From Triplophysa rosa (lineage: Eukaryota; Chordata; Actinopteri; Cypriniformes; Nemacheilidae), in assembly GCF_024868665.1 (NCBI RefSeq), contig NC_079891.1, positions 24,218,103-24,282,102 of the forward strand: a stretch of DNA of 64,000 nucleotides. Reading direction: 5' to 3'. The number at the start of each line of letters is the position of its first letter. Positions within the stretch are counted from its first letter, which is position 1. A program made the translations under genes and the position numbers. The notes under the pieces were generated by a model. It was not told the origin of the DNA and ran no database searches. It was given only the letters and a program-made list of their open reading frames with translations. Below are positions 1 through 64,000 of the stretch, in pieces.

Positions 1-96
1 TGAGACATATTGACTATAAGCAAACCAATTAAAGTTGTACCTGTAAAAACAAGAAAAACGTGAAGACACAGAAGACAGACATACCCACATACAAAA

Positions 97-286
97 CACT
101 CCACACACAATATGCACACATACTACACACATAGACATAGACTTAGACACACACACATGGACGCGCAGACACACGGACGTGCACGCACACAGACAGACAA
201 GTACGCGCACACACACAGACACGCACGCACGCGCACACACCACACCACACACCACAAACACACAACACACAACACACACACACACA

Positions 287-317
<31 letters not shown>

Positions 318-320
318 CGC
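97..320. repeat. CA/GT-rich microsatellite
   Basis: An imperfect (CA)n tract, purest at 270-320, with interspersed GCACAC and ACAGAC variants. It opens long low-complexity frames on both strands (His/Thr on plus, Cys/Val on minus) that are not genes. Confidence 0.95.
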
Positions 321-2272
321 ACAGTGAGAGCACACATTTAAGGTAAAGGAGAGAGAAGAACAGGTCAAATATAACAGACTATAAATTCCTCTATGCAATA
401 TTAATTATGTAAAACATTAAAATTCTAAAGCAGCCCCCCCCCGGCCAGGCAAACAGTATGCAAACGGTGGCGAGGAACCCAAAACTCTAATCGAGAAAAA
501 AAACCTCAGGAGAACCCAGGCCCAACCAGGGGATTCCAGTTCCCCTCTGGCAAAAGCTGCTACCTCTGCACAAGCTCGACAGTGCTTGCACAACAAGGCT
601 AAATAAAAATAAATAAACTTACTAATGAGGTAAATTATAGTTTTAAGATTATCATTAATAATCTAATAGCACTTGAAATTTTGTGGTAAAGACGTGTAAA
701 GTGATCGCGTCCTTCTTTATCCAGCTCTATCATCTCAGCTCTTGTCAGGCCATCTAAATGAATGCAAGTCTTTCCAGTCATGTGCTTGTACACTTTTACC
801 ACTACAACAGCCTTCAGAAGCCATAGCAATAGCTATATCAATAACTTTGACAACACAACACTCAACACTAACAGTCAAACAACAGCAACAGGTAACCCTC
901 AAAACAGCTCTACGGAGAAAATTTAAATTATTTTTAATCCTTTTTCATTTCATCTCTATGATTTATTTAGTGTGAGTTTATTTATAGCGAGAGGAGAGGG
1001 TAAATGAGAAAAGCCTCCAGCAAAGCATCTCATAGAACAGTAAAAATCTTCTAATAAAAATGATCATGGTAAATGTTTGTAAACTATATAACTCAATTAA
1101 TGGAACTACATTTTAATCACACAGTAAAATGGTATGTGTGCTGTCTGAAGATAACACCAGGAAGTATTTTTTATTTAGCTGTTTAGCTTTTTATAGCTCA
1201 TGTTATAACACTTCTTTCATGATTCTTCCTTGTCCAGTGACTTGCGAATATGAGTGTTAAAACGGATAGTATCTCTGTATTACACTTCAGCAGCAGAAAA
1301 AAGGTGTTTAGCAATTCCTGTAAGATTTTTTATTAAAAAATTTGTAATTTATGTATTCCTGTAAAAGTTTTTAAAGTGATTAAATATCATGCCTGTCTGC
1401 ACGGCATTCTTTTTCAACTACATTTTAAAATCAAATATGAAAAAATAAAAATGTATATGTAACTTATTTATATAAAGCTTAAATATGAAATAACTAAATT
1501 AAAACACACATTTTTGTTCTACTTGATGCCATAATGATGAATATTTTTAAAAAAGTGATGCAAACGTATAAATATACACACTTATATATACACACTAAAA
1601 TACAAATTCTTTCATTATACTGCCTGTCCCTAAATACACGCACTAAAGTACATATGGTTCAGAGCATATATTTGTGTAGGCGCATGCAAGTTCCTATTTA
1701 TTGAGACTACAAGGGGAGGCTGTGTATACGCATGCACTTGCCCTTTTGATTACATTTCTGTGAACCCCTGCCGTGATATTTCAGATTATGCACATATGCC
1801 TTTATGTGTACCTCACTACATTTGAAGTTTTGTGTGTGCATGTGTCTTTCCACCCCCACGTCTTTGTGTCTCAGCACATATGGGTTCCTTTATGTCCCAG
1901 CAGCCACGGCGCTCTCTAAAGGTCACAAACCACTTCCTGAAATGGGGCACTTCCTCTTAGCGGACAAACTTTGAGCTTTGAGTTTACAAGGAGTCTGCAA
2001 GTATGCTGTAGGAGTTCTACTTTTGTGTGTTGAGTTTGTTTTCTTAAGCACGCACATATACTAAGTAACAACTTCTTTACACTAAAATTATGGTTGTAAA
2101 TTGTCATGTTCAAAAACTCTGAACAACTTGTAAACAGAACTGAAAGTGATATTGAGGGAGGAAAATCCTACACTTTTCTTCTAGTTGAGGAGATTTACTA
2201 AGACCTTGTTTTCATCATCTTATTAAATAAAACTTTATTGGACATGTAACTGTTGATTGTTAGCACAGTAAA

Positions 2273-2363
2273 ATCGCCAGTGTTTAACAACGTCAAATTA
2301 ACTCTCACAGTGTATATATAATCCACTGTGAGAGTTAATTTGACGTTGTTAAACACTGGCGAT
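2273..2363. mobile_element. Perfect snap-back hairpin (MITE-like)
   Basis: The 40-bp arms (2,273-2,312 and 2,324-2,363) are exact reverse complements separated by an 11-nt AT-rich loop. Absence of any arm mismatch suggests a recent insertion or ongoing gene conversion. It lies in ubash3b intron 1. Confidence 0.85.
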
Positions 2364-3574
2364 AATGACCATAATGGTATTCTTCATTTTTGTGGTGCCT
2401 ACTTCCCATTCTTCAGAAGCTCATCATGTGATTGCTCAACAAATATAAAGACTTTATTGTAATAAAGTCATTATTATTGAATATGGGCCTATCATTAATT
2501 GTTGTAGTATAATAAAGAACACAAACGTATCAAGTGGGCATCACTAGGAGCTCCACGGCATGTCACAGGGATTAAATCAATTGATTAAAAAAATTTAAGA
2601 CCAGACACAAACACATGGCCTAACCCAGAACATATAAACACAGTTTGGCTTTAATCCGTAAAGCCTGTGATTCACACACACACACCCTTTAAGCTTACTC
2701 GATGAACTATACGGAAAAGGACATCAAAATGTATTTTTTGTGTTCAAGGCAAGCCTTAGTGAACCCAGTAATTGTCTTAATAAAGATGATGATACTTGAT
2801 TACAGTTGTCTTTTAGTCATATCCATGAAAGACATTTGGCCGGTATTATTTATACACCCACGTATTAAATATTTCAAACCTGTGTGAAGGTTCCATTAAA
2901 TGTAGATTTTTGTACCATAGTCAAAAGCATTCGGAATAAAATACGGTTAAAAAATGACACGTTTTATTTGAGGGTGAACTATCCCTTTAAGAAACCTCTG
3001 ACTGACATGTAAACTTTTTCAAACACAAAGCAGCTTTTGAATTAGTAATGCTGTTGTGTTTTCTGAACTGAATGTTTCCACCTCGAGACAGACTCAGATT
3101 CTCCTTTTAAAACTAATTTTTAACCCTACCTCTCTATTCTCCTTCTGCCTTTCTCTAGCGGAAAATTTGTGCAACTCCTGCATCATCAGGCGAAACTGGA
3201 AAGAGTCCCTTAGCAGCCAGGACACAGAAACATCAGTGTTTCCACCCTGTGTATGAGAGCTTCCCCCTCAAACTGACCTTAACACGCACACATTCTGACA
3301 GCTTGCTGATAAGTATGGCCTCCACAGTTTCACTAAGAAACCTCCAAAGAGGGGAAGGTTTCAAAATGTGCACTCATATTGAGTCAACAGGCACAAAAGT
3401 GGTTTCCAGCATCAGACTCTAAATATCAGAGCACAGGCAGCATTATATGTGTATGTGATTTTTTTACATCACATGGTTTCAGGTAGGCTTAAAATTGATA
3501 ATGATTTCATATTTTGGGTGGAAGGAGATATACAGGAGAGATGATTTTACACTAAAATCCATTCCTAGATTTTA

Positions 3575-3824
3575 AGGGGTGGTTTCCCAAACAGGGATTA
3601 TCTTAAACCAGGACTAGGCATTAGTTAAATTAGAACATTTAAGTAGTTTGTACAAAGATGTCTTACAAAAAAAACATGACTTGTGTGCATTTTAAAACAA
3701 AGAAATGGCACTGATATTGTACTGTACTTTAACATATGTCAGTGCAAGCTGTTTTTAGTTTAGACAGCTCTGACATTTACATAAATCAGGACTAATCTTA
3801 AACCTTGTCCGGGAAACCGCCCCT
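3575..3824. mobile_element. 250-bp inverted-repeat element
   Basis: The left end AGGGGTGGTTTCCC is mirrored by GGGAAACCGCCCCT at the right end. The inner parts, around the ACTAGGCATTAG and ATCAGGACTAATC segments, also resemble each other in inverse. This looks like a short non-autonomous DNA transposon of the kind scattered through fish introns. It has no coding capacity. Confidence 0.75.
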
Positions 3825-6534
3825 AAATAAATTTAGTGAGGCACAAAAATGTGTTCTTAATTTAAGCATGGAAATAAACAAAACTTAAGAATTTTGAAAC
3901 TTAAAAAAATCACAAACAATTACGATTCTGCACTTTAGGTCACTAATCAAATGTAAACAAATTTGTGAGCATCATGTTTTGCCTACATTATGGAGCCAAT
4001 AGGCTGCATGCTGTCACTAAAGCAAAGCAAACAAAATTGAAAATTATTGCAATTTCTCTATAGTCTAAGCAATAAAAAGAGGACATAAAATAAAGGTTTA
4101 GTCAGGTGAGCTAAAAAAAACTGTCTTGCTTGGTACTGATTTGATGTATCACTCAGAAACAGAACACAATGCAAACTGTCAACCTTAACCTTTTAACTCT
4201 TACTGGTTAACATGTGTGAACACATTTAAAACTGATTTAGCTTACATTGACAAGTGACAGCAAATCTATATTCATTCAAAGTTCACTCACTGACAACACA
4301 AAATCTCCTGCTCTATTACTCCCAATGATAATTCCAGCTGGGCAGCTTGTGTCCAAGACTACTGGGGCTCCTGGCATGTGAAGCCATGTTCCAGCTATTA
4401 AGTATCAGGACAGGGAATTTCTCTAGCACATGTCAAATAGCTAACATTTTAAGTCGTTAAATTTTCATACTTAAATATGTCAGGAATATGTTTTTTTTAA
4501 GAATGTGTGAGTTACAAACAAACACAACAAAAAGGAAACAAAATGAACGTAAAAAGTCATGATTCCTATTATTTAAAAATGTATATGCTTTTTATTCTAA
4601 CCTACGTTTGTCACATTTTTCAAAGTGAACCCCTAAAACGGTCATATGGTATTATATATCTTCTTCTATTAAAATATAAACATTACTTTACTTAACAGAA
4701 CACTTTATCATTTATACTGACAATTAAACTGAATTTGGTCAACAACATATGAAAAATGATTATTAAAATACTATTTTAAAATACCTTTATTTTTAATAAT
4801 AAAAAATTTTTACATATGCCTTGGTGTGTTTCTAGTTTAATCATATCTAACCTATACTTAAGTTAAAATGTATAAGTTACTTGTAACCTTCTTTTAATTA
4901 TAAAAATGTATTTGTTTTGAGATTCATATTTTCTAAATAAATAGGCAACAACATACTGTATGTCACCAATAACCCCCCTTTTACCTAAACAGGAAAGATT
5001 TCTTTACATTTTATTGTCAAAATTATCTTGTTTCCAAAATAGTTTGTCACAGTAATATTTCCCTTGGTTGGGCATGGAGACTAAAGCACCAAAACAATTG
5101 CTAAAAGATATTTAGATATAAATATTTAGTAACCAAAAATTTATTATGATCTTTTAATGTTATTAACAATATAAATATGTGTTATATCTGTCCAAAACAG
5201 AGTGAATATTTAAGAGATTTACATAAAAAAAACGATGCATACCACTGATTCAACAAATAACAAATATTTAGCCATGTTTAGAATTCTCATGTCAAGGACG
5301 ATGTCCGGTTTAATACAGTCTGCATCAATGATGTCTACAGACAGAAAACATTGATTTGCATCAAAAAACAGTTATTGAGATTGGATAAAATCCGCACACG
5401 GCATAAAACTTCTTGTCTCATCGTCTTTGTTGGATTATTCATGAACATCAACATTTGGTTTGTACAATCTCAATCTCAGCACTAAAACAAAATAGCAGAG
5501 ATTATGAGGATTCTATATAGATTATGGAAACTGCAGGGTTAAATCCCGTCTAAAATTAAAGATATGAGTGAGGAAACAGGGGAAAGAGAGAGAGAAAGAC
5601 TGTGGTTAAAAGAGGCAGAGATTAACTGTAATTTTGATGAATGAGTATCTAGCTCCTCACTGACAGCAGCCTAATGCTGCTTTCATGGTTGGCTGGAGGT
5701 CTTTTCTTCAACAGTACTCCTAAGAGTAGAAAAGTGATTTAACGCAGATGTTCAGGCCTCTGCGACATAACCCAAACCAAAAATCTCACTGTATCGCAAT
5801 GAGCTACGATGTGACTGAATTAATTTGAGAATTTGGCAGATGCTTTTCTCCAAAGCAAAAACACTGCATTTACTGTAAACTATTCCATCAGTTCATTGAG
5901 AACTTTCAGCATGTGTTCCCTGGGATGACCATTGAGCTGCTATTGTGATGTTCTACCAATGGAGCTACAGGAACACGTTATTAAATTAAAGGAGTTAAAG
6001 ATAAACATATTGATTTCTGAGAAGTATAACACAGAGAGCATGTTCAGTAAAGTGCCCAGGTAGTAAAATATATCTGAGATCACCCATAGATGCAATGTGG
6101 TGATCTGACCTCTCGGCCGGTGCCTTGCGCCTGGTGCCAACCTCACCCACTGGAGGAAGCACTGGCAGCAAAGAAACAATACAGCCTCCAGTGGAGCTGG
6201 ACAGATACAGCCAGACCATGTATGACGAGATAAAAATGGCTTAATAGGAGAAAAAGGAAAAAACTACTTTAAACTCAGTAACCCTTCAGCCATTGAGCCA
6301 ATTTCCCACATCGTCATGTTAATCAATAACACAACCACATCGACGCCAGTACCAAGGCAACTTGTATTATTTGTAATCATCTGTATTAAATCTATATTTC
6401 CTATCATAAGAAGGGTGTGATAACGTCTTCATGTTCCTGTACTTCATGTACACAGATGTGATAACAGCTGCGTGATGCTCGAGACCCGTGATGCGTCTAT
6501 CGGGTGCTGGGAGAAATCAAACTCTGGTACTTAC

Positions 6535-6662
6535 GCCCTGGTTTTGGGGAAGCCCATTGACAGCAACACGTCCAGACTATTTCCATGTTTGACAGTCCCA
6601 GGCCGGTTCTGCCGCTGCATCCGTGGAGCTACTTTGGCATATAGGTCATCCTTTGCTGCCAT
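6535..6662 (-). CDS. ubash3b: UBASH3B (STS-1) coding exon 1, partial gene
   Basis: This is the first coding exon of ubiquitin-associated and SH3 domain-containing protein B, a phosphatase of the histidine-phosphatase superfamily that restrains tyrosine-kinase signalling downstream of immune and growth-factor receptors. The exon encodes 42 residues plus two bases and ends at a consensus GTAAGT donor. It contains the hallmark run RPGTVKHGNSLDVLLSMGFP, the start of the UBA domain, matching the mammalian N-terminus in order. The start ATG at 6,662 sits in an ideal ACCATGG context with an in-frame TGA two codons upstream, so the longer mammalian N-terminal extension is absent here. The rest of the UBA domain, the SH3 domain and the phosphatase domain lie beyond the left edge of the window. 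The paralogue UBASH3A is the only realistic alternative, and the residues favour 3B. Confidence 0.85.
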
Positions 6663-7090
6663 GGTTCAGCTTTCCATTTGGCTTCAGAATTTGCTTACTT
6701 TTGATGCGCCCAAAAGGACGGACCCGATACACGTCTAAAGCATCTAATAAAACATCACTATCTGCAATAAACTGCGATTTAAATATTTCCCATTAGCCCC
6801 TAAAGACGCACAAGCAAAAGACTTGGCTACAATGTTTCCAAACACAGAATGATGCGAGCTTCCTGCTGGAGCGCTCTTGTCATTACAGTTGGGGAAAGGG
6901 GTCACCGATCGGAAGTCAGTCTCTTTCGGTCCGCGGATCGGCCACCGTCGCTTTCGCTGTCTGCGAGGAAAGAAATATGATTCGCTCGAGCATCTCGTGG
7001 CCGAACGCATAGGAAGAACTGTTGTAATTAGGCGCGTCGCGAGCGAAATCTATCAATACTTGCCACATCGGTTCCTCCTCTAAATGACTT
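6663..7090 (-). promoter_or_regulatory. ubash3b: ubash3b CpG-rich promoter and 5' UTR
   Basis: The sequence directly upstream of the ubash3b ATG is clearly richer in CpG than the surrounding AT-rich DNA, especially 6,890-7,070 (several CGAGCG, GGCCG and GCGTCGCG runs). It fits a CpG-island promoter. Open frames over it on both strands are CpG-driven and match no protein I know. The transcription start cannot be placed by eye. Confidence 0.55.
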
Positions 7091-7149
7091 ATTTATGAAT
7101 GGGGCTTGACTGAAGGTGGAAGCAGCCTGTCAGGAGACAGCGCTCGCTC

Positions 7150-8060
7150 AGCCCCGCCCTCTCAGCCTTAAAGTCGCAGTTTTGAAGGGTGACGTTGGGC
7201 AGCTGTTCAAAACATAATTTCCTTACATTCGGTTACGTAACTACACGCAGGTAGACGCAAAACCCATACGGGATGTGAGGAGGGTACATTTTGAAACGTT
7301 AAGGAGAATATATTAAATTAACGAAGAGTTATAAATGGTTTAGAAATCATGCATAATGTAAATCGTTAAATTAGCTGTAAATAAAGCATACTGACTTTTG
7401 CTAATTATTTATATCCGCTGACTTATTGTTTTTGTTTTGTTGGTTCGTCGTTATTTACTCTATAAACTACATTTCACATTGACGCTTTAACCCATGTCTG
7501 CAAACAAAAAAAAAATGTTATAAAATGTGAGCTTTGGTGTATTTAAAATGTATAAAAGAAAAAAAATGATATGAGTACATAAGATTAATTTAATTTGATC
7601 TATTTATGTAAGAAATTTTGTTCAATCTAATTTGCAGGGACAAGCACGTAATTCCACCATTTTTCACAGATCTGCGAAACATGTAGCGGTCCCTTACTGC
7701 CCCCCAGTGGTCATATTGGGAACATTTCTATGATGCTTTTATTGAGGAATAGTCATTCATAATGGCGTGAACCTTAATATTGTCTGGAATGTATCAATTC
7801 AAGGGAATTTGGAATTTTCAATGCAAAATAAAAACAGTTGAAAACAATATGACGTAATTCATGAACAAATGGTCGTGTGTGGCACTCATCTTTTGATGCT
7901 GATGTAGTGTTGCTCAAAGTAAGCTAGACTGCAGTGTCACTAACCATCACTGAAGGCTATTCAACAACAACAACATTAAACTGTACTGAGCAGACCCAAA
8001 TTCAGACTTTTGGCATTCGTTGAGTTTGGATCCTTTAACATGATTAGATCACTTGAATCA
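7150..8060. other. Gene-free spacer
   Basis: AT-rich sequence between the ubash3b promoter and the f11r 3' UTR-like relic. I see no coding exon, RNA gene or clear transposon end in it. Confidence 0.5.
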
Positions 8061-8061
8061 A

Positions 8062-8250
8062 ATTCAGTAGTTTTCATTTATTGGATGAAAAGAATCATTA
8101 CAACAAGTGGAAAATATCTAGAAATGTGTTTAATTTGTTCTCAGAAGAACAATTTAGAGTTCATCTCAGTTCAATGAAGCCTGACCTCAAATTTGTTCAA
8201 AACTCCCATAAATGGCAGAGAAAAGCTATTTCAATATTCCAGATTTTATT
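8062..8250 (-). pseudogene. Relic copy of the f11r 3' UTR end
   Basis: About 180 bp here resembles the end of the real f11r 3' UTR at 12,172-12,350. Shared pieces in the same order are a CTTGAATCA block, a TTTTCATTTATT block (an AATAAA signal on the minus strand at 8,077-8,082 and 12,180-12,185), TTGTTCTCAGAAG, and a GTTCANTGAAGC block. No matching coding exons were found upstream on the minus strand, where transposons occupy the expected space. A shared dispersed repeat is the alternative explanation. Confidence 0.4.
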
Positions 8251-8535
8251 TGTCACACACCAGCAGTGAATGTTGTACTGTAGGGAATTTGCTGAAGCAG
8301 CACGCCAGCAGTACTGTCAGAGAGATGCATCTCAAAGATAAGGATAAAAATTAGCAAGTAGACCTTACAACGCATGTATACGGTTTTATTAATTGTTTTA
8401 AACATGTTATTCTACAGGAAGACGCCAAAGTTATTAACTTATTACAGTAAACAGTGCAGTGCATGATTAGAAAAAGTACAACTGCAGTATATACTGTAGT
8501 ATACCAAGGGGCTGTTGAAACGCTTCAATCTGATT

Positions 8536-9530
8536 CAGGGGCGGAGCTACGGGTGGGCCTGGGATTGACAGCTGGCCCACCCAGTCAGAGCCAAGAAATT
8601 TATTTTTAATATTATTAAATATTCATTTTAAGCTTAATTCTAAATTTGAATTGTATAAATTAAATAAAAACATTTGAATTGTTTGTTTATTATTATTATT
8701 AATAATAATAATAATAATATCCAAATCAGGGGCGGATTTACCATTAGGCAAAGGTAGGCAATCGCCTGGGGCCCCGAGCTACCAGGGGCCCCCAAAAGGA
8801 AGAGGTGGACTTAACCAAAAAGCCATGTCAGCAGCCATAGAGCCCCAAGTAATCATCAATATAGTCGGGATATCCCTGTTAACGTTTTACGTTATTACAT
8901 CTGTACGAAGGCACTCCCAACCCCATTATAGATTAGAGTGGACCATTCCATTAGCACTGTATATGCGCGAGACGAGTTCGACACCAGCTAGAGAAAGTTA
9001 ACGCAGCGGCGGAATTAGTAGAACTGCCCACAGCGAGAGCGTCATTGTGTGGTACATTAGCTGCAAAACGAAGTAAAAGTCGCAGGGAAATAAAACAACA
9101 AAGAACGCAGCTACACCAGTGGAGAGGAAAAAAGACGATTTACAAATGATTGTTGCCAAAGTCTCTGCTTTTTCCCCACACAAACTCCACCGCTGCTCCT
9201 ACAGCAGCAGCGCCTCTCTCTCCCGCCAGACACAGCACTCTCCCGGCCACGAGCAATGATAATGTGCCGGTGAGTATTTCTCCATGAACACAGACAACAG
9301 TTATAATGACTGACGACCAAAACATCTGTGAAACAAAGAACGCTGTGCGCTTGGTAGGAGAGGGCCAGTTCAAGGGTAGAAAGGTTGTTTGACTCCGCTG
9401 CGCAGATCGATGGGCACATAAAGACATAATATAATAACGTCAGTACAGTGCTAACGATTCGTACTGTATGCACTAGTACAGAAATTTGGTCACATTTAAA
9501 TGCATGAAAGCAGGGGCGTCGCACCCGTGG
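8536..9530. mobile_element. Cluster of hAT-like element ends
   Basis: Three blocks begin with the CAGGGGCG signature typical of hAT terminal inverted repeats, at 8,536 (CAGGGGCGGAGC), 8,727 (CAGGGGCGGATTTACC) and 9,511 (CAGGGGCGTCGCACC). The middle block continues into a GGGGCCCC-rich segment. Their partner ends were not located, so these are probably truncated copies. The 137-codon minus-strand frame at 9,111-9,524 lies across them and resembles no known protein. Confidence 0.5.
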
Positions 9531-9647
9531 GGGATACTTTTCCCGGTGAGAGGGTTCAACACCCGCACTTTTCCTGCAGTTTTTCCGCAGTTTTGCACAA
9601 ATGTATGGAAGCCCGTTTCCGCCATGTGATAAAAAAAATCAGACTTT

Positions 9648-10125
9648 AAAAAGTCATAATTATGAGATAAAAAGTCATAATTATGAGATAAAAAGTCAAA
9701 ATTATGAGATAAAAAGTCATAATTATGAGATAAAAAGTCAAAATTATGAGATAAAAAGTCATAATTATGAGACAAAAAGTCAAAATTATGAGATAAAAAG
9801 TTATAATTATGAGATAAAAAGTCATAATTATGAGATAAAAAGTCAAAATTATGAGATAAAAAGTCATAATTATGAGATAAAAAGTCAAAATTATGAGATA
9901 AAAAGTCAAAATTATGAGATACAAAAATCGAAATTATGAGATAAAAAATCATAATTATGAGATAAAAAATCATAATTATGAGATTGAAAGTTATAATTAT
10001 GAGATTGAAAATCAAAATTATTAGATAAAAAAATCAAAATTATGAGATTGAAAATTATAATTATGAGATTAAAAAAAAGAAATTATGAGATTGAAAATCG
10101 TAATTATGGCATAAAAAATTGAAAT
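9648..10125. repeat. 21-bp minisatellite
   Basis: About 23 tandem units with consensus AAAAAGTCATAATTATGAGA plus T. Two versions, with CATAATTATG or CAAAATTATG, are interspersed. Because 21 is divisible by three, all frames stay open on both strands, giving SHNYEIK-type repeats on plus and SHNYDFL-type on minus. These are translation artefacts, not a protein. Units toward the right end are more diverged (GATTGAAA in place of GATAAAAA). Confidence 0.9.
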
Positions 10126-11004
10126 TATGATTTAACATGCGCAGTGCAGTCAAGACACTGCACGCTTGCGACATCCGTTGCTTAATACGGTGTAAATATA
10201 AATAACTGTACATTTTTTATTTTATTTAATTAGGCTGAAACAAGCAACCTGATTCATTTGTTTTGAACTGATCCGAAGTCCCATTTTAGAAGCCTCATCA
10301 AACTGAAAAATTACTAAAATACTACAAATTGACAGGCCACATTTTAGAATTATAGTACTCATCGTAACTTTATCTAGGAATTATGTTTAAAAGCATCCAG
10401 AATAAATCAAAACTATATGCAGGACTAAAGAATATATAGCATATTCAAAGTAACCACCCTTTCCAAAATTGTACTCTTGGCATGATCGAGCAGCTTCTTG
10501 AAATTTCACCTTGTAGGAAGATTTTTCAATAGTATTGGCAGAAATTTCATCTATTCATTTCTTGGCTGCTTTTTTTATTTGGTCCTCAATTTTTGCCGTC
10601 AAATAAAATAAATTAATATGTTGCCACGATTATATTTTTGTCTACTAAAGTCATTTCAAACATTTAAACATACATCTTCAGATTAAAAGATTTTAAGACC
10701 ATGAGAAACATTTCAGTCAAACATTCAAGTGTTTTAGAACTTTTAAACAGCAGTCTATTTTTTGCCCTCCAAAATCATACATCAAAAATTATGCATTTAA
10801 GAGATGGCTTCACAAATCTATGATATTACTATTACTGCATGTTTCACAATAGAAACCTCTCTGGGTTTTTACTGGTAGTTTGTTGGCTTCAGCAGGCATG
10901 TTATCTGGTAGATAGGAACCAGTGAAATACTTTTCAGTAGCTCATAGATCTTTTGTTGAAAGGATTACATATACATTGTACATTGAATGTGGCCCAAAAC
11001 ACAC

Positions 11005-11350
11005 AATATTTTGTAATTGTTTGGCTGTGGAGTCCTTCAGGTTCCTGGGCTCCACCATCTCAAAGGACCTGAAGTGGGAGACCCACATAGGGCCCAACAA
11101 AGGTTGTTCTGTGTGCTTTAATCCCTGTCAGGTTTGCCTCGGCTACTCAGTTGATCACAAGTGGACAAGAACGGATAGTCCAGATTGCTGAAAAGATCAT
11201 TGGTGCTTTCTTTCCCACTCTTGTAAAGTGCAATCATTACAGACTTGATACACCCTGGACACAACATCTTTGAACTGTTGCCCTCTGGCCGGTGCTTCAG
11301 AAGGAGTACTAGAGCATCTGGACATATAGCTTTTAATAAATTTGAATATT
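11005..11350 (+). pseudogene. Decayed LINE reverse-transcriptase tail
   Basis: Forward frames show ESFRFLGSTISKDLKWETHI and, after frameshifts, pieces such as AEKIIGAFFPTL and FELLPSGRCFRRSTRA. These match, in order, the C-terminal region of fish L2/CR1-type reverse transcriptases (FLG-I-DL-W, then LLPSGRRYR). Frameshifts and stops make it non-functional. It lies inside the 2.1-kb inverted-repeat element. Confidence 0.65.
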
Positions 11351-12179
11351 CACAAATTTCCAATCTATTTTACATAGTATATTACTTCTGTACAACTGTC
11401 TATTTACGGTTGTGTTTTATTTATATTTTGTACTTTGTTTTATTATTATGTGTCTGCTGATGTATTTGGATGTCTGCACTGGAAGCTTAAAAAAAATACT
11501 GAAAACTGAAAACAAATAACTAAAATATATATATAACCAATCGCACTTGGTTTGTAAAACCACTGAGTTGCATTTACACCATTCTAACCAGCGGATGTCA
11601 CCAGCGTGCGGTGTCCTGGCTGCACTGCGCATGTGCACGTTAAGTCATCATTTTGACTTTTTATCTCATCATTTTGACTTTTTAGAGCCTGATTTTTTTA
11701 TCACGTGGCGTTAATGGGCTTCCATACCCCTTTAACAGAGAAACAGATTTTGATGAAAAGTTGACAGATGTAACTTACAACTTTCACACACTGACAGGTC
11801 TCCTACACCTGCATACTTTGAAAGTGCAGGTAGGCTACGTGGTATTTGAGCAAACACATTATTGTAAATATTCCACAAACCAACATATCTGTATACATTA
11901 ATAATGTTAACTTTTACTGTAAGTATTATACTGTATTTGTATTATCTTTACATTTGTTTTACTTTGCCTTACAAGCATTTCAATGTAGGCTACATTTAGT
12001 CACGGACCTGTACACATGACAAGTAAACTTTAAACGTGTATCCAAGCAAAGGTGCTTCTGATCAATCCACCTGTTGAACTACAGAGACATCTGCATAGCT
12101 GGAATCTTCTCAGATTCCAACCGTGTCTGATAAAAAGTAGTCAACATTTATATCGCTTGAATCATTTCAGTTGTTTTCA

Positions 12180-12185
12180 TTTATT
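12180..12185 (-). terminator. f11r: f11r poly(A) signal
   Basis: AATAAA on the minus strand (TTTATT on plus), about 710 bp past the f11r stop codon. The matching position in the 8-kb relic also carries the hexamer, which supports its use as the 3' end. Confidence 0.45.
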
Positions 12186-12891
12186 TGAAGAATAGGATCA
12201 AGTCATACATTAAAACTACAATCAAACAAGTAGAAAACATTCTATCAATGTGATGTATTTGTTCTCAGAAGAGCAATTTACAGTAGAAAGGCATCTCTGT
12301 TCAGTGAAGCTATATCTAAAATCCCATTAAAAAGGAGAGTATTTACATTTCAAGCAATAAGTATAAAACATTTTAAAAATATACACACACAAACACACAG
12401 GCATTCCTGAAAATACTACCAGGAAAGTAAACAAACAACAAATCATATAAAGTACAGCACGCTTATTTGAAGGGAAATGGGGATTATTTGCAGTTCCTTC
12501 TTTTTGGTTTCGGGAAACGGCCTTGTCATGTAAAATAGACTTGGGCTCACACACCTAAATCCATACAAAACTGAACAGCATATAATAAAAACGAATTACA
12601 TTATTAATTGGTAGCCAATGAATCCTTTAAGCATATTTTAGGTCTAAACACATTATCATACTTCAATAAATTATCTTTATCACTTCTCTTCAACTTCTGG
12701 AAAACACGGTTCAGATACTGCAAGTTTGCAAGTTTGTGCTAACTCTTACACACATTTACCCAGCTTTTGGCTTTTGGATATTTTAGGTCAACCAGTGTAG
12801 TAGGCAGAGTTGAAAATTACATCCAAATATCCTAAGCAAAAAATCTTGATCTAAGCAATAAATCTTCATGCTCCAACAAGAGTAGTCAAGG

Positions 12892-15800
12892 CTACACAAC
12901 AAATGATGATTTCTGTCTGAATTCCCCCTAAAACAGAACAAAATAATTACTAAATAAATGTGACATTTGTACCAGCACCACTATTCTAATGGTACATTAG
13001 AATGCAAGAGTAGATTAAATACACATATCTTGTGAGATTATTTTATGAAATTAATTAATTCTATAGTTTATGTAAGAGAATTTAAAGATGTACTTACATC
13101 CCCATCATCCACATCTTCTGTTCGTGGCTGTGTATAGACAGCTGTTTTCGGCTTGCTGTGAGAAAGAATTTATATCATTACATTTTATAAAATGTATAAC
13201 TAAGTTTATGAATCTGACAGTGAACTGCGTGACACTGAATTTTATTTACCAGTTTTACTTTTGATGCTAAACCATACAATGACATTCCAATTGATAAAAT
13301 ATGTTCAGTGGGATTTAAGCCTGGGCCTTGATTTTTCACCCTAAACTGAGTAAACCATTTGTGTATTGACCATGCTATGTGCACAAAAATTACCAATAAA
13401 AAAAACACTGAAAACACAAAATTATGTAATTGCATGGCAAAGTATTTTATTTATCATCAGAGACATTGCTGGAATAACCAGACCATTTTGGGACAAGTAG
13501 TGTAAATGTGTGCCAAATAAACAAAACGTCTTACCTTTCAGCCACTTCTGTAAAGACAATGAAAAAACACAAATGAGTCAGATCTGTTTCGATAAATATT
13601 TTAAAATGTTCTCGCTCTCTCGCACGCACACAACTTACTTGGTAGATATCCTTTTTTGTTGGCATACCAGAGTCCAAAGAGGAGCAACCCTACTGCAAGC
13701 AAAGCCACAATAACACCAGCAACAATGCCACCAACATTTACATCACCTAATATAAAAATAACAAAACAAAAACATCCATTAGACAAATGACAGACAGCTG
13801 TTTATAGGCCCGAGTAGTTGATTTAGATAAACAATATTCATTTAGAGATTTAATTATTTATAGTAAGATCCTTATTTGTGCCCTTTCTGAACAGCGTTAC
13901 TTACGGACATCCATTTGTACTGTATCACCACGCATAGCACCTTCACTATTAACAGCCTCACAGTAATATGAACCAATATCCATCTTAGATGCACTTGGGA
14001 ACTCCTGATCAGATACAAAAACAAAGCATTTAACAATTTACCTGACAAAATTCACCTGAAAATCAGATAAAAAATAAAAATAAAAACATTACAAAGAACA
14101 ATGTAGTACAATCTCTAACACTAAATGCACAAAACTGTTTCAATCTAACTGATGTTAATAGACCAGTTACATTCTTAAATTGACAAAGTTTTGATTATGT
14201 TGTTCCAGAAACATTCCACTTACTCACCAGGTTACCATTGAACGTGTTCATCTTGTATGTGAGGTTCTTAAAATTGGGGAATTTGCTTGGATCCTCTGGG
14301 AGAGGAGAACCGTTTTTGTACCATTTATAGGTGGGTGGGGGGGAGCCGACCAGATCGACACAGGTCAGCAGGGCATTACTTCCAGTTGTCACTGATGAAG
14401 GAATTCTGGATACAGGCTTGCTAGGAGGCACTGCAAAGAACAAAGGGAATTTACGAGGCTGCTTGGTGTCTCATGCATAAATTATTCAAAAACATAAATT
14501 CTGCAGCCTAACATCATGAAAACGCTTTGCCTAATTCACACATACACTAATCCATCTAAATAAAGTCATCCTTAAAGCTGCAATACTATCTAAAATGTTT
14601 TCCAATAATATAAGAGCCATAACACTTTTTTTGCGTGTGCAAGCATCAAACACTAACTGGAAGCAAGAAAGTTTATGATTCAAATTTACCAAGAACAGTA
14701 AGCTTGATGGTTTTCTCAGCATACCCATTGTTGCCAAACACCTCACAGTCATAGTCTCCTGTGTCTGCTCGAGTCACCTTGTTAAGCCTCAGTCCTTCAT
14801 CATACACAGTGATACGACCTTCGTATTTATCTAATGAAATAAAAAAGATGTACATCGCATATCATTGGAAGGACACAATAATAAACCAGATAAGAGCTAA
14901 TCACCGCTGTACATTTCCAATTCTTACCAATCGGCTTGCCATCAAAGTAGACGAATGACTGAGAGCCTTTAATATCTTTGAACTTCCATTCTATTCTGGG
15001 GGATGATCCAAACGTAGCAGAGTATTTACATTTCATGTCCACCCCTGAAATAAAACACAGTTAGTAGGCTGAATCTGATTTGTAACCCTTTAGTTTTTCC
15101 TTATCAACACATACAATCATCATTGAGTGGAGATCATCTAAAACAGACTTGTTGCCCATAAAAAAGGTTCTCTAGTACAACAAGATTTCAGATTCATCAT
15201 CATTTTCTAAAACAAAAAGGACTATTCTTGAAGCCAAAAACTAAGAAAGCCACATTCTTTCATACATCATTTCCATTTGGCTCTGCAATTACACAAAGAC
15301 TAAAAACAGCAACTTGCCTTCATTCTCTTTCACCTTTAGTGCAGGATTACCAACATCAACCCAAAACTCACACAAGCCTGTAGAAAGAAAAAAAATGAAA
15401 CTTGGATCAGTAACACACCAAACTACTTATGTTGTCACAAATAAACACTAACATACACATTATACAAATATACACACACATGTCTGGTTTACCATCTCCG
15501 TGGGGACAGTCCATAGGCGTAATGTTTTTTGTACTGTACAAACTGTATATTCTATCCCCTATCCCTAACCCTAAAGATCATAGAAAACTTTTTGCATTTT
15601 TAGATTTAAAAAAAATATTGTTCTGTACAATTGATTAGCTTTTTTGCCCATGGGGACCTCAATTTTGGTCCCCACGGGTGACACGAGTCCCCATGTGTTG
15701 GTGTGCATTCAGGTTTAGGTCCCCACCGGGACATACAAACATGAACACACACATACACACACACACAAGTTTATACTGTATTGTTTTGTTGCTTCAGAGA

Positions 15801-18546
15801 CCAGATTTTTAAATCATATAAAAAATAGTCATGAGAAAGGATTAGAAAACATACATGCATAAAGATTTAATCTAAAGCAATAAAAATGGGTTTAGACTTA
15901 GTATTCGAACAGTCACACTAAACATGCTAGTTACTTAAGAGAAAAACATATTGCATTTATAGGATTATTTCAAAACAAAATCATGTTCTGTTATAAAATA
16001 AACCAACTTGCCCTGAGGGCATTGTGACACTGGTGAATCGTTCTTGGAAGCGGACGCTGCATATGTAATTACATGAAAAGCGACTGTGGCCAATGTTCCC
16101 TAAATTAGTGTCAAGGAATTTATAAACAATAATATGTAGTTAATAGCCATGTTTCCATCCAGTTTTTGCGCTGTTTTGTTATCTACAAAGCAAATGTGCG
16201 CCAAAAATGTTTGCGAAATGTGCTGTCTCCGCCTGTTTCAGTCCAGTTATAAAATGGTGTGCGTAATGACATCACACCTTAAAAAAAAATGCATTTTCGC
16301 TTAGGTTTTGTTATAGCGCTAAAAATTCTGCCCTTCAGGCGTTTCCATACCTAATTTTGCTTATATCGCAAATTCATAGGCCTTTTGCAACCCAAATGTT
16401 TTTAAAATGTACAGAGTAATGAGAAAATCCAAATTCGCAGGTTATTTTAGTTTACTAAAATGTTTAATTTTGAAAACGTTTCTGTTAATTCTGTTTATTA
16501 GAAAAACTTAATGAAAAAAATTAAATGTTGCCTCAAAAATGAACTGAAATAAGTTTAAAGCACTAAAATTATAAAAATAAACAAACTAAAATAGAACTAA
16601 TAAAAATTAATTAATCTTATATAGCAACATAAAAAATAAACAAATAACTTATAAAATGACAAAAGCAAACACCAAATTTGCTAAAACTTTAACTACAATT
16701 AACATAACTATGAATCTAAAAATAAAAGTTAATTTAAAATATTAATAACTAAATACTACAAACATGAAAACTTCATTTTCACATAATGTTATTAAATAAG
16801 ACGAAGACGCTGAAGTGGAGCAGCTCCTCTGACGGGACTTATTTGACAGAGCGCAAGTTTGGACACGTCTTAACTGAGGCTTATTCTCACATAACATTTC
16901 TAAAATTCTATTAGAGCTTTTGGAGTCAACCACTTTATTTTCCTAAATTGTTTGAGATAAAATTCTTTATTAATAAATTGCACTTACAACATTTTTATTT
17001 ACAGGCGTCATGTTTGTGATTTTTCATGCGTCACCATAGCCAACATGCCTCTGATCATGAAATCAAAACAGACTCACGATTTTATGACAATACATTTACT
17101 TATTCACATATTTTATTTTACCTTTCTTTTTTCAGCGTTGGAATTTCAGTGCCACTAATTTTTGTTGAGCTCCAAATTTCCAAGACATTATTTTTCTCAT
17201 CCACACCCGCAAGGCACCTTTTACAGAGAATCAGTGCTTTAAGGAGAGCAACATCACGAAAGCAGATGCTGCGTGTATAGGCTAATTATGTCATGTGACA
17301 CCACATTTATTACTTTAAAGACCCTTTTTCTCTACAAAAATTGTTTCCAAACAAATTTTGCGATATTTGATTTATCGAAATGTATTTGATGCTAAAAATA
17401 AATGGAAAAAAGATTGTGTCGACATTTGAGGAATTTTATCGACAAATGGCATTTCCATCAGCTATATCGCGAAACATTTTGAAGCGCTAAACCTTCTTTC
17501 GCAAAAAAAGCCATGGATGTAAACATTGCTGTTGTCATATTTCATGTAGCACAATCCATATGCTTTATTAATATAATTCATGTCTGTTGCTTCCTTCTAA
17601 CATCAAGTTATTAGCGATGAACATTTTCTGTCATTCTGAAAGTGTTTTCATGTGTGAATTTAAGGATGACCGATAAGCAAACACGATACTCAAATACACT
17701 GAATGACACATGACGCACCTCCATCTGTTTGTCGGGCAGCGTGAGATGTGGCCATGAGTATAGCTACAATAGAGATTCGAGTCTAATAATATTCCAAGTG
17801 ACTGAGATTGTTGCATGCTCTATAACAATAATCCTAGAGTTTTTAGTCTACTAAAATAAACAATTGTTAAGTGTGCTTCCTGGTTGCGCTCGGGTTTCGG
17901 ATGGGGGATGGGCAAACGTGGAAATACAGGTTCCCAAGGTGATACCACAGAGGCGTGTAACATCTCGTTCACGTTTAACCAAACATAAGTCGACGCTCGA
18001 CGTCGATTCTAAAACGCAATTTTTACTGTTATTACTCACAAAATCTACGTTGCTAGATGCCAATCTCGTAACTAAGCAAGTAACATCTCAATTGAATAGA
18101 TTCAAAGAACGAGTCATTTCGCCGATGTGTTCACATAATCCATTTTCAACGAGTGAATAGATTCCAAAACATTCACTTAAAAGAATCGATTCAAAAAACG
18201 ATTTGTTGCGGAATGGACAACAAATTTGTTTAAATATAAATGTGCACAATGGTACACCATTTGGTCCTTGTATTACATTTTACAAAGAGGAGGATTAATC
18301 CAATAAGCAATAACAAATCAATAATATTTTACTTTTAAAAATACACAGAATGACAAATACTTAAGTAAACAACAGACAACTTTCAAGGTCAGCATGTCTA
18401 TCGATTAAATCACACTTAAAACGCATAAACAACTTTGAATAATAAAATAAAAAGAAATATATAAAATGTCCGAACACGTTGAAAACATGTAACGCTAGCT
18501 TACCTGTGGCTGCAATTGAGAGGAACACAAAGGCGAAGGTCAACAT
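12892..18546 (-). CDS. f11r: F11R / JAM-A junctional adhesion molecule
   Basis: Single-pass Ig-superfamily adhesion protein of tight junctions. Ten coding exons were rebuilt with unbroken phase: 18,504-18,546; 15,318-15,377; 14,928-15,044; 14,690-14,830; 14,228-14,430; 13,905-14,004; 13,639-13,746; 13,535-13,547; 13,098-13,155; 12,892-12,927, giving 292 aa (human about 299). Residues 1-14 form the signal peptide (MLTFAFVFLSIAATG). The V-type Ig domain has C40 and C102 (DTGDYDC), and the second Ig domain starts at VPPSKP (121) with C144 and C203. The transmembrane segment is about 226-248. The tail carries AVYTQPRTED and ends GEFRQKSSFVV, a PDZ ligand. The start is the ATG at 18,546; a slightly longer frame begins with a GTG. 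Intron 2 uses a GC donor and exon 8 is a 13-nt microexon. JAM-B and JAM-C fit the tail and membrane region less well. It lies next to usf1, as in mammals. Confidence 0.93.
13535..13547 (-). other. f11r: f11r 13-nt microexon
   Basis: It is flanked by TTTACAG on the acceptor side and GTAAGAC on the donor side. It is needed to keep phase between the transmembrane exon, which ends one base into a codon, and the next exon, which begins with the last base of one. It encodes K-V-A-E plus two bases of the juxtamembrane tail. Confidence 0.8.
15490..15745. repeat. GGGGAC-type dispersed repeat
   Basis: A block with GTGGGGACAGTCC at one end and GGTCCCCAC motifs at the other (15,672-15,735), followed by an ACACACATAC microsatellite. 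It resembles the GGGGAC/GTCCCC repeat that is common in fish introns. It sits in f11r intron 1. Confidence 0.55.
16012..16056 (-). other. f11r: Possible f11r cassette exon (45 nt)
   Basis: Within f11r intron 1, a 45-nt stretch is bounded by an acceptor (pyrimidine-rich run ending ATATGCAG) and a GC donor in strong context (CAGG then GCAAGT). It has phase 1 at both ends, exactly as the intron requires, and contains no stop. It would insert 15 residues (ASASKNDSPVSQCPQ) just after the signal peptide. It is not part of known JAM-A proteins, so it may be chance or a lineage-specific alternative exon. Confidence 0.3.
16147..17525. mobile_element. Inverted-repeat element in f11r intron 1
   Basis: ATGTTTCCATCCAG near 16,150 is mirrored by CTGATGG and CATGGATGTAAACAT near 17,455-17,525, and GCG/TTTGCG-rich subterminal stretches occur at both sides. 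The match is imperfect, so the boundaries are approximate. No coding content was recognised. Confidence 0.45.
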
Positions 18547-19185
18547 ATCCACTCTGAAACTCGGAACACGCTTAATCCTAGATAAGAGTTTCTTTTTTTT
18601 ATTTTAAAATAGGTTAATAACACTTTGAAAGAGATGTGTATTTACTAGGCCCTGAAAAAACCTTGCTACTCTTCCGTCAAGATAACCCAGAAGGTTGAAA
18701 CTAAACGCCCTTCCGTGTTATCCTCTGTTACCTGTACTAGTGTGTGATTGGTTATATGTGTAAAACCTGACCCGCCCCTCTATGACGTAACGAAAGTAAA
18801 CGCAATATCGAGCAAGTACCCCAGAGTGCAGTTTGGACGAGGGGCGGTACGACACATTAGGCGGAACTACATGTGTCGCCCAGCCAACTTCAACTTTCAT
18901 TTGATTAGGAACAGCTTATTGGTTTAGACAACTTTGGACGATTTGGACGGGTTGAAACGAAGAATTAGACATCAGCGACAATAAACAACATAATAACAAT
19001 ACTATACGGAAAGTTCCATTTAGTAGAAATGTGAACAATAAAGCAAAGTTTGGGTTAGCAAACATAAAAGAAATCCATACGCACGAACACAAACAGTGAT
19101 CTGGTTATATCAACGAGCTACCGCAACGAAAGTGATACTAGAGCAGTGTGTATAGGCTATATGAAGTTTAAAGTTTAAGCAGTGT

Positions 19186-19391
19186 ATATATCTCCGTTTA
19201 AATTTTTTTTAAATCATGCATAAAATGTTTTTTTATTATGTTATCATGTTTTTATTGTGTTAGTTAGCTGTATTTTTTGAGTTAGTATGGCTTAAATCAA
19301 AACAAACCAACTGCAGTTTGATTGATATTAATTGGAATGCACAAAAAAAACATGATTTTTTACATTTAAAAACGGACTTCCAAACTCTTCA
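19186..19391. mobile_element. GAAGAGTTTGG-family MITE, copy 1
   Basis: Shares a long central block (GTTAGTTAGCTGTATTT, then CAAAACAAACCAACTGCAG and TTAATTGGAATGCACAA) with the better-preserved copy at 31,628-31,850. The ends are eroded here. Confidence 0.7.
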
Positions 19392-20204
19392 TATGTTCTC
19401 CATCTAGGAATCTGCATTTGACAGCAACTTCTGCTTCTGTGTCTAGCCAAACTTCAGTTTTTGGCTCAATAGCCTACTGTAAGTTATGAAACACAAATAA
19501 ATAGATGCAGAACAAAATGTAAAAAATGTAAATGGTTTACGGTTTTATAACAACGCATATTATTAATAGACACAGCATACTGTCACAGTGTTGTCAATAA
19601 ATGTAATGTCCTTGCCTTAAATAGGAGTAATGTGAAAAAACGTGAACAAAAAAACGGGTGTAAAATGTTAAAGAAGGTGATGTTTTCTCCGTCTTTTACA
19701 GATGTGTTATTTCCAAACAGGCTACAAAACCCGCGTTTTATTTGTACAGTTTCCAAATTTCATCTACGCATATGGATCTGTACCACATGAGACACTGTTT
19801 GTAAAATTACAAAACGGGCACAGTTGAATAGATAAAAACATATTCTTCTCTGGTTTAAATGGTGTGGTGCTTCTTCGTGTTTGTTGGAGATACGGTTAGT
19901 CGGTAGTTGACATTTTCTAAAGTGGAAAAAACAATGAACATTTTAATTTTATAGGTTAAGAGACACTGTGGTATGAGCTGAGACGCTGTGGTATGAGCTG
20001 CGTGCGAAAGCTGTTGCCTTGCTGCCCTCCTGTCACGCAATGAAAATTCTCGAACATCATGCTAAACGTTAAAATATAAAGTTAAATAAATAGAAACAAT
20101 TTTTACTCTCCTTGTACTGTCATCAAAGTTATCTGGCTTCTCTAAACCAGTAAGCTGTAATAGCGTCACACTTCTCTACACCAATAAGCTCCTGATCATG
20201 AACC

Positions 20205-20381
20205 AATAGGCTTGTTCGACTTGATGCGGCGCCGAAACATCCGACAGGCGAATGACATCAAAGTACCGCGAGAGCAATTCGAAAAACCATTAAAAGTTTG
20301 CTATCGAATCGCTCTCGCGGTACTTTGATGTCATTAGCCTGTCGGATCTTGCGGCGCCGCATCAAGTCGAACAAGCCTATT
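20205..20381. mobile_element. Palindromic MITE, TAGGCTTGTTCGA family
   Basis: Two arms of about 75 bp are near-exact reverse complements, beginning AATAGGCTTGTTCGACTTGA and containing GCGGCGCCG and ACATCAAAGTACCGCGAGAG. The loop is short. TA flanks the GGCTTG ends on both sides, suggesting a TA target duplication. Confidence 0.85.
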
Positions 20382-20880
20382 GAAAGGTGAAGTGGGCGGG
20401 GCGACACGTGTCGCTCCTTCCAAATGTGTTGCCCCGCCCCATCGTCCAGCCTGCACTCTGGGGCTACTCAAATCGAGGACCTACTTTCATGTGAATTCTA
20501 CAGGCACATATCTGATTGTATAACTTTGCTTATTCCCCTAGCAAAAAAATATTTATAATTTATTTTTTGTTTAATATACCTCGTTACACTACTTGTCTTG
20601 CTCATGATAGTTATTCAATAAAATAACGAAAAGAACCAGGAAAAAATATACTTTCATGTGAATTCTGTTTGGGGGTTTTCCTAAAACTCTTAAAAGGAAA
20701 GATTGCAGACACTCGCAGTCGCAATCGTTTTTTTTCACACAACTATGACAATATTTTTTTACAATTTCCCTATTTTAAGTAGAACGATTCATTCACATAA
20801 AACCCAGACCGGACGAAATCTGTACAAGAACACACAGACAACGTTAATCTTTCAGCAGCTCACTTCTTTCGCACAAACAG

Positions 20881-21411
20881 TAGGCTTGTTCGACTTCATG
20901 CGGCGCCGCCCGCAAGAATCTGCAGCCGCCTGACAACAGCAATGCATTCTGGTTAGACAATTTGTCCGACTTTGATTGGCCGCTTAAGATCACGTGTGCC
21001 ATTAAAGTACCTCGAGAGCAAAACAAGACCAGCCGCTTAGGTCAGGCGCTGCAGTTGCTCAAAAGCGGCTGCGAAAGCCTTGATGACGACACACTTACTC
21101 TCATTGGCCAGAATGTTCACGTTTATGTGTTGCGTGTTTATTCTGACACACTCGGTTACGATTATATTTTAATTTTTATATCACATTTTATGTTTTTGTA
21201 CTGATCTTAATGCAAAAAACAGGTATTCCTATCATATTCACTTAATCCGTGATAAAGAAATAAATATCCCGTGGTCTGCTGTAGGTTCAGCTCTTTACGG
21301 GAAGCACGAAGCGTCCGACCTTACGGCCGTCTTTTCACTCCTCCCCCGCCTGCAACCGGCTGATCTCGCCAGTCGGTGTCAGGCTAGTATGAGTCAACTC
21401 GAACAAGCCTA
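20881..21411. mobile_element. 531-bp element, TAGGCTTGTTCGA family
   Basis: Starts TAGGCTTGTTCGACTTCA and ends TCGAACAAGCCTA, the same termini as the palindrome 500 bp to the left. Subterminal GCGGCGCCG and AAAGTACCTCGAGAGCA are also shared. It is a second, longer family member. Confidence 0.75.
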
Positions 21412-21566
21412 GTAACTCACCACAGTATCTAAATATGGTTTGGCATTTCTTGTGAGGGTGGGCTGTGATAGTACGTATTTCAGATCAGCTGTGTGGATCT
21501 AATTGCGGTTACCATGGTAGCAGTAGCTGAGGGCGTGATGTTGGCAGGATAGCACATAGACATAAA

Positions 21567-22234
21567 CTGTGTCCCAATTCGGGGGATACAACCTTCTTAG
21601 GTTGCGGACTTTAAAACGAGGACTTGTTTTTCAAAGCACACAGCCTCAAAAGTCCAAGAACCGAACTGAAATGAGACGGACCAGCCTCGGAGAGGATTTC
21701 CTAATTGCGTCACCTGCTGCTCATGTTGCTGGCGACAGCAGCAGGACACAGCAGAGACGTTCCTGACTTTTTTTTTAACAAATACGGAGCCAGAAAAATG
21801 ATATTTTATTTTAGAGAATATGACATGTTTATGTAGATTAAAACAGCCCAACAGTATATTAAATTAACCAATCTTACAAATTTAAAACACAATAATGCAC
21901 CAATGATGTTAATGAACAACATCATATATAATATTAAAACATTGAAATGGACCGTTTTTGTGAATTACATACTTATATTTAACTAAAGTTTTGAATGATT
22001 ATTTAAAAATTTCAAGCCGTTACAGGCCCGCAATGAATTTCGGGATAGCCGAGGCTGTAAAGGATACATTCGTTCTATCCTTAAAAACCCACGGAAATCA
22101 GGTCGCATTTTGGGGCTGCATTTGAAGCAACCTTTGAATCGGGACAGCCTTACCAGCCTTCAGTCGCGCTGCTGTGACGCAATCGTTCTTAAAATGCAGA
22201 CTTCAAAGAACGCAGCCCCCGAATTGGGACACAG
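21567..22234. mobile_element. 668-bp DNA transposon with 19-bp TIRs
   Basis: CTGTGTCCCAATTCGGGGG at 21,567-21,585 is repeated as a perfect reverse complement at 22,216-22,234. The interior has no transposase-like frame. It is a non-autonomous element. Confidence 0.85.
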
Positions 22235-22246
22235 CCATAATAAATA

Positions 22247-23256
22247 CCTAGACGCCGCGTTGGCCACTTTGCTCCGCTGCTGCGATACGTCAACGGCGCC
22301 GCCATATTAGTGAGGGCAACAGTGCTCTAAAAGCCCACTGAACCCGATGGGAGAGCTGCGCGTTTTCGGCATTAAAAGCACAATTCCGTTTACATTTCTA
22401 AACATATTTCAATGGTTTACGATGTACGTAGAGTCCACTTCAGTTGCATCATATCACGATAGTTATAGCCTACTTTAAAGTTAATGGTTGTCATAATGAA
22501 ATGTGAAATCCATTATTTGTGCCTGTTATTCGTAAGATACCAGATGGCATCATGTTCAGTGATATGTTAAAGACAACACAGGCAACAGAATAAATAACCA
22601 CGTTGCAGTAGTCGAGAATAAAACACGTACATGTAGAGATTGTTTCTGAGATGTATTTGAATCATCGAACAAAACATCCAAGTTTAATTTACGTATTAAA
22701 TAAAAACGAATGTTTTTCACTCTGGAAATGGCTTTTTCTGTTGTAATTTTAGACATTTTCAAAGATAAAAGATGTTCTTTTATTAATCCGGTAAAACCGT
22801 TACAGCAGTAAAACATGATGTATGTGACATAGTAAAACAAATAACACTCCCGTGCATTATTAGTATGAAATAGCAGTATATAGTCATAAAGTAAAGACGC
22901 ATTTTTTAAAATTTTCCCAGGATTTTAAAGTGCACGAGCTGTTCTGATAATGTGCATCTAATCTACCTTAAATTATTTCACATTAGCGATGTGTACACAA
23001 TTTTTAAGACTAAATGATTGCTTGACAAGCCTGAGTTTTAACAGTTCCGTATGACAATAAATACATTTTCAAGTCTATAATACGTTTAACGTTACTCCAC
23101 GTAAATAGAAATTAGTTGAGAAATGAAAACGATGTTGTGTTATATCCAGAAAACGGCAGCTCCACCATTCACTCGTATGTCTTTGTAGTCGGCTTTTGCC
23201 CTCACCAATATGGCGGCGGCGTTGACGTACGATCCAGCGGACAATGAGGCGTCTAG
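22247..23256. mobile_element. About 1-kb element with ~130-bp inverted ends
   Basis: The left end CTAGACGCCGCGTTGGCC, followed by CGTCAACGGCGCCGCCATAT, pairs with the right end read backwards (CTAGACGCC, then CGTCAACGCCGCCGCCATAT and GGTGAGGGCAA). Similarity extends inward through a GAGAGCTGC/GGAGCTGC block. It starts only about 12 bp after the preceding transposon. Confidence 0.7.
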
Positions 23257-23269
23257 TTAATATGTACAT

Positions 23270-24420
23270 GTCTATGGGATAGCAGTTCAGATGTCTTTTC
23301 TCCAAACTCAGATCGACAGCATATCAACTATTGAATATTATCTTGCTTTATAACGTTTTGAGTGAATGTTGTGAGAGATAGATCTTGTGTTATTGCGTTT
23401 GAACAGTTACGTGTATCCCATTTAAATACACATTGCTTTGTAACAGTTTTAATGCATACTAAACCGTGGAAGAATTTTCCAGTTGTGTGTGTGTACAGCC
23501 AATAAACACTATTAACAATTACATTTTTTTACTTGCCATCAGATACAAACATATGAGTAAGTTTTCTAAAAGATGTTGAATACATGGGTCTACACAGGAA
23601 ACTGCATTATGATTTTTATATATCAACAGATAATCCCAGTGTTGATGTAAGAGTCACTTTACTGATTCATAGTTTTAAACTACTCTTAATTGACAACCAT
23701 TACACAAAACTGTTCCCAGGCTTGCCTCATTTAGAACTTTTGGGTGTAAAGGCCAAACTTCATTTTGTGCACTGATCACTACATTTTGTCATGTGAATTT
23801 TAGGTTTACGCTATTTCTAAATAAATTCATAACAATCAGAAGGCACCAGTTGAGGACACAGACTAGTTAAAGACATTTTCTTATAAAAAGTTAAATCAAA
23901 ATAATCAGTGTGTCAATTCACTGGGTGAAGTGTTTTTTTTTACTCGTACACATTTAATTTACTTGTGCACTTAACTCACATTCTTGTTTTATTCTTATTC
24001 TATTGTTAAAAACAAAGGAGTCGATTAAATTACATATATAAGATTTATAAGGGGGAAACTAAAATACTAGTATATATCATCATGGTTCAACCATACATGT
24101 GCAGGTTCACTAGAATATTTTGAGTAATAAGCAGTAAAAATAAAATCCAACTTTTTTCATTTAAAAAGTAAGCAAAAAAGATTTGTTTAAAAACAATTTA
24201 CTGACACTGTAATTTTTTAACCGCAAATTCTTGTACAACAGTGATCGTCTAATCATTGTTTAGTAAATGCTTTTATCACAGATATCAAACCAGAAACCAA
24301 TGAAGATCATTAAACTGTAAACTTATATTTTTTAGGAAAGTCATAATTGAAACAGACCGCTACACCATATGCTTCTACAGCAGTCCTAAAGTAAAGTCAT
24401 TCTTTGGACACGGATCTAAA
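23270..24420. other. Gene-free spacer, possibly distal usf1 3' UTR
   Basis: AT-rich sequence without recognisable exons or clear transposon ends. A minus-strand AATAAA near 23,987 could mark the end of a long usf1 3' UTR, but this is uncertain. Confidence 0.35.
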
Positions 24421-24428
24421 CATGTACA

Positions 24429-24498
24429 GATCAAACAATTCTTCACAACTTTAGTTCAGTATTTTTACTGAACTAAAGTTGTGAAGAATTGTTTGATC
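24429..24498. mobile_element. Perfect 33-bp hairpin downstream of usf1
   Basis: Arms 24,429-24,461 and 24,466-24,498 are exact reverse complements with a TTTT loop. A second small hairpin (TTCAGGCTGA/TCAGCCTGAA) follows at about 24,520-24,543. Both lie about 220-330 bp past the usf1 stop codon, probably within its 3' UTR. Confidence 0.8.
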
Positions 24499-24762
24499 AG
24501 ATCATTGATCATTGTTTGATTCAGGCTGACCAGATCAGCCTGAAAAAATAAAAACAATCAATGTGTGAATTCAAACAATGAACAGGTGAAGGAGAAACCA
24601 AGGCCATGAACTAGACATGATTTACCACCTATGTCTGAGGCATACAAGTCTTTTAAATAAGTGTCTGTCTTAAAATAAGAGGCTGGGAATGTCCAGAATC
24701 ATACTGAATGATTAATCTTGAAAAAATGTGATTGCAAATGTGATCTGCAGTTCAGAGAATCA

Positions 24763-27700
24763 CTAAGAGTCCATTGTTGCCCCCACGATGCCATGCTGTC
24801 TTAACTGGTTTCTGATCATCTGGTTTTTTGATTTCCACTCTTCAACCTATGCAAAAGGAATAGGGCTTTATGAGAAAGACCTGTTTATTTAAATGCATTT
24901 ATATGACCAAATAAACAAAAATAATAGCACTGCAATGTTACTTCATTAAAATAAAACACAAATACAACTAATGTAGATATTACAAATAATGTTCAGAACG
25001 CTGTGTGTAATACCTCTTGCTTAAGAAGCTGATTGTCCATCCTCAGTCTAGCCAAAGAATTAAGCTCCTCTTCCAGTCGTGTACTGCTCTGACGTAGCTC
25101 TTGGATATAGTCACATGCCTTGGACAAGATCCCACCTTTACTCTTTACATGTAAGAGCAGAAAATAATCTGAATGAGGGATTCCACATTTTTTATTGATA
25201 TTCAGAGTCTCTCGATTCGCATAGATTGGATCTATACCCAATCATTGCTCAGGGTACGTTATTTTGAACTTTTTCAAAGCCTGTACGTTATTTTGAACTT
25301 TTTCAAAGCCTGTACGTCATTGTAAAGTCTCAGCAATTTGAAGGACAAACAGTGTGATATTCCACAAAGAATACGCTGCAATACATTGCATAACATTCTT
25401 GGAATGTTTGGTTTTTGTTAATATATGATCACTATATTACCACTGCTGTATATCTGGTCAATGTATTGAATATAATACTAACACCCCATCAAGAATCAGC
25501 AAACGAGCGGCGTCTTGTATTGCCTTCTCAAAAGGGCAGTAAATCGCTTTCCTGCTCATTCTCCTTCATAACGCCTTCCTGGTGGAACATTCTTCCTAAC
25601 TCAGTCCGGTCAGCCACATCTCTCACAACTTTCAAAAAACTACTTAAAAGTAAACCCATCTCTTCTGTGAATACTTGACAGACAAATGAGAGAAAAAAAC
25701 TAACCCTCTCTCTTTCTCTCGACAGGTATTGTTCTGGCTTTTGTTGAAACTAGTAACTTGGTATTAGCCCTATTGCACCTATTCTATTATTGCTCCTGTA
25801 TGACATATCGCTTTATTGCTCCCTGAACTCTCTGCAAGTCACTTTGGATAAAAGCGTCTGCTAAATCAGGGGACCCCCTAGGGGGGTGGGGTCGCAAAGG
25901 CAGAGAGGGCAGGGTCATAAGATAATTTCCAGAAATATATATTTTTATTAATAGAAATAGCATATGTAATCAATAAGTGTAACAAAATATACAAATATTA
26001 GTTAGGTTAAAAATAAAACCTGTCAAATAAAAAGGCGATTAAGTCACATTAACGACATTAGCAGCAACCGCATTAGGTTAGGTGCAGCAAGTCCATTTAC
26101 AGCACCACGTTAAACAGCCCCATGGGCACACATATTATTTTTCAGGCTGTAAGTTCAGGATAATCTTATTTGTCAAAATGAAACGTTGATTAATATCGAC
26201 GAAAGACAAAGCAGGGAGGCTAGCGGAGAAGCGCCACAGTCAGAGGGGCCATCGTCCTCAGGTACGAAAAGAGGCACATCCATCAGCACTCAAATCAGTT
26301 TGATGATATTCGACCAGCTGTAGTAATAGATCATATTTTATGTATAACAACAAGTAATGAGTAAATAATTATAAAATAATAATATGTTTAGACTTTGCTC
26401 TTTTGTGTTGTCATTATGCGCGTTTGGCTAGAATAGGTGCATGTGCGCATTTGCGCGCAACGTTTGTATACTTTAACCACCTCCGTGGACAGTGGGGGTC
26501 TTGAGTCACTGGCACTGTTATTTTGGGGGTCGCAGGCTGAAAGGTTTGGGAACTCCTGTGCTATATGACTAAATGTAAATGTAAATGTAAATGTAAAGCT
26601 TGTACTCTTACTTGTAAACTTACTTGACCATTTTTGGCTGCGTCTATATTGCAGTCTGGGATGGTTTTGGAAAGCTGGACAATCCAATTGTTAATCTTGT
26701 CTCTGCGTCTGCGTTCCACTGAAAAACAATGGCACACCTTCTTTTAGATAGATTTCAGAATCAGAAGGAGCTTTATTACCAAGTATGTTTACACACACAA
26801 GGAATTTGACTTGACGACAGGAGCCTAGTGCAGAAGAAAGTGTACACATGCAAACATAGATGAAAGGGATGAAATATACATTAAGATAGAAAGAAAAAAG
26901 AAATAAGAACAATAATGCACTATATTCAAAAGTGAAAAAAAATATAGACAAAAAAAACCAATTGTTTAAATGATAAAATTGTTAAAATGTTATTTACGGG
27001 TTTATCGAATTGTTTCTTACAATAAAGAATACATTGTAAGTTCTTTCTTCACAGAAAGAATACATTATATTTGTTATATTTTAGGGGGGTTTTATGCCTT
27101 TATTTGGACAGGACAGTAGAGAGCTGACAGGAAAGTGTTGGGCGGAGATGGTGGAGTGGGATCAGCAAAGGACTCTTGAGACAAGAATTGTACTCAGGTC
27201 ACCGTGAGTACACAAGGTATATATGTCGGTGTTTCGTAAATACATTATCTCCTTCGCAAAGAAGCAAAAGCATGATGACATCTATGTCCTGAGTTAGCTG
27301 CCGTAGTGCTTCAAAAAGAAGGGGGGTGGACTGAGCCGTGGGTTGCAATTCGTAACCTCACCGCTAGATGCCGCTGAATGTCACAAACTGGACCTTTAAC
27401 ATATAACACTTTCTTTTGAACATATTATTAAACCAAATTCCATGTTTATCTTGTTAGAACTTTGTGTCTTGACTTAAAGATGTCAGGAAAATGATAATCA
27501 ATCAATCACTAAAAGGTTTATTTCATGTGCAATAATTTAATCATGTGGCACGCAGCCTTGTAACAAGCGAGATAATATTTACATTTATGCAGTTGGCAGA
27601 ATATGCATAATATACATCCCACCAGCTGTTATTGTTGAATAAACCCCTTCAGTGTGATACAAGACCTGCTCACCTTGTCAGGTTTTCTTCTGCGACAACA

Positions 27701-29323
27701 ATCTGCTGGCTATAGATTATCCCTTACTTAATAGATAATAAGGATAGATAATAATAGATAAATAGATAATAATCTAGTGTTTTAGGACTATAAAGATCTT
27801 AAATAAAAGAAATAACCTTCATTGTGTTGGGCCCTCCGCTTGTCATCCCTGGATGTGCGCTGCGTTCCTGGCTTACTGTGACATCAGCAATAAAAAGGAT
27901 TTGTTGAAAACAAAAAGATTACTATAATCAGACATGTTGTTTTGTATGTGTGAATGTGATATAAAGCATGAACCTCTGTTGAGTTGTGGCTAGAACATCC
28001 TGAGGTGACATCATTACATAAAGTTGACCTGGCAAGAAAAGAAAGAAAAGCATTAATACAATATACCTCTGACATGGTTGACTTTCTCTTGGACCATATG
28101 TTTCATTAGATATTACGTAAAAAGTTGACAACTCTTTGCTATACACACACACCCACGAAATTGGGTTACATAAGAAGCAATGGTGGATAACAGATTTTAG
28201 TATTACCTGTAGGGGTGGGTTGAGAAATTATTGAATCTGCTGTATGGACATTGGTTACCATGGTTCCAGCAGCTGCATCAGCGATGGTAGCGGGATAGTA
28301 GTACTGAGTTTCAGATGCTTCTCCTTCCAGACTATCAGACTGAAAGATTACAGCCAATAAGCACAGGGGTACACGACCTCTTCCTTATAAAACCTTTTCA
28401 GCATCATTAAACCATAGAACACTACAATTCTTTTGAGCATGTTAGAGAAAATAGCAGTCCAACCTGGGTTACAGGTTGGGTTATAGCGTGTGTTGCTGTG
28501 GGAAACCCAGTCACCACACTGACTGCCGCAGCCCCATCTGCCTGTTCTTCTACCTGTCCATCAGCCAAATGAATCACCCGGTATGTTACCTGAAGCATGA
28601 AGGGAATGGCCTTAATCATTAAGTTCCAATCATATCTGTATTTACAATACATGCACACTAACTGAAAAAGACTGACAAGTCTATGGCTAAGATGAACTTG
28701 CCTGCCCTCCTGTTCCTTCTGTTTTGAACAGATACTTGATTTGCTGATCTGCCGAGAATGTGGCTCCTGGCTGAATGGTTGCGATAGCCATTGGGTCATC
28801 TGCTGTTGCAACAACACCTGGTAAAGCGGAAGTCAGAGGTTATTGTTCTGTGTCTAACAGGTCGAACAAGTCCTAAAACAACTGGATATAATTTAGTGCG
28901 TCAATCTCAAAATGAAATTGACTATTGCAGTTTAATGATCACACATCTTGGATGTAGTCTGAAGGATGTATATCGGGAAGGAGGTGGTTTGTTTTATACT
29001 AGATTTACTGTTCCTGTTCATTTCTATAAAGCTTATATATATAAACTTTGCTCGCAACACAGGTCCTCAAGCAATAGACAGTTCAAAGACCTCACCCTCC
29101 TGCAGTATGGGAGAATCCCCATTAGGATCAGCACTTCTCTGTTCTCTGTAAAATGGAAATCAATAAATTATCAACAGTAAATGTTATAACAAAACTGTTC
29201 TGCATTTCCAGAAATGCAACATCAAATATGAGCTTTACAACTTTCTATTAGCGTAATTTGATGTGCAGCATAATGAACTTCTGTGTTTATCCAGACTCAT
29301 ACTGAAATGAAAACTCACTTCAT
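24763..29323 (-). CDS. usf1: USF1-type bHLH-leucine zipper factor
   Basis: Upstream stimulatory factor, a nuclear dimer that binds CACGTG E-boxes. Ten coding exons keep phase: 29,319-29,323; 29,096-29,145; 28,702-28,817; 28,464-28,589; 28,207-28,339; 27,974-28,028; 27,817-27,875; 26,624-26,718; 25,014-25,142; 24,763-24,846, giving 283 aa (human 310). The N-terminus MKEQ, then ILQEGVVATADDP, parallels human USF1. The USF-specific region has GQLYVMMSPQDVL (144-156). The basic region is KRRAQHNEVERRRRDKINNW, with E-box contact residues H179, E183 and R187. Helix 2 is SKGGILSKACDYIQELRQS, followed by a zipper. Coding exon 1 carries only ATGAA. The third coding intron has a GC donor (CAG then GCAAGT). 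The C-terminus (GIVGATMDS) differs from mammalian USF1, so a usf1-like paralogue is possible; USF2 fits less well. Confidence 0.92.
25254..25317. repeat. 29-bp tandem duplication
   Basis: Two exact copies of a 29-bp unit beginning GTACGTTATTTTGAACTT, plus the first six bases of a third. It lies in the usf1 intron between coding exons 8 and 9. Confidence 0.85.
25490..26596 (+). mobile_element. L2-type LINE 3' end, split by a hAT insertion
   Basis: A forward frame contains WWNILPNSVRSATSLTTFKK, the typical C-terminal end of fish L2/CR1-clade reverse transcriptases. It is followed by the shared teleost LINE/SINE tail TTGGATAAAAGCGTCTGCTA, which resumes after an insertion as GACTAAATGTAAATGTAAAT. 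It lies in the usf1 intron between coding exons 8 and 9, antisense to the gene. Confidence 0.75.
25867..26558. mobile_element. 692-bp hAT-like insertion with 8-bp target duplication
   Basis: Begins CAGGGGACCCCC and ends GGTTTGGGAACTCCTG. It is flanked by TGCTAAAT (25,859-25,866) and TGCTATAT (26,559-26,566), an 8-bp duplication with one mismatch, as expected for hAT. Removing it restores the continuous LINE tail. The interior has no intact transposase. Confidence 0.8.
27225..27399. mobile_element. AAAGGTCCAG-family MITE, truncated copy
   Basis: Shares ACATTATCTCCTTCG, the AACCTCACC-GCTAGATGCCGCT block and the CTGGACCTTTAA end with the full copy at 46,176-46,462. Its left part is missing or diverged. 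Confidence 0.7.
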
Positions 29324-29876
29324 ACTCGTGTGTTGGGTTTCACCTTTGAGGTCCGCGCAAACGAAAGAAATCATGCAATGGAAAAGGAGGCAACAACAAA
29401 TTATCAGTGGACCATAACAACAAGAGAAAACATGTGGCAGATGAGTGCAGGATCTGTAGAAAGACACGCGTTTTCTCTTTTTGAAACATTACATTGCAGG
29501 TGAGACATCGTAATGTTGTGTTTTATTGCGCTGTATATCACACCACCATACCGAACCGATGTAACGTTATTGGTTAAAAAACGACGGCGTGTTCTGTATC
29601 AGCCACTTTTATTGTCACCGTGACATTGCTTATTACACCAAAAACACTACTATAGGTTAATAAACTTGATTAAACAAAAAGCAGTTCTAGGCTAAAAGCA
29701 AACAATGACTTTAGCATTTATGCTATGCTAACAGAAATGTATTAAACATGGTCCAAAAAGCTTGTGATGAATAATAACACAGATAATATATCTAATATCC
29801 GCAAGGCGTATTACAACATCCTAAATATAATTATTAAAAATATATATAAAACGAAGACTTATGGCTGAAGACTTAC

Positions 29877-29945
29877 CTGCCTATGTGCAACAAAAAACAC
29901 AAACGAGACGCATCTTCTCCGCGCATGCGCATTATTTTTAACGTC
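29877..29945 (-). promoter_or_regulatory. usf1: usf1 5' UTR exon 1 with NRF1-type site
   Basis: GCGCATGCGC at 29,921-29,930 is a perfect NRF1 palindrome. It lies directly upstream of, or within, a non-coding exon that ends with a consensus donor (GCAG then GTAAGTC) at 29,877. This exon would splice to the short exon that carries the usf1 ATG about 550 bp downstream. TATA-less NRF1 promoters are typical of housekeeping genes such as USF1. Confidence 0.6.
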
Positions 29946-30467
29946 TAGCGTTAGTCACGAGAGGGAGCCAAATACACTATAATGACATCAATTCACAGCT
30001 TGTGTATGCAGACTTTATTATTATATGACTTTATAATACTTTATTATTACTCTGTCACGTTTGTAATGCTGTTTACAAGGAGAACACAGATAGAACGTAC
30101 ACCATAGCATCTCCTTTATTCATATATTGGCCCCATCTGACTACATTTGTAATATTTTTATTCCATATAATTCATAACACTTAACATTACTGTAACATCA
30201 CCAAACAATTTAATTCACAACAAAACCACATTTACACATGCATGATACTTTCACATGATATTTAAGGTATTTATGACATGCATCACACAACAGTGTTTTG
30301 GCCAACAGCATTAACCCAGGCCGGTGTGTAGAAAACCCCATTAGGACCAAACTGATTTTTAAAAAATCATTAATTAACCTTTTTTGTTAAACAGGAGTAC
30401 AAGCTATAAATATGATAATTTTGTTTTGGGGTAGTGGTGTACCACAAGATCCATTCAATGTCACGGC

Positions 30468-31230
30468 TCACAGAAGCTCTAACATTAGTGGGGAAGTGAT
30501 GAAAACTAGCAGGAACACTACTCCACTGTGCTGCAGGGTACAATAGGCGGAACAAGTGATTAGCTTACCTGTGGAAAAAAAAAACATTTATATATAAATA
30601 AAAATGAACAAACATGGAGCATTAAATGTTTCCACTACCAGTGAAATCTACTCATAGTTTGAATAACAAAAACTGACTGTCTTTAGGAATATCAACAGTG
30701 AAAAACATATCATTTTTGTCTTACGTTTTTCCACAGTTGCTGTCAATGTTGTCGCTTGGCTGGCAGTCTGTTTGATGTTGCAGACGAAGCTTTCGGGTTT
30801 GTCATTTGAGAGACCAGTTAGATTCAGCAGACACATTTTCTGTTCAAAAGCGAGTTTGGCTCGCATCTTGAAGGTGCTGTCTGGCTCAATACTGGCATTG
30901 GAGGAGGCCACAATCTTCCCCTCTGACGTAAAGTGGCAAACACTGATCTTGGGGTCTGGAGTTGGAGCTGGAGTAAACTTGCAGATCATTCGAAGATTTT
31001 GCTCCTTGGTCAAGCAGGATGTAATTTCAAGTGAAGTCTGGGCAGTAGCCATGCCTGGAAAATTATAACACTAACTTATATCTATTATTTATGTAGGCTA
31101 AAAAAATTGCAGATAGTGATATGTGGCATCTGAGCTTGAAAAAAATAGCAAAAAAGCATAAGCTGAGCAAGGGGAGAAATGCTACTTTACCCAACAGACA
31201 AAGTGTGGCAATAACAGTATAGCACATCAT
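30468..31230 (-). CDS. thy1: Thy-1 membrane glycoprotein (CD90)
   Basis: Small GPI-anchored single-Ig-domain surface protein of neurons and other cells. Three coding exons keep phase: 31,191-31,230; 30,725-31,054; 30,468-30,568, giving 156 aa (human 161). The signal peptide is MMCYTVIATLCLLG. The four classical Thy-1 cysteines are present (C27 in TSCLTKEQ, C38, C105 in FVCN, C129 in LITC), plus an extra pair C53 and C88. N-glycosylation sequons are NAS and NLT. The C-terminus has C129-S-A as the likely GPI attachment position, followed by a hydrophobic tail GVVFLLVFITSPLMLELL. The start is the first ATG of an ATGATG pair downstream of a UTR acceptor at 31,267; the upstream ATG at 31,284 lies outside the exon. 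A likely non-coding exon ends at 32,022 (AAAG then GTAAGG). A divergent paralogue lies 2.7 kb upstream. Confidence 0.92.
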
Positions 31231-31627
31231 CTTCGGTACACCTTGAAATAAACGGCACAGTGGAACCTGTAGATGACAAAACAACCAAACACTTATAACT
31301 CAATACATGCATCAAACACTCAGTGACCGTGTTTTGGGTGTGTCCCGCTTTAAAATGTTTGCATAAGAGGAGATTTCATGTAGGCCTAACAGTTTAGTGC
31401 TAAATAGTTGATGTCTCAATACGGGTTGGGTAATCTGAGTAGGCTATCTGAGAACATAAAAACAAAACAAAAATATTACTTTAATAACACGACACTATAG
31501 GCCTACTAGGCACCGTTACAGCTCTAAAGTGGGCAAGACCGAACTCGTTAAGATTAATTAGAAATGACATCCACCCTTCGGCAGGAATTCCGTTTGTTTT
31601 TACATGGCGCCACACCTTAACAAAATG

Positions 31628-31850
31628 ATGAAGAGTTTGGTTCCAAAATGAGATAACTCCGTTTTTATAATCACGTTTTTTATAATGTTTTCATTGTGTT
31701 TTATTATATTAGTTAGCCTAGCTGTATTTGTTTTTTGTTATTATGGCTTAAAATCAAAACAAACCAACTGCAGCTTGATTTATATTAATTGGAATGCACA
31801 ATAAAAAAACATGATTTTTGAAATTCTCATTTTGGAACCAAATTCTTCAT
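31628..31850. mobile_element. GAAGAGTTTGG-family MITE, copy 2
   Basis: The ends are inverted repeats: ATGAAGAGTTTGGTTCCAAA on the left and TTTGGAACCAAATTCTTCAT on the right. The interior is shared with the 19.2-kb copy. It lies in the thy1 5' UTR intron. Confidence 0.85.
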
Positions 31851-32099
31851 ATATATTTTGTAGCCTACAGTCAAGAGAAATTAAGGTTGCTCAGTCCGCC
31901 CCATTTTTGTTGTTGCTGTTTGCAAGCATCATAGTCGAACATTTTAAATGTTCACATTGATATAGAAAAGCTGTGGTTCAGGATGCAAAAAAGTTAGAGA
32001 AAACAGAGATTCTAACCTTACCTTTACCGCTTTCGGATGCTGTAGCTAGTCCGTTTTAGTTTCCTAAATGAACACAACTGAATGAAGCACGCCCATCAC

Positions 32100-33950
32100 C
32101 GCTGTATCGGTAAATTAGCTACCGTCCCATTGCGACCAGCCTACACTTGTTTTTTGACTACACACGTCATTTGCCACAAGTTCTTGTTTTTGAAAACAAC
32201 AACTACTCAGTACTTAGGCCTATGTAAACAAGATGGGTAAAACAGCTTATAGGTATACTTTTTTAAGCAGCCTTTACAAATATTAAAAACGAATTTATTA
32301 AGTGTGCTTATTTTAAATTATATATTTTATTAAGTGTATATTTTTAAATAATGAAATGTAACACAAGGATTACATTCACACTAACACTAACGTCTCTTCA
32401 CACTTCTTGTTCCTGAAATGACCATGTGGCAGACGTGTATAGTGTATAGGCCTAGCAGATATAGCAGAAAAGTGACAAACGGGAAGGATTTAATAATAAA
32501 TATAACATATACACACTTTACTCTCTGCCTTCCTTTATTGAATTCTGTGACATAGATCCTTCATAAAATGACATAGTAGAACACAGTGAAAAAGAAATCT
32601 CAGTTTTCCCACACAATTATATGTGCATGAAATGTGCATGTCAGTGTATATTGCAATGCAATACCTCATTATAGTCATTATAGACTAAATTAAAGCTAAT
32701 ATATGCAGCACAGTTTAGTTATACCTTAATCAAACCTAAGGCACGTAGAGATGGGGTGGGGGGCAAGTGGGAAATGCAGTGCAATTAAGCTTGTGCATAA
32801 AGAAGCTGCACTGTACATGCGATCACAATGGAAGACACATGAATATATGTTTGAGTACATCAAAATACTTATGTCAAGCATACTTAGATTGCTTTCATAT
32901 TGTCATTAAAATACACATGTTTTCCTTAAAACTTGTCCTTGGATTGTTTTTGTGAACAGGATACATACAATAGTTCTGACCTGTGCATCAAGTGCAAGTT
33001 CTGCAATACAATATATGTGCAGAGGGGGTGTCCTTCAGGGCCGTCCATAAACAGTGCAGGAAACAAACGGAGTTGTTATGGCCATGATAATGTGTTTAAA
33101 CAGCACTATAATGCATTTTGAACTGGACAAATAACAAGGATCAATAAACCAGCCAACCAATCAACCAGATTATAGATTATAATGAATCAATCAGTTATTT
33201 CTAGAAACATTAGAAAAATGTCCGCAATAAAAACCATATCCTATTGAGCATATGAGTTGTCAAGGAAGCACATGACTATTTTATAAAGGTTCATATATCA
33301 AAACAATAACAAACAATCTGATAACAAAGAATGTATGTTTTGGACGATGAAGATCATTTCAGGTTTCGGCATTTATTGTTTGGTGCTATATTATGTATGC
33401 TATGCAATAAGATGGCAGTGTGATTGCAAACTGACAAGCAACACTAATCTGACTATATGATCATATCAGACTGTCCTGTCATAGATAGGAATTGATCATG
33501 AACAGATGTGGTTACTTTTGTGATAGTTGCTGCAACAACAGCTGTTTGTTCGTTAAAGGAAAAGTTCATCTCAAAATGCATGCGCATTCGGTTGGGCAAA
33601 AAGTGCAAGTCTTCCTCAATATCGAAATCATCAGACATTTTGCGAAGATCAGCTTATATACAGCCTGCGTCTGCTTGTAAACACAGAGTTGCGCTTCCAG
33701 GTTGTCAGTCAGAATGCCGGCGTCTGCCCCCACCGAATGCACATGCGTCGAAGTGCTCTCGTGAACACGCACCATAGACTGACAAGACAGAGGAGAATAT
33801 ATCGATTAAAGTCGTTATTTTGGTTTGTTTTTCGCACATAAAGTATTCTCATTGCTTCAAAAAAATAAATTCAAAACAAACAAAAAGTGAAAACTAAAAG
33901 AAAGTTCACAATTTTGAGAGGATGAAATGTTTTAGCTTGCTAGATGTGCG
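32100..33950. other. Gene-free spacer between the two Thy-1 family genes
   Basis: Mostly AT-rich sequence. It would contain the 3' UTR of the Thy-1-like gene and the thy1 promoter. A minus-strand frame at 33,453-33,638 (starting MSDDFDIEEDLHFLPN) looks like a repeat-derived fragment. No other exon was identified. Confidence 0.5.
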
Positions 33951-33955
33951 ACTGG

Positions 33956-35650
33956 TCATCCTGACAAGAACCCAAGAGACATCGGAAGTGATATGACAAC
34001 TCCAAGCATCCATGGTCCTGTATGGAACAACATGCTTATGGCAGAACACACCAGTAGATTTCCTAAGACAGATCATAGGAGAGACAGAGAAAGACCATAA
34101 GTAGTGGATTAAAGGAGGAAGAACACCCATATTGTGTATTGACATTGTGAAAGACGGTGACAACACCTCAAATCTAAACGAGCTAAACATCCCACCGCAT
34201 GTTAAAGAGGGACTTTGTTGGGACATGTTTTAACTCACTTTGGTGGAACGCCATACTGTTCTCTTTCCAGGTGCTGCCCTGGTAAACCCTGCAGGTGTAA
34301 GTGTATGCACGGTCATCGGACAAGGGCATCCAGGTGAGGCGACAAATGTTAGCGGCCACCAAGGAGACGTTGACTCGCCGTCGGGTCTCAATAGGTGGTA
34401 TCAGCTGAACTGGAGTGTTTGGGTAGGTGGATCCCATAAGTCGACCATCCTGTTTGAACTCACAAAATGGCCCAGGGATCTTGTGAGTCTCTGGGAATAT
34501 ACAGTCAACCTGAAGATTTCTCTCTATGTAGGTAATGCAAGAATACATTTGTGGCCCTCGAGGAGTGTGCCAGAACCACGAGTCAAAGTCCAAGAAGCCG
34601 GGTTTCTGGTATGGGTTTGTGGCACTGACCACACCCACCATACATGACAGACACACTGTTGGGAGAAATCACAACCATGTCAATGTCTGAAACATGAAAT
34701 TTGATTTTGGGTTTTTCTAATGCCACATGTGTCAAGTAATATTTTTACAAATGTAGATTTACACAGATCCAGACCTTTTTTTATCTTAGTTCTTATATGT
34801 ACATATATCTATATATTATAATATTACAGCCAACAATGTATAACATTAATACCACATTTGTACTTAATAAATAAATCGATTTTTAAACTATGCCAACAAA
34901 ACAACTTTTCTGCTCTTATCCTGAGACATGCCACTCACTGTCCACAGTTAAATATGTAGAAGAAAATATTTTTAGGACCACAGATGTCAGGAAGGGCAAC
35001 GGAACCCAATTGATTGCCCAGTATTGTTTTGCACTTTCTGACTTTGGGATGTTTGACCCATGTAGGTATCTCTATACTTGCAAGTGTTCATGGGTTTAGC
35101 ATAGAATGAAATAAAGAAAACAATATCATAATATCCTTTTGGATGTCCTCTTATGGTTTCAGGTTCTAAATTGTGTAATGAAGAGTAGGGTATTTGAATT
35201 AACAGTTTTGGACACTATATACAGTGTATATATATGCGGTACAGAAGATCATGTCTGAATCTTGTAGCTCAGCAGCACACCTTTTACCTCTCTACGATCA
35301 CCAAACAAACTTTATATTGATACATATTCAAAAACGTTGCTTGATTTATCTGAGATCATAAAACTGCATATATAATACAAGAACTCGATTTGATTGTTTT
35401 TCTTATTTTCTTATTCTTCCATTGCTGCCAGTGCCTGAAATTAAATGTTGCTCAAATGTTTACAGGCCTCTATACAAAATTATCTTGAAAACTTTTCTTT
35501 TGTTTTTGAGTTTATATTAAGAGGACATGCTTAAAATAAAATAAACAAAACATGCTTGTATTCATTTACTTGTATAAAATTAAAGGTTTGAAGAAAAACA
35601 TGCTACTTACAAAACAGGATACAAATAGATAGTGATGGATGAGACTTCAT
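33956..35650 (-). CDS. Thy-1-like GPI-anchored Ig protein (tandem paralogue)
   Basis: A second Thy-1 family gene in the same orientation as thy1. Three coding exons keep phase: 35,611-35,650; 34,239-34,655; 33,956-34,062, giving 187 aa. The signal peptide is MKSHPSLSICILFLCLSCMV. All four Thy-1 framework cysteines align (C53, C65, C135 in YTYTC, C158 in LLVC), as does the extra pair seen in the neighbouring thy1 (C78 and C118). One sequon, N109-V-S, is present. The last exon has a strong acceptor (TCTCTGTCTCTCC, then TTAG) and encodes C158-S-A plus a hydrophobic tail WMLGVVISLPMSLGFL, a GPI signal. It carries an unusual insert of about 28 residues between the signal peptide and the Ig domain. 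Exon sizes and phases mirror thy1 (40 nt, large Ig exon, 101/107 nt). Ligand and function are unknown. An upstream non-coding exon is implied by the acceptor at 35,684. Confidence 0.8.
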
Positions 35651-36921
35651 TGCTTCCTCCCAGCAGGATACAAATTCAATATCCTGAACATGTACAAGAG
35701 AAAACTGTTGGTTCTTCATCTAACGTTTATAGAAATAAAAACAGACACTATAGGCCCTGAAAAAGATTTAAAGGTCATTCTGTGGCCCACCGTTCTATAA
35801 GTGATCCAGTGTGAAATCACTGTTTACCAATTTACCAAACCACCTCACCACTATCCACTTTTCAAATCCTTTTATAATCAGGCATATATATGGCTATATG
35901 AGTAACGTACGTTGATAGATAAATGCCGATACTGCAGTAACATCCCATTTTTCAAGAATGGTTCTAGTTATGCAAATAATGCATCAATCGGATTAAAAAA
36001 CACATTTACTGACCGTAACCTGCGAATATAGATTATCATAGCTAACTATTTCTATTACCTCTTTAGTCTGCAAGCCAGGTAACAAGTCTCCGCGGTATTC
36101 GATTTGATGGAGATGCTGATGCTGAGGAAGCCGCAGCTCCGTCGCAGTCTCGAGATGACCGCACCTGATCCTGCATGCACAGATGACAAGCAAAACCGAT
36201 CCTTGCAGGGACAAACCTCGACTGTCTGTGGAGTGCACTAGTTTTAACGGATTACGTTCTGAAATGTATTTAGTTTTATCAAAGAAATTAACATCCCTCT
36301 TTCATAAATCTGATATGTAGTCTGTGCTTCTGAATATAAATGTGAAAGAATTTAAGACATCATTAAGATTGTGGTTAAGACTGCTTTAGGATTGCATGGG
36401 CTATATTTGGTCGTTCGTGTCTTTGAACAAATGATGACGCTGCAACCGAGAAATAGCGCTTCTCAACGTTAAAATTATTGTCCACCAGCAGAGGCCGCTG
36501 TATGGCAGCTGCACATTTCTACAGAGCGCGCAAAGGCTGCAGTTGCTGTCACTCAGAGAAGTGACATTTTCGTAAAAATACACACAGATACATATTGTCA
36601 AGATTCATTTAATTACATTAAGATTAAGGTTCAGATACTTAATAATGAATAATAAATTCACCCTTCAATTCATCTCCCTCGTCTGTTTGAGTGCGCGTGC
36701 ATCTCTGGCACTAGGCTGCCCTCTGTCGTACTGTACGCAAAACAGCTCCTAAAAGCGTGAAGTTTGATTGTAGTATGTTTTATAAATTACGTTTTTAAAT
36801 AACAGAATATATTATTGAAATAATATATAATCACCAATCAATTTCAGCATAATCAAAACCTTTTTGAAATGACAACACGACAAAAGAGCTTAATAATTAC
36901 GGGTCCTTGCAAAAGCGTCCC

Positions 36922-36935
36922 ATTGCCATGACAAC
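36922..36935. promoter_or_regulatory. cfap77: RFX X-box upstream of cfap77
   Basis: ATTGCCATGACAAC fits the RFX X-box consensus (RYYNYY, spacer, RRNRAC) in every position with a 2-nt spacer. It lies 355 bp upstream of the cfap77 start codon. RFX factors drive ciliary genes, so the site fits the job of the downstream gene. Confidence 0.6.
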
Positions 36936-37290
36936 GCAAAACAACGAGAAGGGAGAAGAGTTCATCCCGCGGCCTGCACAACATTAACTTAAAACCCTCT
37001 TTGCATTGGTGGATTGCTATAAACATTTGTGCTGCACAATAGCACAAACTACAGCAAGTTGTGTATCTTTCCCCCGCAAGGTGTGTAGTCCAACAGGTGG
37101 GAGATCTCATTTTCTTTAACGAAATGAATGATGTTATAACATAGGCCAAAATCATAATATAGCTAATTACCGTGCTCTATATTTTGTGATCACATATTTA
37201 CATATTAACATTGTTTCGACAATTTACATTATCTATAATATTGGAATACCATGTTATTGTACATTAGGTTTCCATTTCGGAGAACACAAG

Positions 37291-40200
37291 ATGGAAAGTC
37301 CTCGCATTGGAGTGGTGAGAGAGTCTATGCTGCATCGTCCTCTCTTAATAAAGGTCAGCGTTGGTTAAATAATTTATTGTTTTGTTGACCACTAAAAACT
37401 TGTATTTCTCAAGCAAATGAAAAAAATACATTGTTGAATAAAAATAGTTAGCATTTAGTTATTCATGATTTGAGTTTTAAAAATGTACTTCATAGCCCAC
37501 ATAGAATTTTGTCGAAAGCGTCATAATCATCAAAATGACCACTAGATGGCAGAGTTATTCTCTGAATAAATCTTCCCGTTTTGAAAGGTCGTTTTGACCC
37601 CCTCTATCAAGGGCTGCACGTTTAGTTGTCTGTTATATCTCACACAGAGATCATTTAACTTAAAACATTTCAAATGTTCAAATGAAAATAAAAAGATGTG
37701 CAATGCTAGGATTAGTCTAGGCTATTTATCTCTTTAAACATAAACACTGCTTCATTTGAATATTCTGTATAATAATTTGTACACATGTTTTAATAATTTA
37801 CAGCCAGAATAAGAAAATGACAGTACTGAGATGACAGTAGTACCAAATGAAACATACGATTTTAACATCAAGGGTTTTGATTGGATTAACGTCGTGTGTG
37901 ATGTTTGAAGCCTCTTGCAATTTTCTCTTCCTTCTCCTCTAGTTAACCCTCTTTGTGAGACCCAGTTCAAGTCTTGTGTCTTTAAAAAAACGACTTCCTG
38001 CATATCTTTCATCTAATACTGCTTCATTTCGACTTCATCAACTCTTCCAGTGAAGCAGAAAGGAGGATGAAATGAACCTGGTTGATCTTCTGTTTCTCTA
38101 TTTTCCCTCATCCGCCTTCTCTCTTTTCAAACTCATCCGATCATTCTGTCCAGCCCCGGTGGGATAAGACGCCTCTGTTAGACCTTTGCTTGCTCTCGCC
38201 CCTCTTTTCTCTCTAATGCTCTCTAGGGTTATTTGATATGCCCCCTTTGACTGATGCAGAAAATAGGATTACTGTATTTAAATGACTATGATAATGAACT
38301 GTGTGCATGTTCCTATAGTCCCACGAGATCAAGGATTTCTCATTCTTTTTCATTGTGAACAGTCACAGCTACAGGTTCTGGCAATGCGCTGGAACAATGA
38401 CAGAGTCATCTGTGAGGATTTAAGCTTTTGTTCTTGTGGCGTTGCCTGATGTTGCCTGATTTCTTCCCTCTTGCGTTTAGTTTTTCGAGCTCGAGGTTAG
38501 AACATGCACCCTCAACCTGCTTTAATCAATTGAGGGTTTCTGTGTAAAGGGGGACCAATGGCAGGCTCATATTCATTAAGAAATAGGCCAACCGCAGCAA
38601 GTCCCTTGTGCTGTCAGGTATAGAGAGAATCCGTTACAGGCATAAACGTACAGTGAGAGCGCTTCATCATCGGAAGAGTTTTCTATGCCTGTGCAGGTCT
38701 GATGTATGGCTGTCTCATGAGAAATTGCTAATGGGTCTCAAACTGAATAGGAGATTAATTCTGAGAATCATATTTAATAGCTATACACCTAAATATACTT
38801 TTTACACTCTGCATCCAAAAAGTTAATGCATAGTTGTAAAAATATAAATATGGAAAAATACACCTCTCCCCTGTCCTCCCCTCTCCTGTTAAATCCCTTT
38901 TGATGAGGCATAGCCAATAAATCCTGTTTTCATGCCTGTATTCCCTGATGACCAGTAAATTAGAGATCAGGGGAGCAGATTTGAGGCTTTTGTTGTTTTC
39001 TGGTGTCTGAGAGAGCTCTGGTGTGCAGCAGACTGGCCGGGCCCCATTCACAGTCCCCTCTTCCCACTCATTACCATTCACTTCATTCACCCTATATAGC
39101 TAATATTAGACACACAGCAATCTGTGATTCCTTCTTAAGCAAATCTGTGCCTATGTTAGCCTGCAAGCATATTTTTAGGTATATGTCTGGTCTGGACCTT
39201 TAGGTATGTTTTTGCCTGAATTAAGTAAAAAAAACAGAAATATACTATTTTAAATACCTACATCACCAGGCTGGCCTAGTGACTTTAATTGGCCTTAGAA
39301 ATGCATTTGCATTGCAAGGCACCTACACTTCTGTAAACAGGCCCATGTGAACAGTGGCTTATACGCCTTCGCATTACCTTTACAAGGTGATGTAGCTTCC
39401 ACACGGTCGCTGTAGTAACACTAAGCCTTATCATTAATAGGATCCAGCTGGGACCATAGTAGACACGAGCACAGAAAGACAGATCCATAATCATGAACCA
39501 CAGTACATAACTGTAAACTGCTTGAATAATACATACATGTAAATGAGATATGTAAAGGGACCTTTGACCTTATGTAGTATCTCATAACAAAGGCAGTATG
39601 CATGAAAATATTATGAATGGTATGGACATGCAGCCGCAGAAATATTAAAAGACCACTGCAGTTTATTTAACATTTGTGCATGTATTGTGTCCAGTCCAGT
39701 GTCTGGAGAATTTTAACCAAAACAAACCTCAGGAATGACATAGTCACCCAAATACAATATGACGAATTTGCAAAGAAGAATGAAAGTTGTGAAAAAAAAC
39801 CAAGGCTGATTCTTTTATATATTCATATTTAAACTGATCCTAAAAACGTTAGTATCATGTTGTTTAAACATGAGAGTTTTCTTTGCATCTTTTTTTGTTA
39901 TATTGACCAGTTTTCCTGTTTTAATTTTCTGCAAATCAATGCCAACTAAAAAAAGAAATGTTGTCACTAGTTTACAGACTGAAACAAAAATGATCATTTT
40001 ACTTAAACACATATAATTAGAAAAACTGAAAATTATTTTCAATGGTCTCTTTATTTTTTCCGTGGCTGTATATCATTTCTGTCTATATTAACTTTTGGTG
40101 TAATGTCAAGGTACTATCCATGTAAAAATTTTAATCAGGTCTATGATGGTCTGGACATGTCTAATTCACATGGTTACGACCAAATTGTGGACTTAACTCA

Positions 40201-43200
40201 GGCTACTTTTTCTATTAAACACACCCACACATATACACACTCGAATGTACGTACTGAAGCTGTAGGATGAATCTCATCTGTATTGAAGGAGGGTAAGCAG
40301 GCAGGCTTTCGCCCAGACACATGCTTCCAATTAGTTGGCCCTCTTTATGGAAATGCCTCATCAATTATACCCAAAGCTTCAGGATTTGCCACACATAAAG
40401 AGAGTTAGCATCTTAATAACCAGCCAGACTATAGAGGAGATGAGATGAATGCGCGCATGAATCTGTTTGTATGTTTGCATTGCACATATGTGCGCATTGA
40501 CATTCGGGGGATTTTAGAATGGGCAGATATTAATTTAGAGGCAATGGATTTAGCTGAAGAAGAGGAAATCTGTGATCTGATGAGAAAGTGGGGCTTATGG
40601 TTCTTCTTTCTCTCCTCTCAGCATTTTTACCTTAATCCTTATTATTAATATATATGTATATTTTTAAAAAGCTGACTTCATCATGTTGACTCTTTCTGGG
40701 TATTTTAAAGTACACAGAGGCATATGAAAATGTAGAATTATGATTGTAGACCATGTTTAGGATCAAATCTATTTTTTTTTGAGAATATAAGAATGGTTTA
40801 GAAGGAAATATCTAGCCTACTAATTGAATTCTGAACTCCATCAGATTCACATGAGATAAGACAACAAAAACATGCAGCTAAAAGATACAGAGTTGCATTC
40901 ATATCCTCTCTCTCTCTCTCTCTCTCTCTCTCAACTCATTCCCTCTATTTAGTTTATTCGAGAGGAAGATTAACTTTAAGCCAGTTTGCCTGCTGTCCTC
41001 TTATCAGGCACCAGATGGCGCTGAACTGGTCCGCAGGAGCCGGGTAATAATTAGGAGAAACAGTTCGGGAGAGCATTACTTCACATTATCCTCTAATCAT
41101 CATCACGGGCGCTTTTATTTGTAAATACGAGGGAAAAAATTGCACAGCGAGGATGTCTGTCAGCATTGAGTCAGATGAGATGATCAGGCCTGGCTCACGG
41201 CTCTCCGTGAATGCTTGAAGAGATTAAACCAGGTCTACAGGGGCAGCATTAAACTGGCAGGCTTTGGACAGGAAATGCAGAACAGTTTAATACCGAAGCT
41301 GAAATTTGTGTAATCTAGTAGAGATGTTCTGTGAGTTTTTCACTCACAACAGTGGGATTTAGACTCGGAACGGATCAACAGATCGCAGAACTTTAGCAAG
41401 GGAAGAAGAAAGAACCAAAGCAGCAGTGAAAGGGCTAGTTCACCCAAAAATGAAAATTCTTTCATCATTTACTCACCCTCTCATAATTTCAAACCTGTAT
41501 GACTTCCTTTCTTCTGCAGAAACAGAAGAAGATGTTTTGAGGAATGTTGGTAACCGAACAGCGACGTTACCCATTCACTTCTATTGTATGGACACAAAAC
41601 CAATGCAAGTCGCCGTTGTTCGGTTACCAACATTCTTTCAAATATCTTCTTTTGTGTTTTGCAGAAGAAAGAAAGTCATACAGGTTTGAAATGACAAGAG
41701 GGTTAGTAAATGACAGAATTAAAATTTTTGGTTGAACTATTCAAAGGGATGCCACATGGTGGTCACTTATAGATCTGAGAAAGAAAAGAAGAGACTTCTG
41801 TGAAGTGTGAGAGCGAGAGTGTGTGTGTTCAAAAAGCACGAAAAATGGGACTAAAAACCTGCAGTGATAGACTGAGGGTCAGCGCTAAACTAATCTCAGA
41901 GCTCAAGCAAAATCCAAAGAGCACACATGAGCAAGAGAGGAACAAAAGAATGGTGAAATTAAAGCACGGGAGGCTGAATAGACAGGGGCCAAACTGAAGG
42001 GGTCTCCTAAGTAAGAGATGATTATGTCCTCCTGTATTCGGTCCCTTTTAGGCTGTGTGAATAATCTGCTCCCACCGACCCTCGAATAGGCTCTCCCGAT
42101 GCGGCTCTATTCTCATGCCGACCTCTGGCTCTTTCAGCGGGTCCGTGCCTGGTTAATGAAACCACAATATAGAGACAGATCACCAGTAAATGACAATATA
42201 AAAGGAGCTTTTGCTTAACATAATCCTCCAGCCGACTTGCCTTTTCTGTTGTCCCCCTTCCCTTTCAGGCTTTTATTGAGAATGAAAGGCCCAATAATGT
42301 TTTGAGGGCTCTGATTAGCCGTTTTACGCCAGCAGTCAACACGTTCCTTCAGGCATCTCTAAGTGATCTCCTCAAACCAATCTGCAGATTAAAATTGCCA
42401 AAGGGATTAAAGAGGTGGCCGAGCAGCACAGCGGCACTAACCCAAAGGATTGTAGCTTTAAGAAGCATTTGATACGTTTCAACAGATATGTTAACTAGAG
42501 GTTGGGAATGTGCTCGGGTGTCTGTAATTTCTAAAGGACCAGAAAGGTTCTCTGAATTTGGCCATTCGTCATAGAAACACCAGAGTTTGGAGTCGTAGTT
42601 TTGGGAGGGCTTTACGTGTCCAGAACGATTGGTGGGGTTCCAGTGACAAATATCTTTTAAATCCATTTTTCATTGTAGACTGTTCAACCCTCAGAATAAC
42701 GGAGGATTCATGGTTTTTAACCAGGAATTAAGTCCTCAGAACACAGCAAACACACAAAGATCTCCCAAGATCCGACAGACTCACCACACAAACCCTTTTC
42801 TTCCTCCAAAAATCACTCGCGACAGCGCGAGGAGAACCGCTGACATAAATGTAACTCTGTGACTGACACGAGAGCACACCTCCCTCATGTTCCATCAAAG
42901 ATCAAACGCACCTGCTTCTGGAATGCTCAGGCACCATATTCCACAGATCACTTTTGATACATCCGGTTGTCACCTTTGCCGTGGTTTGATTCTCAATTTT
43001 CCACCTTTTCTAAGATAAGCTGCTCTTAAAACAAGGCTTTGAGTTGTTTAACAGAGTTCAGAGAAGAATAGTGGGCTTTTCTTCTGCCCCATGAGATGCT
43101 CTTAGAGTAGATGATGATGGAGAGTAGATGATGATGGAGGGAACTTCTCCCCCCACACACATGGTGGATAAATGTTGCTTTTTTACACCCTTTAGCTGTC

Positions 43201-46200
43201 AATCATTTTACAGTTATGACTCTGGAGACATAAATCATACTCTGCATGAACTAAACGGATGTCTGTGTGTTAGTGCTTCAGTCATGATTGAAGAAATCAG
43301 CCATCAAGATCGTTCACATGGATGTTCACTGGAAATGTCGTTTTGCAGCTTTTTTTCTGAGCTGACAGGCGCCGCAGCCATTTGTGTGTTTTATAGTAAC
43401 ACATTTTTGCACAATTAAGATTTTATTATTAGACACAATCACTGTTGGTTTTTGGACCAACCTCTATTCTTGAGATTCATAAACCTTGGACATTTTGATG
43501 CATATATTGTCATTTCTAAGTTCACTCTTTATTTTGGTGATGTGATTGAGAAAAAGTGACAGCTGTTTGACACTTCATACTTCAAAAGAATTGGAGTTCA
43601 AATTGAGAAACAAAATACACAACAAATGTATATAAGTGTGTGTAAGCAGTTCTCAATATTTACCTCAGTACTGTGTATCCACTGTGTGATCCACAGCCCA
43701 CACTTGGAAAAACCAAGTCAAGAGGTTTGTCCTGCCCTGGATCTGACTTTGTTTATGGGACAGCAACGACAGTCCATGATGGAGGAGTGTCAGAGGGTAG
43801 GTGACAAAACAATTTTGTTAAATTGACACTGTTTAGCTAGAGTAGCTCTGTTTAAGGCTTTTTGGCTTCACTAGCAGAAAATGATTAAGATTCAATCATT
43901 TTCCAGCAGCGTCTACATTAAATTAAAATCTTTTGTTTATGAGACGCCCCTACCCCCCGCTCCCCATCAAATCTTGTCACAGTATGATGTCACAATGTGT
44001 TTTCTTGAGTAAGTGTCCCCTCAGGCGCTCACCCTGTGCTGTCAGTGCACTCCTGTTAGCATACTAAACTGTGCCTGGCTTCTGCACCGGCTCACACTTT
44101 AATTATGCGCTTCCAATGGCCGACAGACAATGACTGCAAGTGTCAAGCCCGCTCCCTTATACAGTACCATGAATTATGATACGATTCTAGGTGGAGGTTA
44201 CCCTGTCATGCTTATCTAAGCTTAGTCATCACAAATCCTAATGTAACTATTATTGCAGAAAACAAACAAAATCTACTGTTGTGCCATTATAATGTTTTGT
44301 TACGCTGACACCAATATTATTTGCTTATTATATTTATTTTAAGATCTCTCTTTCTTTTTTGTAGCTATCTCCAACTGGCACACTCACACAGTGTCTACCA
44401 GACACAGGGCAACTGAGAGGGATTTTATCTCTCTTAACCGAGAGGGGGTCAAGTCAGGCTTGGTGACTGCCAAAGAGCTGCACCAATACCGTGCCACCCA
44501 TGACATCCGGCGCCAGCCAGCGACCAGAGAGGGCTTTCGTAGGTCTGCCCCACCTTGCATGACACCAGATGCTTCATTTGGTGTTACTAACAGGTGAGTT
44601 TGGATGTGTTTTATAGAGGCCTGTCTTTAAAAATGTCTGGGATCTCTTTCATGTAAAATCAACACAACATGCTCTGAAGATCAGAGCAGACTAATCTGCA
44701 CTAATCTGTGGATGTCCAAAAATCTAAAATCACATTGAAAATCTGAGATGTAATGAAAAATGAAGAAGTTCGGATTTCGCTCTATAAGCAAATTTGTGAC
44801 ACTGACCATGTTAAGATCAGATTTCCATTCAATTAGGATGGGATAACATGAATCATCAGGTTTTGCATAAACATCTGAGGTCCATGCCAGTTTATGTGCA
44901 TGGGGGACAAAATACATAATATACTAAAACTTACACAATTTAAAAATGATAAAAGTTGCCATTTTTCAGATATAGAACATTCACTCAAATTGTTTATGAT
45001 ATCCGCAATTTCAAATTAGAAAAGCATCCAAAAGCATCCAATTAGAAAAGCATCCAATCTTCTCTTGTGTTCTGCGGAAGAAAGAAAGTCATATAGGTTT
45101 GAAACGACAAGAGGGTGAGTAAATGATGACTGAATTTTCATTTTTGGGTGGACTATCACATTAAAGACCAAGAAGAATAAATCGGGTGAGTTTTGGTGTC
45201 TGCATTCAGTTGCGCTAAACAAATCCATTCAAGACTAGATGAACTTTGTGTCAACTCCCCCATTTTTAGAACATTCTAATACATGGATTTACGGAAGAAG
45301 CACATTCTATAAATGATTCCAAGAACAGGACCCTCTTTTACATCCTGGAAACTGGAGGGAGTAAATGTTCAATTAAAGAATTTGTGTTGTTTTTACAAGA
45401 CGTGAAAGTACGTATGTACAGGCATAGAATAAAAGCAGAAGAACTTGTTTTTGAGATCCATGCCCACTGAGATATGACACGAGCACTTGGGTAGGATTAT
45501 TACAGCGGTCTGTCCCACCACAAGCTCCCTTCTCCCCTTCTCCTTCTGCCTCTTTTCTTTTTTGGCTCTCGTCCTCTTGGGCCTTGATACTGTTGAAACA
45601 GAGCTGAATTATTTAACCGAAAACACAGCTTTGTGTCCAGACTTCCTCTCGGTCTCTTTCTCTCTCTCCGGCTCTTGATGTTGATACATCCAGGGTGAGG
45701 AGAGTTGGGTGAGTGTGTTTTAAGAGGCAGTCAGGAGGAAGGAGGGCTGGAGCAATGAGAGGTAAGATCAGGGGTCCTCAGGGACTTGTTTGGCCCTGCA
45801 CTCTATCCATCAAATGCTGTTTGCCGATGCCACGGTCAGCCCTAATGAGGGTGTGTTAGGATCCTTGCACAAAATGTCACCAACCCCGTACGCACACATT
45901 AAATACTGCACACAAGAGTAAGGGTAGTGCATCTTGAGATGTCTATTCAGGATATAAGAATGGTGGCACACCTGGTAGTAAGTTTGTAGACACTATACAG
46001 GATCAAATGGGAGTAAAAGGCAATGCTAAGCATTTCACTGCACCCGATGGTGGGATGATTATGGACTGAGAGGTTTTCTTATCAGTCAGATTTTTTTGTG
46101 CAGAGTTTGAGAAGGTATTTGTTTATAGATAATATGGTATCATGGTAAATATGGTAAAATATGCTCAATGGAGCTTTTAAAGGACCAGTGTGTAAGTTTT

Positions 46201-47050
46201 TGGAGGATCTATTTACAAAAATGCAATATAATATACATAATTATGTCTTCAGAGGTGTATTCGTCATGTTGTTTCTACAGTAGCCCCAAACGGACAAACT
46301 GCTCTACAGAGCGCGTTTAGTAAACACATTATCTCCTTCGGCAAAGTGAAAACGTGACGACATCTTGTGTCAGGACTAAGGGAGGGGTGGAGTGAGCCAT
46401 TGGTTGTAATTCACAACCTCACCACTAGATGCCGCTAAAGTTCATATGCTGGACCTTTAAAGTATAAAACTGTTGGAAATAGCTGGAGGCCTAATCAAAT
46501 TACCCAAAATATTCAATAAATAAATCCAGTTCCACTCTCATGGTTATCATTTTGTCTATTCTGAAAAAGCTGTGTTTTTAATGCACAAAAAATGCATTGT
46601 GGACTATTGATAACCTAACAATACTGTTTTGTTTCATTCAGACCATCTACTCCAATCTCAGAGCTCATGGAGTATAAGTACGCTCAAAAATGGCTGGAAG
46701 AGCAGCAGGCCAGGGACAGAGTTCTACAAGCCCATCACCACAAGAAGGTACATGGATGTTTATCACAAAATAAATGTATTCTTGATTGTGATGTTGAAAA
46801 AAAATGTGTAAAGTGTCTATTAAATCTGTGCTTTTTTACAGGTTCAGCTTGGGCGTATACAGGACACAAGAACAACCCTGCTTCGCAAGAGTCGGCCCTT
46901 GCCTGAGGCTCCATCCATGTGGAAACTGCCCCGTTTCCAGCAGGTGAAAGCTCCCATGGACCTCAGAATGAACTTTCACTTTCTGGTCACCAATTTTTTC
47001 GAATTAATTTATTCATTTTATCTAAAAATTTTTTCCAATTTATTCAAAAC

Positions 47051-47088
<38 letters not shown>

Positions 47089-47665
47089 TGTTGTGACAGT
47101 GTCAACTATGAACTCATCCAGCTGAAAAATATATGGTGAAAGTAACAATGTATGCCTCAAGCCCTTGCGATTGTTCACACATACACTAACCTCTCCACTT
47201 CAGGTCCTGTTTCTTAATGTTGGTTTGATTCTGAATAACCAATTAAATGAAGTGCGGGTCTTATGCATTGACAAGCAGACAGCTCAGGCTTTCATGTCAG
47301 TAGTACATGAAAATTCTCCATTGAAATTCCCTAATGCTTCCAATAATGGAAGAATCAGACTCCTGCTAAGCTAATGATGGCCCCTAAGTTCATTATACAT
47401 GTCCCAACACTCATTTACGACAACTGACGGAACACAAAAATGCATATGCATGTGTCACACTATATACATTAATATATATACAGTACATTCATTTACAGAA
47501 CACAAACACAAAACAAAGATTTCTTCATTTACATGCACACGCAGGCCACACACACACATTTCCCTTTTACTCTACGTACATTCATATCCCATACTGCTAT
47601 TTTCTTTTAACTCTTCGTTTGCTCTCTGTCTACATTTCCTTTGCAAATCACCCCCGCTCCTCCAT

Positions 47666-47705
<40 letters not shown>

Positions 47706-48701
47706 GTCCTGTGCGCCTGTCTGTCCTGTCGTCCACCCTCAGTTGGCTCTAATGAGGGAGGGTGTTATTTTGGTTGCATGCCTGCGCCGAATTCTCTCTT
47801 GTATGACAGCTGATGGAGAGAGAGAGAGGCGCGTTAACCTTATAAAAGATTTACCTCTGCTCATTACAGCCTGTCAAGTAGCTGTCCTGATAGCACCAGG
47901 TTCGACATTTGCATCCTTGACTCTTTTCTTCATTCTACACTCTTTTTTTTTTCGTTCCTGTCATTTGTTTGTTTGTATTGTCATCTTCTCTTACATCTCC
48001 TTCATTCCATCTTTACTCCTCTTTAATTCAAAGGGTTGTAGAGGAGTTTTTGAGAGGCCACAGATTTTTTTTCGGCTGGAAAACGAAAAAATAAAACAGA
48101 CAAATGGGTATATTTGAAGCAGGATGTGAGTGTGTTTGCTGCTCTAAAGAAGCATTTAGTAAAGGCGTGATTTCTAATTTTTGTTATGTCGTTCACTTAA
48201 AACGTTTCATAAGCATAGCAAATAAACATTAAACATATAAAACTTTTTTTTAAATAACTGGCTGACAGATTTGGAATTTTAAGCCATTGTTCATATTCCT
48301 GTGACAACAAGTTCTATTTTATTTAATACCTGTAAGTACACATTTTAGTCAGTACACATCATTTATGACTATACGCTTCTGTGTATCAAATTCAAACGTT
48401 TTCCATGTTCCAAAATCATGTTACTTATATCTGCCATTCTGTCTCTTGCATATATACTGTACATACAATGTAAATGAATCACATGTGGTTTGTCCTTTGA
48501 AGCTCACCTCATCCTCCATCACACAACATCCCAGTCCACTGAATATGAGAGTAAGATTTATTTGATACCGTTCTGCAGGTGGGACCAGCTCTGGACACCT
48601 TTCGAGACCCTGAAGCCCGCAAGAAAGTGATGATAGCCCACCACTCAGAATCTGCAAGTAGGAGAGGGATTCTGGGTCAAGGCACATACAGAGTGGATTG
48701 A
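37291..48701 (+). CDS. cfap77: CFAP77, ciliary microtubule-associated protein
   Basis: Cilia and flagella-associated protein 77, an axonemal doublet protein placed at the outer junction of A and B tubules in ciliate work (family knowledge). Six coding exons keep phase: 37,291-37,353; 43,697-43,796; 44,365-44,593; 46,642-46,747; 46,842-46,943; 48,579-48,701, giving 240 aa, shorter than mammalian forms. Recognisable family runs are LGKTKSRGLSCPGSDFVYG (exon 2), WHTH, then RDFISLNREGVKSGLVTAKE (exon 3), PSTPISELMEYKYAQKWLEE (exon 4), and VGPALDTFRDPEARKKV with GILGQGTYRV at the C-terminus. No membrane or signal sequence is present. The start is the first ATG (MESPRIGV) after a short leader, with the X-box upstream. 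Intron 1 spans 6.3 kb. It is followed by barhl1 in the same orientation, as in the human 9q34 region. Confidence 0.9.
37760..39600. other. cfap77 intron 1, left part
   Basis: Mixed-composition intronic sequence without clear transposon ends or exons. Parts such as 38,040-38,400 and 38,860-39,110 are less AT-biased than the rest of the window. They could hold regulatory elements, but nothing specific is recognised. Confidence 0.4.
39631..40069. mobile_element. CAGCC-GGAAAAAATTAAGAGACCA family MITE, copy 1
   Basis: Left end CAGCCGCAGAAATATTAAAA followed by GACCACTGCAG; right end CAATGGTCTC, then TTTTTTCCGTGGCTG, its imperfect reverse complement. Inner CCTCAGGAATGACATAGTCA is shared with the copy at 58,035. 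Confidence 0.7.
40906..40932. repeat. (CT)n microsatellite
   Basis: About 13 CT dinucleotides in cfap77 intron 1. Confidence 0.95.
40940..43000. other. cfap77 intron 1, candidate barhl1 regulatory DNA
   Basis: Apart from one MITE (41,428-41,746) this stretch looks unique in the window and is less AT-rich than the flanking repeats, for example 42,040-42,480 with ATTAGC, TAATGA and TTTATTG motifs. Introns of genes beside developmental homeobox genes often host their enhancers, so this is a candidate. I cannot see conservation from one sequence. Confidence 0.3.
41428..41746. mobile_element. Palindromic AAAGGGATAGTTCACCC MITE, copy A
   Basis: Starts AAAGGGCTAGTTCACCCAAA. The second half is the reverse complement of the first (GGTAACCGAACAGCG against CGTTGTTCGGTTACC). 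It belongs to a family with at least five other copies in this window. Confidence 0.9.
45056..45166. mobile_element. AAAGGGATAGTTCACCC MITE, right half only
   Basis: GGAAGAAAGAAAGTCATA, then GGTTTGAAACGACAAGAGGG and TTTTTGGGTGGACTATCAC match the 3' half of the family. The left half is missing, replaced by a short duplication of TTAGAAAAGCATCCAA at 45,016-45,056. Confidence 0.75.
46176..46462. mobile_element. AAAGGTCCAG-family MITE, full copy
   Basis: The ends are TTTAAAGGACCAG and CTGGACCTTTAAA. The interior contains TAGCCCCAAACGGACAAACT and ACCACTAGATGCCGCTAAAG. It lies in the cfap77 intron between exons 3 and 4. Confidence 0.85.
47052..47086. repeat. (GA)n microsatellite
   Basis: About 17 GA dinucleotides in the last cfap77 intron. 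Confidence 0.95.
47667..47702. repeat. (CA)n microsatellite
   Basis: About 18 CA dinucleotides in the last cfap77 intron. Apparent frames through it encode His-Thr runs and are not genes. Confidence 0.95.
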
Positions 48702-48775
48702 CAGAGCTTGTAATTATTACACGTTTGTCTCAGTGCTCCTGCCTGTCAGGATTCTTTTTGATGTATTAATCCTTC

Positions 48776-48781
48776 AATAAA
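48776..48781 (+). terminator. cfap77: cfap77 poly(A) signal
   Basis: AATAAA 75 bp past the cfap77 stop codon, giving a short 3' UTR. Confidence 0.75.
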
Positions 48782-49067
48782 CTATGCTGCTTAATTTGTA
48801 TGCTTATTTTTTATTTCATCTAAACTGTATGAATACTAAATACTGTATAATGATAATATTGATTAACTCTTACAAAATAGGAAGGTTCAGATTTTTTAAT
48901 TATAGAAAACTGTCATTAAAGTGCTAAATAAAAACACAGTAGGCTACCTGGTGTTAAATCCCTATCTGCGATTTATTTAAGGAGAAAGGAGGAGGATGAC
49001 TGTGTTTGTTCCCCTCCCACAACACGTACGTGATGATCACCCCCCCCACCAAAAAAAGAAAACCCTC

Positions 49068-49150
49068 TAACCAATAACGACGTGGCGCTCAGGACAAAAG
49101 CAGAATGGACACCTTTAAAAGCGTATTCCTCCTCCAGCATTGGCTGATTC
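49068..49150 (+). promoter_or_regulatory. barhl1: Candidate barhl1 core promoter
   Basis: An ACCAATAACG CCAAT box (about 49,069), a TTTAAAAG TATA-like element (about 49,114) and a second inverted CCAAT (CATTGGCTG, about 49,139) lie 450-550 bp upstream of the barhl1 ATG. A palindromic ACGTACGT occurs at about 49,026. The start site is not determined. Confidence 0.4.
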
Positions 49151-49616
49151 CTTGACGGTGTTAGTTTCAGGTCGTGGAGATCACTGCTTGTGTTTATACT
49201 CTCTTACACAGGTTTAGTCCTTGCAAACCAGGCTAGGACTTTACACGTCAGGTCAGAGGATCTAATGGTTTAGTATGGTTGTTGTTGTAAGAGATCTATG
49301 TAAGAGTTTTAGATTTTAAAATTTGGAGAACGATTCTCTCGTCTTATGTTGTACCTGTCCATGGTGCTGAAATTGACATTGAGGAAGTACGAGAACATTT
49401 ACAACAAAACTGAACTGCATTCAACAACAGGAGGATCTGGTTGAAATCAATGATAAGTAGTGAGCGGACTTTTTTGGGACAGGCTCGAAGGAGTGTTTAA
49501 GAAGGGTAAAATATGATCTGATTTTAATGTGGATGTGTTCCTCTATATTACCAAAATTAGTGTCAGAAAGAACAAATGCACATTTGAAATCCACTCAACT
49601 CCGTGCTGTACTCACG

Positions 49617-52032
49617 ATGGAGGTATCCACAAACGGGTCAAGCTTTGGAATCGACTCTATACTTTCTCACAGACCTACAAGTCCGTGTATTTCTAAGGGA
49701 GAATGCAGGTCTCCGGTGGAGTTGATCTCGCGGTATGACATGGACAGTGACTGCTCCTCGCCTCCCTCACCTAGACGGAACTCTGTGGAAGAAGCGGTGC
49801 AAAGACACGCCCGCACTCTGGGACTGGACTCTCCTTTACAAATATCCCAGCAGCCGCGAACAGTAACGTCCTCGTTTCTGATCAGAGACATACTTGCGGA
49901 CTGTAAACCCCTGGCGGCATGTGCTCCTTATTCCAGTCATGGACAGTCAGCCCAAGATGCTGAGGACTGCATGGATAAACTTCACAGCAATTCGTCATCG
50001 GACAGTGAATTCAGGGGTGAGACTACTTTTACATTTTGAACCAAACGAGGACAGTGGCTCAATGTTTAGACGAATATTCGTTCTAGCATAAAAACACAAT
50101 TAGGCTAATATTAATCATTTCGTTATAATTAGTATTATTTAAGAATTTTTGTTTGTTAAAATTTGTAGTTACATTTACGCGCCGTTATGCTATTTATTAT
50201 TTCTAATAAATTGCGTAAAACCGCACCAAAATAAATAGCTAAATATAGTGGTTAAAATATTTTTGATGTCTTAAATCAATGTATAATGGAGAATAAAAAC
50301 TGGAAATATTATGTACATTGTAAAAATAAAACGGAAACTGTGGCCTACTTCTGTTGACGACTCCGAAGACAAATATATCACAATAGTGCATTCATTGGCC
50401 ATTGACTATACTTTCGTTTTTATTGATCCTACAAATGACTTTATTACAGTAACTGGTTGTTGTCAAATGTAGCCTATTTGCAATTGAAACCGTTTAATTA
50501 AAATTAAATGTCTTTTGTGGACGTTTAGCTCGAACCTAAAATAAAAATAGGCCTGCTATAAATTAATATATAAGATATATTTTCTAATCTGAAAGTGTGC
50601 GCACAATTCAAAATATATTTTAAATTGAGAAAAATTGTCTACCTGCAGATCACATTTGGTTTATATTTGACAACCCCGGGAGCATCTTTACAGCCATTAG
50701 CTTTTTGAACTTTTTTGATGCAACGGTATACAACAATTTAATTCGCACACATTCAAGCTATGATTAAAATATTGCATTATTAAAGCAAAAATGAAGTTAA
50801 TACGACGTGGTTCATTTTGGCCAAACTGACAAATATATGTTTATCGTGTATTCTTTTCAGTGAAAGATGAAGGTGATCGAGAAATCTCCAGCAGCAGAGA
50901 CAGCCCGAGATCCCGGTTGAAGAAGCCACGTAAAGCCCGCACAGCGTTCACAGATCACCAGCTGGGGCAGCTTGAGCGCAGCTTCGAGCGTCAGAAATAC
51001 CTGAGTGTGCAGGACAGGATGGAGCTGGCAGCCACTCTCAACCTCACTGACACACAAGTCAAAACATGGTACCAAAACCGCAGGTGAATGATAGCATCTT
51101 GTACAATTATAGGCCAATTCACTGTTGTTCAACAGAAAGCGAACTAACTAACCTTAAGCGAGTTTTGTTTAGCAAAAACAATAAATATCGGCGAAATTTT
51201 ATGCGCTACAGTTCGTTTTTTGTAAACTGTGAAAAACATACAACAACGCAACACATTTAGTCATAAATAATAAATTGATGCACGGAGTATCAATAATTTA
51301 ACTTCCGAGTAGTAATTAAACAATTGCCATAATTATTAATTATTCACGTGAAATGGCTTCTCTGCTGAGTGACAATTTGACGGATGACTGTTGGACGAGA
51401 TATTACACGGATTAATTCTCGAGAAACAAAAACTTTCCACGAAGCCGTAATTGTCCAATGCTTTCGTTTCTCAAATTTACAACACCATGTATAATTACAC
51501 ACAATTACAAAAAATCAATTAGGCCTACATTTAAAAAATAGGCCAGTTTTAAATTGTAAACCGATATCCTGAAATATTAAAAATATAGTCCAACTTAAAT
51601 AAAATGTAAAGTTGATAAATATCTCCTAACGAAATGCATACATTTAATGTTAGTATTAGCTTACTGTGATAATTATGTTCACGTATATTATGGTACATTG
51701 TTATAAATTGTAAGTCAAAGCACTCACAGCTCATGTTATTTTTTCTATACAGAACGAAGTGGAAGCGACAGACAACAGTTGGACTGGAGCTCCTCGCTGA
51801 AGCGGGAAACTACTCAGCACTTCAGAGAATGTTCCCATCACCTTATTTTTACCCACAAAGTTTGGTCTCTAACCTCGAACCGGGACCTGGGTTGTATCTA
51901 TACAGAGGGCCATCAGCACCTCCGCCACCCGTTCAACGGCCTCTCGTACCGAGGATTCTCCTTCACGGTTTTCAGGGCGGCGCAGATCCAGCATCTCTTT
52001 CTTGTGTGATACCTCGACACACACCGCGATGA
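49617..52032 (+). CDS. barhl1: BARHL1 homeobox transcription factor
   Basis: BarH-like homeodomain factor for neural, cerebellar and inner-ear development; nuclear. Three exons keep phase: 49,617-50,016; 50,861-51,083; 51,753-52,032, giving 300 aa (human 327). Two FIL repression motifs are visible, [10 protein letters not shown] (10-19) and [11 protein letters not shown] (85-95). The homeodomain spans about 155-214 ([12 protein letters not shown], then [18 protein letters not shown]) and is split by intron 2 between the two arginines of NRR and TKW, as in the family. The C-terminus has [20 protein letters not shown] and [11 protein letters not shown]. The ATG at 49,617 is chosen because the family begins ME-S-N--FGIDS; the in-frame ATG at 49,527 would add 30 unrelated residues. 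It could be the a or b fish copy. A poly(A) signal lies at 52,670. Confidence 0.96.
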
Positions 52033-52669
52033 ACTGATTCAACCTGTCACTGCTCCAAACTCAGGAACAACAGGGTTGCGCTTGGACAAACCCTTGAAAA
52101 GATAACAAAACGCGCAATAATAGACTTTCCAAATGACTCTGACCAAATGGTGATGCTAACTATTTATTAAAAAAAATAAATGCTGAGGACGTTTTCAGAA
52201 AAAAATATTTGATGAGGTTCTAAAAATGAACCTCATGAGTGTTTTCTGGTGAGCTTTGAGACTTTTGCTTTTCCCCTAAGAAATGGTTTATTTGCACAAA
52301 CATGACGCAAGCAAACCAAAACAAAAAATATCAATAGTAGATACAGTAATTTCAACGCAATTATATGCAATCATGAACAACTAATATTTGGGATTTTTAC
52401 CAGATAAAACTTATTTTCAAAGACATCAGCAACAACAATAAAACAATACTACGAAAAATAAATGCGCTGTTAAATATGTAATTTGTCACAAACTGTTATG
52501 ATGGTTTTATTGCTAAGAATTCTTATGTTTATTAGGATGTTGTCTTAAAATGTGACTCATTTCCCTAATGCAGAGGTCAGCGCAAATATTCATAGCACTG
52601 CAAACATTTTTAGATATTTAAAAATGTGTAAATCGCGTTGTGTTCAACAGACGCCAAAATACTTTTCTA

Positions 52670-52675
52670 AATAAA
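52670..52675 (+). terminator. barhl1: Candidate barhl1 poly(A) signal
   Basis: AATAAA 640 bp past the stop codon. Other AATAAA/CAATAAA copies occur upstream, for example near 52,438, so alternative ends are possible. Confidence 0.4.
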
Positions 52676-52999
52676 GACTGTGAATTTTTTTGATTCAATT
52701 AGTAATTTATCTTTATTATAACAGATGTTTCTTTAAATCTGTTGTGATACCACAAACTTATTTTTCTTATTACAATAGCTATCTGCAACGGGAAGTCATA
52801 TCCAACAGTCGGTGACCCAGGTAGCTAATAACAATAAAACGTTACCCCCTAACTAATGTTAGTTTGTCCACAAAAGCGCATTTTCACATTCATTCTTGGA
52901 ATATCTGCATATTTAAAACCTTCACATGAAGCCTCGTCATGAACATCTCACACAAATCTAAAAGAGCGAATCTGAGTAAGTGGTTTGTTGTGTGGGTTA

Positions 53000-53203
53000 A
53001 ATTGACCAATCATAATTAGCGTTTCATTATAACACACCAATCAGTTTTACCGGCAACAAAACGAGCGGCTTTACGAAAATAAAGCGACCATGAAACGCAA
53101 TATTCTGGTCAAATTTCTTTTAGTGTCCGTGGCGATGTCTTGGCCAAAAGGCAGCAGCTGGTGAACGAGCGAGTCCGACTCAACGCTTTGACAGCTGCTC
53201 AGC
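53000..53203 (+). other. Unassigned promoter and exon-like stretch
   Basis: Two CCAAT boxes (53,006-53,010 and 53,037-53,041) are followed by a GC-richer segment that ends at a consensus donor (CTCAGC then GTAAGCC) at 53,203. One frame is open from 53,081 to the donor and contains RGDVLAKRQQLVNERVRLNA, but it has no ATG. The ATG at 53,092 gives only a 24-codon frame. I do not recognise the protein. It may be the first exon of a short gene or a lncRNA between barhl1 and ddx31. Confidence 0.3.
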
Positions 53204-53417
53204 GTAAGCCATCCGCCCCATTTACCTGACCTGTCTCAAACTCAAAACAAACAAAACCGCTCTTAATAATACAATGTTTTGATGCATTTTCGTAATCAAC
53301 CATGAAATATGTTGCGTTTAGGCCCAGTACAAGGCCTGCTGGACGAGGTGCAATTCTGGTTGGGCAACAATTTTATGTAATTACAGCACAACTTTTTTCT
53401 GTTAGTAAGATTATTAT

Positions 53418-53852
53418 TTAAAGGGATAGTTCACTCAAAACTGAAAATTCTGTCATCGTTTACTCACCTTCAAGTTGTTCCAAATCTGTATAAATTTCTT
53501 TGTTCTGATGAACACTTAGAAAGATATTTGAAAGAACGCTTGTAAGCAAATAGATTTTTGACTATAGCAGGGAAAAATACAATGGATGTCAAAAGTGCCT
53601 CAGAACTGTTTGCTTACCTACATTCTTCAAAACGTCTTCTTTTGTGTTCAACAGAACAAAAAAAATGATAAAGTAATTTTTCCTACTATGGGAGTCGGAA
53701 CTATACTACTACTATACTATATACTAACTATACTATTTCTACCAAATATCTTTGTGTTCATCAGAACAAAGAAATTTATACAGATTTGGAACAACTGGCA
53801 GATGAGTAAATGATGACAGAATTTTCATTTTTTGGGTGAACTATCCCTTTAA
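53418..53852. mobile_element. Palindromic AAAGGGATAGTTCACCC MITE, copy B
   Basis: Starts TTAAAGGGATAGTTCACTCA and ends GGGTGAACTATCCCTTTAA. The interior belongs to a different subfamily (TTTCTTTGTTCTGATGAACA) and contains a short TACTACTATACTATAC simple repeat. Confidence 0.9.
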
Positions 53853-54368
53853 TAGGTTATACAAATAAGTATTTAATGTTTATTATTTTAATTGTCAGCA
53901 GCAGGACATTTTTTGGAGGGGTCCAAGGAAAATCTGGGGAGCAATGCTCCCTCTATAGCCCCGACTCTGGTTGTATTCACCACTGTCTCTTAAAAATAAA
54001 AAAGGCGCACTACAAAATAGACAGATCAGTCAAAATACTGAATACAACTTGCTTTTATGTCAAATACAATGTTTTATGTTTTAATAACATTTTGTTGAAA
54101 ACATGTCCATAAATGCAACTGTTCTTCAATGTAAATCACACTGTTTAAATAGTTACAGATCATGTTTTATGACAACACATTTATAAGAACTTAACAGCTC
54201 AAAAGTGACTGCAGAGAACCATTTGCATCAAAGTTTTTGGGTAACCATGCAGCACCCGTTGTGCTTTGTTACACGTAAAAATGTTCAATTCTGCTTGAGA
54301 ACACCTGTGAATCCATCTGGACGCGGGTGCTCTGACCTCAGCACTTTTCTGCTCCTATAGTTTCCTCT

Positions 54369-57300
54369 TTAAGCAGCATCAGAATCCTCTGTGTTACCTT
54401 TCTTCTTTATCCTCCTCTTCTTAGACTTGGATTGTCCATCTATCCCACTGAAATACTCAGATCGGATAAGGTTTGATGCACGCTCCTTTGTTGTGAGTTT
54501 CGAGGGAGGTGTCCTATAAAAAAAACAAGAAATATTTTTAATAAGGAATATTAAGATATTTTATTACATTATTATAACTTCCAACTCCCGTTATACAATT
54601 ATAACATCAGTGTGTATTGTAAGAGCTCATGGCAAAACTATAAGAAACAGTGCTTGAAAATAAATAAATAAACCAACAAAATAAACAGAATAAGCCATGG
54701 AGGAGATGATGAACAGGGCAAAAGGTCTCGACACAAAGAGAAGGATATACAGCCTAGTCGGGCTTGAGGCCGGTTAAGCACATTTCCCACTGTCGTCAAT
54801 AAAAGCCTCACAGACAGCAGCGGGGGCCTGATGTAAAACTAGTGACTGTTTATCTAATCAATAACTCTGGAGAATGAAGCGGTGCTTTGCCCCCATGGGG
54901 CCGCTTAAGGATCCAATACAAACACATCAACCTCATGGTGACACAACACACTCTACCCCCAGGGCTTAGAGGAGGTATGAGACGGCAGTTATTGTTCTAT
55001 TGCTCCCTGAGCACTCTACAGGGACCCCTACAGGCGATATGAAGGATGTCTATAGGCATATTCGAATGTGTGTGTATTATATATCACCACTATATTTACA
55101 CTTACTGACAGGTATATAACATTTATGATACATGCCTCGGCATCAGTGGGGCTACAGAGTTAAAGCAACAAGCCAACAAAATCTTCAGTGAAAACAAAAA
55201 CAAAGAGCCACAATAAAGACCGTACAGAGAGGCTTACTGGATGGGTGAGCTCTTCATCAATATAATTGCAAATCAAACTTTATGTTTAACGTCATTCTGA
55301 GCAGCCCAAAAAGAGTTATACGACAACAAATGACATGGAGATTCACTTGCCACCATAGACGACCAAATGCTGGACACAATAATCATTCAAGACAGAAGAA
55401 AATGGAAGCAATGATATACAGTATGTAAGGGGTTCAAATGACAAAACCATTAAAAAGAGTCGATATACAGCTGTGAGTAGTGCCATGAACTAAAAAAGGA
55501 CCAAGAAAGAATGTAGCACGGAAAGCCAAGGCAAGTTGGAAGGTTAAAGGAATAGTTCACACAAAAATAAAATTCTAAGATGATTTAATCAGCCTCTTGT
55601 CATTTCCAGGGTTCTTACACCTTTTACAAAGCCAAATTCCAGCACTTTTCCAGTACTTTCAATGTGTTTTCCAGTATACATACTTAATCACAAGTGATGA
55701 TAATGTGCTAAAAAAAAAACAAAAAAAAAAATACCAAAATAAAATAATAAAAAAAAAGAAAAATAAAAAAGACAAAAATTAAAAAAAAAAATTGACTACC
55801 ATTTGCAAAAGCTTGCAGGGCCTGAATTTGATTTTTTAACAATTGTTTTTGCTAGTTTCAGTCCAAAGCAGTTGTCATTTTAATGTCATGTTTAAATAGC
55901 AAATGCATTTCCGCCCATTAGGGAGCTGGTCTGAAAACGAGGGGCTCTTTTTTAACGATCTATGCGCATAGTCTAATTCTATGCATGGTCTAAAGCGCAG
56001 GGTGCAAGTGCACTATGGCGTAAGTGCACTATGGCGTGTCCAAATCCACTCTGGCGCATGGTCTAAAAGGGTTGTCCCTACTCTCTTAATGAGTCATGGG
56101 TGTTGTTGTGGGCAAAATGTGCAGTAAACCAATCAGAGTCTCATCGCCCATTCCCTTTAAGAGCCAGTTGGGCTCGCGGCATGGCGGATTCGCTATTTAC
56201 ACAGCGGAATTTGCAAGAGCAAAGATGTGTGGAGAGCATTCACTTAACATCATAATCAAATTTTTGACGGAGCTTTTAAAGGGTTTTGCATCTGAACTCT
56301 TCATATAGCCACCCGCCACGTGCGCAGAATCAGAGAGGTAAGCGAAGCTCGAGCAGAATGTTTTTAATGCGAACGGCAAAGGCAATAAGATTTTTTCAGT
56401 TATTTTATCTAAAAAGTGAACTGCACATAATGATTTGATATGAAATTAAGCATTTAAACATTTCAAGCAGTTTCAAGCCCTTTATCCCGAATCCAAGCAT
56501 TTTTTAAACCTTGAAAACGCTGTATTAAAAACCAAGCATTTTTCAGTATTTCCAGCACCCGTAAGAACCCTGCATTTCGAACCTGTGTGACTTTTTCTTT
56601 TGCTTAACACAAAAGAAGCGATTTTAAAGAATGTTGGTAACCGAACAACGACGGTACCCATTCAATTCTATTGTATGGACACAAAACCAGTCAATGGGTA
56701 CCACCGTTGTTTGGTTACCAACATTCTTTAAAATATCTTCTTTGGAGTTCTGTGGAAGAAAGAAAGTCATACAGGTTTGAAAAGACAATAAGGTGAGTAA
56801 ATGATTACAAAATGTTCATTTTGGGTGAACTATCCCTTTAAGTGCTCTCTGAGAACACCCAGCTTAAAAAAAAGATCCACTCCAAATCCTAATACTTCGA
56901 GGTCTCAAGTAGAGGACATGAGATTGAAATAACAAGCCAGTCTATAAATAGGAGTTTGTTTTTAGTTCTGCATTTATATTTGTATATAAGAGCGGGGTTG
57001 TTTGGTGAGACTGTATATGGGTTCCTTTAAACAAATGACTTTTAAACAGATTATACAGTTTATGAATATCCAACTATACTGTAAAAACAAAAAATCCTCA
57101 GAGGGATGCGTGTGTATATTTTTGGTGAGGTTCCCTGTAATGGCCTCTCTCTTGTGTACCGGAGGTCCTTGTTGTTCACTCACATGTCCATGAATGTGTG
57201 TATATGTTTATACTGGTGTGATCTGCTCATTAGAGAAATCTTGTCTGGACATGGACAGCGTACACCACAGCCCGCTGTAATGAAGTCTCTCCTGACAGGA

Positions 57301-60300
57301 CGCCTAGACTCGACTGACACTGCGAGGCAGAGCGCAGCACAACACACAATGTCGTCACACACACAATTAGGCTCGGAAATATAAATGTTAAGAGGGCCAA
57401 AGCACTGACCAGTTAAGTCACATCGATATACTGCGGATGAATATTCTACAAAGAGGGTTGGATGGTAAATATAGATGTCAGCTGTCAGCCGTGACAGAAG
57501 ATAAGTTCATTACGGGTGTTGTCTGTTGTCTGGGCAGCGGAGAGAGGGCGAGTGCGTTATGGGTGCTCTGGGGGCAGCTCCTCAGGGACTGACCTATTGT
57601 CCTGCTCCATGGGTTTCATTCACAGGTCCTGCTGCAGGTCACCCTGCCAATTACTAGTGGTTAGACACATGCTACTCCCTATAGCGTACAGATCCCGTAA
57701 GAGTCGAGTCAAAACTCAACGTTACCGCAGAGTCCTATTAATTTCATTTCAAATCATTTATTATAATTCAACAAAGCTTTTCACACAACCCACTGCAGAA
57801 GGTAATGAGAACCTCAGTTCTGCATACAAATACTGATTCTGAGAACACAGTGTCCAACACTGTGGACGCTATCAATCTCATGGCAATCCGTAACTATTTT
57901 ACAAGGTTGCTAATCTATTCAATGTGATTTTGTATGGCCTTATTCGTAAGTTAGATTTAGATTTTATTAGATTTATTTTTAGTCCCCAAAAAGGTTTAGG
58001 GGTGGGTAAGAGTAGGAGCTTTATTCTCACATCGCAGCCATGGAAAAAATTAAGAGACCATTCCAAAATTTTATTTAATCAACATTTCTAGATGTACTGT
58101 GGTCCAGTGTCTGTTGAATAAAAAAAAAAATCAAACCTCAGGAATGACAGTCATCCAACAGCAATGTGAAAAACAGCATAACAAGACACAAAAACTGTGG
58201 TTATCACATAAAAAATAATTTTTGAACTTTTCCTAAATCGAGGTTATCACATAAAAAATAATTTTTGAACTTTTATTTATGTTGTCACAAGTTTATTAAA
58301 TCCTCACCGGCATTCCTAAAGTGTACAGTACCATCAGGGTTTTTAGGTTTGCATTAATCGCATGTGGACAGCTTATCAGTTATTTTATTCGAAATGGTTT
58401 AGCACATCATTTAACTGTTATTTTAGCTTCTGCTCATGTAATACAAATAATGATGTTATTTATGTGAGACCAGTGGCGTAACTTTGTTTTCAAAAGTGGT
58501 GGGGACAAAGTCCGCCCCCATCCGCTGGGGTAGGTCAAATCAATGGAAAACAATACGTTAATAACGAAAATATTTATATAAAAACTAAATATAACTAAAA
58601 TAATAAAAAATTACACTTCTTTATTGGTTTACCCATTTTTTGTGCTTGGACAATAGATGCACAAGCGGTGCGTTTACAGTGTTTGTTCCACAAGTTTAGT
58701 TCTATTCAAATAAGTGCTCGGGACACAATTGACTTGGCAAAAAGTGGTGGCGACATGTCCCACTCATCCCACCTGCAAATTATGCCTCAGTGTGAGACAC
58801 AAGTCTCAACTTCAGGACCGCTAAAGGTTGTAACACGTTATGGACCTTTGTGAGTTAAAATGCCCTTTTTTGAATTCTACAGATTCTCTGTAATACTGTC
58901 GATAGTGTCCATGCGCTGTGTCCTATGCACATTTAGAAAAAATATATCATGCTTATAATAACAAATCAACCTATTCTCTCACGCACACGCGCGCAATGAT
59001 ACGAGTCTGCTTATATGCAATTACCAGAGTGCACATCTGAGGCGGTGACACGTTGTATATTGGTCCATATGTTAATAATCAAATACATAATTATATTATA
59101 TTATCAATCACACCGATTCGTTTTAACAATGCTACTAGGCATTTTTTTAAACATAGAAACCTTTTTATTCAGGTGAGAAAGATGGCGTTTTGTGTGGCTT
59201 TTGCGCGCTGTCATGCCTATATGCCACTGCAGACTCAGAGGCATATTTCAGTATTAATGTTAATCGATTAATTGATAGTTAATGTAAATGAAAATCGATT
59301 ATGGGAATTTGTCTAAATTGACACCCCATTGGATAAAAGCGTCTGCTAAATGACTAAATGTAAATATTTTTATTTGTTAAATATTGTTTGTAGTTCATAG
59401 AATGAAATTTTTATAAATAAAATAAAAAATTATAAATAATTATAAATAGTCAAATAAAAGACATAATAATTTTAAAATGGTCTCTTAATTTTTTCCTCGG
59501 CTGTATATTCATACAACAACGGCAACAATTTTGCTGTGATATCAGGATGGTCCTTCAACAACCCAATTAAGTTCTATGAAGACTGTTTCTCTCTATGAGA
59601 CGAGACATATAACAAAGCAACACCGCTCAATTAAATGTAGCGTGTCACAAACCTTCAGTTAAGCAACCTGAACATCAGATTTTACCAAACTGCATCTGAC
59701 ACACTCTTTACAGTAGAGACAGCACGCAGGGGCTTTTAAGCCTTTACCTCAAAGGCGCGTGTAAGAACTGAAGGAGTGATGAAAGAAAGAGAGCTACAAA
59801 GCAGAAGAATGCAGTGGCGTGAAAGGGATAGTTCTACCAAAAATGAACATTCTTTTATTATTTACTCACCCTCGCGTCATTTCAATATGTATGACTTTCT
59901 TTCTTCTGGTGAACACAAAAGAAAATATTTTGAGGAATGTTAATAACCAAACAACGTTGGCCTCCATTGACTTCCTTGTATGGACACAAAACCAATGAGA
60001 CATTTCTCAAAATATCTTTCATACAGTCATACAGGCTTTGAACAACATGAAGATGAATAAATAATGGCAGAATTTTTACTTTTGGGTGAACTGTCTCAAC
60101 TTTCAAATGGTATTAGGGAACCTTGATCATTGCACGTGTGGGTCAACTGTAAAACACTAGAGGATATCGCCATGTGAATATTCCCGATTTAAACAAACAA
60201 ACAAACACTCATCGCTATCTGACAGTAATGACAGCAAACCTTCTCCGTGGTGTTCGTCCAGGACTAAAAGCTTGCCTCAGCTTAATTAAGTGTCCTGCTG

Positions 60301-63300
60301 AGAATCTGACCACTCGATATGCACGGATCCACAACGGAAGACCCACAGCAACACACAGACTAGTCTGGACATGGTCTTTGCTAACTAGATGGCTCCTTTG
60401 GGAGATGATCAATAATAACCCCACAATGTCAAGCGCTGGCCAAACTACATAGTGCCTAACAACCGTACTGCAATGTGCTTGCCAACCTGCCATAACATCT
60501 GTACATAATAAAACATTACGATCGTAATGCAGTCACCAGCATTTCCAAATCACACCTTGAGCTCAAGGGGGCTGTATGACAAACTTCAAACTATTCAAAC
60601 TATCTTGTGAGGACAAAGGAGATGTTACATCGTGTCTACACCGGATGCGCCGCGATGCGACAAAAGACAATAGAACGCAATAGAACCCATTATAAATAAA
60701 AATTTTGTCCACACTGGATACGGCCCGGTGCGACAATCCCATTAGAACAAGCTGTGTGTAGTCCGCGTCCGGTGTAGACACGGTGTTAGGAAACCTTAAA
60801 CATTTTAGCACTAGCACTTTATTTAGTTGTCATTTAAGACTACCAAAATCACACCGTGAAGAAAGTTGGAGGAGGATGGGGGATGATAAGTGCCATGTTG
60901 TCAAAGGTGAAAGGTAAAACCTGCAGCTGATACAAGCAGGACTTCAGTACTCCTCTTTGACCCTGAAAAGCTCAGCTACAAAGAAAGACTCACAGCTGCC
61001 AAGAGCGCGTGCAAGCGATGGGCTTTTCTCCAGCACAGCTGTGCTTGAAGTTTTCAGAGCAGCCATGATGGGACACTATTCAAGTTCTGTATAACAAACT
61101 CGAAAGCATTTCTCTCCCCTTTTCATCATGACGTGACACTATAATACAAGTTTATTGTTAAAAAAACTATAATTAAAGGATGTCAGGGGCTTAAATTGTG
61201 ACTTTATATTAACACTTGTGGAGATGTGCCATATAATCTTGATCATGTTAGTTATGAATCAAATAAGGATCTGTACTCCCTGAAAATTGTACATAACATA
61301 TTTTTGCCACTAAATTAGCTTCAGAGACTCGATTTACAAGAATGCCAGATCCTGTTCATTTGTAATGCATGTAAAATTGTTAGACATTATTAAAAATAGA
61401 AAAAAAAAGTGTTCAAAAGAACTGAAAAAAGGACAAATGTGACTACAGAACTTAGTTAAAATTTTCCAGATCATACAATCTGGTATCCAAATTTGTTTGA
61501 CAGATTCTGTACCTCTTGTCTTTGCCCTTCTTTCTGTCTTTGCAGTTGGCAGGATAAGGGGTTATGGAGCTGGCCAGGCCCTTAGGTGCGTCCCTCAGGC
61601 CAAAGCTCTTAGCAGCGTGGCCCAGGTGCAGACTGCGGATGTGGAAGATATGTTTCAGACTGGAGGGGTAGGTGGTGTACGCTCTCAGGAAAGACTGCAG
61701 AGCTAGAGGACCAAAAAAAACTGTTAGTCATCATGATAGTAGAAACTTGTAAAGGCGATACCGCATCAAGTGTCACATCTTCAAGAAAGGTTCCTTATTT
61801 TATTTTTTTATTTCTATTAGATCCTTTGTAAAATGATTATAAACATTTATATGTGTCTTATATACTCTATAAGACATCAATATTAGAATCATAAATAAAT
61901 AATTATAATAAAAATAATGGTAACACTTTACAATAAGGTTGTATTTGTTAGCATCAGTAAATGCATTACCTAACATGAACTAACAATGTGCAATAGTTTT
62001 CCAGCATTTATTCATTTTTGTTCATGTTAGTTCATAATGTTAAAGGGACAGTTCACCCAAAAAGGAGATTTCATTTACTCACCCTCATGTAATTTAATAC
62101 CTGTTTAGGTTTCTTTGTTCTGATAAACACAGAGAAAGATATCTGGAAGAATGTTAGTCATTTTCTGTTCCGGGACATAATTGACTACCATAGTAGGATT
62201 TCTTTTTCGGTTTAAAACAACGGAAGGATGAGTAAACGACAGAATTTTCATTTTTGGGTGAACTGTCCCTTTAACAGTTAGTCTTCATTAATAAATGCTG
62301 AAATTAAAATGAACCAATATTAATAAATGCTGTAGAATTATTTGTTGTTGTTCATTCATGTTAGCTAATGCAATAACAGATGCTAACAAAATGCACCCTT
62401 ATTGTAAGTGTTACCAAAATAATAAACAACAATAAATATTTTCATGCAAATAGAACTTAAACACTATAGAATAAACTACCAATTTAACGCAGAAGGTTTC
62501 AATGACTGTATTCTGATATAAACCCACCACTCTTCGCTGTTTGCAGTGACTCATTATTGGCATGAACATAATTCTCAAAGTCTGTCTGTAAAACAGTGGC
62601 TCTCTCCCGCACCTCCTGCTCAAAAGCAGCACCTGATCCCTGCACAATGACACACACAATAAAATAAAACTCAAACAGATAACCAACACTCAACCAGAAA
62701 TAAGCATTCCAAACATTTAATCAATTATAAGTCCAGTCTCTAAATTTTACCTCATTAAAAGCCAATAAAAAAGGAGCGCAGCACATAAATATTATTAGTT
62801 GTACAAACTGATGACACCACCCCTCCCCATCAATGACCTTTGACCATCCAAACGAGGCTGATAACAAGGGGGGCGGCATGGGTGGGGATTACAAGCAGCC
62901 AATTGGTGCTGGGAGGGAAAAGGACATTAAATCAGGATTAGGAGCGACTGAGATGTGGCAGAAACACTCGCTCATTGTTGTCTGAGGGCTCTTATTGTTG
63001 AGAGGGAGGGAGGGAAGGAGATAAAGCCATTCTTCTCCCACAGCTGTTCTCTAGACCTGTGCTTTCAACCACACGTGATACTCTGCCAAGACGGGAAAGT
63101 TCAGCGGTAACAGCTGCAGCCAAGAGTTTACTTTTCAGGATTGCTGCATGGTGTCAAGAGCATTACCTTACTGTCCCATTTCCCTCTGCCTTTGAAGCGG
63201 CTGTCCCGCATCAAAGTGGACAAGATGGCGATCATCTTCATTTCGGATAAACTGTGGAAGAAAGATTTACAGATACTTATTAAAGAACAAAAGCGCAAAG

Positions 63301-64000
63301 TGAAATTTTGATATCGTGACAGCCATAATATGTACCATCCTTTTGTAACAATAATTTTGACACTTTCGATAAAAACATAAATGTTATATGTTAAATATAT
63401 ATAAACACTAAGAAATGTCTTGATTAGGTTTTTAGTTACTGCTTATTTAAATGTTTTTTATTGTCTTATTTAAAATAATTCGAAGTCATCTTAAGACCCC
63501 CAGTTGGCCCCGCCCCCTTGTTGAGAACTCTAAAGACACTGCACATTAAACTGTGTTAACCAAGTCTTTTAAGAATGATTAGCACTGTATATCACAGTAT
63601 AATGTAAGCCAATATCAAAGCTCTTGTGCCAGCAGAACAGATTCATTCTGTCTGTGTGGTTTCTCCTGTCATGCAGAGACCCGAGCGTGTGCCTTCGCTC
63701 AAAACTGGCCTCCAGAGCAGATATCAACAGAAATTCATCAGTCCAGCTCTCCACTGTTACAGTGTGTGCTTTGGAACAGAGACAAGACCAGTTTGATCAC
63801 TTTTAATCATAGTGTAGTCAGTGACTGGCCCTGCCCCAAGTAACTCCCCTGCTGCTGTGTCGGAGCGCATCAAAATGATAATCTGATATAGATGAAGTGC
63901 CAGTCAGCACACCTGATGTTGTGATTGGCCAGCACATCCACAAAGGCCGTCTCAGAGGGGGTGAGGAAAAGCAGGCTGCTTCCCTGAGCTCCGATTCGAG
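54369..64000 (-). CDS. ddx31: DDX31 DEAD-box RNA helicase, 3' half
   Basis: Nucleolar DEAD-box helicase for large-subunit ribosome assembly (Dbp7 relative). The last five exons are present: 63,913-64,000 (continues off the edge); 63,167-63,251; 62,531-62,639; 61,513-61,702; 54,369-54,513. Phases agree at all junctions, giving about 205 C-terminal residues. The first visible residues, [12 protein letters not shown], directly follow helicase motif VI, so the RecA-like domains are outside the window. Then come [37 protein letters not shown], and the DUF4217-type core [20 protein letters not shown] with [13 protein letters not shown]. The tail has a basic cluster, [10 protein letters not shown], a likely nucleolar signal, and ends SDAA. 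The 62,531 donor is weak (A then GTGGTG). The last intron is 7 kb and packed with transposons. The gene converges on barhl1, as in human 9q34. Confidence 0.92.
55544..56841. mobile_element. AAAGGGATAGTTCACCC MITE, copy C, split by an insertion
   Basis: The left end TTAAAGGAATAGTTCAC and right end GGGTGAACTATCCCTTTAA frame a copy whose middle is interrupted at 55,607-56,572. The second half contains inverted GTTGGTAACCGAACAACG and GTTTGGTTACCAACATTC. It lies in the last ddx31 intron. Confidence 0.85.
55607..56572. mobile_element. 966-bp element inserted in the MITE, CATTTC duplication
   Basis: The TIRs CAGGGTTCTTAC and GTAAGAACCCTG are a perfect 12-bp match. CATTTC flanks both sides (55,601-55,606 and 56,573-56,578), and removing the element restores the host MITE. 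Subterminal TTCCAGCACTTTTCCAG is mirrored near the right end by imperfect copies (CAAGCATTTTTCAG). The interior has an A-rich tract at 55,711-55,790 and no intact transposase. Confidence 0.85.
58035..59504. mobile_element. GGAAAAAATTAAGAGACCA family element, copy 2
   Basis: Left end CAGCCATGGAAAAAATTAAG, then AGACCA; right end TGGTCTC, then TTAATTTTTTCCTCGGCTG, its near reverse complement. Inside are the family block CCTCAGGAATGACA, a direct repeat of about 34 bp (GTTATCACATAAAAAATAA at 58,200 and 58,244), a hAT-like CAGTGGCGTAAC start at about 58,481, and an L2/SINE tail (TTGGATAAAAGCGTCTGCTA at about 59,330). Its 1.47 kb therefore reflects later insertions. Confidence 0.65.
59822..60098. 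mobile_element. AAAGGGATAGTTCACCC MITE, copy D
   Basis: Starts AAAGGGATAGTTCTACCAAA and ends TTTTGGGTGAACTGTC. The interior carries CTTTCTTCTGGTGAACACAA and TTGTATGGACACAAAACCAA. The copy is moderately diverged. Confidence 0.85.
60631..60782. mobile_element. 152-bp MITE, CGTGTCTACACCGG termini
   Basis: CGTGTCTACACCGGATGCG on the left is mirrored by CGCGTCCGGTGTAGACACG on the right, with one mismatch. Subterminal TGCGCCGCGATGCGACA resembles the reverse of TGTCGCACCGGGCCG. Confidence 0.85.
61919..62415. mobile_element. GGTAACACTTTACAATAAGG MITE with nested copy E
   Basis: The outer ends GGTAACACTTTACAATAAGG and CTTATTGTAAGTGTTACC are near-exact inverse copies. At 62,040-62,274 an AAAGGGATAGTTCACCC-family MITE (TTAAAGGGACAGTTCACCCA to TGGGTGAACTGTCCCTTTAA) is inserted. 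It lies in the ddx31 intron between the two exons that encode the DUF4217-type region. Confidence 0.85.

Follow-up and report, generated by a model that had tools for sequence, protein, structure and literature searches.

A conserved tandem neighbour of thy1 in teleost fishes, a probably GPI-anchored single-Ig relative of Thy-1

Thy-1 (CD90, the product of THY1) has been known for decades, and its basic role is still argued. Mammals are not known to have more than one THY1 gene. Human Thy-1 has four cysteines (9, 19, 85, and 111) and an integrin-binding RLD motif. In this study, we show that in Triplophysa rosa, a loach of the Nemacheilidae and not a cyprinid in the narrow sense, thy1 has a homologous neighbour, hereafter the sister, in a 64,000-nucleotide stretch of genomic DNA (the window) from a genome of 684.8 million bases. 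An earlier reading made from the letters alone (the sequence-only reading) had proposed thy1 plus a homologous, GPI-anchored, single-Ig tandem neighbour; profile comparisons and gene layout bear this out, with the anchor as a probable feature.

Layout and naming of the tandem pair

The pair consists of two small adjoining genes on the minus strand, the sister upstream and thy1 about 2.7 kb downstream:

35650-33956, minus strand: sister, whole coding span; three coding exons, 187 aa
35611..35650 (40 nt), minus strand: sister coding exon 1; encodes most of the signal peptide, gapless match to P0001 of T. dalaica
34239..34655 (417 nt), minus strand: sister exon 2; N-terminal extension and IgV domain, 90% match to P0001
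33956..34062 (107 nt including stop), minus strand: sister exon 3; Cys-Ser-Ala and an uncharged hydrophobic tail, probable GPI signal
31230-30468, minus strand: thy1, whole coding span; three coding exons, 156 aa
31191..31230 (40 nt), minus strand: thy1 coding exon 1; protein identical to P0058 of T. rosa
30725..31054 (330 nt), minus strand: thy1 exon 2; IgV domain, thy1 profile matches human Thy-1 (9pms_C) at E 5.8e-08
30468..30568 (101 nt), minus strand: thy1 exon 3; GPI tail and stop, thy1 profile E 8.6e-14

The exon coordinates of the sequence-only reading proved exact to the base, and its shared three-exon plan with identical phases stood as well: both first exons have 40 nt, and both introns of sister and thy1 alike are in phase 1. 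Phase-1 introns flanking an Ig exon are usual across the Ig superfamily, so that the common exon plan alone is weak evidence. Splice sites are ordinary in both genes (for the sister, donors GTAAGT and GTGAGT, acceptors CAG and TAG). Translated, thy1 gives a protein identical to P0058, which is annotated in T. rosa as thy-1 membrane glycoprotein, and the sister aligns with the annotated T. dalaica protein P0001 over 187 residues with 13 differences and no gaps, which places both sister junctions at the same point in T. dalaica. The open frame holding sister exon 2 (34186-34668) is matched by the sister profile at E 2.3e-72 and by the thy1 profile at E 1.3e-12, and sister exon 3 is matched by the sister profile at E 2.6e-10. 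When 25 sister proteins from short contigs were compared for splicing, one (P0012, on a contig of 1958 bases) carried all three exons joined in one frame, as in spliced RNA, and most of the others read on beyond exon 2, the pattern expected of genomic DNA. The intact reading frame, the intact splice sites, and the conserved homologues confirm, as far as sequence can, that the sister is a real gene. A search of the T. rosa genome for a second sister copy gave no match better than E 0.14.

The gene had been thought apparently undescribed. This holds for its function and not for the locus: the sister is 82% identical over its whole length to a Danio aesculapii protein and is the same gene as the annotated si:ch211-215c18.3. 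Most sister records in other fish bear that name or are called "uncharacterized", and at least 11 of those listed are automatically named Thy-1 (P0030, P0041, P0046, P0052, P0053, P0077, P0078, P0082, P0083, P0089, and P0125). Text searches of the literature on the gene name si:ch211-215c18.3, which do not reach into supplementary tables, found no study. The locus is thus more widely known than the sequence-only reading held, and the sister is a conserved fish relative of Thy-1.

Upstream of the pair, on the plus strand, lie a CFAP77 exon (46619-46903, E 1.1e-05) and a homeobox gene (homeodomain at 50830-51084, E 3e-21); CFAP77 exon and barhl1-like gene together occupy 46619-52029, and we take the homeobox protein to be Barhl1. 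In human, CFAP77 and BARHL1 lie on chromosome 9 and THY1 on chromosome 11, so that the surroundings of thy1 in the window differ from those in human. Elsewhere in the window, about 16 kb from thy1, an Ig exon on the minus strand (14198-14470; Ig_3, E 2.1e-08) belongs to an unrelated-looking membrane protein with two Ig domains. An array of short repeats at 9476-10033, in which several reading frames of either strand stay open over long distances, is a tandem repeat and not a gene. The zebrafish BAC that gave the sister its name, CH211-215C18, spans barhl1a according to a passage of one report (PMC7264323), and, to the extent of that passage, the barhl1-like neighbour in the window fits orthology with si:ch211-215c18.3.

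Homology to Thy-1 and protein anatomy

The Ig parts of sister and thy1 are identical at 25 of 98 residues (26%), too low to judge by eye, and their homology therefore rests on profiles. When 17 sister proteins were compared with 10 thy1 proteins by hhalign, the probability was 99.3 (E 4.8e-20); after trimming of the signal peptide and tail, the score was 95.15, against at most 15.6 in 100 column shuffles and at most 21.6 in 100 shuffles with cysteine columns fixed. Run over the 1653 frames of the window, the fish thy1 HMM found its own exons and then the sister Ig exon at the E 1.3e-12 given above, with no other frame of the 1653 close behind. Against human Thy-1, fish thy1 scored 47.8 and the sister 18.1, which is within the shuffle range (best 21.6). 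Searched against the PDB, the fish thy1 profile found human Thy-1 (E 5.8e-08); the sister profile did not, giving Ig matches at chance level only, and the sister sequence alone gave no match up to E 10. Membership of the sister in the Thy-1 family thus comes by way of fish thy1, its direct match to human Thy-1 not being significant, and the place of best match to human THY1, as expected of a one-to-one orthologue, is held by thy1. It follows from these profile scores that human THY1 has its orthologue in thy1, and that the sister is a paralogue, linked to Thy-1 by way of fish thy1. Pfam gave no family for either window protein up to E 1, two chance families for the 17 sister rows and four odd weak families for the 10 thy1 rows, with no Ig model in either set; since known Thy-1 also fails there, Pfam is uninformative either way. 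Rfam found nothing in the window.

Across 45 sister proteins, chosen out of 120 listed matches, 20 columns are invariant. Sister cysteines 53, 65, 78, 118, 135, and 158 are present in 44, 45, 45, 45, 45, and 44 rows, the missing 53 and 158 belonging to incomplete rows. By alignment, the four Thy-1 cysteines are in register in the sister, the last one at the anchor site, and thy1 carries the matching extra pair (C53 and C88) in 10 of 10 rows. Human Thy-1 having only four cysteines, the extra pair that had been seen in both genes is common to both fish families and absent in human. The same reading had noted a Cys-Ser-Ala start to a hydrophobic tail, and this too is kept (C in 44, S in 41, and A in 43 of 45 rows); the 27 residues that follow it in the sister have no charge and a mean hydropathy of 1.29, which agrees with a GPI signal.

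The sister sequon N109 is kept in 44 or 45 of the 45 rows. In the sister-human alignment, which is weak, it falls in the column of human N60, where a sequon stands in 45/45 sister and 2/10 thy1 rows. An aspartate precedes the B-strand cysteine in 45/45 sister rows and in one of 10 thy1 rows. At the place of the human RLD, 42 of 45 sister rows have R-[VI]-D and three have QVD or nearly so, QVD being also the form in the protein of the window; lying on strand B before the canonical cysteine, this RxD may be mere framework.

The sequence-only reading had given the second gene an insert of about 28 residues after the signal peptide. The stretch exists (about 28 residues from signal peptide to first cysteine in the sister and about 8 in thy1, by inferred cleavage sites), but the extra length over thy1 is only about 20. 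It is no general mark of the sister: its motif, YxKPxFxxxxSWW/F, is confined to the 11 otophysan sister rows among the 45, and the insert is therefore lineage-specific. In herring-like, salmon-like, and elopomorph rows the signal peptide is followed almost directly by PRGPQ, and many spiny-rayed fish have their own different N-terminal stretch (one row is incomplete there).

A predicted fold unlike an Ig domain would have spoken against the sequence-only reading; the predicted model of the T. dalaica orthologue, 93% identical to the sister of the window, is a single IgV domain. In VIA, with 50 matches listed per model, Thy-1 (9pms) was absent for the sister and thy1 models alike, which is no evidence of a difference between them.

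Spread, rates, and origin

A search with the sister protein gave 57 proteins, and the sister profile, in a search that needs shared words, gave 128 up to E 0.1, of which 120 were listed. The proposed profile search of the 187-aa product thus returned homologues from many teleosts. All named matches among those listed are teleosts. Tarpon, eels, and arowana are among them, with the genera Megalops, Albula, Gymnothorax, Synaphobranchus, Scleropages, and Paramormyrops, and the range extends to cods, pipefish, and pufferfish. The thy1 search gave 12 matches, mainly cypriniforms plus Hucho. In T. dalaica, sister and thy1 proteins both come from contigs of 28938999 bases. In Chanos chanos, one model (P0024, LOC115828859) runs from sister exon 2 into thy1 exon 2, which shows the same order and strand there; the fusion is probably a gene-model error, or else a read-through transcript. 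Megalops atlanticus has a second, shorter sister-like protein (P0125) on a contig other than that of P0089; with the thy1 half of P0024 set aside, it has the top sister-type score against the thy1 profile (E 1e-29), and it may be a copy kept from a genome duplication, its features being intermediate.

The claim that the second gene diverged fast did not hold within teleosts. Whole-protein identities of the two window proteins were compared with five fish, each gene separately:

T. dalaica: sister 174/187 (93%), thy1 124/156 (79%)
Xyrauchen: sister 151/185, thy1 95/153
Danio (a different species for each gene): sister 154/187, thy1 84/153
Salmonids: sister 102/183 (Oncorhynchus), thy1 60/142 (Hucho)
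Chanos (parts of the fused model): sister 74/98, thy1 51/134

The sister is the slower copy in 5/5 comparisons. A tree of 31 rows separates the 21 sister rows from the others by a single branch (99/100; 98% of 200 bootstrap trees), and the sister stem is long, 1.77 changes per column. Since the stem is long and yet change within teleosts is slow, fast change of the sister would be confined to its early history, with constraint later.

We favour the reading, at a probability of about 0.72, that the sister is a tandem duplicate of Thy-1, old within teleosts and strongly constrained, encoding a GPI-anchored surface protein with one IgV domain. Tandem duplication of thy1 would have given a copy that was present near the teleost base and has been retained since. 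Its product would carry a signal peptide, one IgV domain with the two Thy-1 disulfides and one extra pair, and one conserved N-glycan site, and the C-terminal Cys-Ser-Ala and hydrophobic tail would be exchanged for a GPI anchor. Such a protein would lie in the outer leaflet, probably raft-associated as Thy-1 is, and may serve as ligand or cis-modulator of a receptor, whether this is carried by its own cell or by an adjacent one. Its face is strongly constrained, which points to a single fixed partner, and an integrin-type partner is our guess because R-[VI]-D stands where human Thy-1 has RLD. We hold as possible rather than probable the further step that the sister is a neofunctionalised second teleost Thy-1, which evolved quickly along its stem, gained a fixed partner, and has hardly changed from then on, with thy1 itself continuing to change fast.

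The long stem, and the presence of the sister already in Elopomorpha and Scleropages, would also fit a split of thy1 and sister before the parting of ray-finned and lobe-finned fishes, with loss of the sister in tetrapods. We regard this as unlikely: by hhalign score the sister is far closer to fish thy1 (95) than to human Thy-1 (18; fish thy1 to human, 48), both fish families have the extra cysteine pair that human Thy-1 lacks, and no named row among those listed (120 of 128 matches) comes from outside the teleosts, although none of these points is decisive because the human branch is very long (4.43) and the root of the 31-row tree is unsure. We find it less likely still that the sister does the ancestral Thy-1 work in teleosts while thy1 drifts to a new or relaxed role; its slower change in all five comparisons, the aspartate before the B-strand cysteine and the sequon in the human N60 column would speak for this, as would the several fish records that call it Thy-1, but the whole-domain profile closer to human Thy-1 is that of thy1. 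That the sister is a pseudogene or an artefact of prediction, with an open exon but no functional gene around it, is highly improbable, for although sister proteins in other fish are mostly pipeline models, the frame and splice sites are intact, the T. dalaica orthologue is gapless, 20 columns are invariant over 45 fish proteins, and one short contig (P0012) is apparently spliced.

Comparison with Thy-1 and other IgV proteins

If the sister is indeed a neofunctionalised second Thy-1, it may be the true source of some functions that have been ascribed to Thy-1 in fish. A fish record with the name Thy-1 may refer to either of the two genes, a point of importance where thy1 serves as a cell marker, and a conserved paralogue of a famous molecule seems worth the time of a zebrafish group.

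By prediction, the sister shares its fold with PD-L1, BTN3A1, B7-H4, MOG, and other IgV proteins; unlike them in sequence, it is only 8-15% identical to these proteins. It resembles Thy-1 more closely in being small, with a single IgV domain, four matching cysteines, a hydrophobic tail after a cysteine, and a tandem position, and its phase-1 plan of three coding exons matches that of the neighbouring thy1, to which it is nevertheless only about 26% identical in the Ig part. It differs from human Thy-1 in its extra cysteine pair, in having one glycan site where the human chain has three (23, 60, and 100), in RVD for RLD in most fish sisters (QVD in that of the window), and in a longer N-terminus in otophysans. 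A conserved paralogue beside thy1 in fish thus offers a natural comparison of which features of Thy-1 both genes keep and which have been split between them.
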